Shown: positions 1-39,696 of the stretch, piece by piece
How the letters are laid out: each line of letters starts with the position of its first letter
Numbering within the stretch: position 1 is the stretch's first letter
Origin: Candidatus Gastranaerophilales bacterium
Lineage (GTDB): Bacteria > Cyanobacteriota > Vampirovibrionia > Gastranaerophilales > Gastranaerophilaceae
Direction of reading: 5' to 3'
NCBI GenBank assembly: GCA_944325095.1
Contig: CALUYV010000012.1
Location: 1-39,696, forward strand
Length of the DNA: 39,696 nucleotides
Made by a program: the position numbers and the translations under genes
Notes under the pieces: model-generated
Told to the model about the DNA's origin: nothing
Databases searched by the model: none
The model's input: the letters and a program-made list of their open reading frames with translations, nothing else

Positions 1-17
1 ATTATAATAAGTTTGTC

Positions 18-2021
18 ATGACAAACAGCATTATTGCCGCAGAAGAGAAAAAACCGGCACATAAAAAATATGTATTAAAAAAAAGAGAGGCTTCCAAAAC
101 AGACTACAAAGTCAATTATGAAGGCGATCTTAATCCTGCACAAATGGCTGCTGTTACAACAAAAAAAGGCCCTATACTGGTCATTGCGGGAGCCGGCTCC
201 GGAAAAACAAAAACATTAACCTATCGTGTTGCAAGGCTTATAGAGGATGGAATAAACCCCGAAAATATTTTACTTTTGACCTTTACTAAAAAGGCTGCCG
301 CAGAAATGCTTTCCCGTGCCGCAATTGTTCTGGATGAAAGATGCGAAAAAGTTGCAGGGGGCACTTTTCACTCTTTTGCAAATATTATTTTAAGGAAATA
401 CTCAAAATATTTAAAATTAAAAAATAATTTTACAATTCTGGATAAATCGGATTGTGAAGATATTATTTCACATATTACAGGGCAGTTATTCCCTAAAAAA
501 GAAAAAAGATTTCCTAAAAAAAGCACTATTCTTGAAATATATTCAAAAAGCGTGAATAAAGAAACTCCTACAAGACAAATTATTGAAAAAGAATTTCCGC
601 AATTTGCACACTGCAGCGACAGCATAATCGAAATTCATAAAAACTATGTCGCCTACAAACGAGAAAATTCGGTTCTGGATTATGATGATTTACTGCTGTA
701 TATCAAACTTTTACTGGAGAATAACGAAAACATCCGCAAAAAATTGTCCAATCAATACCGGTATATAATGGTTGATGAATATCAGGACACAAATACGCTG
801 CAAGCGGATATTATAAGACTTCTTGCTTCCGAACACAATAATATTATGGCGGTCGGAGATGATGCCCAGAGTATTTATTCTTTCCGCGGTGCAAATTACC
901 GTAACATACTGGATTTCCCTAAAATATTTGAAGGTACAGTAATTATTAAACTGGAACAGAATTACAGAAGTACAAAAAATATTTTAAAATTTACAAATGC
1001 ACTTATCTCAAAAGCAAAAGAAAAATATGACAAAACATTGTTTTCTAATATAGATTCGCCGGTAATTCCGGCATTGATATGTGCAAAAGACACCCAGATG
1101 GAAGCAGATTTTATATGCCAGAGAATTTTAGAACTGCTTGACGAAGATATAAGTTTATCAGATATTTGCGTTCTTGCCCGAAATGCCAGAATGTCGTATG
1201 CACTTGAAATTGAATTATCAAAAAGAGCAATACCGTACAGAAAATTCGGCGGCCCGAAATTTATGGAAACTGCACATATAAAAGATATTGTAGCGCATTT
1301 GAGAGTGATAATTAATCCTGATGATATCATCAGCATGACAAGAATTTTATTGCTGTTAAAAGGAGTCGGCGCATCAACCGTTAACACTGTTATTCCAATA
1401 ATAAAAGGTCAATTTAATCCGGATTTAAAACTTTTGCCTTCAAATAAAGTATCGAGTATTGAACCTATGCTGCGGACACTTGATAAAATCAGACATTCCC
1501 TGGCAACAGAAAAGCCGTCTGAAATAACCGCAAAAGTTATTGAATATTACCGTCCGATTTTAAAAGATAAATATGATGACTTTAACAAAAGAGAAAAAGA
1601 TCTTGATCATTTTGAGTATCTTGCAACACAATATTCAAATCTGGAAGATTTTATAAGCGATCTTGCACTTGAGCCGCCTGATGCAAGTGTTGAAGGAATG
1701 TATAAACATAACAGCGATGATGAGGCATTAACAATTTCCACCATTCACTCCGCAAAAGGACTTGAATGGGACAGTGTTTTTATAATCGGTGCGGTTGACG
1801 GAAGATTTCCGAGTGCATATTCTTTTAACTCAGAAGAAGAAATGGATGAAGAATTGCGTTTGATGTATGTTGCAGCAACCCGTGCAAAAAATAATTTGTA
1901 TATTACCTATCCGGTAGATATGTATGATTATTCAATGAATATGGTATTATCAAAACCGTCAAGATTTTTGGATAACATTCCGGAAGATATTTTGGAAGTT
2001 TGGGATATTACAGAAGAATAA
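18..2021 (+). CDS. UvrD/PcrA/Rep-family ATP-dependent DNA helicase
   Basis: Superfamily 1A 3'-5' DNA helicase of 667 residues, close to the usual UvrD/PcrA/Rep length; the family acts in repair and replication-fork clearance. All helicase motifs are visible: Q-motif LNPAQMAAV (38-46), Walker A GAGSGKTKT (about 58-66), motif Ia TFTKKAAAEM (88-97), Walker B VDEYQDTN (252-259), motif III GDDAQSIYSFRGA (280-292), motif IV QNYRST (314-319), motif V STIHSAKGLEWD, and motif VI RLMYVAATRAK (about 614-624). The basic N-terminal 35 residues precede the conserved core. TATAAT at 3-8 lies nine bases before the ATG and no Shine-Dalgarno is seen, so the mRNA may be leaderless. It is followed 11 nt later by rnhA, probably in one transcript. 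Whether it is the UvrD or PcrA orthologue cannot be told from motifs. Confidence 0.93.
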   Translation: MTNSIIAAEEKKPAHKKYVLKKREASKTDYKVNYEGDLNPAQMAAVTTKKGPILVIAGAGSGKTKTLTYRVARLIEDGINPENILLLTFTKKAAAEMLSRAAIVLDERCEKVAGGTFHSFANIILRKYSKYLKLKNNFTILDKSDCEDIISHITGQLFPKKEKRFPKKSTILEIYSKSVNKETPTRQIIEKEFPQFAHCSDSIIEIHKNYVAYKRENSVLDYDDLLLYIKLLLENNENIRKKLSNQYRYIMVDEYQDTNTLQADIIRLLASEHNNIMAVGDDAQSIYSFRGANYRNILDFPKIFEGTVIIKLEQNYRSTKNILKFTNALISKAKEKYDKTLFSNIDSPVIPALICAKDTQMEADFICQRILELLDEDISLSDICVLARNARMSYALEIELSKRAIPYRKFGGPKFMETAHIKDIVAHLRVIINPDDIISMTRILLLLKGVGASTVNTVIPIIKGQFNPDLKLLPSNKVSSIEPMLRTLDKIRHSLATEKPSEITAKVIEYYRPILKDKYDDFNKREKDLDHFEYLATQYSNLEDFISDLALEPPDASVEGMYKHNSDDEALTISTIHSAKGLEWDSVFIIGAVDGRFPSAYSFNSEEEMDEELRLMYVAATRAKNNLYITYPVDMYDYSMNMVLSKPSRFLDNIPEDILEVWDITEE

Positions 2022-2032
2022 AGGAAGAAAAA

Positions 2033-2509
2033 ATGCTTATAAAAATATACACAGACGGAGCATGCAGCGGCAACCCTGGAAAAGGCGGATACGGAACAAT
2101 TCTTGTTGCAGAAGACGATAACGGGAAAATTCACAAAAAAGAACTGACTCAAGGCTTTAAAGTTACAACCAATAACAGAATGGAACTGCTTGCCGCAATT
2201 GTGGGGCTTGAAGCATTGAAAAAACCCTGCGATGTTGAATTAACTTCAGATTCCAAATACCTTGTAGATGCTTTTAATCAAAAATGGATTGACGGCTGGA
2301 TTAAAAAAGGCTGGGTCGGCGCAAATAAACAACCCGTTAAAAATCAGGATTTATGGAAACGGCTGCTTGAGGCAAAAAAAGAACATAATGTAAAATTCAT
2401 CTGGATAAAAGGTCACAACGGGCACGAATATAACGAACTATGCGACAAAATGGCAGTTCAATCATCAAACAGCGATAATCTGCTTGATGATGAAGGTTTT
2501 ACTCCTTAG
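2033..2509 (+). CDS. rnhA: Ribonuclease HI
   Basis: Cleaves the RNA strand of RNA-DNA hybrids, acting in R-loop and primer removal. The 158-residue product matches the classic bacterial RNase HI length. The four-carboxylate active site is visible: Asp in YTDGACSGNPG near the N terminus, Glu in NNRMELLAA, Asp in LTSDSKYLVDAF, and the final Asp in YNELCDKMA after the conserved His of WIKGHNGHEYN. The frame stays open upstream to a TTG at 2000, but the ATG at 2033 is chosen because AAGGAAG sits just before it and MLIKIYTDG is the normal family N terminus. It follows the helicase gene by 11 nt, so the two are probably co-transcribed. Confidence 0.95.
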   Translation: MLIKIYTDGACSGNPGKGGYGTILVAEDDNGKIHKKELTQGFKVTTNNRMELLAAIVGLEALKKPCDVELTSDSKYLVDAFNQKWIDGWIKKGWVGANKQPVKNQDLWKRLLEAKKEHNVKFIWIKGHNGHEYNELCDKMAVQSSNSDNLLDDEGFTP

Positions 2510-2511
2510 CC

Positions 2512-2814
2512 TTATAAATAAGCCATAAGATTATTTAATAATTGCTCTTTTGAATGAAATCCCGAAATTTCCGCTGTTTGTTTCCCGTCTTTCAAGAGTA
2601 TAAAAGTCGGATAGCCTGTTATATTATATTTTTGAGCAATTTCAGGGGATTCATCTGCATCAACAAGACCTATCCAGATTTTTGACTGTTCAAAATCCTG
2701 CAATTCAATACGTTGGTTTCTGCAGTAACCGCACCAGGTTGTATAAAATTCAACCAATTTCAAGCCGGATTGGGTTTCCTGTTCAAAATTTTCACTGTTT
2801 AATTCAACTAACAT
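2512..2814 (-). CDS. Thioredoxin-like protein with a WCGYC active site
   Basis: Small thioredoxin-fold protein of 100 residues. The active site reads TTWCGYCRNQ, so the CxxC pair is present but the middle is Gly-Tyr, where standard thioredoxin has Gly-Pro. The cis-proline loop is present as GYPTFILLKDGK. There is no signal peptide, so it is probably cytoplasmic and a disulfide reductase or glutaredoxin-like carrier; its partner is unknown. The start at 2814 is preceded by AAAGGAG at good spacing, which rejects an 18-residue upstream extension. A TATAAT lies upstream on the same strand. The gene converges on rnhA with only 2 nt between the stops. Confidence 0.85.
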   Translation of the reverse strand: MLVELNSENFEQETQSGLKLVEFYTTWCGYCRNQRIELQDFEQSKIWIGLVDADESPEIAQKYNITGYPTFILLKDGKQTAEISGFHSKEQLLNNLMAYL

Positions 2815-2949
2815 ATTTCTCCTTTCTTTAACATTGCTATTATAATCGCAGATTTCCAAAAAATACATAGATAAACTGTGTAAATTTATTTTACTTAAAT
2901 AATAAAAAAATTTTCAATTGTTTTATAATGAATATAAAAGCGGGGTTAT

Positions 2950-4374
2950 ATGCTGCAGATAAACAGTTATACTTCTCGGTATCCTTATAACAGTAAAACA
3001 TCTATACATAAAAATACTTCTTCTAATACTATTCCCGAATTCAGGTTTAATTCAGGATTAAACTATTGCGGAACTGATAAAAAAATATCTTTTCAAGAAG
3101 GAGCATCGCTGATATGGAGCGGAATAAAACAGCAGGTTCGTGATATTGGAAATATGCTTTTTACAAATCCGAAAACCCTTCTGTTTCTTGGCGGATTGAC
3201 AGCAGCAATGGCAGTCCTTCCGGCTGCAGGCATTCCGGCATCCGTAATCGGAGGTTTTCTTGCCGTTTGTTTTGCTGCCGCATCAACTGCCAAAACAATA
3301 AAACATTGCCATGAATTTACTCTAAATCACCGGAGAGGGCAATATAACCTTGCAAGAAAAAATCTTAAAAATATTGGTGAAGATTCAGTAAACCTTGCGT
3401 TATCTATTCCATTCACACCATCAGCCATATTCAGATTAAAAATATTTAAAAATTTCGGCAAAATCCAATTGGATAAAGAACTATTTAAAAACAAAACCAT
3501 TGTTGAATGCCTTGATGCACTCGATACACCGGGCTACAATACAAATCTGGAAAGAAAAATTACTTTCAAATGGGCGGCTGCAAAAGAACTAAAAAATACT
3601 CCAAACACAAACTCCGTTTTGAAAAAAGAACTGGAAGCATACAATGTTCCGTTTGATGAACTCCCGCAGGTTACTCTTGAAAACTGGGCAAAAAAATATA
3701 ATATTTATACGCAACCTAAATTTATAATCAAAACACTGCCGGAAAATGTTGCCGGAATGGCAGTTAAATCAAATTGTACAATATATTTGAATGATTACAA
3801 AACAAAAATCACATCCATGCAAAGATACATAACGCAAAATACGAAATTAGAAAACGATACATATATATTTACCTATCTGGATACCCAAACCGGCAAACTT
3901 TTTAGTGAAACTATTGCAAGACAACCCGTTGATGATTACAATGCTCTCATAACAAAATATAAAACTCTTACTCCGGAAGTTGCAAGAATAATAACAACAA
4001 TCCATGAACGAGAACATATAGATCAATTTGCCCGAATTGCGTTGACAAAAGGTCTTGATACAATTAGCCCCAAAGAACAGGCAAAAGCGATATACAAAAA
4101 TATGCTAAAAGAAATGGCAAATCAAAAACGCACTATCGAAAAAACCGAAGAAACAGCAAAAATAATTGCCGAGCAAAAGCCGCCGGAAACATTTGTACAA
4201 TATATAAAATCACCACTGGAAACCGCGGCAAGAAGAGCCGAAAAACAGGCTATGGACAACCCGTTCTATACTCATTTAGACAATATTTACAGAACCGTTA
4301 ATGCAAAATCTCCGGCAGGAATCACCCGGCCGCTTTTAACGAATACCGTTCAGGCAGAAGCAATTGTAAGTTAA
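2950..4374 (+). CDS. Unrecognised membrane protein with an HExxH zincin-like motif
   Basis: Product of 474 residues that I do not recognise as a named family. A Ser/Asn/Tyr-rich N-terminal 45 residues lacks a signal peptide and ends in the short motif ISFQE (46-50). A hydrophobic, Gly/Ala-rich segment at about 76-112 could form one or two membrane helices. The C-terminal half is soluble and carries HEREH at 352-356, a canonical HExxH zinc-peptidase motif in a helical context, followed by SPLETAARRAE (421-431), whose glutamates could give a third zinc ligand. A peptidase role is inference. GGGG lies 5 nt before the ATG and TATAAT further upstream. Its stop overlaps the stop of the converging DUF2971 gene. 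Confidence 0.75.
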   Translation: MLQINSYTSRYPYNSKTSIHKNTSSNTIPEFRFNSGLNYCGTDKKISFQEGASLIWSGIKQQVRDIGNMLFTNPKTLLFLGGLTAAMAVLPAAGIPASVIGGFLAVCFAAASTAKTIKHCHEFTLNHRRGQYNLARKNLKNIGEDSVNLALSIPFTPSAIFRLKIFKNFGKIQLDKELFKNKTIVECLDALDTPGYNTNLERKITFKWAAAKELKNTPNTNSVLKKELEAYNVPFDELPQVTLENWAKKYNIYTQPKFIIKTLPENVAGMAVKSNCTIYLNDYKTKITSMQRYITQNTKLENDTYIFTYLDTQTGKLFSETIARQPVDDYNALITKYKTLTPEVARIITTIHEREHIDQFARIALTKGLDTISPKEQAKAIYKNMLKEMANQKRTIEKTEETAKIIAEQKPPETFVQYIKSPLETAARRAEKQAMDNPFYTHLDNIYRTVNAKSPAGITRPLLTNTVQAEAIVS

Positions 4375-5282
4375 TATCTCAGAGGGATTTTTGAGCGGTT
4401 AACTTCTTTTCCTTCATATCCGAAATTTAAAAGCATTCTGTTTGTACTTGTATAAAAAATATTTTCTTCAAAAGTCGGGCCTATATTTACGGTTAAAACA
4501 GAGTCTTTTGAAAATTTATATTCAAGATAAGGTACAAACAAACCGTTTTTCTCGACCACACCTGTAACCTTTGAATTTTCGGCACCAAAAACATTAACTA
4601 CAACTATTCTGTACTCGTGCTCATTCTTAAATTGCGGATTTTTGAAAAATATACTTACAATACTCAAAATATCAATGAGTTCAAACAGAATATCAAATAA
4701 TTTAACTTCATTTGATTTTTTACTCTGCAATGCTTTTTCAAACAAACTGTTCCATTTTTTAAAAATCGCATGAATAATTTTAATTTGTTTCTGCTTGTCG
4801 TAAATAACACTTCCGTAAATCGGCAGATAATTATTTTCCGTCATTTCTTTAACAAGTTTTTGTTTATCGAACCCGATATTATAACCCGTATAACTTTTGC
4901 CTTTTGCATAATTATTCCACAAAGTCAGGTTATCGCTTTCAGTAGAAAAAGAAGTCGTAAAATACTCCAGTTTATTTAATAAATCAGTATTGCCGTCAAC
5001 AATATGTTTGTATTTGTTATAAAAATGACTTTTAATTTTTTCAAACAAATCAGGATTAAGCCCCTGAGTTTCGTCAATCAATTTGATAATAAGCCTGTAA
5101 GAATATGCAATTTCTTCTTTATCATTGAGATAAAGCGCATTAGAAAAACGCAAAGTACCGCCGGATAAAATATTCAAAAGTTTTTCCGGCTTGGTATAAT
5201 GATAAATAGTACAATTTGAGCCGGTATCCAAAAACCTTTTAATTTTAGGGATTTTTTTTAATAACTCATCATAATACGACAT
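4371..5282 (-). CDS. DUF2971 family protein
   Basis: Product of 303 residues with the signatures I associate with DUF2971: N-terminal IYHYTKPEKLLNIL followed by GTLRFSNALYLNDKEE, then TSFSTESDNLTLWNNYA and the GYNIGFD stretch, and a late HEYRIVV. The biochemical function of this family is not established to my knowledge; members are scattered and sometimes lie near anti-phage genes, but no other defence gene is seen here. The start at 5282 is preceded by AAGGGGAG at reasonable spacing. The tRNA-Gly gene lies about 35 bases upstream on the same strand, so part of its transcription could come from the tRNA promoter. Confidence 0.82.
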   Translation of the reverse strand: MSYYDELLKKIPKIKRFLDTGSNCTIYHYTKPEKLLNILSGGTLRFSNALYLNDKEEIAYSYRLIIKLIDETQGLNPDLFEKIKSHFYNKYKHIVDGNTDLLNKLEYFTTSFSTESDNLTLWNNYAKGKSYTGYNIGFDKQKLVKEMTENNYLPIYGSVIYDKQKQIKIIHAIFKKWNSLFEKALQSKKSNEVKLFDILFELIDILSIVSIFFKNPQFKNEHEYRIVVVNVFGAENSKVTGVVEKNGLFVPYLEYKFSKDSVLTVNIGPTFEENIFYTSTNRMLLNFGYEGKEVNRSKIPLRY

Positions 5283-5316
5283 CAGAAACCGCTCCCCTTA
5301 ATACTTTTACAAAAAA

Positions 5317-5387
5317 GCGGGCAACGAGACTCGAACTCGCGATCTTCTCCTTGGGAAGGAGACATTCTACCACTGAACTATGCCCGC
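5317..5387 (-). tRNA. tRNA-Gly (anticodon CCC)
   Basis: A 71-nt tRNA folds on the minus strand. The acceptor stem is GCGGGCA with TGCCCGC, the D-arm contains GTTCAGTGGTAGA, the anticodon stem TCTCC/GGAGA closes the loop TTCCCAA giving anticodon CCC, and the T-arm is GCGAG-TTCGAGT-CTCGT with one G-T pair. It should read GGG glycine codons. The terminal CCA is not encoded: the DNA after the acceptor stem runs into TTTTTT, which may help termination. This agrees with post-transcriptional CCA addition. Confidence 0.95.
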
Positions 5388-5522
5388 ATATGGTATTTAC
5401 AATTTAAATATAACACAAAATATAACAATTTATATAAATTTTTGTTAATATTTTATAAAAAAACAACCTTTTTCAGGCAATTTTTATATTTTTCACTTTT
5501 AATAAAAGAAGGTGATGTGTTT

Positions 5523-6035
5523 ATGAAAAAATTTTTAGCAGTTTTTAGTTTATTAATTATATTTCTGGGAACAAATATTATAATCCCTGACAAAGCCTGC
5601 GGGAAATGCAGATCAGGCAGAGGGTATTCCAAAACCTACGGATTGACAACAACATATTATGACAAAGACTGCAATGTAACCGGCAAAACAAGACGAAGTG
5701 CAGACGGCACCATAAGTTATTATGACAAAGACGGAAAAAGAATACACAAAACAAAAAGAGTAGTTCACAAACGGCGGCCGATTAAAAGAAGCAGCAAAAT
5801 CGTATATACCTATGACCGCAACGGGGAAAAAACCGGCGGTTATAAAAGATACGGAAACACAACAACACAGTATGACAAACACGGTAATGTAATCGGCAAA
5901 ACAAGAAGGAGCGTAAACGGCTCTGTATTCTATTATGACGAGAAAGGGCGAAAAACAAGGTCATTTAAACGCTCGTTCACGGGCAGAATAACCGAATACG
6001 ACAAAAATAACCGCCGCATCGGAGTTTATAGATAA
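5523..6035 (+). CDS. Secreted basic protein with YD-like repeats
   Basis: A 170-residue protein starting with a clear signal peptide (MKKFLAVFSLLIIFLG, cleavage near residue 26); no good lipobox precedes Cys27. The mature part holds six tyrosine-aspartate units (near residues 46, 67, 96, 116, 137 and 158), mostly 20-21 residues apart, each followed by a basic stretch such as GKTRRS or SFKRS. The pattern resembles YD/RHS repeats and short MORN-like repeats but is far too short for an RHS toxin shell. It is strongly basic. The likely location is periplasm or cell surface; function unknown. The start is set by AAGGTGAT upstream and by the signal peptide; a longer frame from 5442 would bury it. 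Confidence 0.78.
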   Translation: MKKFLAVFSLLIIFLGTNIIIPDKACGKCRSGRGYSKTYGLTTTYYDKDCNVTGKTRRSADGTISYYDKDGKRIHKTKRVVHKRRPIKRSSKIVYTYDRNGEKTGGYKRYGNTTTQYDKHGNVIGKTRRSVNGSVFYYDEKGRKTRSFKRSFTGRITEYDKNNRRIGVYR

Positions 6036-6058
6036 GATTCTAACATTTTATATCTAGT

Positions 6059-6089
6059 TTGTTCATTTTTATAAAAAATATTGTATAAT
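6059..6089 (+). promoter_or_regulatory. Possible sigma70-type promoter for the 6156 gene
   Basis: TGTATAAT at 6082-6089 gives a perfect -10 with an extended-TG element. A partial -35 TTGTTC at 6059-6064 lies 19 bases away, longer than ideal. The predicted transcript would have a leader of about 60 nt before the gene at 6156. Confidence 0.45.
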
Positions 6090-6155
6090 ACTAGCAAATT
6101 ATTTTATTTTCATGTTTTATATGTGCAAAATTAAGTATTTTGAAAGGAACAGATA

Positions 6156-6452
6156 ATGAAAGTAAACTTAAATTTATTCAAAAACTTCAAAACTACAGCC
6201 TCCAATGCAGGCATAAATCTGAAAATTGACAAAAACAGCGAAATTTACAGCAAAATTCAGCAAGAATTACCTGTATTGCTAAAGATTGCGAAAAAAGAAA
6301 ATAATCCTATAACTTTCGTGCCAAAGGGCGAAAATGCAACACTAATGAATTTCGGCCCTTACACAACAGTTCTTAGAAATGATGATTTGCAGGAAAAAAT
6401 CGCAATTCAAATATATGATCACATTTCTAAAGTCAGAATACCGCACAAATAA
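6156..6452 (+). CDS. Small protein of unknown function
   Basis: A 98-residue protein that I cannot assign. It has no signal peptide or membrane segment. It opens with LNLFKNFKTTASNAGINLKID, is mixed in charge, and has predicted helix in the first half (KIQQELPVLLKIAKKE) and possible strands later (ITFVPKG, TVLRNDD). Translation is supported by AAAGGAA 8-10 bases before the ATG and by a promoter-like TATAAT at 6084-6089. It converges on the ACT-domain gene with only 5 nt between the stops. Coding character matches its neighbours, so it is probably real and lineage-specific. Confidence 0.6.
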   Translation: MKVNLNLFKNFKTTASNAGINLKIDKNSEIYSKIQQELPVLLKIAKKENNPITFVPKGENATLMNFGPYTTVLRNDDLQEKIAIQIYDHISKVRIPHK

Positions 6453-6457
6453 TCCTA

Positions 6458-6733
6458 TTAGATTTTGTGCATATTGTCTATAATTTCTTTTTTCTGAACC
6501 CAGATTTCCATACCCATTTCGGTACCTTTATTTGTCAGGGCTTCTTTAATTTCCTTGAAAGTGTATTTTGACTTTTCTATGTCACAAAGCATAAACATCA
6601 CAAAATGCCCCTGCATTAAAGTCTGTTTTATATCTTCAATATTAATTTCGTATTTCGCAAGCACAGATGTAACTTCTGCGACAATACCTATTTTGTCCGC
6701 CCCGAATACGGTTACTATAATTTGATTTGACAT
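6458..6733 (-). CDS. ACT domain-containing protein (UPF0237-like)
   Basis: A single ACT domain of 91 residues. The N-terminal IIVTVFGADKIGIVAEVTSVLAK matches the ligand-binding Gly loop of stand-alone ACT proteins of the UPF0237/GcvR-like type, followed by INIEDIKQTLMQGHFVMFMLCD. Such domains usually bind amino acids and modulate enzymes or transporters. The start codon shares one base with the agcS stop (TAATG), so the two genes are translationally coupled. A role as amino-acid sensor for the upstream transporter is a reasonable inference but not shown. Confidence 0.87.
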   Translation of the reverse strand: MSNQIIVTVFGADKIGIVAEVTSVLAKYEINIEDIKQTLMQGHFVMFMLCDIEKSKYTFKEIKEALTNKGTEMGMEIWVQKKEIIDNMHKI

Positions 6734-8340
6734 TATTTGCTTTCCTCCACATTTATTTCAACCAATTTTGGAACTCGAGTTTGGGCAACTTCAGGCTCTT
6801 TTTCCTGAGGTTCATCTTTGAACCATTGCGGATATATCAACCTTCCTAAATTATATTTCCGGCAATACAATTTCAACTCTTTTTTAACTTCCGGAGCCAA
6901 AATATACAATACAATTACATTCGGTACACACATTGCAATCATCATAGCATCCGTAATATTTATAACGGATTGAACATTCATAACCGAACCTATGACAATA
7001 AATACGCAGTACAAAATATTAAATGTTAATACCCTTTTTTTGCCTTCACCCAAAAGGAATGTCCAGGCTTTCTGACCGTAATATGCCCAGGAAATCAAAG
7101 TAGATAACGCAAATAATATTGCAACCAGTGATAAAATATACGGGAAAAACGGAATTACGGATTGAAATGCACTTGAAGCAAGTTCAATACCTGAAATTTC
7201 ACCGATTTGAGTTTTATCAAGAACTCCTGAAAAAATAATTGCAAATGAAGTAAATAAACATAAAATACCGGTTAAAAAGGTTTCAAGCAGCGCAACAAAA
7301 CCTTGAGATACCGCTTCTTTAGTCTGTGCAGTTGCATAAACGATTGCAGCAGCACCTGTTCCGGCTTCATTTGATTGAACAGAACGTCTTAAACCGATAA
7401 TAATAGTTCCAAAAACTCCGCCTGCAACTGCTGTCGGATGAAATGCCTCTTTCAGGATTAAAACAAGCGCACTCGGAATATGAGTAATATTTGCACCGAT
7501 AACTATAAGCCCTGAAACTATATATAAAAGACACATTGTCGGAACAAGTATTGTAGTAACTTTAGCAATACTTTTAATTCCGCCGACAACAACCATACCG
7601 ATTAAAACAGCAACCAATAATCCAAATACCCATGTATATCCGAGCATAAAACTATGTTCTCCGCCCGTGATAAAAATTAACTGGTGGGCTGATTGGTTTA
7701 TTTGAATCATATTTCCACCCGTTATGCCGCCTCCGATACACAATATTGCGAATACGACAGATAACGGCTGTCCGAGCCAGCGCATATTCTTTCTTGTCAA
7801 ACCGTGTGCTATATAATGCATAGGGCCGCCGGAAATAGAACCGTCACAGTTAAATCTCCTGTACTTCACCGCAAGCGTTGCTTCAACAAATTTTATTGAC
7901 ATCCCCAGAAGTGCACCTGCAAAAATCCAGAATGCCGCACCCGGCCCGCCGATTGAAATAGAAATCGCAACCCCTGCAATACACCCGATACCGATTGTTC
8001 CTGACAGTGCTGTTGCAAGTGCCTGAAAAGATGAAACCTCTCCGCAGCTTCCTTCGTGTTCGTGAGAATGCGGGTTTTTTATGATTAAATCAAGTGCGTG
8101 TTTAAATCCCCAAACGGCAATGCCTCTATAATATATAGTGAAAAATATTCCCGCTATAAGTATCCAGAATATAATTACCGGAACTTTGTACCCGCACACA
8201 GGCACCGGGAAAAATATCAAATTCGCTACAAAATCTGATACCGGGGCAATGTGTTTGTCCATAAAAGCATCAACACTCATTGCCTGAGATTGTTGAATAC
8301 TGCACAAAAATAAAAACATAAAACTTAAAAATTTCTTCAT
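6733..8340 (-). CDS. Sodium:alanine/glycine symporter, AgcS family
   Basis: Inner-membrane amino-acid:cation symporter of 535 residues with about ten or more hydrophobic segments. Family signatures include the N-terminal GEVSSFQALATALSGTIGIGCIAG, the GPGAAFWIFAGALLGMSIKFVEATLAVKYR block, SGGPMHYIAHGL and a late RRSVQSNEAGTGAAAI stretch, all typical of AgcS/DagA transporters that bring in alanine or glycine with sodium. An apparent signal-like first 20 residues (MKKFLSFMFLFLCSIQQ) precedes the family core. AAGGATGAC provides the Shine-Dalgarno. The downstream ACT gene overlaps by one base. Two adjacent hairpins lie in the leader (see 8357-8387). The exact substrate cannot be read from sequence. 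Confidence 0.93.
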   Translation of the reverse strand: MKKFLSFMFLFLCSIQQSQAMSVDAFMDKHIAPVSDFVANLIFFPVPVCGYKVPVIIFWILIAGIFFTIYYRGIAVWGFKHALDLIIKNPHSHEHEGSCGEVSSFQALATALSGTIGIGCIAGVAISISIGGPGAAFWIFAGALLGMSIKFVEATLAVKYRRFNCDGSISGGPMHYIAHGLTRKNMRWLGQPLSVVFAILCIGGGITGGNMIQINQSAHQLIFITGGEHSFMLGYTWVFGLLVAVLIGMVVVGGIKSIAKVTTILVPTMCLLYIVSGLIVIGANITHIPSALVLILKEAFHPTAVAGGVFGTIIIGLRRSVQSNEAGTGAAAIVYATAQTKEAVSQGFVALLETFLTGILCLFTSFAIIFSGVLDKTQIGEISGIELASSAFQSVIPFFPYILSLVAILFALSTLISWAYYGQKAWTFLLGEGKKRVLTFNILYCVFIVIGSVMNVQSVINITDAMMIAMCVPNVIVLYILAPEVKKELKLYCRKYNLGRLIYPQWFKDEPQEKEPEVAQTRVPKLVEINVEESK

Positions 8341-8356
8341 TCTGTCATCCTTTCAG

Positions 8357-8387
8357 AACCTCTAAAGGTTATTTACACGAAGTAAAT
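8357..8387 (-). promoter_or_regulatory. Two adjacent hairpins in the agcS leader
   Basis: AACCT/AGGTT (8357-8361 with 8366-8370, loop of 4) abuts ATTTAC/GTAAAT (8371-8376 with 8382-8387, loop of 5). On the minus strand these lie immediately upstream of the agcS Shine-Dalgarno, in a leader that could start near a TATACT box. They may tune translation. No known riboswitch core is visible. Confidence 0.35.
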
Positions 8388-8431
8388 TCCAACCATACTA
8401 CTAACAGTATAACAAAAACGAACTAAATAAG

Positions 8432-8450
8432 GTTAGTTGTTGTTACTAAC
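8432..8450. promoter_or_regulatory. Inverted repeat between agcS and the GH57 gene
   Basis: GTTAGT (8432-8437) and ACTAAC (8445-8450) form a perfect six-base inverted repeat with a 7-base spacer. A related ACTAACAGT occurs near 8400. It lies between two divergent transcription units, so it is a candidate operator; no regulator gene is adjacent. Confidence 0.3.
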
Positions 8451-8477
8451 TGTTACACTTATAGAAAATTCAGGTGC

Positions 8478-8506
8478 TTGTTTATATGTTTTTTAAATGA
8501 TACAAT
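8478..8506 (+). promoter_or_regulatory. Sigma70-type promoter for the GH57 gene
   Basis: TTGTTT at 8478-8483, a 17-base spacer, and TACAAT at 8501-8506. Transcription would start near 8513, downstream of the ATG at 8497, so that upstream ATG cannot be the start. Confidence 0.6.
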
Positions 8507-8529
8507 GGGATAAAGGAATAGAGTTAAGT

Positions 8530-10791
8530 ATGATGATGAGTCAGACAAAAAAATTGTCCATAGCATTTTGCTGGCACATGCACCAGCCGGTGTACCAGCT
8601 TGCTGAAAACGGCGATTATTTAATGCCATGGGTCAGACTGCATGCTGTTAAAGATTATCTTGACATGATTCTGTGGGCTAAAAAATTTGATAAACTCAAA
8701 TTAAATTTCAATTTTGTACCTGTTTTAATAGATGCAATAATTGATTATGCGGAAAATAACGCATACGATCTCCATGCAAGAATGACTGTCAAACAGGTTG
8801 ACAGACTTAATGACGAAGACAAACTTTTTATTCTGACAAATTTTTTTGATGCAAATTATCAAACAATGATACTTCCTAATGATGAGTATCACAGATTGTA
8901 TAAAATAGTCCAAACCTCAGGCGGAAACGATATTTCCGTATTAACAAACCAGGAGTACGCTGATTTGACTGCGTTATTTAATCTTGCTTGGATTGATTCT
9001 TCTTTTAAAGTAAATAATCCGGAATTGAAAAAACTTGTCAAAAAAGGTAAAAATTACACCGATGAGGACAGAGTAAGAATTATTGAAATCCATAGAGAAA
9101 TAATAAAAAAGATTATTCCGGCAATGAAAAATCTTGTCAAAAAAAATAAAATTGAATTGATGGCAAGTCCGTATTACCATCCGATATTACCGATTTTAAT
9201 GGATTTTAAAAACATAAAAAAATCCCCGATGCCTGATGATGATACAACGGGATTTAATATGGAACAGGATGCCGAACTCCAAATAAACATGTCTTTAGAT
9301 AGAATAGAAGAAGTTTTTGGCAAACGCCCTCAAGGGGTTTGGCCATCCGAACACTGTGTAAGCAGAAAAACTTTGAATATGTTATCCAAACTCGGTGTAA
9401 AATGGTCAATTTCTGATGAGGGAATACTTGCAAACTCAATTAAATTTGAATTTGAGCATGATTTTAAAGGGTATATCAATGAGCCTTACCACCTTTTAAA
9501 AACCTACAAATTTAAAACAAATCAATCTGATATTAAAATGATTTTCAGAGAATCTACAATTCCGAATTTGATAAGTTTTGAATACCAGAATCATGATCCG
9601 ATAGCAACAGCAAACGATCTTTATGATCGTATAAAAATTATCCAGAGCAAAATTCTGTCATCTCCTGACAAAGAACATCTGCTCACAATAGCACTGGACG
9701 GTGAAAACTGCTGGGAAAATTATATTGATGACGGCACAACATTTTTAAAAACTCTGTATTCTCTTATACTGGAAGATAAAACTCTTGAAACCGTACTTGT
9801 TTCAGAATATCTTGATAAAACAAAAGAAGATAAAACATTAGACCGAATAGCCTCGGGTTCTTGGATAAACAGAGATTTTAAACTATGGATTGATGAACCG
9901 GTAAAAGATTTAGCATGGACATATTTAAAACGGGTCAAAAAAGATTTCAGCCAGTTTTCTAAAAAAGAACCTGAACATCCGAATCTTGAATCCGCATACC
10001 GTGAAATACTAATATGTGAAGGCAGCGACTGGTTCTGGTGGTATGGAGAACCGAATGATTCAGGCCGTGATAATATTTTTGATTTTCTTTTCAGAACACA
10101 TCTCAAAAATGTTTACCGTTATCTGAATCTTGAGATTCCGGCATTTTTGGATGACGCATTATCTGACATTACAGCGGCAAAACCTTCTAAATATCCGAAG
10201 GCTCTTATCTCTCCGGAAATTTCAGGGAAAAATGTTGTAGTCGATGATGAATGGAATAATGCCGGATATATAGAAATCCCTGACGGGCCGGTTTTGAGAG
10301 AATCAAAATTATTTGATAAAATCAGATTCGGAAATGATAAAGATTATTTTTATCTGAAATTTAACATGAATAAATACATTAGAGAAAATTCAGATTTGTC
10401 AAAAAGAACCTATCAAATGTATGTATATTTCAGAAAATCCCGCCACAAGCAAACCCTGTCACCGGTTCGTCTAATCAATAAAACGGAAAATATTTCTCCT
10501 ATATCTATGGAAAAATTCCATAAAGAAATGCAAATTGCAATAAAAAATGATAATCTGCAGTTAGTCAGGCTGATTCGTGCAATCCCGGGCGATATGTGGG
10601 TGCTTGAACAGGCACGCTCAATAGAAACCGCTTACGGAGAAACTCTGGATTTGAAAATTCCGTTCAGCATCCTTGGAATTAACCCGGGTGAAACTCTGGA
10701 ATTTCTGTTTGTGAATGCAAATTACGGTATCAAAGATTTTTATATTCCGAATGAAATGGTATTAGCAGTCACAAGACCGGTCTTAAAGTAA
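8530..10791 (+). CDS. Glycoside hydrolase family 57 (alpha-glucan acting)
   Basis: GH57 protein of about 753 residues, a family of retaining alpha-amylases, 4-alpha-glucanotransferases and branching enzymes acting on starch or glycogen. Visible conserved regions, numbered from the chosen start: CSR1 HMHQP (His18-Pro20); a CSR2-like block LMASPYYHPILP; CSR3 GVWPSE with the presumed nucleophile Glu at about 274; CSR4 ALDGENCWENY with the presumed acid/base Asp at about 390; and a late aromatic block DWFWWYGEPNDSGRD as in long GH57 members. The C-terminal 200 residues look beta-rich. No signal peptide, so cytoplasmic glycogen-type metabolism is inferred. The ATG at 8530 follows AAAGGAA; exact specificity is unresolved. 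Confidence 0.9.
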   Translation: MMMSQTKKLSIAFCWHMHQPVYQLAENGDYLMPWVRLHAVKDYLDMILWAKKFDKLKLNFNFVPVLIDAIIDYAENNAYDLHARMTVKQVDRLNDEDKLFILTNFFDANYQTMILPNDEYHRLYKIVQTSGGNDISVLTNQEYADLTALFNLAWIDSSFKVNNPELKKLVKKGKNYTDEDRVRIIEIHREIIKKIIPAMKNLVKKNKIELMASPYYHPILPILMDFKNIKKSPMPDDDTTGFNMEQDAELQINMSLDRIEEVFGKRPQGVWPSEHCVSRKTLNMLSKLGVKWSISDEGILANSIKFEFEHDFKGYINEPYHLLKTYKFKTNQSDIKMIFRESTIPNLISFEYQNHDPIATANDLYDRIKIIQSKILSSPDKEHLLTIALDGENCWENYIDDGTTFLKTLYSLILEDKTLETVLVSEYLDKTKEDKTLDRIASGSWINRDFKLWIDEPVKDLAWTYLKRVKKDFSQFSKKEPEHPNLESAYREILICEGSDWFWWYGEPNDSGRDNIFDFLFRTHLKNVYRYLNLEIPAFLDDALSDITAAKPSKYPKALISPEISGKNVVVDDEWNNAGYIEIPDGPVLRESKLFDKIRFGNDKDYFYLKFNMNKYIRENSDLSKRTYQMYVYFRKSRHKQTLSPVRLINKTENISPISMEKFHKEMQIAIKNDNLQLVRLIRAIPGDMWVLEQARSIETAYGETLDLKIPFSILGINPGETLEFLFVNANYGIKDFYIPNEMVLAVTRPVLK

Positions 10792-10851
10792 CAAATCTTT
10801 TGATAATGCACCAATTGCAATAATTTGAATTGTAGTAAATAATAATCCCAT
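10783..10851 (-). CDS. Possible 22-residue hydrophobic small ORF
   Basis: A 22-codon frame encodes MGLLFTTIQIIAIGALSKDL plus two leucines, a plausible single membrane span. AAAAGGGG lies about 6 bases before the ATG. Its last nine bases overlap the end of the GH57 gene on the opposite strand. It could be a small membrane peptide in the 3' region of priA, or chance. No independent promoter or terminator is seen. Confidence 0.2.
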   Translation of the reverse strand: MGLLFTTIQIIAIGALSKDLLL

Positions 10852-10958
10852 TTTTATCCCCTTTTAACTTATATGAGTATAAAGTTAATTTCAAAGAGAA
10901 AATTGCTAAAATATTAACTATTGTAAATGGGAAATTAATACTGAATTTTACGGCAAAA

Positions 10959-13268
10959 TCATAAAATATCAATCGGATCGACATCTATTATCAATTTTAT
11001 ATCTTTCGGGATATTAATTTTACCGAGAAAACCTGATACAAACCTGTGCCCTTTTTCATCAAGTTTATTTTTAATTAAAATCTGAAAACGATAACTGCCG
11101 TTGAGTTTTTCTATAACACAAGGAGTCGGGCCAAGAACATCCAGCCTTTCCCCGAACCCGAATTTTTCTATCATCGTGCATAACCTCAGGGTAATCTCCT
11201 GAGCGGCTTTTTCGGCTCTAAAATTATTCGGGCTGCTTAAAATCAATCTTATAATCTGGCTGAAAGGCGGATAATCAAAATCTTCACGGGATTTAATTTC
11301 CTTTGCATAAAATTCGGAATAATTTTGTGATTTTGCGCTTTCCAGTGCGTAATAATCCGGATTGTAGGTTTGAAACAATACCCGTCCTTTAAACTCGCCT
11401 CTTCCTGCGCGTCCTGCAACCTGAGTCAATAATTGAAACCCCCGCTCGGAGGCTCTAAAATCCGGGAGATTAAAACTTGCATCGGCAGAAATTACCCCGA
11501 CAAGCGTTACATTAGGGTTATCCAGACCTTTTGCAATCATCTGGGTGCCTATCAAAATATCAATATCCCCGTTTTGAAATCTCTCCAGCAGTCTTATATG
11601 TTCACCTTTGCGCACAAGAACATCACTGTCTATACGCTCAATTTTATATTCCGGATACAAATCTTTAATGTAAAATTCAATTTTTTGAGTCCCTGTTCCG
11701 GAATTTTTCAACCCCTCAAACCCGCAATTCGGACAGACATCAGGAAAATACTCCGTATGGTTGCAGTAATGACACTTCAGCATATTATCTTTTGAATGCC
11801 ATATCATAGGAACAGCACAATTCGGGCACTCAATAACATGCCCGCAGTTCAAACACTGTGTATAAGTTGAAAAACCGCGTCTGTTTATAAGAAGGATAAC
11901 CTGTTGTTTTTTATCAAGAGTTTCCTGTATTGCAGTTTGCAAAGGCTTTGATATTAAACTTTTATATGCAGCACGGCCGTATTCCTGCATATTTATAACA
12001 GAAACCGGTGCAACTTTTGCATTGTTATATCTCTGGAGCATTTCAAACAGATGATTTGAATTAACTGCTCTATAATAACTTGAAATATCCGGAGTGGCAG
12101 AACCAAGTATAATAGGACAGGAATTAAATTCCGCAAGTTTTCTTGCTACAAGCCGTGCATCATATCTAGGAGATGGAGTTGACTGTTTATATGCACTTTC
12201 ATGCTCTTCATCTATTATAATAAGTCCTATGTTTTGTATAGGTGCAAACACGGCAGATCTCGCTCCCGCAAGAATTTTTATTTCATTTTTGTACAATTTC
12301 TGCCATACATCATACCTTTCCCCCTCAGAAATACTGCTGTGCCAGATTGCAACATCTTTTGTGCCGAATTTTTTTGCAAGCCGTTTTGTCAACTGTGATG
12401 CAAGTGCAATTTCAGGAACCAGAAATAATACATTTTTACCTGATTTTATAGTGTCATCAATCAATTTAAAATATACTTCGGTTTTACCGCTTGCGGTCAC
12501 TCCGTGCAGAAGAATCTGCGGCGAAATTTCTTCTTTTATCTGTTTTGAAATCCCTTCATAAACTTTTTGCTGTAACGGCGAAAGTTCAAAAAGTTCCTCT
12601 TTTTTATCAATCTTTAAAATATCAAGCGGATTTCTGTAAACTTGCTCTTCTGTTATTTTTAAACAGCCCGCAGCCTCTAGTTTTTTTATTGTTGCTCTTG
12701 TGGTTTTTGCCAATTTTTCAAATTCCGTTAATGAAGTTTTGCCTGCCTGCTGCAGCAATTCTAAGACCTCTTTCTGTCTTTTTGTTGCTTCGTCATATTT
12801 GATAAACTCGACAGACTGTTCTATTTTAAAAGATTTTTCAATAAGTTTTAACGGAATAGCCGTATTTAACACGGTAACAAGATCAACACAATAATAATTA
12901 GCGACCCATTCGAGTAATTTTAAATATTCAACAGAAAACAAAGGTGTTTCATCAAGAATTTTGGAAACTCTTTTTGCCTTTATTTCAGGCGGAAGATAAT
13001 TTGAAAACCCTACACAAAAAGCATTTATTAATCCCTGACGGCCAAAAGGAACAAGCAAAGCCTGGCCGATTTTAATTGTGGTGCGCATCTCGGGCGGAAT
13101 TAAATAACTGAATGTTTTTACCCCCAGCCCGCGGATATTCACAAGACAAACAGCATAATTGTCATTTACAATATAGGAATTATCAAGACTTTCCGACGAT
13201 TCTCTTTTTTTTAGTTTAAGTTTGCGCTCAGGAATATCAAATAAATTTTTTTGAATACCGCTATTCAT
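10959..13268 (-). CDS. priA: Primosomal replication protein N' (PriA helicase)
   Basis: Replication-restart helicase that recognises stalled forks and loads the replisome; about 769 residues, normal for PriA. The N-terminal DNA-binding region has the typical FSYLIPPEM and GQALLVPFGRQ. The helicase core shows Walker A GVTASGKTE (about 256-264), the DEEH box IIIDEEHESAYKQ (about 353-356), and the restart signature GTGTQKIEF. Eight cysteines in four CxxC pairs, from CLNCGHVIECPNC to VCPNCG, form the two zinc sites. The ATG at 13268 is preferred over one six bases upstream because GGAAGG lies nine bases before it. A strong hairpin upstream separates it from the DivIVA-like gene. Confidence 0.96.
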   Translation of the reverse strand: MNSGIQKNLFDIPERKLKLKKRESSESLDNSYIVNDNYAVCLVNIRGLGVKTFSYLIPPEMRTTIKIGQALLVPFGRQGLINAFCVGFSNYLPPEIKAKRVSKILDETPLFSVEYLKLLEWVANYYCVDLVTVLNTAIPLKLIEKSFKIEQSVEFIKYDEATKRQKEVLELLQQAGKTSLTEFEKLAKTTRATIKKLEAAGCLKITEEQVYRNPLDILKIDKKEELFELSPLQQKVYEGISKQIKEEISPQILLHGVTASGKTEVYFKLIDDTIKSGKNVLFLVPEIALASQLTKRLAKKFGTKDVAIWHSSISEGERYDVWQKLYKNEIKILAGARSAVFAPIQNIGLIIIDEEHESAYKQSTPSPRYDARLVARKLAEFNSCPIILGSATPDISSYYRAVNSNHLFEMLQRYNNAKVAPVSVINMQEYGRAAYKSLISKPLQTAIQETLDKKQQVILLINRRGFSTYTQCLNCGHVIECPNCAVPMIWHSKDNMLKCHYCNHTEYFPDVCPNCGFEGLKNSGTGTQKIEFYIKDLYPEYKIERIDSDVLVRKGEHIRLLERFQNGDIDILIGTQMIAKGLDNPNVTLVGVISADASFNLPDFRASERGFQLLTQVAGRAGRGEFKGRVLFQTYNPDYYALESAKSQNYSEFYAKEIKSREDFDYPPFSQIIRLILSSPNNFRAEKAAQEITLRLCTMIEKFGFGERLDVLGPTPCVIEKLNGSYRFQILIKNKLDEKGHRFVSGFLGKINIPKDIKLIIDVDPIDIL

Positions 13269-13291
13269 CTCCATTTTCCTTCCACGAATAC

Positions 13292-13326
13292 AAAAACGGC
13301 GCGCAGATTTACTACGCGCCGTTTTT
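13292..13326 (-). terminator. Strong intrinsic terminator after the DivIVA-like gene
   Basis: Twelve-base perfect stem (13292-13303 with 13315-13326) containing ACGGCGCG/CGCGCCGT, an 11-base loop, and a T-run on either strand. In the minus direction it ends the DivIVA-like transcript just before priA. Confidence 0.85.
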
Positions 13327-13342
13327 TATAAACTTTATTTTA

Positions 13343-13897
13343 TTAACGATGCGTTGTTGTGCTGTATTTGCTTGCTGCATCATTTCTTAACTGTTCCATA
13401 TACAACTGGCCGTTTTTAACAACCTGCTGCAGTTGTGTAAGATTGCCTTCCAAACTTGTTAAAACCTGTTCTGCATACAACTCGGCACCTTCGCGTATTT
13501 TAATTGCTTCTTCGGTTGCTTTCATTCTGATGTTTTCGCCATCTTGTATTGCCAGATGTTTCATTTTTTCACAATCGTCAACAACTTCATTTTTGATACG
13601 TATGCCTTCTCTTTCAATCGCTTTAATTTGATCAGATTCGGATAATTTTCTGTCTGCTTCGTTCTGCGCTTCCTGAACAATCCTTGTTGCTTTCTGTCTT
13701 GCTTCATTGATAAGTCGTTCTTTATCTCTCAACAAAACCCTTGCTTCCTGAACTTCAGGCGGCAGTGTAGCATATATTCTGTCTATTAAATCTTCGATTT
13801 CTCTTTTATTTACTATTGTATATTTTAACACGGAATAACCTTCATCCAAGGCGATTTCCAACATTTTTAGTAAATCGTAAACTCCGTTTTGTGGCAT
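13343..13897 (-). CDS. DivIVA/Cdv3-like coiled-coil protein
   Basis: A 184-residue, almost wholly helical, charged protein. Residues 1-50 resemble the short N-terminal part of DivIVA-like proteins (VYDLLKMLEIALDEGYSV), a YATLPPEVQEAR linker follows, and the rest is a long coiled coil rich in Ala, Glu, Lys and Arg (LINEARQKATRIVQEAQNEA). Similar proteins are often mis-named ATP synthase B subunit, and coiled-coil genes of this kind commonly sit beside coaD, as here. A role in division-site or envelope organisation is inference from the cyanobacterial Cdv3/DivIVA group. AAAGGGATATT precedes the ATG, a separate promoter lies at 13937-13965, and a strong terminator follows. Confidence 0.65.
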   Translation of the reverse strand: MPQNGVYDLLKMLEIALDEGYSVLKYTIVNKREIEDLIDRIYATLPPEVQEARVLLRDKERLINEARQKATRIVQEAQNEADRKLSESDQIKAIEREGIRIKNEVVDDCEKMKHLAIQDGENIRMKATEEAIKIREGAELYAEQVLTSLEGNLTQLQQVVKNGQLYMEQLRNDAASKYSTTTHR

Positions 13898-13936
13898 GTT
13901 AATATCCCTTTATCCCTTTCGCATTTTACTATTTAA

Positions 13937-13965
13937 AATATGCCATGATAGCGTATAATTGTCAA
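13937..13965 (-). promoter_or_regulatory. Sigma70-type promoter for the DivIVA-like gene
   Basis: On the minus strand a perfect TTGACA (13960-13965) is followed after 17 bases by CATATT (13937-13942). It allows expression independent of ogt-coaD. Confidence 0.65.
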
Positions 13966-14030
13966 ATAATATTTTTTATCGGAATTACATAAATTAACAT
14001 GTTCCGCTTATTCAGGCAAAATTTGAATTT

Positions 14031-14507
14031 TTATGATTTCATTTTTGTTAAGTAAGTGTTAACAGCCTCGGGCACAAACTTTGAAATATCACCGTTATTT
14101 GATAATATTTCCCGGATTGTACTGGATGAAATAAAATTATATTCCGGTTTAGTTGTAAGAAATACCGTTTTAATTGATGAACATAATGCGCTGTTTGCCT
14201 GCGACAACTGCATTTCGTATTCAAAATCAGAAACAGCACGCAAACCTCTTATCAAAACTTCGGCATTATGCTTTTTTGCATACTCTATTGTCAAGCCGCT
14301 GAAAGAATCAACTTCAACATTGGAAAAACCTGTTATGCTTTGTTTTATTAACCCGACCCTTTCTTCTACCGTTAAAAATCCGTTTTTATTCGAATTATGA
14401 GCAACGGCAATAATAACTCTGTCAAAAATTTCAGCCGCACTCTTTAATATGTCCAGATGCCCGTTGGTTATAGGGTCAAAACTTCCAGGATATATTGCGA
14501 TTTTCAT
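14031..14507 (-). CDS. coaD: Phosphopantetheine adenylyltransferase
   Basis: Catalyses transfer of AMP from ATP to 4'-phosphopantetheine, giving dephospho-CoA, the penultimate step of CoA synthesis. The 158-residue product is of standard size. The nucleotidyltransferase T/HxGH motif reads GSFDPITNGHLDIL at the N terminus, IRGLRAVSDFEYEMQLS is the phosphopantetheine-binding region, and ISSSTIREIL is the C-terminal ISSS/TxxR-type motif. The ATG at 14507 is the start: AGAGAGGA lies at normal spacing and KIAIYPGSFDP is the family N terminus, so an 11-residue upstream extension is rejected. It follows ogt by 29 nt on the same strand. Confidence 0.96.
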   Translation of the reverse strand: MKIAIYPGSFDPITNGHLDILKSAAEIFDRVIIAVAHNSNKNGFLTVEERVGLIKQSITGFSNVEVDSFSGLTIEYAKKHNAEVLIRGLRAVSDFEYEMQLSQANSALCSSIKTVFLTTKPEYNFISSSTIREILSNNGDISKFVPEAVNTYLTKMKS

Positions 14508-14536
14508 AAAATTCCTCTCTTTTACCCGAGTATAAT

Positions 14537-15016
14537 TCAATCTGTATGTTTTTTCAACGATAAAACAAATTTACTTTCCAAATCAAGAAGATATTGTTTT
14601 ATATCAAGTCCGCCGGCATAACCTGTCAATGTGCCGTTTTTACCTATAATTCTGTGGCAGGGAACGATTATAGGAATTTTATTTTTGTTATTTGCACCGC
14701 CAACGGCACGGGAGGCTTCAGGCTGTCCTATAAGTTTTGCGATATCCCCGTATGTCGCAGTTTTTCCATATTCAACGGTTAACAATGCTTTCCATACTTT
14801 TTGCTGAAACGATGTCCCTTCAATACATAAAGGAATATCAAATGTTTTACGCTCTCCTGCAAAATATTCATCCAATTGTTTGCAAACAGAATCAATTACA
14901 GAAGTTTTTTCAATTTCGCACAGCAATACATCTTCAAAAAGTATATGCGAAAGTTTCCCTTCTTTTTCCGCTATCCATAATTTTCCTACAGGTGAATTAT
15001 AACAATATTTTTTCAT
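14537..15016 (-). CDS. ogt: Methylated-DNA--protein-cysteine S-methyltransferase
   Basis: Suicide repair protein that moves the methyl group of O6-methylguanine onto its own cysteine. The 159-residue protein has the active site IPIIVPCHRIIG with acceptor Cys in PCHR, the Asn-hinge/helix-turn-helix block AVGGANNKN before it, and GTLTGYAGGLDIKQYLL after it. It is of the short Ogt/MGMT type without an Ada N-terminal domain. No Shine-Dalgarno is obvious. A TATAAT-type box shared with the divergent SGNH gene lies about 25 bases upstream. Probably the first gene of an ogt-coaD unit. Confidence 0.94.
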   Translation of the reverse strand: MKKYCYNSPVGKLWIAEKEGKLSHILFEDVLLCEIEKTSVIDSVCKQLDEYFAGERKTFDIPLCIEGTSFQQKVWKALLTVEYGKTATYGDIAKLIGQPEASRAVGGANNKNKIPIIVPCHRIIGKNGTLTGYAGGLDIKQYLLDLESKFVLSLKKHTD

Positions 15017-15019
15017 AAT

Positions 15020-15048
15020 TTGTTTATCTTTTTAAACTATTATATAAT
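15020..15048 (+). promoter_or_regulatory. Near-consensus promoter abutting the SGNH start codon
   Basis: TTGTTT (15020-15025), a 17-base spacer and a perfect TATAAT (15043-15048). The ATG at 15056 comes seven bases after the -10, at about the expected transcription start. The box is part of TATTATATAATA, which also offers a TATAAT to the divergent ogt gene. Confidence 0.7.
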
Positions 15049-15055
15049 GAATCCT

Positions 15056-15679
15056 ATGAAAAAGATATTATGTTTTGGTGATTCAAATACTTACGGTTTT
15101 ATACCGCAGACCTGCAAACGATATGAAGCGCAAGACCGCTGGAGCGGAATACTGCAAAATTTGCTGGGAGATGATTATGAGGTTCTGGAACAGGGAATGA
15201 ATAACCGCACCGGTTTTTTCAAAAATCCGGAAAATATTAAATTATGCGGAGGGGAATATCTGCCTATTTATCTGCAAAACCACCATGATATAGACATCTG
15301 TATCCTTGAATTGGGAACAAATGATGCACAATTTTTCTATGATTACAGCGCAGAGGCAGTTCGGGAAGGGCTGCAAAAATTAATAAATTCAATACATGAA
15401 GCAAATCCTTCAACAAAAATTATCATTGTACCGCCGGTTAAAATTCAAGCAAATATTTTAGACGGAATATTTGCAATGTATTTTAATCTGGAATCAGTTG
15501 AAAAAATTTCTCAAACATTTGGCATATATAAAGAAATTGCACAAAAAAATAAATGCTATTATCTTGATTTTAATGAATCCGTTAAACCTTCAGAAATTGA
15601 CGGACTGCATTACTCTGCCGCATCACACAGAATTATTGCCTGCAAAGTTGCCGCATTTATTAAATTGAATAATTTATAA
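15056..15679 (+). CDS. SGNH/GDSL-family hydrolase
   Basis: Probable carbohydrate or lipid esterase of the SGNH fold, 207 residues. Block I is CFGDSNTYGF with the catalytic Ser, block III is LELGTNDAQFF with the oxyanion Asn, and block V is EIDGLHYSAASH with the Asp-x-x-His pair. It resembles arylesterase/rhamnogalacturonan-acetylesterase-like members. No signal peptide, so cytoplasmic. The start MKKILCFGDSN at 15056 is favoured because an earlier ATG at 15047 lies inside the -10 box. No Shine-Dalgarno is present, so the mRNA may be leaderless. It is divergent from ogt and convergent with the next gene, with 2 nt between the stops. Confidence 0.88.
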   Translation: MKKILCFGDSNTYGFIPQTCKRYEAQDRWSGILQNLLGDDYEVLEQGMNNRTGFFKNPENIKLCGGEYLPIYLQNHHDIDICILELGTNDAQFFYDYSAEAVREGLQKLINSIHEANPSTKIIIVPPVKIQANILDGIFAMYFNLESVEKISQTFGIYKEIAQKNKCYYLDFNESVKPSEIDGLHYSAASHRIIACKVAAFIKLNNL

Positions 15680-15681
15680 AA

Positions 15682-17052
15682 TTATTTATTCAGCCCGAAA
15701 CTTTGAAAAGTCCGGCTTTTTGGAATAAAACCGCTGCCGGTGAAAGAAGTTGTATTTTGTTCAGTCTTTTGCACAGGCTGCTGGTGTTTATATCTGTAAT
15801 TTGTCCATATTCTCGATATTGCACTCAAGGTAAATCCCATTGCAACAAGGCTGAATAAGAACGGAACACCGGTTATAACAGATTTTTGCTTAATAAGTTT
15901 TGATAATTCTTCATTTATTGTTGATTTATTTTTAACCGCCAATTCTTCCGCTATTTTAGGCAAATCTTTGCGGGATGGGATATTCGCAATGCTTCCGTCT
16001 GAATTTTTCTTTATTAAATCAGGGAATTTACCGTTTTTAGCAAGATATTTCTTAAATCCGGCATCTAAAACAGAAGAACCGAATATAGTATAAAGAACAA
16101 CAAGCGGAACCCTTGTCCAGACTTCAAGAAAATCGAGCCTGCCTCTATCTTTTGCGGCACTTGAATATCCGAATAAACCGGTTGTACATGTAACTGCCAG
16201 CATACCTTTGCTCAGTGCAAATTTTCCGTTATTATTTACAAAATCGAGTTTTAAATAATCTTTTAAAAATGTATCCAGTTTTTTAGATTTAACATTTGCT
16301 AATTTAGAAATATATGCCCCCGGCTCAAGCAAAATTTCGGAAAATTTAAGTGCCGCTTTAGATTTGTGTCCGAATGCAGCAAGTCCGAGTCCGCCGAGAA
16401 TGCCGGCAGCCGAAAGCAGACCCGTTTTTAAAAGTACATTTTTTGAATGTGTTTCAACTCTTTTTTGCTGCTCCAAATCAACAGTTTTTTCTTTATTCAA
16501 ATTGGCAACATTATTAAAATCACTTATTTTAAAAACTTTGAGAGTAAATAAGTTTTTTGCAAAACCAAGCCCGTATTCAAGTGCCGGAACTGTAATACAA
16601 CCCAGAAGTATTCCGCCTTTTGCTGCTATGGTTCTATTTTTCAGCACTTTGTCGAGATTTGAATTTTTAATTTCCTCTACACTATTTGCAAGATTTTTTA
16701 CAACAGCATCTTTAAATTTTTTAGGTTGAACAGTTTTAAATAATTTATTGCGAAACAGGTGTTCTCCTAAAAACGGAGCCGCAAAATAAAATATCCCCGA
16801 CTCAATAAATTCAAGAAAAGTAAATTCTGAAAAATCTACAAAACTCCGTGATAATACTGCCTTTGGAAACCAGTTGGTAAGAGTTCCCTGAATAAATCTT
16901 GTATGTGATAAATTTTCCTGCGATTTAAGAAATTTATCCAGATATTTTGTACTTTTGCTAAATTCGCTGTTTATACCGCCGAATGAGGTTTGCTGCTGTT
17001 TTTGTTTAAAATATTCATTAGTTATATTTGTATTTGCTATACCTGTTATCAT
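15682..17052 (-). CDS. Unrecognised multi-pass membrane protein with TSFGG motif
   Basis: A 456-residue protein I cannot place in a known family. A Gln/Asn-rich N-terminal 20 residues without signal peptide leads to TSFGG (22-26), then an alternation of hydrophobic stretches (about residues 80-100, a GGILLGCITVPALEYGLGFA helix near 145-170, a GLLSAAGILGGLGLAAFG helix near 210-230, YSSAAK and VPLVVLYTIFGSSV regions, and VPFLFSLVAMGFTLSAI near the C terminus) with basic loops. The C terminus again carries TSFTGSGF and QSFG. At least five membrane helices are likely. AAGGAAAAAGC precedes the ATG. It is separated from the upstream small gene by a terminator. Probably lineage-specific. Confidence 0.7.
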   Translation of the reverse strand: MITGIANTNITNEYFKQKQQQTSFGGINSEFSKSTKYLDKFLKSQENLSHTRFIQGTLTNWFPKAVLSRSFVDFSEFTFLEFIESGIFYFAAPFLGEHLFRNKLFKTVQPKKFKDAVVKNLANSVEEIKNSNLDKVLKNRTIAAKGGILLGCITVPALEYGLGFAKNLFTLKVFKISDFNNVANLNKEKTVDLEQQKRVETHSKNVLLKTGLLSAAGILGGLGLAAFGHKSKAALKFSEILLEPGAYISKLANVKSKKLDTFLKDYLKLDFVNNNGKFALSKGMLAVTCTTGLFGYSSAAKDRGRLDFLEVWTRVPLVVLYTIFGSSVLDAGFKKYLAKNGKFPDLIKKNSDGSIANIPSRKDLPKIAEELAVKNKSTINEELSKLIKQKSVITGVPFLFSLVAMGFTLSAISRIWTNYRYKHQQPVQKTEQNTTSFTGSGFIPKSRTFQSFGLNK

Positions 17053-17087
17053 GCTTTTTCCTTTTCCAAATTGAAATAATACTAAAA

Positions 17088-17111
17088 AAGACCACCTGAA
17101 TAGGTGGTCTT
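17088..17111 (-). terminator. Intrinsic terminator of the Met-rich small gene
   Basis: Ten-base perfect stem (17088-17097 with 17102-17111, core GACCACCT/AGGTGGTC) with a 4-base loop. The T-run follows only on the minus strand, so it ends transcription coming from 17136-17222. Confidence 0.88.
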
Positions 17112-17135
17112 AAGAACTTTTTGCTTATTTAATGA

Positions 17136-17222
17136 TTAACGCATTCGTCCATAACAATGACCACCTTTAATAAGGCTTTGCATCATCATCATTTGCATCA
17201 TCATTGTCATAGTTTTTTGCAT
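17136..17222 (-). CDS. 28-residue methionine-rich small ORF
   Basis: A 28-codon frame with ten methionines, including a run of four near residues 11-14 (TMMMQMMMMQ), followed by SLIKGGHCYGRMR. The Met cluster plus a His-Cys pair could bind soft metals such as Cu(I), or the run could form a short amphipathic helix; neither is shown. AAAGGAAA lies about ten bases before the ATG, a TTGACA promoter lies at 17258-17286, and a perfect terminator follows at 17088-17111. The unit is therefore a self-contained gene of under 200 nt. Alternatively the transcript is a small RNA and the frame is incidental. Confidence 0.5.
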   Translation of the reverse strand: MQKTMTMMMQMMMMQSLIKGGHCYGRMR

Positions 17223-17257
17223 CAAAAATTTTTCCTTTTTTGTTTACTATAGGACTT

Positions 17258-17286
17258 ATGCTACTATAACATTTTCCTCTTGTCAA
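17258..17286 (-). promoter_or_regulatory. Sigma70-type promoter of the Met-rich small gene
   Basis: On the minus strand a perfect TTGACA (17281-17286), a 17-base spacer and TAGCAT (17258-17263, four of six matches). It lies just downstream of the DUF2513-like gene and points at the 17136-17222 frame. Confidence 0.6.
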
Positions 17287-17304
17287 TAAAAAGCATAAAA
17301 TTAA

Positions 17305-17601
17305 CTATGAATTAAGCAGAACTTCTACCATTTTAAAACCCTTGGAAGTCAATCTGTAACCGGTATCCACAATACTGTAATTTCCGTCAACCGAATTTAC
17401 AAACCCGAAAGGGAATTTTGAATATATAGATTCAATCAAACCTTCGTCGCCTAAAATAAGAATATGTCCCATAAATTTACGTTCCATTTCCTTACCCTTA
17501 ACATTAAGCAGCGACATCAGCGTATGCGAATTGATTAAGTAGTCATCATACTTAACCATTGTTATCAAAATTTCTTTTACAAATGCTGAATCTAATCTCA
17601 T
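17305..17601 (-). CDS. DUF2513-like winged-helix small protein
   Basis: A 98-residue protein with the DUF2513-like layout: N-terminal MRLDSAFVKEILITM, then a central HILILGDEGLIES resembling the H..lL.eaGLi segment, and a C-terminal YRLTSKGFKMVEVL like the LT..G.eFL helix. Such proteins look like small winged-helix domains, common on mobile elements, with no known function. The ATG at 17601 is preferred over one at 17643, which lies in or upstream of a TTGCAT-17-TATTAT promoter; no good Shine-Dalgarno precedes it. No other phage gene is near. Confidence 0.55.
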   Translation of the reverse strand: MRLDSAFVKEILITMVKYDDYLINSHTLMSLLNVKGKEMERKFMGHILILGDEGLIESIYSKFPFGFVNSVDGNYSIVDTGYRLTSKGFKMVEVLLNS

Positions 17602-17767
17602 CTTCAAAACTTTATGTCTGCCATATATAATATAACACTTCAATATATTTTATGCAAGCACGCTTAAAATTTTTATCGTGAAATAACACTTACTTTTATT
17701 AAATTTTGTAAAAATTTTACTTAATAACTAGCAAAATAATCCATTTAGATGAGTTAAAATCATGTCA

Positions 17768-17783
17768 CACATTTTATAATGTG
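17768..17783. promoter_or_regulatory. Palindrome CACATT-4-AATGTG over a -10 box
   Basis: Perfect 6+6 inverted repeat (17768-17773 and 17778-17783) that contains TATAAT (17775-17780), the likely -10 of the gene at 17843. A repressor bound here would block the promoter. The leader that follows holds a small GGGG/CCCC hairpin. Confidence 0.4.
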
Positions 17784-17842
17784 AATGATATTATAAACAC
17801 GGAGATTGGGGTCTTGTGCCCCGTCGGTAAAGGGTTAGAACT

Positions 17843-18223
17843 ATGGTCGATAACAGATCCGCAGGGTTCTTTGGTATTGGCGGTGCTTTTAATTTCAAAA
17901 GCGGTGATATATCGGGAACGGCAGCAAAATTAACAGATGAAAAAATGGGTCAAGGCGGGGAATACTTTTCCCAAAGAGGCGGTGAAGAAGAAGCACCCGC
18001 GCCGGCAAATCCGTATGTCGATCAAAGTGCGGTATTAAAAGCAACCCTGAACTCTCTTGCAATGATGAATGTCGCAAATGTTCTGAGTTCCCAGCGGCGC
18101 AAACCGGTGCTGGATGAAGAAGATAAGATTACCGAAGATTTAAAAGAGATTTTGAGAGTTAAACGGCAAAAAAAAGATAACAGAAGAAAACAAGAAGATG
18201 AAGAAACCGAAGAAGAAAGATAA
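17843..18223 (+). CDS. Charged small protein of unknown function
   Basis: A 126-residue protein I do not recognise. Residues 1-40 are Gly/Phe-rich (FFGIGGAFNFKSGD), a Glu/Pro/Ala linker follows (GGEEEAPAPANPY), then a short Ala/Leu/Met helix (KATLNSLAMMNVANVL), and the last 45 residues are very highly charged (KRQKKDNRRKQEDEETEEER), probably disordered. No signal peptide. AAAGGG lies about 12 bases before the ATG and a palindrome covers its probable -10 box. It may bind a partner or nucleic acid; this is inference. Neighbours on both sides run on the opposite strand. Confidence 0.6.
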   Translation: MVDNRSAGFFGIGGAFNFKSGDISGTAAKLTDEKMGQGGEYFSQRGGEEEAPAPANPYVDQSAVLKATLNSLAMMNVANVLSSQRRKPVLDEEDKITEDLKEILRVKRQKKDNRRKQEDEETEEER

Positions 18224-18263
18224 TCTTGCTCCGGTTTTATTTTTATTAACTTCTATAAACAAT

Positions 18264-18289
18264 AAAAAAGACACTATAAACTAGTGTCT
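18264..18289 (-). terminator. Intrinsic terminator downstream of the HD gene
   Basis: AGACACTA/TAGTGTCT stem of eight (18269-18276 with 18282-18289), 5-base loop, T-run on the minus strand (18264-18268). It lies about 200 nt after the HD gene stop and closes the purine-rich 3' region. Confidence 0.8.
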
Positions 18290-18440
18290 GTGTAAAGACT
18301 GATTATGATGGATGATTCGATTATTTTCCCCTTTAAATTTTTCCGATTTTCTTAATCTTTATTTTCCCCTGAAATTTATTCCCCTTAAATGTTTTCCATT
18401 TTCTTTTTCTTTAAATATCCCTTACATATATATAAACAAT
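18290..18440 (-). ncRNA. Candidate GGA-rich RNA or 3'UTR
   Basis: Between the HD gene stop and the terminator the minus strand has no frame worth calling, but a purine-rich tract with at least six GGA triplets, three of them in AGGGGAA. CsrA-type proteins bind repeated GGA sites, so a sponge RNA is one idea. It could equally be a stable 3'UTR. No convincing separate promoter is visible. Confidence 0.3.
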
Positions 18441-18495
18441 TTTTAAAAATAAAAATTGCCATATATAAAGGTTATATATTACAAAACTTTACAAT

Positions 18496-19266
18496 TTATT
18501 TTTGAGGAATATCATTATTGTTTATGGCATCGCATAGTGCCTTGTAAAGCATCGGATGAATTTTCCCGTCCTGCACATCTTTATATATTATTGCAAGCGT
18601 TTTATCGGTAGAAAAAGCCTTTTTATAACTCCTTTGTTCCATAAGCGCAGAGAATTTATCCGCAAGATTGACAATCTGCAAACTCACATTTGGAACAAAA
18701 GATGTGCCGTTAACGGAATTTTCGTAATTGTTGTGGTGCATACGCACTATTTGAAGAGTATTTTCATTAAAATTCGTATTCTTTAGCAATTGATACCCTA
18801 ATTCCGTATGCAAATCCATAATCTTATGTTCATCTTCAGATAAAGAAGATTTTTTGTTCAGAATTTCCGGCGGAATAAGAACTTTTCCAAAATCATGCAG
18901 AAAAGCACCATTTTTCAAATCCGCAACATTTATATCACGGGTCAAGACTTTTGGCAAATGCTTGTATATCGCCATTGAAATATTCTGGGTATCTTTGCAG
19001 TGACCGGTTTTCAACTCCTGCAATTCTTTAATATTCAAATGCAGAGGGATTTTATGCTCTGCAAGAATTTGCAAGACTTCCGGATTTTGCGAAATCAGAT
19101 TTCTTACGGCTGTTTCATTAAAAAGCCGCTCCGGCGAATTGTTCCGGAATGTATCCTGAACAGGAGCCTGACGAAATGTTACTCTGGATTTTATTCTGTT
19201 ATTTTGAACACCGTAAGTACTGTTAACTATACTGTTAGTATTATTTGAAATATAATCAAACCACAC
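18496..19266 (-). CDS. HD-GYP-like phosphohydrolase lacking the GYP motif
   Basis: A 256-residue protein with an HD-GYP-type domain from about residue 85. The metal-ligand pattern is kept: His89, His124-Asp125 in AFLHDFGKVLIPPEIL, His153 in DLHTELGYQL, His177-His178 and Asp203 in NLADKFSALMEQRSYKKAF. The diagnostic HHExxxGxGYP segment is instead HHNNYENS, so c-di-GMP hydrolysis is doubtful and another phosphohydrolase or sensing role is possible. The N-terminal 45 residues are Asn/Ser-rich, lack a signal peptide and carry VTFRQ at 29-33. The start is a GTG with only a weak TAGG upstream. Confidence 0.78.
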   Translation of the reverse strand: MWFDYISNNTNSIVNSTYGVQNNRIKSRVTFRQAPVQDTFRNNSPERLFNETAVRNLISQNPEVLQILAEHKIPLHLNIKELQELKTGHCKDTQNISMAIYKHLPKVLTRDINVADLKNGAFLHDFGKVLIPPEILNKKSSLSEDEHKIMDLHTELGYQLLKNTNFNENTLQIVRMHHNNYENSVNGTSFVPNVSLQIVNLADKFSALMEQRSYKKAFSTDKTLAIIYKDVQDGKIHPMLYKALCDAINNNDIPQK

Positions 19267-19397
19267 GAGAATGAACCTACTAAAATTACTTCACCACTAT
19301 ATTTATATAAACTATTATTTGAATTAAAATTTGCGCAAAATTAAGAAAATATAAAAAAATCTTAATATATTAAATTTCGTGCTATATTAAAAGGGCT

Positions 19398-20324
19398 ATG
19401 GAAAATATTGAAAATGTTATAATATGCGGGCTTGGAGCAGTCGGTTCTATATATGCCGATAAAATTCACAGATATAACAGTGATAAACTAAGAGTTCTTG
19501 TAGATAAAAACAGGCTGGAAAAATATAAAAAAAATCCGAAAATCTTTAACGGAGTTCCCCTGGATTTAAATTATATCCTGCCGGAAGATAATAACTTTAA
19601 AGCCGATTTAATTATTATTGCAACAAAATTTGACGGTTTAAATGATGCTGTTCATAATATAAAAAACTTTGTAAAAGAAGATACAATTATTCTTTCTCTT
19701 CTGAACGGCGTCACAAGCGAAGAAATTATTGCTCAAAAATACGGCTGGAAACATTTGCCGCTGGCATATTTCATAGGACACAGCGCAATGCGTGAAGGAA
19801 ATATTATTACACATGACGGAGTTTCCACTATTGTATTCGGAGTTAAAGATAAATCAAAAACCGACATAAATGATATTGAAATTCTAAAAAATTATTTTGA
19901 CAAAACCGGAATAACCTGCAAAATTCCTGAAGATATGCTGCGTTCATACTGGCTGAAATATATGCTCAATGTCAGCACAAACCAGCCGTCTGCAATACTT
20001 AGAATGACTTTTGGCGATATGCAGAAAAATTCGAAATTTATAGAATTTATGAAAAATATCATGAATGAAGTTGCACTGGCAGCAAAAGCCGAAGGGGTCA
20101 GCAATACAGAAACCATGTGTGATGAAACACTAAAAACCCTGTACAAAATGATTCCTGAAGGGAAAACCTCGATGCTGCAAGATGTCGAAGCCGGAAGGAC
20201 AACCGAAATTGAAATTTTTGCAAAGACAATGATTAATTTCGGAGAGAAACACAATATTCCGACACCATATAACCGCATAATGAAAGAAATGATAGAGATA
20301 ATTCATGAAAATTATAAAAAGTAA
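19398..20324 (+). CDS. panE: 2-dehydropantoate 2-reductase (ketopantoate reductase)
   Basis: Reduces ketopantoate to pantoate with NADPH in the pantothenate/CoA pathway. Of 308 residues, the usual size. The N-terminal Rossmann motif is VIICGLGAVGSIYADK. Mid-protein there is NGVTSEE, the catalytic Lys lies in RSYWLKYMLNVSTNQ, and the C-terminal signature is SMLQDVEAGRTTEIE. ApbA/PanE-family paralogues can act on other ketoacids, so the pathway role is likely rather than certain. TATATT ends nine bases before the ATG; AAAGGG is too close for a normal Shine-Dalgarno, so leaderless start is possible. rsmI follows after 21 nt. Confidence 0.88.
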   Translation: MENIENVIICGLGAVGSIYADKIHRYNSDKLRVLVDKNRLEKYKKNPKIFNGVPLDLNYILPEDNNFKADLIIIATKFDGLNDAVHNIKNFVKEDTIILSLLNGVTSEEIIAQKYGWKHLPLAYFIGHSAMREGNIITHDGVSTIVFGVKDKSKTDINDIEILKNYFDKTGITCKIPEDMLRSYWLKYMLNVSTNQPSAILRMTFGDMQKNSKFIEFMKNIMNEVALAAKAEGVSNTETMCDETLKTLYKMIPEGKTSMLQDVEAGRTTEIEIFAKTMINFGEKHNIPTPYNRIMKEMIEIIHENYKK

Positions 20325-20345
20325 TTTTCATGTTAATATTTTTTT

Positions 20346-21158
20346 ATGAAAGATTACGATTTTTATATAGTGCCGACACCGATTGGCAATTTGGAAGATA
20401 TAACATTAAGAGCGGTTGAAGTATTAAAATCGGTTGATATAATCGCCTGCGAAGACAGCAGAGTCACACAGAAATTATTAAATCATTACGATATAAAAAC
20501 AAAATGTATTTCATACCACAAATACAACGAAAAAGAACGGATAAACGAATTTTTATCAATCTTAAATTCAGGCAGAAAAATCGCACTGGTATCAGATGCC
20601 GGAACACCTTTAATATGTGATCCTGGCTCGATAATCGTAAATGAACTCAGAAAACACGGATACAGCCTGACCGCCCTTCCGGGAGCAAATGCTCTTGTTA
20701 CATTTCTTTCACAAATATCAAGGCAGGACGAAAGTTTTTCTTTTGCAGGCTTTTTACCAAAAACCGAACAGAAAATACAAGAAATTGCTCTGCAATACAA
20801 ATATCAAGATTTCGTTTTCTATGAATCACCGAACAGAATCATTAAAACCCTTGAATATATTAAAAAAGTCCGGCCAGATGCCAGAGTTGCTGCAGGGAGA
20901 GAATTGACAAAAATATTTGAAGAAATAGTAACAGGAACAATTGATGAAGTTATTTTACATTTAAAAACCAATATTACAAAAGGGGAGTTTGTCTGCTTAA
21001 TTTTCAGGGACAGCAAAAATGAAGAACTTTTCAACATGGATGACAAAATAAAACTGCTGCAAAATAAAGGTTTTAGCGCAAAAGATATTTCCGTAATCTT
21101 ATCCGAATTATACGAAGTTAACAAAAATAAAATTTATAACAGAACAGTTAATAAATAG
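20346..21158 (+). CDS. rsmI: 16S rRNA (cytidine1402-2'-O)-methyltransferase
   Basis: Methylates the ribose of C1402 in 16S rRNA near the P site, using SAM. The 270-residue product shows the tetrapyrrole-methylase fold signatures typical of RsmI: N-terminal YIVPTPIGNLEDITLRAVE, ACEDSRVTQKLLNHYDI, SDAGTPLICDPGS and LPGANALVTFLS, then FYESPNRI. The C terminus ends in a short basic helix. It has no clear Shine-Dalgarno and begins 21 nt after panE, with which it is probably co-transcribed. Confidence 0.95.
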   Translation: MKDYDFYIVPTPIGNLEDITLRAVEVLKSVDIIACEDSRVTQKLLNHYDIKTKCISYHKYNEKERINEFLSILNSGRKIALVSDAGTPLICDPGSIIVNELRKHGYSLTALPGANALVTFLSQISRQDESFSFAGFLPKTEQKIQEIALQYKYQDFVFYESPNRIIKTLEYIKKVRPDARVAAGRELTKIFEEIVTGTIDEVILHLKTNITKGEFVCLIFRDSKNEELFNMDDKIKLLQNKGFSAKDISVILSELYEVNKNKIYNRTVNK

Positions 21159-21169
21159 TTATAAAAAAA

Positions 21170-21198
21170 TTGTACTTTTTTTTAGTTTATGATAAAAT
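21170..21198 (+). promoter_or_regulatory. Possible promoter of the bamA operon
   Basis: TTGTAC (21170-21175), 17-base spacer, TAAAAT (21193-21198). It would give a leader of about 35 nt that includes the AAGGGA Shine-Dalgarno before the TTG start at 21240. Confidence 0.45.
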
Positions 21199-21239
21199 TT
21201 TAGTGGGCGTAGGGAGCTTTTATAATAAGGGAAAAGTTT

Positions 21240-23252
21240 TTGAATTTAAAGACAATGAAAAGATTAGTGTTAGCGTTAATGCTGACCGGAATAATTCAAA
21301 TATCAGGATATGCTGTAGATGATGTATGGGGAGGAATGGGTTTAACCGAAGAGGCCCTTCAAAAAGACAGCAACTACGCCAATACTATTTTTGACAAATA
21401 TACAAATTACTCCGAAACTCCTGCGCCAAAAGTAAATAACGGTAATTACCCTGCGGATTTAACGGACTCAAAAAATACGGTTTCAGCCTCGGATACCGAA
21501 AAAAGAACAATAAGTAATATTGAATTTTACGGTCTGAACTCCGTTTCAAAAGATGAACTGCTTAGCAAAATGCAGATGAAATCAGGAGAAACTTATTCCC
21601 GTGACATGCTTCAGTCTGACCTGAAAGCAATATATGAAACAGGCTTCTTTACGGAAAACATGAAAGCCATCCCTTCAAAAAACGATGACGGCACAGTTAC
21701 GGTTAAAATCGTTGTAGAAGAAAATCTGCCGGTTAAAGATTTCACAATTGAAGGTAATACAGTTGTTCCTGTTGAGGATATTCTTGCGATTCTTTCCGAT
21801 ATGAAAGGGAAACCGCAGAATATTACCCAGTTAAATGCAGCAATCGCCCAAATTCAGGAATTGTACAATTCAAAAGGATACATTCTTGCAAGAGTATCTT
21901 CCGTCAATGATGATCCTGACGGAACAATCAATATCACAATCAAGGAAGGTATCATCGACAAAATCATGATTGAAGGCAATGAAAAAACAAAAGATTACAT
22001 CATTGCACGTAATGTCATGACCGAGCCTGGCATGATTTACAACGAAAATCTCATAAAAGAAGACCTCGTAAGATTGTATGCAACCCAGGCATTTAAAGAT
22101 GTTACACGGGAAATTGAACCGAGTGAAGATGTGCCGGACGCGTACGACATTACAATAAAAATTCAGGAACAGAGAACTGCAAGTATTTCTGTCGGCGGCG
22201 GTATTGATACCGTAACAGGTTTATTCGGATCCATGGGTATTACTGAAAATAACTTCCGCGGCAGATGCGAAAGACTTTCATTAACAGGTTTGGTCGGTAC
22301 CGGTGTAATCCTTAACGATTCATCAGTTAAAGACCACATGAACATTCAGGCTGAATTAAGTTACTTCAAGCCGTACTTCTTAAATTCTGATACTTCATTA
22401 AACAGCAGATTATTCTTCAGAGATTTCGGTTCTTATCAGGTTCCGCTTGCAGTTGAAAGAAGATATGGCGCAGAAGCAACCGTATCTCACAGATTGAAAA
22501 AGAATAAACACGCATCTGCTTCTTTGAGTTTAGGATTGGAAAATATAGATGTTAGAGAAGGAGATGCCAACGGCATTAAGAATTTATATAACAAGTACAA
22601 TATTCCTATTGCCCGCCGTGCTGAACAGTTAGAAGGCGGATTATTCCTGTCTTTGAGTCCTGCAATTATCTATGATACAAGAGATTCGGCGACAGTAACA
22701 AGACACGGTACAATGGCAAGTTTGAGATTTGATGAAAACTTTGGCATGGACGGGTTTGACAAGACTAACGGAAAACTTACCGGTATGATTAAACAATATA
22801 TTCCTATCGGTAAAAAATCTTCGTTATCCTTCACTGCTAAAGGCGGAGGAACAATCCACGGCGATATACCTGAAGTTATGGCATATCGTTTAGGCGGCCC
22901 TTATACTATCAGAGGTTTCAAAATGAGCGGAGTCGGTACAGGTAACGCATTCATTATGGGTTCCGCCGAATTTGCAACTCCGATTCCATTTATGGACAGA
23001 ACAAGAATTGCATTCCTGAACAATATAAGATTCACAATTTGGGCTGATGCAGGTAAAGTATTTGACGGAACAATCTCTAACAAATTGTATGACCGTCCAA
23101 TGGAAGCGTTGTCTGTCGGTGTCGGTTTGAAAGTATTTGTTCCGGGCATGGGGCCTTTGTCAATCGATTACGGTATTCCGCTTACAAATCCGGGTGACAA
23201 CGGCTCAAGCAACGGCTACTTTACATTTGGTGTAGGTGATTTGTTATACTAG
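21240..23252 (+). CDS. bamA: Outer-membrane assembly protein, Omp85/BamA family
   Basis: Inserts beta-barrel proteins into the outer membrane. The 670-residue protein has a signal peptide (about 1-25), a spacer to residue 88, three POTRA domains (about 89-161, 163-236 and 238-311), and a C-terminal barrel from about 313. The conserved barrel lid motif is seen as GPYTIRGFKMSG, and the chain ends in FTFGVGDLLY, with an aromatic last residue as is usual for Omp85. Three POTRAs match cyanobacterial Omp85, against five in Proteobacteria. The start is a TTG with AAGGGA eight bases upstream; an ATG five codons later lacks a site. It heads an operon with ompH, udp and the FlhA-like gene. Confidence 0.93.
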   Translation: MNLKTMKRLVLALMLTGIIQISGYAVDDVWGGMGLTEEALQKDSNYANTIFDKYTNYSETPAPKVNNGNYPADLTDSKNTVSASDTEKRTISNIEFYGLNSVSKDELLSKMQMKSGETYSRDMLQSDLKAIYETGFFTENMKAIPSKNDDGTVTVKIVVEENLPVKDFTIEGNTVVPVEDILAILSDMKGKPQNITQLNAAIAQIQELYNSKGYILARVSSVNDDPDGTINITIKEGIIDKIMIEGNEKTKDYIIARNVMTEPGMIYNENLIKEDLVRLYATQAFKDVTREIEPSEDVPDAYDITIKIQEQRTASISVGGGIDTVTGLFGSMGITENNFRGRCERLSLTGLVGTGVILNDSSVKDHMNIQAELSYFKPYFLNSDTSLNSRLFFRDFGSYQVPLAVERRYGAEATVSHRLKKNKHASASLSLGLENIDVREGDANGIKNLYNKYNIPIARRAEQLEGGLFLSLSPAIIYDTRDSATVTRHGTMASLRFDENFGMDGFDKTNGKLTGMIKQYIPIGKKSSLSFTAKGGGTIHGDIPEVMAYRLGGPYTIRGFKMSGVGTGNAFIMGSAEFATPIPFMDRTRIAFLNNIRFTIWADAGKVFDGTISNKLYDRPMEALSVGVGLKVFVPGMGPLSIDYGIPLTNPGDNGSSNGYFTFGVGDLLY

Positions 23253-23278
23253 TAATAATAAATAATATAGGAGGATTT

Positions 23279-23725
23279 ATGAAAAGAAAACTTATGGCAT
23301 TTTTATTAGCCGCAGGCTTAACTTTCGGAACCGTATTACAGGCAAATGCTGAAATAGGTTACATCAATTACCAGAAAGTTTTAGAAAACTATCCTGCTGC
23401 TCAACAGGCTATTAAAGAAATTGATGCAAAAACTCTTGAAATTCAACAGTTTATGGTTGATAAAGAAAGACAATACAAATCTTTAGATACACCGTTGAAA
23501 AAACAAAACTTTGAAAATCAAACTGCAAATGAACTAAAAGCAAAACAAGAAGCTATTTACAAACTTCAAAACGAAAAGCAAAACCAGATATTAACTCAAA
23601 TTCAGAATGCAGCAAAAAATATAATGGTTACACAAAAACTTGATGCTGTTCTTTCTGACGAAGTTGTATTTGTCGGCGGAGTTGATATTACAGAACTCGT
23701 AATTCAAAACTTAAAGGGAATGTAA
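23279..23725 (+). CDS. OmpH/Skp-like periplasmic chaperone
   Basis: Periplasmic holding chaperone for unfolded outer-membrane proteins. The 148-residue protein has a textbook signal peptide ending VLQANA, the OmpH-type start of the mature chain EIGYINYQKVLENYPAAQQA, a long coiled coil (about 45-115), and a C-terminal strand pair (TQKLDAVLSDEVVFVGGVDIT) that completes the body. It lies 26 nt after bamA with a strong AGGAGG Shine-Dalgarno, and bamA-ompH pairing is widespread, which supports the call. Confidence 0.92.
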   Translation: MKRKLMAFLLAAGLTFGTVLQANAEIGYINYQKVLENYPAAQQAIKEIDAKTLEIQQFMVDKERQYKSLDTPLKKQNFENQTANELKAKQEAIYKLQNEKQNQILTQIQNAAKNIMVTQKLDAVLSDEVVFVGGVDITELVIQNLKGM

Positions 23726-23746
23726 TTTCAGCACGGGGAGCATTTT

Positions 23747-24505
23747 ATGAAATATTCGGAAAACGGTATTCAATACCACATAGGATTAAAAGAGGGAGAT
23801 GCCGGGGAATATGTAATATTGCCCGGAGATCCTAAACGATGCAAAAAAATTGCCGAATATTTGGATGATGCAAAATTGGTTGCAGACAGCAGAGAGTTTG
23901 TTACATATACAGGTCTGCTTGACGGAGAAAGAGTCAGCGTAACATCGACAGGCATCGGCGGGGCATCAGCGGCTATTGCGCTGGAAGAACTTGTTAATGT
24001 AGGTGCAAAAACATTTATTCGTGTCGGAACATGCGGGGGCATGCAGTTAGATATAAAAGGCGGAGATATTGTTATTGCAACCGGTGCGATTCGCATGGAA
24101 GGAACAAGCAGAGAATATGCTCCGATAGAGTTCCCTGCCGTCGCAAATCTTGAAGTTGTGAATGCTCTTACACAGGCTGCTCAAAAACTCGGCTATACCT
24201 ATCATACCGGTATAGTACAGTGCAAAGATTCTTTTTACGGACAGCATTCACCGGAAACAAAACCTGTAAACTATGAACTTTTAAACAAGTGGGAAGCCTG
24301 GAAAAAACTCGGCTGTCTGGCATCCGAAATGGAATCCGCAGCATTATTTATTGTTGCCAGTTATTTAAAAGTTAAAGTCGGTTCAGTATTTTTAACAGTA
24401 GGAAATCAGGAACGAGAAAAATTAAATATGGAAAATCCTATTGTACATGACACGGAAAAGGCAATTAAAACAGCCATAGAGGCAATCAGGATATTAAAAG
24501 GATAA
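23747..24505 (+). CDS. udp: Uridine phosphorylase
   Basis: Phosphorolysis of uridine to uracil and ribose-1-phosphate in pyrimidine salvage. The 252-residue product has the nucleoside-phosphorylase fold: phosphate site [13 protein letters not shown], the central [17 protein letters not shown] and RVGTCGGMQ, the base-binding [11 protein letters not shown] with Gln as in uracil-specific members, and [14 protein letters not shown] with the ribose-binding Met-Glu. Related purine phosphorylases (DeoD) differ in the base pocket. GGGGAG lies before the ATG. It sits 21 nt after ompH and 3 nt before the FlhA-like gene. Confidence 0.9.
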
Positions 24506-24508
24506 TTT

Positions 24509-25996
24509 ATGTTTAGAAAAAATAGAATGGAATATGTAATAAAATCATGCTCGGCAAGTGATGCGCAGGATTTGCAGAATCTGCTTAATGAAATGTCCAT
24601 GAACGGCTGGGATTTGTACAGTATGCATGATGTTGAGGATGACGACAACGGTTCTCAATTAAATTGTATATTTATGCGGGAAGCAAAATCCGAAAGTATC
24701 ACGGATTCCGATATAATTAATATTTCCGATTTCAAAAGCCAGATGGAAAAAATGCTTTCTCCGAAAATGAGTGAATACGAAAAATGTCTGGAATTGCAAT
24801 CAAAAATTCGCATTCAAAAAGAAAATATCCACAAAATTAAAGCAGAAATAGAAGGAGAAGCACCGGCTTCTGTTTCAAGAAAGAAACTTAATGATAAGAT
24901 TTCTGCCGGACTAAGAGAATTAGAAGATTTAAAAATTCAATTGAACAAAGCCACTTCACCGGATTTGATGTATTCAAAACTTCATGAAGAAAAATTAACA
25001 ATCTATTTAAGCGAGGAACTTCTCGGGTTAATTGATTCCGACCGTTCCGCTGCCGGGTATGAAGATGATTTGATTGCGGAAACAGTCAAATCAAGACTTC
25101 ATGTTACTGAAAAATACGGATATGTTATTCCAAAAGTTGTATTCAAAGATGATGAAAACTTAAATCCATGCGAATTCAGCATAAGAATCCGCGGAATGGA
25201 TGTTTTCACGGGCTGTGTAGTGCCTAATTCTCTGTTGTTCTATGCCGATGAACTCCACACAGAACATAAAATTAAAAATTCCGTCAATGCAATTGATGAA
25301 ATTACGGACAGAAAAGTTATCTGGATTGAAAAAGATAAAGCAAAAGATTTCTGGCAAAAAGGAATTTCCGTTTCCGAATATATTGCAAGAGCACTTGAAT
25401 ATGTCGCCGTGAAACATGTTGATGATTTGCTTGATTATGAGGATATAGATAAATATCTCGAAGTAGTCGAAAAAGAAAATGAATTTCTTATAGATAACAT
25501 TATTCCTGATTTGCTTACTTATTCAGACATTAAATATCTTTTAACAAGTTTAATAAAAGAAAAAGTTTCCATAAGAAATATCACATACATTTTTGAAAAA
25601 ATTAATGATTTTGCGGAAGAAGGCAGCAAAGCAGATATTCTGAATAAAATCCGGCTTTCTCTATCCAGACAGATATGCAAGCATTACGCAAATGAAGACG
25701 GAGAATCAATCAGTGCATTTGAACTTTCCGAAAAAACTTATTCGGATATAGTTCTTGGCTGTGATGAAAGTGATGATTGCCTGATTAAAATTGACGGAAC
25801 ACTTGCAGAAAAACTTGCAAATAAAATCCTCAGAAAAATGAAAAAACTTAAAATTCATAATCTGGTGCTGGTTGTTCCTATGGATTACAGGCAGATATTC
25901 TTCACACTGCTTTCCCTGTATATTAAAGATGTAACGGTTCTTGCAAATGAAGAACTCGGATGTATGTACAGAATAGAAAGCCTCGGAGAGGTTTAG
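24509..25996 (+). CDS. Soluble FlhA/SctV cytoplasmic-domain protein with extra N-domain
   Basis: A 495-residue protein whose C-terminal two thirds (about 163-495) reads as the cytoplasmic domain of the FHIPEP export-gate protein FlhA: LSEELLGLIDS; YGYVIPKVVFKDDENLNPCE then FSIRIRGMDVFTG; VIWI; VSEYIARALEYVAVKHVDDLL; NIIPDLLTYSDIKYLLTSLI; EKVSIRNITYIFEKIND; and LVLVVPMDYRQIFF near the end. The eight-helix membrane part of FlhA is absent. Residues 1-60 resemble a DUF4177-type domain (LLNEMSMNGWDLYSM), and 75-150 form a charged helical linker. AAGGAT precedes the ATG. It starts 3 nt after udp in the bamA operon. Its role without a membrane channel is unknown. Confidence 0.8.
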   Translation: MFRKNRMEYVIKSCSASDAQDLQNLLNEMSMNGWDLYSMHDVEDDDNGSQLNCIFMREAKSESITDSDIINISDFKSQMEKMLSPKMSEYEKCLELQSKIRIQKENIHKIKAEIEGEAPASVSRKKLNDKISAGLRELEDLKIQLNKATSPDLMYSKLHEEKLTIYLSEELLGLIDSDRSAAGYEDDLIAETVKSRLHVTEKYGYVIPKVVFKDDENLNPCEFSIRIRGMDVFTGCVVPNSLLFYADELHTEHKIKNSVNAIDEITDRKVIWIEKDKAKDFWQKGISVSEYIARALEYVAVKHVDDLLDYEDIDKYLEVVEKENEFLIDNIIPDLLTYSDIKYLLTSLIKEKVSIRNITYIFEKINDFAEEGSKADILNKIRLSLSRQICKHYANEDGESISAFELSEKTYSDIVLGCDESDDCLIKIDGTLAEKLANKILRKMKKLKIHNLVLVVPMDYRQIFFTLLSLYIKDVTVLANEELGCMYRIESLGEV

Positions 25997-26003
25997 CATA
26001 ATT

Positions 26004-27359
26004 TTATATTAAAATTTGGGTAGCAAGAATAAGTTTATGGCTGTCCGGTCTATTCTGGTTCTGGCAATAAACATAGTTCAGAATGACTCTGAGTGCCTGA
26101 CCTTTAATAAACCAGTTAATACCGGCGGTATATTCTCTTTGCAAATCATTAGATGCATCTCTGTTTGGATCAAACTGGTCAATTCTTCCTATAAGCTGCA
26201 AATGAGGATTGAATTTCCAGCCGACAGTTGCAGCATAACCGCATGCTTTATTTGCACTAAAACCGTATGAACCGTTATAACCATCTGCTATTGCGGCTTC
26301 GAAATTTGACCAGAGTTTTTTGTGGTGATAACCTATATAAACAGAACCGACCCCGTAATCAATATTGTTGTGGCCGCCGTTAAAACCTCCGCCGATAGTA
26401 ACTTTTCCGTATTTTTTTGCTTTATGCCCCAATGGCTTCAGGTTAACCCAGCCGTTAAATTCGGCACCGGGCATTCCGCTTGTTATGTATCTGCCCGAAC
26501 TGCCGACAGAAAAGTTATAGTCAATATACTGGTAATTTCCTGCAAGTTTTACGGCAAGAGATTTCGCATTCCCGAAATTTCTTGCAATCTGCGAACGGGC
26601 AACGAAAGGTAATATTTGTGTTGAAGTTCCGCCTTCCATACCTATTTGGATTCTGGTATAACCTGCAGTTATCTGATGATGCGGGATACTCGTATTCATT
26701 ATATATGCATTTGAAATAAACTGGTCAAAATACTCACCCGAGGATTGAACCGGATTAATAGAAAATTTAAATCTGTAATCCGGATTTTTCAAAGAACCAA
26801 TCACACCAATTTGTGTTGATAAGTTTTCATATTCGGTAGAATAGTTACTTTCATTAAAAATAGATCCTATAGAACCTCTGTAAACTCCGTATAATTGAAC
26901 TTTATTCACAGGACTGCCTTCTTTAAATTTAAAAGTCAAATCATCCTTAAATAAATAAGAAGGTACATCCGTTCTGACAATTTTACTATGCAGGACTTTG
27001 CCGATAACAGTATCTTCATCAATAACATTATCATTATCTTTATCAAACATTCTGAAAAACTCAAACTCTAACTCGTTATTGTTCATAACCTCATTATCAT
27101 CGTTCAGAATATTATTATCCGTTTGAACAGGCTTAGTTTCAACAAATTTTGTTTCAATAACTTTTGTTTCAACAGATTTTGCTGCCGGACTGTTTTCGCC
27201 GGCAAAAAGTGTATTACTCCTTGGCTGTAATGTAATCTCATCTGCTTGCGGGGTATTCAGCAGTTCTTTATCGTAACCGTCCAAAACCTCGGAGTATGCG
27301 GTACCGGAAAGTAATCCGATGAATATAAAAATTGATATTATTTTTATAAAACATTTCAT
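26004..27359 (-). CDS. Porin-like outer-membrane beta-barrel protein
   Basis: A 451-residue protein with a signal peptide (about 1-23, ending GTAYS), a Glu/Asn-rich linker with three near-repeats of VETKVIETK type (about 65-80), an acidic DKDNDNVIDEDT segment that resembles a calcium-binding loop, and then a long beta-rich region of alternating aromatic and polar strands (VQLYGVYRGSIGS to YVYCQNQNR) ending in ILATQILI. The layout suits a phosphate-selective OprO/P-like or related porin; the solute is unknown. The ATG at 27359 fits the signal peptide; TACAAT ends eight bases before it and no Shine-Dalgarno is seen. It converges on the FlhA-like gene with 7 nt between the stops. Confidence 0.72.
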   Translation of the reverse strand: MKCFIKIISIFIFIGLLSGTAYSEVLDGYDKELLNTPQADEITLQPRSNTLFAGENSPAAKSVETKVIETKFVETKPVQTDNNILNDDNEVMNNNELEFEFFRMFDKDNDNVIDEDTVIGKVLHSKIVRTDVPSYLFKDDLTFKFKEGSPVNKVQLYGVYRGSIGSIFNESNYSTEYENLSTQIGVIGSLKNPDYRFKFSINPVQSSGEYFDQFISNAYIMNTSIPHHQITAGYTRIQIGMEGGTSTQILPFVARSQIARNFGNAKSLAVKLAGNYQYIDYNFSVGSSGRYITSGMPGAEFNGWVNLKPLGHKAKKYGKVTIGGGFNGGHNNIDYGVGSVYIGYHHKKLWSNFEAAIADGYNGSYGFSANKACGYAATVGWKFNPHLQLIGRIDQFDPNRDASNDLQREYTAGINWFIKGQALRVILNYVYCQNQNRPDSHKLILATQILI

Positions 27360-27414
27360 CTTAGCAAATTGTATCACAAATTTTGGAGAAAGTATGCCCT
27401 TATTTTATACACAA

Positions 27415-28761
27415 TTAAATATCAACACCCTGCATCATTTGAATCAACTGATTAATTGTACCTTCCATTGTAACACTTTCATCAGTTCGCTGCTGCAGGA
27501 ATGCATTTATTTTCGGCATCATCTCTATTGCAGTATCGAGTTTCGGATTTGAGCCGGGCTGATACATACCAACATCAATCAAATCTTTATTTTCTCTGTA
27601 TAATGACATAATCGCACGCAGTTTGCCGGCAGCCTTTTTATGTTCCGGAGTAGCAATTGCACTCATCAAACGGGAAATACTGCCAAGAACATCAATTGCC
27701 GGATAGTGGTTTGATTCGGCAACTTTTCTCGACAGGAAAATGTGACCGTCAACAATACCACGCACAATATCAACAATAGGGTCGGAAATATCATCCCCTT
27801 CCATCAAGACCGTGTAAAGAGCCGTAATTGAACCCTTCGGACTGTTTCCCGCTCTTTCAAGAACCTTTTGAAGCCAGGAAAATATAGAAGGAGGGTAACC
27901 TTTCATTGTAGGAGGCTCCCCGAGTGACAAACCGACTTCACGGCCGGCCATGGCACAACGAGTAACAGTATCAGTCATAAGGAAAACTTTTTTCCCCTGA
28001 TCTCTAAAATACTCACAAACAGCAGTTGCGGTAAGCAGAGCCTTTTGTCTGATTAATGGAGGCTGGTCGCCCGTTGAGCAAACAAGGACAGATTTTGACA
28101 TCCCGTATTCCCCGAGAGAATCTTCAACAAATTCTTTAACTTCACGGCCTCGTTCGCCGATTAGTGCAACTACGTTAACATCAGCATCCGAATTTCTTGC
28201 AATCATACCGAGCAGTGTACTTTTACCGACACCGGAACCCGCAAACAGCCCTAAACGCTGGCCGCAGCCCATTGTCATACACCCGTCTATTGCTCTTACA
28301 CCTGTTGAAAACTGTTCGGTGATAATCGGTCTTTCAAAAGGCCCCGGCGGCGGACCTTCAATTTCTTTCCAGAGAGCATTTGTTGTATCAAGAGGTTTTC
28401 CGTCAATAGGATTACCCAAAGGGTCAATAAGCCGTCCGAGCAAAAAATCTCCTACAGGAATTGTAATCGGCCGTCTGGTTGTGGTAACAAGACTTCCCTG
28501 ACCTATTCCGTTTCCGTCAAGCAGCAAAGATAGTTGAGCAACTTCCCCTTTAAATGCCTGAACTTCAGCCGGTTTTAATTCACCTGCATAATTTTCTATA
28601 TAGCATAAATCACCAACTTTTAACCCCGGAAGTTTTACTTCAACAGTTAAACCCAAAAGTTTTGAAACAGCACCCTTAAAGGTGTATAACTCCGTATTAG
28701 CAAGTTTTTCCCTTACATTGCTTTTAATTAATTCAAGACTTTCTTTGTTAAAATCGTCCAT
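27415..28761 (-). CDS. FliI/SctN-type export ATPase
   Basis: A 448-residue ATPase of the flagellar FliI / type III secretion SctN family, which powers protein export and is related to F1-beta. Seen: an N-terminal beta-barrel with GRLIDPLGNPIDG (109-121); Walker A GLFAGSGVGKST (171-182); catalytic Glu in GERGREV (202-208); Walker B-like VFLMTDTVTRCA (259-270); and the diagnostic GEPPTMKGYPPSIFSWLQKV (281-300) followed by LERAG, plus DGHIFLSR. Everything needed for catalysis is present. No fliH, fliJ or other flagellar gene is adjacent. The start has no Shine-Dalgarno; a near-consensus promoter ends six bases before the ATG. Confidence 0.92.
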   Translation of the reverse strand: MDDFNKESLELIKSNVREKLANTELYTFKGAVSKLLGLTVEVKLPGLKVGDLCYIENYAGELKPAEVQAFKGEVAQLSLLLDGNGIGQGSLVTTTRRPITIPVGDFLLGRLIDPLGNPIDGKPLDTTNALWKEIEGPPPGPFERPIITEQFSTGVRAIDGCMTMGCGQRLGLFAGSGVGKSTLLGMIARNSDADVNVVALIGERGREVKEFVEDSLGEYGMSKSVLVCSTGDQPPLIRQKALLTATAVCEYFRDQGKKVFLMTDTVTRCAMAGREVGLSLGEPPTMKGYPPSIFSWLQKVLERAGNSPKGSITALYTVLMEGDDISDPIVDIVRGIVDGHIFLSRKVAESNHYPAIDVLGSISRLMSAIATPEHKKAAGKLRAIMSLYRENKDLIDVGMYQPGSNPKLDTAIEMMPKINAFLQQRTDESVTMEGTINQLIQMMQGVDI

Positions 28762-28767
28762 AATTTT

Positions 28768-28795
28768 ATTATAACAGAATTTTTCATCGTATCAA
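28768..28795 (-). promoter_or_regulatory. Near-consensus promoter abutting the FliI-like start codon
   Basis: On the minus strand TTGATA (28790-28795), a 16-base spacer and perfect TATAAT (28768-28773), then only six bases before the ATG at 28761. The predicted transcript starts at or next to the start codon. Confidence 0.7.
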
Positions 28796-28910
28796 TTTTA
28801 TTAAGTTAAACCTGTATAAATTTTCCTTTTGCTTAATCTTCACATTTTGCACTATATATAATATTCTGGTAAGATTTGAATATAATATCAATTAAATAAA
28901 CGGAGCAAAA

Positions 28911-29261
28911 ATGAATTCCAGAGATTTGCCGAAATGTCCGGTTGAAACTACTTTAAAAATGCTTGGCTGCAAGTGGAAAGTCCTTATAATAAGAGAACTT
29001 TTGACAGGCACTAAACGATTTTGCGAATTAAAAAAATCCGTAACAGGAATTACACAAAAAGTTTTAACCGCAAAATTACGGGATATGGAATCTCTCGGAC
29101 TTGTTGAACGCAAAGTCTATGAACAAACTCCGCCAAAAGTCGAATATTCACTGACCGATATCGGATACAGCCTCAGAGAAGTTATTGAATCAATGAAAGT
29201 CTGGGGGAAAGATTATAAAAAATATGTTAAACTCGTAGAAAAAATGAAAACGAACCAATAA
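28911..29261 (+). CDS. HxlR-family transcriptional regulator
   Basis: A 116-residue winged-helix regulator. The family start is clear: CPVETTLKMLGCKWKVLIIR, with the leading Cys, then ELLTGTKRFCELKKSVTGIT as the recognition helix region, KVLTAKLRDMESLGLVERKVYE, and EYSLTDIGYSLREVIESM as the wing and dimer helix. HxlR proteins sense electrophiles, redox or aldehydes in the cases studied. GGAG lies six bases before the ATG. It is divergent from the FliI-like gene across 149 bp, so it may control that promoter, which is inference. A bidirectional terminator overlaps its stop. Confidence 0.92.
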   Translation: MNSRDLPKCPVETTLKMLGCKWKVLIIRELLTGTKRFCELKKSVTGITQKVLTAKLRDMESLGLVERKVYEQTPPKVEYSLTDIGYSLREVIESMKVWGKDYKKYVKLVEKMKTNQ

Positions 29262-29275
29262 AACAGGTTCGTTTT
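29247..29275. terminator. Bidirectional terminator between converging genes
   Basis: AAAACGAACC/GGTTCGTTTT stem (29247-29256 with 29266-29275) with a 9-base loop and T-runs in both directions. It overlaps the HxlR stop and also serves the minus-strand gene at 29301-29513. Confidence 0.85.
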
Positions 29276-29300
29276 TCATTATGTATTTGAAATTCAAAAA

Positions 29301-29513
29301 CTATTCAGTAAAATCGCTTTCTGCAACAACAGTAGGGATTTGTTCACCGTAACTGTTAACCGTGCCGTTAGTTTCTTCTACAATATATCTGATACCTTTT
29401 TTGCCTTCAATTGCCTTTTCAGCGCAATCCATAGCATCATCCCATTCTTTAAATTCGCCTACTAAATTTTTAGATAATTCTGATTTATCGGTTGATGTAT
29501 AAACTTGAAACAT
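29301..29513 (-). CDS. Small acidic protein of unknown function
   Basis: A 70-residue acidic protein, not recognised. It reads as an alpha/beta unit: strand MFQVYTS, helix EWDDAMDCAEKAIE, strand RYIVEETNGTVNSYG, and a short tail. No signal or membrane segment. Translation is well supported by AAAAAGGAGAT before the ATG, and a terminator lies at its 3' end. Function unknown. Confidence 0.65.
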   Translation of the reverse strand: MFQVYTSTDKSELSKNLVGEFKEWDDAMDCAEKAIEGKKGIRYIVEETNGTVNSYGEQIPTVVAESDFTE

Positions 29514-29632
29514 ATTATATCTCCTTTTTTATAAATATTATAACATAGAAATTTAAATCATCTATCCGATTAAATCGAAAAGCAGCCGAACATATTATTC
29601 AACTGCTTTAAAATCTTTAACAGAAATTACAT

Positions 29633-30034
29633 CTACGCATTGGCACATTTATAAAGTATCGATTTAAAGAACGGAAGTTTTTCTTCAAGTTTAACATCTG
29701 ATACAATCGGAAAAGTCACAACAACTTCATTCGGATTTTCAACTATGTATTCTGCAACTTCTTCGTCTGTTACATCCGGAACATAGTCAACACCTGCAAA
29801 ATTGTAAATGTCCTCATCCTCTTCCATATCAAAATTGTCTTCAACAATATCAATATCATCATCTTCAACAATTTCAATACTGCCGGATGTTTTATGCGCT
29901 TCTGTTTTTGCACAGGCATTCAGCAATATACGTTTGATGTCTTCTCTTGCCAACTCTCCCTGCTGTTCATCAGGTCTGGTACAAAATAATCTTTTAAATT
30001 CTTCTGAATTGCGTTTTTTCTTACTAATTATCAT
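29633..30034 (-). CDS. Acidic protein of unknown function
   Basis: A 133-residue protein with no family I can name. The N terminus is basic (IISKKKRNSEEFKR), followed by a helical part with two cysteines, a very acidic middle (EIVEDDDIDIVEDNFDMEED, about 60-80), and a DEEVAEYIVENPNEVV segment. The start at 30034 follows AGGA; a GTG five codons upstream is rejected because it would overlap the site. No signal peptide. It could be a small partner or inhibitor protein, but nothing shows this. Confidence 0.55.
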   Translation of the reverse strand: MIISKKKRNSEEFKRLFCTRPDEQQGELAREDIKRILLNACAKTEAHKTSGSIEIVEDDDIDIVEDNFDMEEDEDIYNFAGVDYVPDVTDEEVAEYIVENPNEVVVTFPIVSDVKLEEKLPFFKSILYKCANA

Positions 30035-30237
30035 AAATTCCTCACCCACGCATTAAGTATATTATTTTTCGGGTTAAATTACATACTCTGTTTGATGGAT
30101 ATTTTTATTGAATATTACAATTTGTTAATTTGATATATACGGAGAATATAACAGCGGGCAATTTCCGAATACAAAAATTTTTTATAAGAGCATAGGGGAT
30201 ACTTAAAAGATTAGAAAAGAAACAGGAGGATTTTATC

Positions 30238-31356
30238 ATGCCAACACCAGCAGTTAATGCACCGGTATTACACAATGTTACAATTCACACACCGGGAACA
30301 AAATTTGTACAAAAACCAAAACAAATTGATATTGATTTCAGCAAAATCAAATATGAACCGCAGGCACCGGCAGCAAAAAAAGTCGGCTTTTTCGGAAAAA
30401 TCGGAAATAAATTAAAAGCAATCGGTACAAAACTTACCAAAACAAAAGGCGGAAAAATTGGATTAATTGCAGCAGGAGCAGGCGCATTGCTTATCGGAGC
30501 AGCAGCACTATTAAGCAAATGCACAAACGATAAAAATGAACAACCGGTACAGGGCGGAGCAGAAGAAGGTGTTACTCCGGAAAAACCTGAAACACCTGTT
30601 GTAACAGAACCGGAAGATCCGGAAAATCCGGGAGTGACAAACCCTGATGAACCTGAAAATCCGACTACACCAGGCGGCAGCGATCCGGCAAATCCGAATA
30701 TAATTCCGGCATTTCCTGGCGAAAAAGAAGATGGTAACTGGAAAACCGTTCTTGCAAATGAAAACTTTGAAATGCTCTGCCGTGATGCAAGCGGTGCAAC
30801 CAGAGATATTAAAGGCAAACTAAAAGTTGAATCAGACTTTGACAAAAACCCTGACGCTTTTACAATTACAGACACTTCATCAGGAGAAGCACATGTTTAC
30901 AGATATGAAAAAACCGGATTAGATGATAACGGTAAACCAATCTACAAATGCGTATCTATGAACGACAGAGAAACAACAACACAAAACCAGTACACTCTTG
31001 AATGGGAAAATGAAACAACACCAAAACTTATCCAGCACGAAAATCAGGATAATTACGGTATCGGCTTAAAATTCGGAAAACTTATTCAAAAAACAGCACC
31101 TGAAGAAACAAAAGAAGAACCAGTAAAAGATACAAAACAGGAAAATGAAATGACAGAAATCTGGATTAACAGACAGCCGGCAATTAATCAAAAACCGAAA
31201 ACTCTGGACGACTTGAAAAAAGATGTAATCATAGCATGTGAGAAAAAACGGCCATTAACAGAAGCAGAACAGGAAAAACTTGCTGAATGCAAAGATGAAG
31301 CACAGGTAAATGAATACTTAAAGTCAATCGGAATTAAATTAAGCATCGCATATTAA
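30238..31356 (+). CDS. Single-span protein with Pro/Glu-rich spacer
   Basis: A 372-residue protein, unrecognised. Residues 1-75 are basic and soluble (KKVGFFGKIGNKLKAIG). One membrane helix spans about 80-99 (LIAAGAGALLIGAAALL). A low-complexity Pro/Glu/Asn-rich spacer with near repeats of EPEDPENPG type runs to about 165, like cell-wall or periplasm-spanning linkers. A beta-rich domain (about 170-290) and a helical C terminus (LTEAEQEKLAECKDEAQ) follow. With no signal peptide and an internal helix it may be N-in, C-out. AGGAGG precedes the ATG strongly, the leader is long, and an intrinsic terminator follows. Confidence 0.68.
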   Translation: MPTPAVNAPVLHNVTIHTPGTKFVQKPKQIDIDFSKIKYEPQAPAAKKVGFFGKIGNKLKAIGTKLTKTKGGKIGLIAAGAGALLIGAAALLSKCTNDKNEQPVQGGAEEGVTPEKPETPVVTEPEDPENPGVTNPDEPENPTTPGGSDPANPNIIPAFPGEKEDGNWKTVLANENFEMLCRDASGATRDIKGKLKVESDFDKNPDAFTITDTSSGEAHVYRYEKTGLDDNGKPIYKCVSMNDRETTTQNQYTLEWENETTPKLIQHENQDNYGIGLKFGKLIQKTAPEETKEEPVKDTKQENEMTEIWINRQPAINQKPKTLDDLKKDVIIACEKKRPLTEAEQEKLAECKDEAQVNEYLKSIGIKLSIAY

Positions 31357-31384
31357 AAATTTATTACACATACAACAATTGAAC

Positions 31385-31418
31385 CCCTCACAGAAAGTTA
31401 TCCGTGAGGGATTTTTTT
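31385..31418 (+). terminator. Intrinsic terminator after the 30238 gene
   Basis: CCCTCAC/GTGAGGG stem (31385-31391 with 31404-31410), 12-base loop, then ATTTTTTT on the plus strand. Confidence 0.85.
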
Positions 31419-31428
31419 GAGAAACATA

Positions 31429-31522
31429 GCCCCTTCCCTAACTTTGGGAAAATTGTTCAGGACGACAGAAACTCCTTCCCCTACTTGGAGAAGGCTGGGA
31501 TGAGGAACATCCCGCAAGGGGT
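31429..31522. repeat. Intergenic REP-like imperfect repeat
   Basis: Two related units (CCCCTTCCCTAACTTTGGGAA and, from 31471, CTCCTTCCCCTACTTGG) followed by AGAAGGCTGGGATGAGG. The second unit can fold (CCTTC with GAAGG), and CCC-GCAA-GGG follows near 31511. The composition is much more G+C-rich than its surroundings, and the pattern recalls dispersed intergenic repeats of bacterial genomes. Copy number cannot be judged from one window. Confidence 0.45.
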
Positions 31523-31861
31523 TTACCTCCGTTTGGCATAATGTACAAAATTGGTTATCTCCGAATAAACCTCTTCATAATTCCCGTTAAACTGTACTGC
31601 TCTATCATCAACATACATTACGGCAGGAATTTTTTGATTAGTCACCCGTTTTATATATTTTTGCAAATCGTACTTTTCAAGCCAATGCTCAACCAGATCC
31701 GCCCTGCGGGTAGTAAGAATAGTTATCTCATAATCTTTTGACAATTTGTCTAAAAATTCTGCGCAGCCAGCCTTCATCTCAAAAAGATTTTCTTCTCCCT
31801 GCCAGCTGGTATATGTATTTAATACCCCGTCAAAATCAACACATATATCCTTTTTTCGCAT
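31523..31861 (-). CDS. HAD-superfamily hydrolase (small)
   Basis: A 112-residue minimal HAD-fold phosphatase. Motif I is CVDFDGVLNTY, with the nucleophile Asp and the acid Asp two residues on; motif II is ILTTRRADL; the last motif is MYVDDRAVQFNGN with the acidic pair. It has no cap domain, so it may act on a macromolecular or large substrate. Substrate unknown; it resembles small HADs annotated as hydrolase or polynucleotide-type phosphatase. AAGGAG precedes the ATG. A perfect 14-bp palindrome lies 16 bases upstream. Divergent from the XRE gene. Confidence 0.82.
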   Translation of the reverse strand: MRKKDICVDFDGVLNTYTSWQGEENLFEMKAGCAEFLDKLSKDYEITILTTRRADLVEHWLEKYDLQKYIKRVTNQKIPAVMYVDDRAVQFNGNYEEVYSEITNFVHYAKRR

Positions 31862-31876
31862 TTATACTCCTTATTT

Positions 31877-31890
31877 ATAGACATGTCTAT
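31877..31890. promoter_or_regulatory. Perfect 14-bp palindrome, candidate operator
   Basis: ATAGACATGTCTAT reads identically on both strands. It covers the expected transcription start of the HAD gene (a TATAAA box lies at 31896-31901 on the minus strand) and lies 80 bases upstream of an XRE regulator, which is a candidate binder. Confidence 0.45.
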
Positions 31891-31969
31891 TTCTTTTTAT
31901 ACTTATATGTTCATAAATAAAACTATATGCAGTAAAAAATAATAATCAAGAGTTATAAAATAGAGAATT

Positions 31970-32215
31970 ATGATAACCAGAAAAGAAACCCTAAAAATCA
32001 TTGCTGAAAACATACGAGTCGAAAGAGCAAGAAAGAAATATTCACAAGAATATCTTGCCGAACAAGTTAACATATCACCTCAACACCTATATCGTATTGA
32101 AAATGAAAAGGTATGTCCGACAATTTTAGTTATCGCAAATATTGCTCTGGCACTCGGCATATCTCTTGATACAATACTGCCGCTTGAAGAATTGAAAAAG
32201 TTTGAAGAAAAGTAG
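31970..32215 (+). CDS. XRE-family HTH regulator
   Basis: An 81-residue stand-alone helix-turn-helix protein of the Cro/C1 type: ENIRVERARKKYSQEYLAEQ, then VNISPQHLYRIENEKVCPTI with the recognition helix, and NIALALGISLDTILP. No sensor domain. It lacks a clear Shine-Dalgarno, and TAAAAT ends eight bases before the ATG, which suggests a leaderless message. Divergent from the HAD gene, with the 14-bp palindrome between them. Target unknown. Confidence 0.87.
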   Translation: MITRKETLKIIAENIRVERARKKYSQEYLAEQVNISPQHLYRIENEKVCPTILVIANIALALGISLDTILPLEELKKFEEK

Positions 32216-32329
32216 TTTTTAAAAATTCTGTATTATTTCAATTTTGTAAAGTTATGTAACAAAATTGGATAGTTTTAGCAATTTTATAACTCAAAAATAT
32301 TTTATTTATATATACACGATATATAAATA

Positions 32330-32430
32330 AGACTTACATAACAAACTACCTTCTACTTTCTACCTACTAATCTTTTACACGAGGAATTGTAAAAAATTCC
32401 AAGGAAGCTTCACTTCGAAGCTTTTTTTTT
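32330..32430 (+). ncRNA. Candidate small RNA upstream of a strong terminator
   Basis: The region from about 32216 to 32468 has no ORF. The plus strand carries a TATAAA-like box near 32322, a pyrimidine-rich tract with four CTAC units (32345-32370), a GGAATT/AATTCC hairpin, and then a terminator. Either it is a separate RNA of about 100 nt or it is the 3' tail of the XRE message. No RNA family recognised. Confidence 0.3.
32405..32430 (+). terminator. Intrinsic terminator
   Basis: AAGCTTC/GAAGCTT (32405-32411 with 32417-32423), 5-base loop and a run of nine T on the plus strand. Confidence 0.85.
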
Positions 32431-32468
32431 GCAAAAAATTTTATCAGTACAATTTGAAACTTATAAAC

Positions 32469-35462
32469 TTAGGCAGACAGAGTAAATATTTCGTAAATTT
32501 CTTCGTCCGTAAGTTCTGTAATAATCTTTTCACCTTCGTAAACTGCCAGATCCGCAAGTTCTTTTTTAGATTTGAGCATTTCATCAATCTTTTCTTCGAA
32601 GGTTCCGAGTGTTATCATTCTGTGAACCATTACATTTTTATCCTGTCCGATACGATAAGTTCGGTCTGTCGCCTGATCTTCGACTGCCGGATTCCACCAC
32701 AGGTCGTAATGGATAACATTTGTTGCTTTAGTCAGGTTCAAACCGGTACCGCCTGCTTTTAATGACAGTATCATGACTTTATATTCATCGTCGGTTTGGA
32801 ATTTCTCAATTATATCTTCCCTTTGCGCTACGGTTAAACTGCCATGGAAAAACAGCGGTTCCGTATTACATTCCTGAGCAATCACTTTACACAATATATC
32901 GCCCATTTCTTTATACTGGGTGAATATCAATGTCTTTTCACCGTTATCAATTATACTTTGAACAAGGTCAATACATTTTTCCATTTTGCCTGATAATTCT
33001 CTTCCCATCTCGCCTGATTTAAGGAACTGATACGGATGGTTGCAAATCTGTTTCAAAGCAGTAATCAATTTGAAAATATTTCCACGTCTGTTTACGCCGG
33101 TAAATCCGCTGATTTTTGTCATCATCTCATTAAGAGTTTTTTCATAAAGCACCGCCTGAACTTTAGAAAGATAACAGTATTCATTAAGAACCATTTTTTC
33201 AGGAAGATCAGATATAACATTCTTATCCGTTTTCAAACGTCTTAATACAAACGGTGATATAGACATTCTGAGTTTTCCCGCACGGGAATGTTCTTTAAAT
33301 CTTTCTATCGGGATTGCATAACTTTTTTGGAACTCTCTCAATGAACCAAGATAACCTTTATTGATAAAGTCAAAAATACTCCACAATTCTGTTAATCTGT
33401 TTTCTACAGGAGTACCGGTCATTGCAATTTTGACATCGGATTTTAGCATCTTGATTGCGAGAGTTTGCGCAGTATCAGGATTTTTAATATTCTGAGCTTC
33501 ATCAACAATTATAACACTCCATGCCTGTTTTTTGAGTTCCTCAACATCAATACGCATAATGGCATAAGTAGTTAAAATAATATCATGATTTGTATCAAGT
33601 TTTCTGTCAGCACCATGGTAAATCGTTGCATCCAGCCCCGGTGCAAACATTTGAAGTTCTTTCATCCAGTTACCCATAAGTGTTGTCGGACAAATAACAA
33701 GCACCGGATTTTTCAATTTGTTTTCTTCTTTCATTTTCAAAATCAAACTGATAACCTGAATAGTTTTACCAAGCCCCATATCATCAGCCATACATGCGCC
33801 AAAACCTTTGACAACATTTGTCCACAGCCAGCGCAAACCAACCTCCTGATACGGTCTTAACTGCCCGTTCAAAGATTTTGGAATAGACATTTCGACCGGT
33901 TTGGTAAAATCGGATAATACCCTTGCAAATGCCGCATCATAGTCAAAATCATACTGTTCAAATTGCCCCGATAAAGATGCATGGATAAGTTCCATTCTCG
34001 ACATAGATTTAAGATTGGATTTTGCAATCCGGTCAAAAATTTTCTTACCTTCCTCATTATCTACAAGAACATATTTATTTTTATATTTAATAAGACCGTT
34101 ATTATTTTCCAGCAGTTTCTTATATTCCTCAAGAGAAATTTTTTCATTGCCGATTGAAATTTCATAAGAAAATTCAAGAATATCATCCAGCGAAATCTTT
34201 GAAGAACCGGCAATGTTATTCATCAAATCAGAAAGGTCGCCTGAACGGGATTCTCTAACCTTTGCATTTATAGATGCACGAGGAATAACAATATTTTGCA
34301 ATTCATCCGGCAAAATAACTTCAATCTGCGCTTTTTGAAGATAATATGCCGTCTGGGTAATAATTTTATAAACCTCATTAAGATTTAAATCCAGATATAA
34401 TTTATCTTCATCTTCAAACAGGTTTTCCAACTCCGGCATATAACGAAGTGCATAGTTCAACTGCTTTTCAATAATTCTTGAAATATCAGAAGCTTTTGCT
34501 CCGAAAACTTCATCTTCCGTGTATAACTTATCAATCAAAACACTCTCGCCGGTTTTTCTGTTTTTAATATAAACTTTCAATCTGAAAATATCATCTGATT
34601 CATTTTCTATTTTGAAATACGGAATAACATCATATTTACCAAGATATAATTCATCAAACCACTGGGCAAAACTTTCCGCTAAATCTTTTCCTTTCAAAAC
34701 CGCCTTTTGTTCAAGATCTTTGAGCAGGTACTGGCCTGATTTAACCTCGTTAAATCTGTACATTTTTATGCCTAAGAATTTATAAATAAGGTAATTCAAA
34801 TATGTATAAATAAATTCATAAACAAAATTTTTAGGCACTTCGCCGTCAATAAATAAATCCTGCGGCATACATTCTTCAAACTGATTAATAATTCTTGCCA
34901 TTTTCGGATTGTTTACAATCGGCTCATAAACAATTCTGAACATTTGCCCGTATCTTTTTACAGTCGGAATAAAATACAATTTTTCAATCAATTTCATTAC
35001 AAAATAAGTCAATTTATTGAGGTATATAAATGTCGGGGTTAAATCGGATAAATCAACGATATTGCCAAATCCGCCAAAATAATCCATTATAATGTCCCAT
35101 GCCATAAAATATCCGACCTGATCCTTAAATACACTGGATTTAAAACGGAAGAGCGAACCTTTTGACTTTAAATAGTATTGAAAATTGTTTGTAGGCGTGA
35201 CAAAAAACGATAGCGGATTAACTCTCGGAGAAGATGAAGGTTTATTTATAAGATAGAAATTAGTGTTCCTTGCCGGTGCATTAGGGCTTAAAAATACTCC
35301 GGCAAATTCATCTTCTATAATTTGATATATCATGCTCAAAGTATAACGAAAATCTTTATTCTTAAAATGTTCCGGATTTTCACTCAGATTGAAAAACAAT
35401 TCGTCAACATTGTTTTTCTTAAACGAAAAATCTATATTTAAATCTTCTATCTTATTGCTCAT
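32469..35462 (-). CDS. SNF2/RapA-like DEAD/H helicase
   Basis: A 997-residue SNF2-family DNA translocase. The ATPase core fills the C-terminal half: DDMGLGKTIQVISLILK (Walker A), LVICPTTLMGNWMKEL, IIVDEAQNIKNPDTAQ (Walker B), MTGTPVENRL, the second lobe FTQYKEMGD, LSLKAGGTGLNLTKA and DQATDRTYRIGQDKNVMVHR. The N-terminal 500 residues form a family-typical, less conserved region with no zinc-finger or SWIM cysteines. Such bacterial enzymes remodel protein-DNA complexes or RNA polymerase; some lie in defence loci, but no such context exists here. The ATG at 35462 follows GAGAAAG; an upstream in-frame ATG at 35513 lies inside the gpmI terminator. Confidence 0.92.
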   Translation of the reverse strand: MSNKIEDLNIDFSFKKNNVDELFFNLSENPEHFKNKDFRYTLSMIYQIIEDEFAGVFLSPNAPARNTNFYLINKPSSSPRVNPLSFFVTPTNNFQYYLKSKGSLFRFKSSVFKDQVGYFMAWDIIMDYFGGFGNIVDLSDLTPTFIYLNKLTYFVMKLIEKLYFIPTVKRYGQMFRIVYEPIVNNPKMARIINQFEECMPQDLFIDGEVPKNFVYEFIYTYLNYLIYKFLGIKMYRFNEVKSGQYLLKDLEQKAVLKGKDLAESFAQWFDELYLGKYDVIPYFKIENESDDIFRLKVYIKNRKTGESVLIDKLYTEDEVFGAKASDISRIIEKQLNYALRYMPELENLFEDEDKLYLDLNLNEVYKIITQTAYYLQKAQIEVILPDELQNIVIPRASINAKVRESRSGDLSDLMNNIAGSSKISLDDILEFSYEISIGNEKISLEEYKKLLENNNGLIKYKNKYVLVDNEEGKKIFDRIAKSNLKSMSRMELIHASLSGQFEQYDFDYDAAFARVLSDFTKPVEMSIPKSLNGQLRPYQEVGLRWLWTNVVKGFGACMADDMGLGKTIQVISLILKMKEENKLKNPVLVICPTTLMGNWMKELQMFAPGLDATIYHGADRKLDTNHDIILTTYAIMRIDVEELKKQAWSVIIVDEAQNIKNPDTAQTLAIKMLKSDVKIAMTGTPVENRLTELWSIFDFINKGYLGSLREFQKSYAIPIERFKEHSRAGKLRMSISPFVLRRLKTDKNVISDLPEKMVLNEYCYLSKVQAVLYEKTLNEMMTKISGFTGVNRRGNIFKLITALKQICNHPYQFLKSGEMGRELSGKMEKCIDLVQSIIDNGEKTLIFTQYKEMGDILCKVIAQECNTEPLFFHGSLTVAQREDIIEKFQTDDEYKVMILSLKAGGTGLNLTKATNVIHYDLWWNPAVEDQATDRTYRIGQDKNVMVHRMITLGTFEEKIDEMLKSKKELADLAVYEGEKIITELTDEEIYEIFTLSA

Positions 35463-35493
35463 ATCTTTCTCTACTAAACAAATGTTCTGTCTT

Positions 35494-35527
35494 TTAAAAA
35501 AGGTCAGGCTCATAACAAGCCTAACCT
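35494..35527 (-). terminator. Intrinsic terminator after gpmI
   Basis: An eleven-base stem with one G-U pair (35500-35510 with 35517-35527), a short loop and six T on the minus strand (35494-35499). It separates gpmI from the SNF2 gene, which therefore needs its own promoter or read-through. Confidence 0.82.
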
Positions 35528-35535
35528 TCGTTTAT

Positions 35536-37062
35536 TTATTTTATTAAAGATTTGCCTGTCATTTCAGACGGCTGCTTAATTCCGAGTAATTGTAATACAG
35601 TAGGAGCAACATCACATAAAGCACCCGTTTCTCTTAACTCGGTTCCCTCAGGAGCGTTAATCAAAATGAACGGAACTTCATTTGTTGTATGCGCCGTATG
35701 CGGTTTGCCTGTTTCTGAATCCTGCATAACCTCGGCATTTCCATGATCTGCCGTCAGCAGCATTGTAATACCGTGGGATTTACAAGCATCAGCAATCTTG
35801 CCTACACATTCATCAACAACTTTGCAGGCCTTTTCAGCCGCTTCAAGAACACCTGTATGACCTACCATATCAGGGTTTGCAAAGTTTACAAGTATAAATT
35901 GATATTTTGTATCATCAATTGCTTTTAATACATTGTCACAAACCTCATAAGCACTCATCTCCGGCTGCATATCATAAGTGGCAACTTTAGGAGATGCAAC
36001 AAGAACTCTTGTTTCATGAGGCTGAGGAGCATCTATTCCGCCGTTAAAGAAAAATGTAACATGGGCATATTTTTCTGTTTCCGCTGTTCTGAACTGGTTT
36101 ATTCCGTTTGCTTCCAATACATCGCCTAATATGTTTACAAGTTTTTCTTTTGGAAATGCTACAGGGAATGTGAATGTAGCTTCATAACTTGTCATTGTTG
36201 TATAAAGAATGTTTTTAAGAACTTTCTTTCTCTTAAAGCCGTCAAAATCAGCAAAATTGATTGCTTTTGTAATTTCTCTTGCTCTATCCGGACGATAGTT
36301 AAAGAAAATTATTGAATCATCATCATGAATTCTTGATTCTTCGCCGCCAATAACGGTAGGCAGTACAAATTCATCAGTTTCGCCTTTTGCATAAGAATTT
36401 TTAACGCCTTCAATTGCAGATGCAGCATGTTCGCCTTCGCCGAGCAGCAAAGCATTGTACCCTTTTTCCACTCTTTCCCAGCGGTTATCCCTGTCCATAA
36501 TATAGTATCGTCCGATAACTGTTGCAACTGGCGGCAGATTGTATTTTTTCAATTCATCTTCCACAACCTGCAAATATTCACATGCACTGGCAGGAGGCGT
36601 ATCACGGCCATCCAGAAATGCATGAACATAAACCTTTTTCAAACCTTGATCTGCTGCCATTTTAATCAAAGCAAGCAAATGATCTAATGACGAATGCACA
36701 CCGCCGGTTGAAACAAGCCCGTATAAATGCAGTGCGGAATTATGCTTTTTGGCATGGTCAATTGCAGCCAAAAATCTCTCATTTTTAAAGAAACTTCCGT
36801 CTTTTATTGCATTGTTTATTTTAGATAAATCCTGATAAACAATTCTGCCTGCACCAAGATTCAGGTGTCCGACTTCGGAATTACCCATTTGACCTTCCGG
36901 CAATCCGACATTTTCACCGTCAGCCTTGATTTTTATAAACTTTTCTTCTTTTTCCAGTTTAGGAACATTGACCGGATGTGATAGTTTTGTTGCATCAAAC
37001 TTTTCAGAACCGGTTGAAATTCCCCATCCGTCCATTATACATAATAATACGCGTTTGCTCAT
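35536..37062 (-). CDS. gpmI: 2,3-bisphosphoglycerate-independent phosphoglycerate mutase
   Basis: Interconverts 3- and 2-phosphoglycerate in glycolysis, a manganese enzyme of the alkaline-phosphatase superfamily. The 508-residue length is typical. Visible motifs: VLLCIMDGWG with metal Asp; GQMGNSEVGHLNLGAGRIVYQ with the catalytic Ser of NSEVGH; DGRDTPPASA; GRYYIMDRDNRWERV; NYRPDRAREIT; FANPDMVGHTG; LTADHGNAE. AAGGG lies seven bases before the ATG at 37062; a TTG two codons upstream is too close to that site. An intrinsic terminator follows. Confidence 0.97.
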   Translation of the reverse strand: MSKRVLLCIMDGWGISTGSEKFDATKLSHPVNVPKLEKEEKFIKIKADGENVGLPEGQMGNSEVGHLNLGAGRIVYQDLSKINNAIKDGSFFKNERFLAAIDHAKKHNSALHLYGLVSTGGVHSSLDHLLALIKMAADQGLKKVYVHAFLDGRDTPPASACEYLQVVEDELKKYNLPPVATVIGRYYIMDRDNRWERVEKGYNALLLGEGEHAASAIEGVKNSYAKGETDEFVLPTVIGGEESRIHDDDSIIFFNYRPDRAREITKAINFADFDGFKRKKVLKNILYTTMTSYEATFTFPVAFPKEKLVNILGDVLEANGINQFRTAETEKYAHVTFFFNGGIDAPQPHETRVLVASPKVATYDMQPEMSAYEVCDNVLKAIDDTKYQFILVNFANPDMVGHTGVLEAAEKACKVVDECVGKIADACKSHGITMLLTADHGNAEVMQDSETGKPHTAHTTNEVPFILINAPEGTELRETGALCDVAPTVLQLLGIKQPSEMTGKSLIK

Positions 37063-37161
37063 CTTCAATCCCTTCTTTCACTGTATGTTAGCAAAAGTTT
37101 AACAAGAACACAAAAATTTTTCAACGGGGGAATTTATTGAAAATCATCCGCCCGGGGGCTA

Positions 37162-38445
37162 TTATACAGGAATTTTTACACAAAATTCCGTTCTGACACC
37201 TTCTTCACTCGTAACAACAATTTCTCCGCCGTGAGCGACCGCAATCTGCTGGGATAAATACAAACCTAAACCCGTTCCGACTTTGCGGAGTTTTTTTGCT
37301 GCAGAATAGTATTTGTTAAATATCATTTTTAATTCGTCTTTAGATATCCCCTGCCCGTAATCTATCACGGAAATTGTTATCCCGCCGTTATATGTACCGG
37401 TTTTAACTTCAATAGACTTTTGCGTATTGCTGTGGTCAATCGCATTTGATATAAGATTTTTGATAACCCTGCGCAGCTGAACAGAATCAGCATTAACAAT
37501 TTTGACAGATGGTGACGGAAAATAATTTACCTCAAGTTTATTCTCTCTTGCAATAGGCTGCATTTCTTCAATAATTTCTTCAATATACGGATTAATCTCA
37601 AAATCACTCCTGACTAACTTAATTCCCTGTTCTTTCAGCTTATAAGTTTCAAGCAAAATTTGAACCAGCTCCAGTAAATTCTGGTTAGATGACTTCATAC
37701 TGTTTAGTGCAAACTTTTGTTTTTCCGAAATTTCACCGAATTTTTCCGCCAGAAATAAATCAATAATATTTGCAGCGGCAACAATCGGAACTTTTAAATC
37801 GTGGGTCAAGGTAGCGACAAAATCTTCCTTGAGCGTTTCTATTTCTTTTTCCGTTGTAATATCTTTTATAATCAAAACATATCTCTTTTTTTCAAGCGAA
37901 GTAAGAGGTTCCGAATTTATTATAAAATTGTTTGTCGGGGTATGCTTAATAAAGATTTCGGTATTTTTCAGCCCTGAAACTTCAAAATTTTCTTCTTTTA
38001 CAGGCTGGATAAATTCAAAAACATTTTTGCCTATAATATCTTTCCCTTTTATACCGAACCAGTTAAGAATTTTCGGAGTAGCACGCAAAATTTCAAATTT
38101 TTCATTGATAATTAAAATCCCGTCTGATAGAGAATTTATGACAGATTCCAGAAGTTTGTTCTGCCGCATGAGTTCGGATTGATACTCAATAATCATTTTT
38201 TCTCTGTCATTAAGAGTTTCAACCATCCTGTTAATACTATCCGTGACATTTTGATATGTCGGGTGCTCTATTTTTTCTATTTTTGTTGAGAGATTTCCGT
38301 ATCTGATAGAATCAACTGTCGTTGTAACTTTGCCGAGATAATCATTGATTTTTGACCATCTTTTATTCGTTCGTCTGGTTATAAAAAACAAACAAATAAA
38401 TACAAAAATTACACAAATATTAACTAGATAAAAATATGAAAACAT
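37162..38445 (-). CDS. Membrane sensor histidine kinase with PAS domain
   Basis: A 427-residue kinase. One membrane helix at about 4-22 with almost no periplasmic part, a HAMP-like helical region (30-85), a PAS domain (about 95-195; SLSDGILIINEKFEIL), then HisKA with His215 in LTHDLKVP, N-box NLISNAIDHSN, G1 VIDYGQGIS, and G2 GTGLGLYLSQQIAVAHGGEIVV. It presumably phosphorylates a response regulator in the cytoplasm. No response regulator is adjacent, so it is an orphan here. The signal is probably sensed by PAS or in the membrane. AGAGAG precedes the ATG. Divergent from kdsC. Confidence 0.92.
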   Translation of the reverse strand: MFSYFYLVNICVIFVFICLFFITRRTNKRWSKINDYLGKVTTTVDSIRYGNLSTKIEKIEHPTYQNVTDSINRMVETLNDREKMIIEYQSELMRQNKLLESVINSLSDGILIINEKFEILRATPKILNWFGIKGKDIIGKNVFEFIQPVKEENFEVSGLKNTEIFIKHTPTNNFIINSEPLTSLEKKRYVLIIKDITTEKEIETLKEDFVATLTHDLKVPIVAAANIIDLFLAEKFGEISEKQKFALNSMKSSNQNLLELVQILLETYKLKEQGIKLVRSDFEINPYIEEIIEEMQPIARENKLEVNYFPSPSVKIVNADSVQLRRVIKNLISNAIDHSNTQKSIEVKTGTYNGGITISVIDYGQGISKDELKMIFNKYYSAAKKLRKVGTGLGLYLSQQIAVAHGGEIVVTSEEGVRTEFCVKIPV

Positions 38446-38513
38446 TTATTTTTCTCTCTTTATGTTATAATTATAGCAAATAGTCAGAATTTTGTTAATA
38501 CACTAAGGATGGC

Positions 38514-38996
38514 ATGTCAAAAATAAAACTTCCAAATTCAATTAAAATGGTGATTACCGATTTTGACGGTATTATGACTGACAACTGCGTCTATATCAAT
38601 GATGATTTCTCAATGAGCAGGAAATTGAATTTTAAGGACATTATGGGACTTTCCCGATTAATAAAAAGCAGCCGGAAAATTGCTATAATTTCCGGTGAAA
38701 AAAATTCCGCAATAGAAATTCTTGCCCAAAAATTCGGGATAACAGAAATTCATCAAAATATAAGAATAAAAATTAATGTGCTAAAATCTATAATAGAGAA
38801 GTATAATTTAACTCAAGAGGAATATGTTTACATCGGCGATGATGTTAATGACTTAGAATGTTTAGAATATGCGAAGTATAAGGTTTCCGTACCGCATTCA
38901 CCGGAGGTTATAAAAAAAATAAAAGATATTCAGATAACCGAAAATTATGCAGGTGACGGAGCATTTAGAGAGGTTGCGGATTGTTTAATTGGTTAA
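38514..38996 (+). CDS. kdsC: KdsC-like HAD phosphatase
   Basis: A 160-residue, cap-less (C0) HAD phosphatase of the 3-deoxy-D-manno-octulosonate 8-phosphate phosphatase type. Motif I is VITDFDGIMTDNCVYIN, motif II is IAIISGEKNSAIEIL, and the last motifs are YVYIGDDVNDLECLEYA followed by VPHSPEV. The KdsC role would put it in Kdo synthesis for LPS, as fits a diderm. Relatives release the phosphate from other nonulosonic acids, so the exact sugar is uncertain. AAGGAT precedes the ATG. Overlaps the following TPR gene by 16 bases. Confidence 0.82.
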   Translation: MSKIKLPNSIKMVITDFDGIMTDNCVYINDDFSMSRKLNFKDIMGLSRLIKSSRKIAIISGEKNSAIEILAQKFGITEIHQNIRIKINVLKSIIEKYNLTQEEYVYIGDDVNDLECLEYAKYKVSVPHSPEVIKKIKDIQITENYAGDGAFREVADCLIG

Positions 38997-39696
38997 AAAG
39001 CATAACAAAAGAAGTTAAAAACTTAAATTTATCGGTAAGTTCTTATCAAAAAGACTCGGTAATCCAGTCGCTGCCGACTGTTGCTTATGTTAACAAAGCA
39101 AAAAAATCTTTAGATAACGGTGATTTAGCCGGAGCGGAAGTCATTTTAAAAAAAGCACTTGATATATCTAATCAAGATCCGCTTGTTTACAGATATCTCG
39201 GAAAAATAAACGAAAAACAGGGAAAATTTCTCCCTGCTATTGAATACTATACAAAATCCGCCAAAATAAACCCTCAGGACAAAGAAATATGGCTGCGTCT
39301 CGGCATGAGCCAGTTAAATGCCAAAATGATAGAAGAATCAATCACATCATTTGAAAAAGCAAATAAGGTTTGTCCTATGAACACGGATGTTTATACCGGA
39401 TGGGGAATGGCTTTAATGCGGCTTAAAAAATACAAACTTGCAAGGGATAAATTCCTGACAGCAATCAAAATAAACAAATACAATTATACGGCAATTCTGT
39501 TATCTGCGGTTATGGAAGTGAGATTATGCGATTATGATTCGGCTGAAATGAAACTTGCTTTTTTAACAAAGGTTGCCCCGAACGAAAGCAGTACATACGA
39601 ATATGCAAATTTAAAACTTCTTAAAGAAAATTACAAAGAAGCAGAAATGTATGCTACAAAATCAATCAATATAAATCCTCAAATGCTGCCTGCATA
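38981..39696 (+). CDS. Tetratricopeptide-repeat protein, 3' end cut by the window
   Basis: Open frame of 238 codons that continues past the end. After a short N-terminal part (FNWLKSITKEVKN) come TPR-like units: AKKSLDNGDLAGAEVILKKA, YRYLGKINEKQGKFLPAIEY, LGMSQLNAKMIEESITSFEK, GWGMALMRLKKYKLARDKFL, then degenerate units with YEYANLKLLKENYKEAEMYA. TPRs make scaffolds for protein contacts. The start is a TTG at 38981, with GAGAGG about eight bases upstream, inside the kdsC 3' end, so the two are coupled. A role in envelope glycan assembly is only suggested by kdsC. Confidence 0.78.
   Translation, partial: MFNWLKSITKEVKNLNLSVSSYQKDSVIQSLPTVAYVNKAKKSLDNGDLAGAEVILKKALDISNQDPLVYRYLGKINEKQGKFLPAIEYYTKSAKINPQDKEIWLRLGMSQLNAKMIEESITSFEKANKVCPMNTDVYTGWGMALMRLKKYKLARDKFLTAIKINKYNYTAILLSAVMEVRLCDYDSAEMKLAFLTKVAPNESSTYEYANLKLLKENYKEAEMYATKSININPQMLPA

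Follow-up and report, generated by a model that had tools for sequence, protein, structure and literature searches.

Is a 28-codon gene with ten methionine codons, its own promoter and its own terminator a small-protein gene, or does it serve the gene that lies behind it? The question is raised by a minus-strand locus in the window (the whole stretch of 39,696 nt that was analysed, from a Candidatus Gastranaerophilales bacterium), which an earlier sequence-only reading had taken for a self-contained gene of a Met-rich, possibly copper(I)-binding peptide. Every signal listed in that reading (promoter, Shine-Dalgarno, a frame of 28 codons of which ten are Met, and a terminator with a 10-bp stem) is present at 17286–17084 (−) (Table 1), and the unit is more than a chance arrangement: the RNA from 17255 to 17070 folds at −45 kcal/mol (z −4.1), a value reached by none of 200 shuffles, 25 of 46 congeneric genomes contain the unit, and its TTGACA is kept in 26 of 27 aligned loci, where the start signals are mostly kept as well. 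The view that this is a translated-looking short frame with signals of its own, of the type that gene callers overlook, was therefore sound. The frame translates as MQKTMTMMMQMMMMQSLIKGGHCYGRMR followed by a stop, that is, 28 residues with ten Met and one His-Cys.

Two features had nevertheless been missed. The ATG of a gene for a 456-aa protein sits about 30 nt past the U run of the terminator, and the sequence AGGTGGTC occurs twice, once inside the leader frame and once in the terminator, with both copies able to pair with GACCACCT. As argued below from comparison of related loci, the tiny Met-rich gene is most likely a sensor rather than a protein gene in its own right, and the locus is very probably a ribosome-mediated transcription attenuator of the trp/his type with methionine as its control codon.

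Table 1. Positions of the leader elements and of the gene behind them, numbered along the window
Feature	Position	Strand	Basis
Leader promoter: TTGACA (17286–17281), 17-nt spacer, TAGCAT (17263–17258)	17258–17286	−	Read from sequence
AGGA, Shine-Dalgarno-like	Just upstream of ATG 17222	−	Sequence
Leader ORF, 28 codons: ATG 17222, stop 17138–17136	17136–17222	−	Sequence
Putative control codons: ATG at codons 1, 5, 7–9 and 11–14, all but one of the ten	17181–17222	−	Sequence and relatives
Region 1 (ACTATGACAATGA)	17201–17213	−	Partner ~17160–17149 in the ribosome-free fold of this sequence only
Region 2 (AGGTGGTC), in Lys-Gly-Gly-His codons (AAA-GGT-GGT-CAT); putative antiterminator 5′ arm	17159–17166	−	Pairing tests
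Region 3 (GACCACCT), terminator 5′ arm, common to terminator and putative antiterminator	17102–17109	−	Pairing tests
Region 4 (AGGTGGTC), within terminator 3′ arm	17090–17097	−	Sequence
Intrinsic terminator: 10-bp stem AAGACCACCT-ATTC-AGGTGGTCTT (17111–17088), U run to 17084	17084–17111	−
Putatively controlled gene; its 456-aa product matches no known family	15682–17052	−	ORF, profile searches, predicted structure

With both strands considered, the gene past the 456-codon gene is in convergent orientation, and the gene upstream of the leader (17305–17643, −) ends 18 nt before TTGACA. The latter encodes 112 aa with no Pfam match and was present in the fetched flank at 10 of the 30 genus loci L001–L030.

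The leader frame is matched to its own terminator

Among the 46 genomes of the genus, the controlled gene was found in 24, each time with the leader immediately ahead of it. One further leader, the 25th (G035), is at a contig end, and at the sensitivity used no gene or leader was detected in the other 21 genomes; weak BLAST matches in genus genomes (L026–L030) were without the downstream gene. The proposal of a self-contained gene is thus not supported, since the controlled gene follows in 24 of 24 cases and frame and terminator pair with each other. We examined this pairing in 27 loci, comprising 25 from the genus and two from named contigs. When every frame was paired with its own terminator arm, the duplex energies summed to −475.5 kcal/mol, versus −393 kcal/mol (sd 10.9) for shuffled partners, and none of 20,000 shuffles was as low as the real sum. 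Moreover, RNAalifold, unprompted, placed the pairing of regions 2 and 3 (2:3) in the consensus fold, and in five of the twelve pairs of that duplex both partners had changed (pair variants include UA 13, CG 8, UG 5; AU 23, GC 2; GC 26, AU 1). Frame, terminator 5′ arm and terminator 3′ arm are altered together in L023, L020 and L046, and in L021 the terminator loop, too, matches the frame. At the level of sequence, such three-way covariation is the signature of a putative antiterminator that would compete with the terminator.

Own partners were likewise preferred beyond the genus and in a second type of leader, with Trp codons, described further below: shuffling gave pairing as good in none of 10,000 trials each for the 22 Met loci of the genus, for 43 Met loci mostly from other genera and for 39 Trp loci. 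These sets omit five of 109 loci, two Met and three Trp, for which our script found no terminator (L115, L125, L074, L075 and L245); a terminator is visible nonetheless in L115 and L125, and lies beyond the stretch analysed in L074 and L075. In ten class-level loci, picked by eye for visible Met, Trp or Ile runs, own pairing also beat shuffled partners (1 of 10,000 as low); two of these ten, L215 and L217, pair with their own terminator no better than with those of other loci.

The last control codon starts a median of 16 nt before region 2 in 61 Met loci and 14 nt in 37 Trp loci, figures that omit duplexes less stable than −10 kcal/mol and any locus in which no terminator had been located. 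In E. coli trpL, about 17 nt separate the last control codon from the antiterminator arm, and, from established ribosome dimensions, a ribosome waiting at the last control codon would just leave region 2 free.

The letters behind region 2 are kept as well. Positions 17147–17140 read CGAATGCG, and the same place in relatives mostly reads CGAATGTG. Conservation persists even where the reading frame through these letters differs (L129, L114), so this stretch seems constrained as RNA.

Predicted working of the leader and alternatives to it

The attenuator features that could be tested in sequence were all found at this locus, namely a leader ORF with a repeated codon, an intrinsic terminator, an antiterminator that shares an arm with it, and the spacing of the control codons. 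We infer that the leader senses the supply of Met-tRNA, as follows. A ribosome would follow RNA polymerase while the leader is transcribed and, with Met-tRNA plentiful, would pass the ATG codons and cover region 2, whereupon the terminator (3:4) would form and the downstream gene would be off. With the ribosome absent, hairpin 1:2 would hold region 2, and the terminator would form here too. When charged Met-tRNA is scarce, the ribosome would stall on the ATG run and region 2 would be left free; 2:3 would then form before region 4 is made, no terminator would arise and the 456-aa protein would be produced.

RNA folding is consistent with these states. In the ribosome-free fold of the leader RNA, region 2 is tied to region 1 and the terminator is free, hairpin 1:2 being present in the fold of this one sequence. 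With a ribosome on Met14 and region 4 absent, 2:3 reaches −18.8 kcal/mol, versus −15.3 kcal/mol for the terminator hairpin alone. After region 4 has been made, 2:3 and the terminator are nearly equal in stability, and the order in which the regions are transcribed would then be expected to count. From the folds with and without a ribosome, read-through is thus predicted when Met codons are decoded slowly, and termination when they are decoded fast or the leader is not translated. Counted against an attenuator are the conserved CGAATG stretch after region 2 and L104, a more distant family member with no visible Met leader; in addition, some other regulator able to release region 2 might conceivably make use of the three-way match.

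A ligand such as free Met, a metal or a drug might instead arrest the ribosome on this particular nascent chain, in the manner of TnaC, with the stall setting the antiterminator. The same RNA anatomy would be expected of such a system, and translation of the leader is needed either way. However, the run of identical codons is kept, whereas around the Met or Trp codons there is no conservation across genera, a pattern more readily explained by tRNA sensing than by an arrest peptide of defined sequence, and we consider peptide-specific arrest unlikely. Still further down the scale of probability, to the point of being barely credible, is a non-coding regulatory RNA or riboswitch in which the frame would be incidental. 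The strong fold (z −4.1) would suit it, but the frame is open in 27 of 27 loci while the linker from stop codon to terminator is anywhere from 14 to 22 nt long and occurs in each of the three phases, start signals are mostly kept, and the Met or Trp codons agree with the clade of the protein. A frame broken in relatives that keep promoter and terminator, which the sequence-only reading had named as a sign of such an RNA, was not seen among the aligned loci. As to riboswitches, no Rfam family other than a tRNA reached its gathering score in the window, and the T-box and S-box covariance models were unmatched.

Whether the 28-residue peptide might itself be the product of a unit with promoter and terminator of its own, for instance a small protein that binds copper(I) or acts on membranes, was judged from its conservation. 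A complete transcription unit, an open frame, ten Met and one His-Cys all speak for such a protein. Nonetheless, His is replaced by Arg, Ile or Phe and Cys by Phe in members of the genus, His-Cys is absent or displaced in many Met leaders from other genera, and no conserved Cys/His/Met pattern of copper(I) ligands was found in the genus loci and the Met leaders of other genera, so the proposal of copper binding loses its footing. Behind the Met run, 93 close pairs of loci showed 412 nonsynonymous versus 142 synonymous codon differences, with second positions varying most, as fits a leader whose product does not matter. Between genera, the sequence diverges widely and Met content alone is kept, paralogues have Trp-Trp in its place, and the frame co-varies with the terminator. 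The peptide itself is thus probably not important, and a role for it as the product is very unlikely.

Leader codons agree with the clade of the controlled protein

Five second copies in the genus, 37–43% identical, have a Trp-Trp leader (for example MRNTNVKTQSWWCLLNKTGLLCWR) and the same type of frame-terminator pairing. In the wider set, Trp-Trp leaders mark the other, paralogous clade, and those of the Met clade are Met-rich with very different sequences, such as MSMAMMMGMQMMMCMPTLTCRM and MINKEQQMMMNMMMQMQGLESGSHYLLRM; Met codons are enriched in all Met-clade relatives displayed except L104. A short upstream ORF with at least two MM pairs occurred in 65 of 114 real regions versus 10 of 2,280 dinucleotide shuffles, and one with two MM pairs or WW in 107 of the 114 family genes versus 25 of 2,280 shuffled regions. 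The seven exceptions are L104 (leader not seen), L110, L111 and L114 (Met-rich, with fewer MM), L129 (Ile), and L148 and L149 (single Trp). WW was found in none of 68 Met-clade members and two MM in none of 42 Trp-labelled members. When placed on a tree of 122 proteins, which include some loci fetched twice (L022/L082, L007/L086), the leader labels required five changes, the minimum for six labels, compared to a mean of 45.4 for shuffled labels.

Class-level relatives outside the order also carry such runs, of Met in L202, L207, L208 and L212 and of Trp in L211, L215 and L217. A clade of distant homologues of ~350 aa from the same bacterial family (eight loci: L157–L161, L167, L171 and L076) has no leader of the Met or Trp type. 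The leader of L129 (G056:C33) is rich in Ile and Leu (MITSLNIAIISLIIISLLDSKRLLYCECEI), and its frame pairs with its own terminator at −20 kcal/mol; it is possible that this Ile leader represents a third specificity of the controlled family.

What the controlled protein may do

The 456-aa protein has about five hydrophobic segments of moderate strength and is predicted to be nearly all-helical (pLDDT 66 in a first model and 84.5 with 83 sequences). Its family had no match in Pfam, NCBIfam (at curated cut-offs, transporter families included) or PDB sequences, and Foldseek and VIA searches with both models yielded no convincing fold, the best Foldseek E being 0.19 and the best VIA match being an ABC exporter (Z 5.8 with rmsd 8.6 across 200 residues), a level without meaning for helical proteins; absence of a match here says nothing for a new fold. 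We take this orphan family to be probably a membrane protein. An attenuator specific for one amino acid, placed ahead of one gene, suggests that the gene serves import of this amino acid, and the family may take up its cognate amino acid, Met here and Trp in the paralogue clade, a proposal to which we give about an even chance, and the L129-type member would possibly take up Ile.

The alternative that the attenuator works as described but the family is not a transporter, and instead spares or recycles the amino acid or acts as a starvation-induced stress protein, is a serious one, although we rate it somewhat below even. Consistent with it, no known transporter family or clear fold was found, but paralogues that each have their own single-amino-acid leader (Met, Trp and one Ile) suit substrate-specific uptake better. 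Moreover, as indirect support for uptake, genomes with trpB less often have the Trp-type gene, its presence judged by score and number of matches (27 of 109 genomes with trpB versus 84 of 179 without; Fisher p 1.8e-4), an association also seen at genus level (rho −0.42, p 0.006) and weaker, not significant, within genera (Mantel-Haenszel OR 0.36, p 0.12). No link with trpB was found for the Met-type gene (Fisher p 0.33).

For methionine itself, metE (PF01717) and metH (PF02965) each scored over the cut-off in none of the 288 genomes of the family, in searches that were positive in 10 and 7, respectively, of 14 control genomes. This absence, too, is indirect support for uptake; methionine may have to be obtained from outside, or a different synthase may make it. 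With 22 of the 46 genus genomes lacking a detected gene and neither metE nor metH found in any searched genome of the bacterial family, the controlled protein cannot be the sole source of Met. Counted against the transport reading, Vampirovibrio is reported in the text available from PMC4451040 to make Met and Trp, and neither Met nor Trp is named among the amino acids listed as beyond the synthetic capacity of gut Melainabacteria in the accessible part of PMC3787301.

Comparison with known leaders

Leader-peptide attenuators of trp, his, leu, thr and phe genes are known in proteobacteria. Some proteobacterial ones are named in the accessible text of a comparative study (PMC1262725), according to which trp attenuators of Actinobacteria have double or triple UGG and which, for methionine, names S-box riboswitches. 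Like these proteobacterial and actinobacterial attenuators, the locus described here has a short ORF with a run of one codon, a terminator, a mutually exclusive antiterminator and the expected spacing to region 2. Unlike them, its putative control codon is Met, region 2 often lies inside the ORF, and the hosts are non-photosynthetic relatives of Cyanobacteria; where the known systems govern a biosynthetic operon, a synthetase or a known permease, here one orphan gene, probably for a membrane protein, would be under control. SAM (S-box) riboswitches and Met-specific T-boxes likewise control methionine genes by premature termination, but the S-box senses SAM and the T-box senses tRNA directly and without a leader peptide, whereas the present locus has a leader peptide and no Rfam match. 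The TnaC leader depends on a defined nascent peptide. As with the TnaC and bmrCD leaders, whose targets include transporter genes, translation of the leader would here control downstream transcription; those leaders, however, need a defined nascent peptide or a drug, whereas here codon identity is conserved. The bmrCD leader peptide is described as drug-responsive in the text available from PMC4191407.

In a literature search, with most subscription papers outside it, we recognised no methionine-codon attenuator and no leader peptides of Gastranaerophilales. The control codon, the host class and the uncharacterised protein family behind an apparent trp/his-type attenuator would thus be new. 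It could go either way whether, taken together, the loci represent an undescribed transporter family in the non-photosynthetic sister class of Cyanobacteria, with its substrates (Met, Trp and at least one Ile) written in attenuator codons and with the first Met-sensing leader-peptide attenuators among them. Leader peptides name the amino acid that is relevant to the gene behind them, and so offer a concrete substrate prediction for an unannotated family in gut bacteria that are for the most part uncultured and about whose nutrition little is known. Classical attenuation would thereby extend to methionine and to another bacterial class, with the same arrangement kept between orders.

Occurrence in the family and other methionine leaders

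The protein profile matched in 153 of the 288 genomes of the bacterial family, and a broader profile in 182 of 382 genomes of the class. The strict pattern ATGATGATG-N3-ATGATGATG occurred at 46 sites in the 288 genomes, 31 of which lie, by coordinates, just ahead of members of the controlled family. The remainder comprised one Met leader near a contig end (G049) and 14 other things (G117:C1:386457 by coordinates only), with no second type of Met-controlled gene found by this pattern among the 288 genomes. At the contig end in G049 (L286, G049:C57), two Met-rich leaders stand in tandem, with a terminator after the first and the end of the contig after the second, which is perhaps a case of double attenuation. 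Finally, two members of a single genus share an MMM-x-MMM frame at an equivalent site (L264 in G090 and L265 in G053), 73–163 nt ahead of a thrS-like gene that we take to encode threonyl-tRNA synthetase; this frame is possibly only the reverse of a His-rich stretch.

Follow-up and report, generated by a model that had tools for sequence, protein, structure and literature searches.

A channel-less protein derived from the FlhA of a second flagellar-type export system in Gastranaerophilales

Introduction

In FlhA, a membrane protein, cargo is received by a ring that the C-domains form. In solved homologues the ring contacts are made by subdomains D1 and D3 and by the linker (PMC8635156, PMC8166844). 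The chaperone-binding dimple of FlhA includes D456, F459 and T490 (PMC10965912), GYXLI is the conserved switch motif of its C-domain (PMC9431611), and in CdsV the ATPase stalk docks at D4 (PMC7584215). Residues are numbered here as in E. coli FlhA and are those described for Salmonella (PMC10965912, PMC9431611, PMC8166844).

The cytosolic domain of another gate protein is known to be encoded apart from its membrane part, beside the full protein. HP1575 (FlhX) of Helicobacter pylori is a free FlhB C-domain, for which replacement in trans is reported, to judge by the title of a paper cited in PMC3040844. Free FlhA C-domain proteins were not found in the literature searched.

The Gastranaerophilales are gut bacteria and non-photosynthetic relatives of the cyanobacteria. 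Partial or incomplete flagellar gene sets have been described in them (PMC4040986, PMC5877343). The window, that is, the whole stretch of 39,696 nucleotides that was analysed, is one contig (C12) of a 1.79 Mb draft genome of this order (G000), whose close matches among named records belong to Candidatus Gastranaerophilales / Melainabacteria. It encodes a protein, called SHORT below, that has in common with FlhA (FHIPEP, PF00771) the linker and the full four-subdomain C-part, as judged by sequence and predicted fold. Unlike FlhA, it has no transmembrane channel, carries a new N-terminal domain and a helical region, is changed at the GYXLI glycine, the dimple and D4, and is encoded outside a flagellar operon (Table 1).

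Table 1. Features of SHORT, its surroundings in the window and further FlhA2 derivatives at other loci
Feature	Position	Strand	Remarks
rsmI-bamA-ompH-udp	20346..24505	+	co-directional upstream genes; context
SHORT, channel-less FlhA2-derived protein	24509..25996	+	495 aa
N-terminal beta-alpha-beta-beta domain, tentatively DUF4177-like (residues 5-60)	24521..24688	+	GWELY signature; model pLDDT ~81
Helical region, probably coiled-coil (72-148)	24722..24952	+	DSSP helices 72-83, 89-115, 124-148
FlhA-linker C-terminal segment (149-161)	24953..24991	+	P151 invariant
D1, first part (162-239)	24992..25225	+	GYXLI switch glycine replaced by Ser168
D2 (240-287)	25226..25369	+	dimple F459/L461 replaced by T266/R268
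D1, second part (288-307)	25370..25429	+	dimple T490 replaced by R294
D3 (308-386)	25430..25666	+	best-conserved part of C-domain; ring core in solved homologues (PMC8635156)
D4 (387-495)	25667..25993	+	strong divergence
FliI2, ATPase of second export system	27415..28761	-	TIGR01026, 549 bits
Mini FlhA2 derivatives	L210:9227-10084; L209:9146-10036; L211:9286-10143; L213:8972-9979		285-335 aa
Channel-swapped FlhA2 derivatives	L215:8222-10306; L214:7164-9023; L212:9042-10823		694, 619 and 593 aa, respectively

Domain organization of SHORT

The SHORT reading frame starts with ATG, has no internal stops and is intact. A FlhA C-domain had been proposed in the first-pass annotation, and this is borne out: it occupies residues ~146-495, and PF00771 matches residues 146-483 over positions 316-652 of its 657 (E 1.1e-46, 160 bits; cut-off 29), while profile positions 1-315, the membrane domain, are unmatched. 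Searched against the PDB with phmmer, SHORT finds FlhA-C of B. subtilis (E 5e-22). A structure was predicted from an alignment of 39 relatives, with a mean pLDDT of 76.8; in this model residues ~141-495 superpose on solved FlhA/SctV C-domains, the best being 7amy (Z 28.4, 339 residues, rmsd 4.0). The injectisome C-domains of SctV, InvA and CdsV have the same fold (Z about 21-28), but the sequence scores favour FlhA. In NCBIfam (TIGR01398 and TIGR01399) the FlhA model gives 148.8 bits against a full-length equivalog cut-off of 772.1, and the SctV model 92.6 bits against 692.3; assignment as an injectisome SctV was rejected on this lower score.

The absence of a membrane segment likewise holds. 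The highest 19-residue Kyte-Doolittle mean is 1.46, compared with about 3.1 in full FlhA, and no hydrophobic segment is present in any of 21 proteins (SHORT and 20 diverse relatives). The product is cytosolic.

Of the DUF4177-like domain and helix that had been placed in front of the C-domain, the beta-alpha-beta-beta topology (residues 7-58) and the helices are visible in the model, whereas the DUF4177 match is weak and carried by relatives. With the PF13783 profile, SHORT of the window misses E 1, which is reached by 29 of 39 near relatives (best 0.0067) and by 11 of 19 diverse ones (best 3.2e-4), so that the label is fair but weak and, taken from sequence, tentative. Searched alone, this domain has zero Foldseek matches at E 0.001 or better; its best VIA-align Z, 6.5 to the C-domain of KCTD5, is uninformative for a beta-alpha-beta-beta domain of 63 residues. 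It is as conserved as the C-domain, with 51% mean identity within the SHORT clade. The end of the helical region aligns with the FlhA2 linker (xxLxELExLKxxLxxxxSPxxMY). In the linker segment that follows (residues 149-161), P151 does not vary among SHORT proteins and M154 hardly does, a pattern shared with FlhA2 (NPxxMYE).

Descent from FlhA2

In a C-domain tree, 21 SHORT proteins form one clade (100/100), joined (100/100) to FlhA2, the FlhA of the second export system described below, which is present in this order and in further orders of its class. An origin from the flagellar FlhA1 was rejected by this tree, which has long branches, and by an AU test, which is limited by its model (p 6e-5). 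SHORT and FlhA2 have a 3-residue deletion in D2 in common, and their linker motifs are alike (SPxxMYS and NPxxMYE, respectively); both point the same way as the tree and are consistent with descent from FlhA2. FlhA2 is thus the closest homologue of SHORT. It differs in being a full membrane protein encoded in a fliE-fliF-x-fliH-flhA(-fliI) operon, whereas SHORT is soluble, unlinked and evolving much faster.

Further FlhA2 derivatives lie outside the SHORT clade. Four genomes (G018, G035, G044, G071) encode minis of ~285-335 aa that consist of linker, D1 and D3 and lack D2 and D4; that of G071 (L213) has, by eye, two apparent membrane helices. Three others (G057, G005, G219) encode proteins of 593-694 aa in which an FlhA2-type C-domain is joined to other, unrelated N-terminal parts with a few hydrophobic helices, and the smallest of these, at L212, is without D2. 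A decayed channel-less derivative is present in G033. Such proteins suggest that linker, D1 and D3 have been put to new use as a unit on more than one occasion. Together with SHORT they provide a natural dissection of the receptor ring into parts that are needed (linker, D1, D3) and parts that can change (D2, D4, dimple).

A second export system

Flagellin-bearing members of the order mostly have two each of FliF, FliP and FlhA. In the genus of the window the divergent export set is the only one, and flagellin was not found there except for one match in G014, a genome with 6% contamination. The first pass had raised the question of whether genomes with relatives of SHORT lack flhB, fliP, fliQ and fliR. 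They do not: in the genome of the window itself the second system comprises FliE-FliF-x-FliH-FlhA2, FliN-like-FliO-FliP-FliQ-FliR, FlhB, FliI (in the window) and a FlgC-sized rod gene. Its full-length FlhA is encoded away from the window, split over contigs C93 and C15. Neither Pfam nor NCBIfam gives a match for protein x, which is encoded between FliF and FliH. The corresponding operon of G064 has additional rod genes and a transglycosylase, with flhA2-fliI2 at its end (loci L115, L114, L163 and L151 in these two genomes). Hook-sized Flg proteins are absent among the matches listed for the genus of the window.

This little-studied second system, rod-bearing and of flagellar type, is complete (FlhA, FlhB, FliO-R, FliE-I) in a genus without flagellin, where it has been kept although flagella were lost, and the partner of SHORT in that genus cannot be a flagellum. 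In our reading, the incomplete flagellar gene sets of earlier papers form this separate system, to which SHORT draws attention in gut bacteria that lack flagellin. In G006 a gene for an 856-aa protein with RTX calcium-binding repeats (L165:3298-5868) lies directly upstream of fliE2; its product is a conceivable secreted substrate.

Distribution and selection

A profile of 19 diverse relatives (A3) was searched against 382 genomes of the class. It matched 328, of which 286 belong to the order and 42 to other orders; 54 had no match. A match of SHORT type (best E below 1e-120) was found in 283 of the 286 genomes of the order with any FlhA match, the remaining three (G047, G048, G343) having full FlhA only. 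The 42 genomes outside the order likewise have FlhA only, with best E values from 1e-47 to 1e-80. When 292 genomes from the phylum were scanned, SHORT turned up in the order only, and it was not present in those of the 382 class genomes that lack FlhA.

FlhA2 occurs without SHORT in four genomes (the three above and G078), and SHORT without a found FlhA2 in another four (G035, G256, G339, G355). Gaps in draft assemblies may explain these mismatches. FliP and FlhB are present in G035, which makes an assembly gap there as likely as loss of FlhA2.

Between close species pN of SHORT is about 0.06 compared with a pS of about 0.7, which is saturated; this indicates strong purifying selection.

Conserved and altered surfaces

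The glycine of GYXLI (G368) is Ser in 20 of 21 SHORT proteins and Thr in the other. In the dimple, D456 is retained in 19 of 21, F459 and T490 in none, and the hydrophobic residue at position 461 is almost always gone. Mean identities between SHORT and FlhA2, compared with those between FlhA1 and FlhA2, are 25 vs. 12% in the linker, 35 and 31 vs. 36 and 33% in the two parts of D1, 17 vs. 19% in D2, 35 vs. 34% in D3, and 19 vs. 35% in D4. Divergence is fast, mean identity being 41% within the SHORT clade and roughly 50-88% per domain in FlhA2. From this pattern the parts that make ring contacts (D3, D1 and linker) have been kept, and D4 and the dimple have changed. Conservation of D1, D3 and linker at the level of sequence suggests that SHORT could form nonameric rings, and we infer that it would form or join rings.

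A possible role in the second export system

It may be proposed that SHORT goes back to a duplication of flhA2, no later than the ancestor of the order. One copy would then have lost the eight-helix channel, with a small domain of DUF4177-like type and a stretch of helices in its place, and retained the linker and four-domain C-part. Through linker, D1 and D3, SHORT would contact FlhA2, or other copies of itself, as subunits of an export-gate ring do; a different cargo, chaperone or ATPase stalk might be engaged through the new N-terminal part and the changed dimple, D4 and switch motif. SHORT would on this account assist the second system from the cytosol, as an accessory adaptor or regulator, possibly acting on the FlhA2 ring. 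This is the best supported of the proposals, and we hold its chances to be evenly balanced. It is favoured by the descent from FlhA2, by the retention of linker, D1 and D3, the very parts kept in the minis, by the completeness of the second system where flagellin is missing, and by the absence of SHORT from class genomes that lack FlhA. Against it stand the eight genomes in which SHORT or FlhA2 is unpaired, and the lack of gene linkage: in the lineages examined closely SHORT is not linked to second-system genes, the nearest case being G064, about 15 kb away. Co-occurrence with FlhA2 has little power, as both are near-universal in the order.

In a more specific form, about which we are doubtful, SHORT would co-assemble with the FlhA2 ring through linker, D1 and D3, or stack a second ring on it, so that a soluble, exchangeable subunit would make up part of the receptor face of the gate. 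If so, a type III apparatus would choose its cargo through the exchange of gate subunits in the cytosol, and the minis and channel-swapped derivatives would be more such interchangeable subunits.

The main rival to an adaptor is full repurposing, in which SHORT would self-assemble into a cytosolic ring or scaffold of its own and serve a function that has no connection with type III export, the fold alone being inherited. Its separation from export genes, its fast divergence, and the loss of the dimple (F459, L461, T490), the GYXLI glycine and D4 would all fit such an independent scaffold. Linker motif, D1 and D3 are, however, constrained as in FlhA2, and SHORT is confined to an order whose members almost always have FlhA2; we consider this alternative a serious one, but on the unlikely side.

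Of the first-pass reading, the part that is supported is that SHORT is a soluble paralogue of the FlhA C-domain and that an export gate was repurposed to give it; the connection then drawn to the outer membrane is not supported.

By analogy with HP1575, SHORT might instead be a spare part, a redundant C-domain that replaces that of FlhA2 in trans. The change is of the same kind, a cytosolic gate domain freed from its channel, and the HP1575 report, by its title as cited in PMC3040844, offers a precedent. HP1575 concerns a different gate protein, and SHORT differs further in its added N-terminal domains and in functional surfaces that have changed. A simple substitute would hardly be expected to have lost G368 and T490 in every member, to have diverged in D4, and to carry an added N-terminal domain as conserved as the rest, and we judge this improbable.

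Gene neighbourhood

The gene begins 3 nt after udp, as first described. Among 80 loci gathered with the window protein itself as query, and for that reason biased to near relatives, rsmI-bamA-ompH-udp lies 5' of SHORT almost wherever the flank reaches, and this gene arrangement is conserved across the core of one family (f1). This is what speaks for an outer-membrane assembly factor acting with BamA and OmpH, the connection suggested at first. The linkage is not general. Of 20 loci picked to represent other genera and families, five have the bamA arrangement (G046, with a different gene at the udp position, G051, G054, G057 and G058), and the remaining 15 have no common neighbour of SHORT. Clustering of the neighbours of 21 loci gave no conserved partner gene adjoining SHORT outside the f1 core. 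Being confined to part of one family, the linkage is a lineage trait and no evidence of function. SHORT is moreover cytosolic and without a membrane segment, and with gene contexts compared across seven families a BAM function is unsupported and very improbable.

An assembly error, a frameshift or a decaying flhA fragment might be imagined, FlhA2 of this draft genome being itself split between contigs, but an artefact is refuted by recurrence of the same channel-less frame in the 283 genomes, by the low pN relative to pS and by the conserved extra N-domain, and its probability is negligible; the gene upstream encodes uridine phosphorylase, which excludes a frameshifted neighbouring channel frame.

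The nearby FliI-like ATPase, with which SHORT was first thought perhaps to work, is that of the second system: in L151-L153 flhA2 is followed by a fliI with 76-79% identity to it. A shared system is thus plausible, although within the flank examined FliI2 is near SHORT in only seven of the 80 loci. In the genus of the window the FliI2 gene stands apart from the flhA2 operon. A porin-like gene (26004-27377) sits between SHORT and FliI2 in the window.
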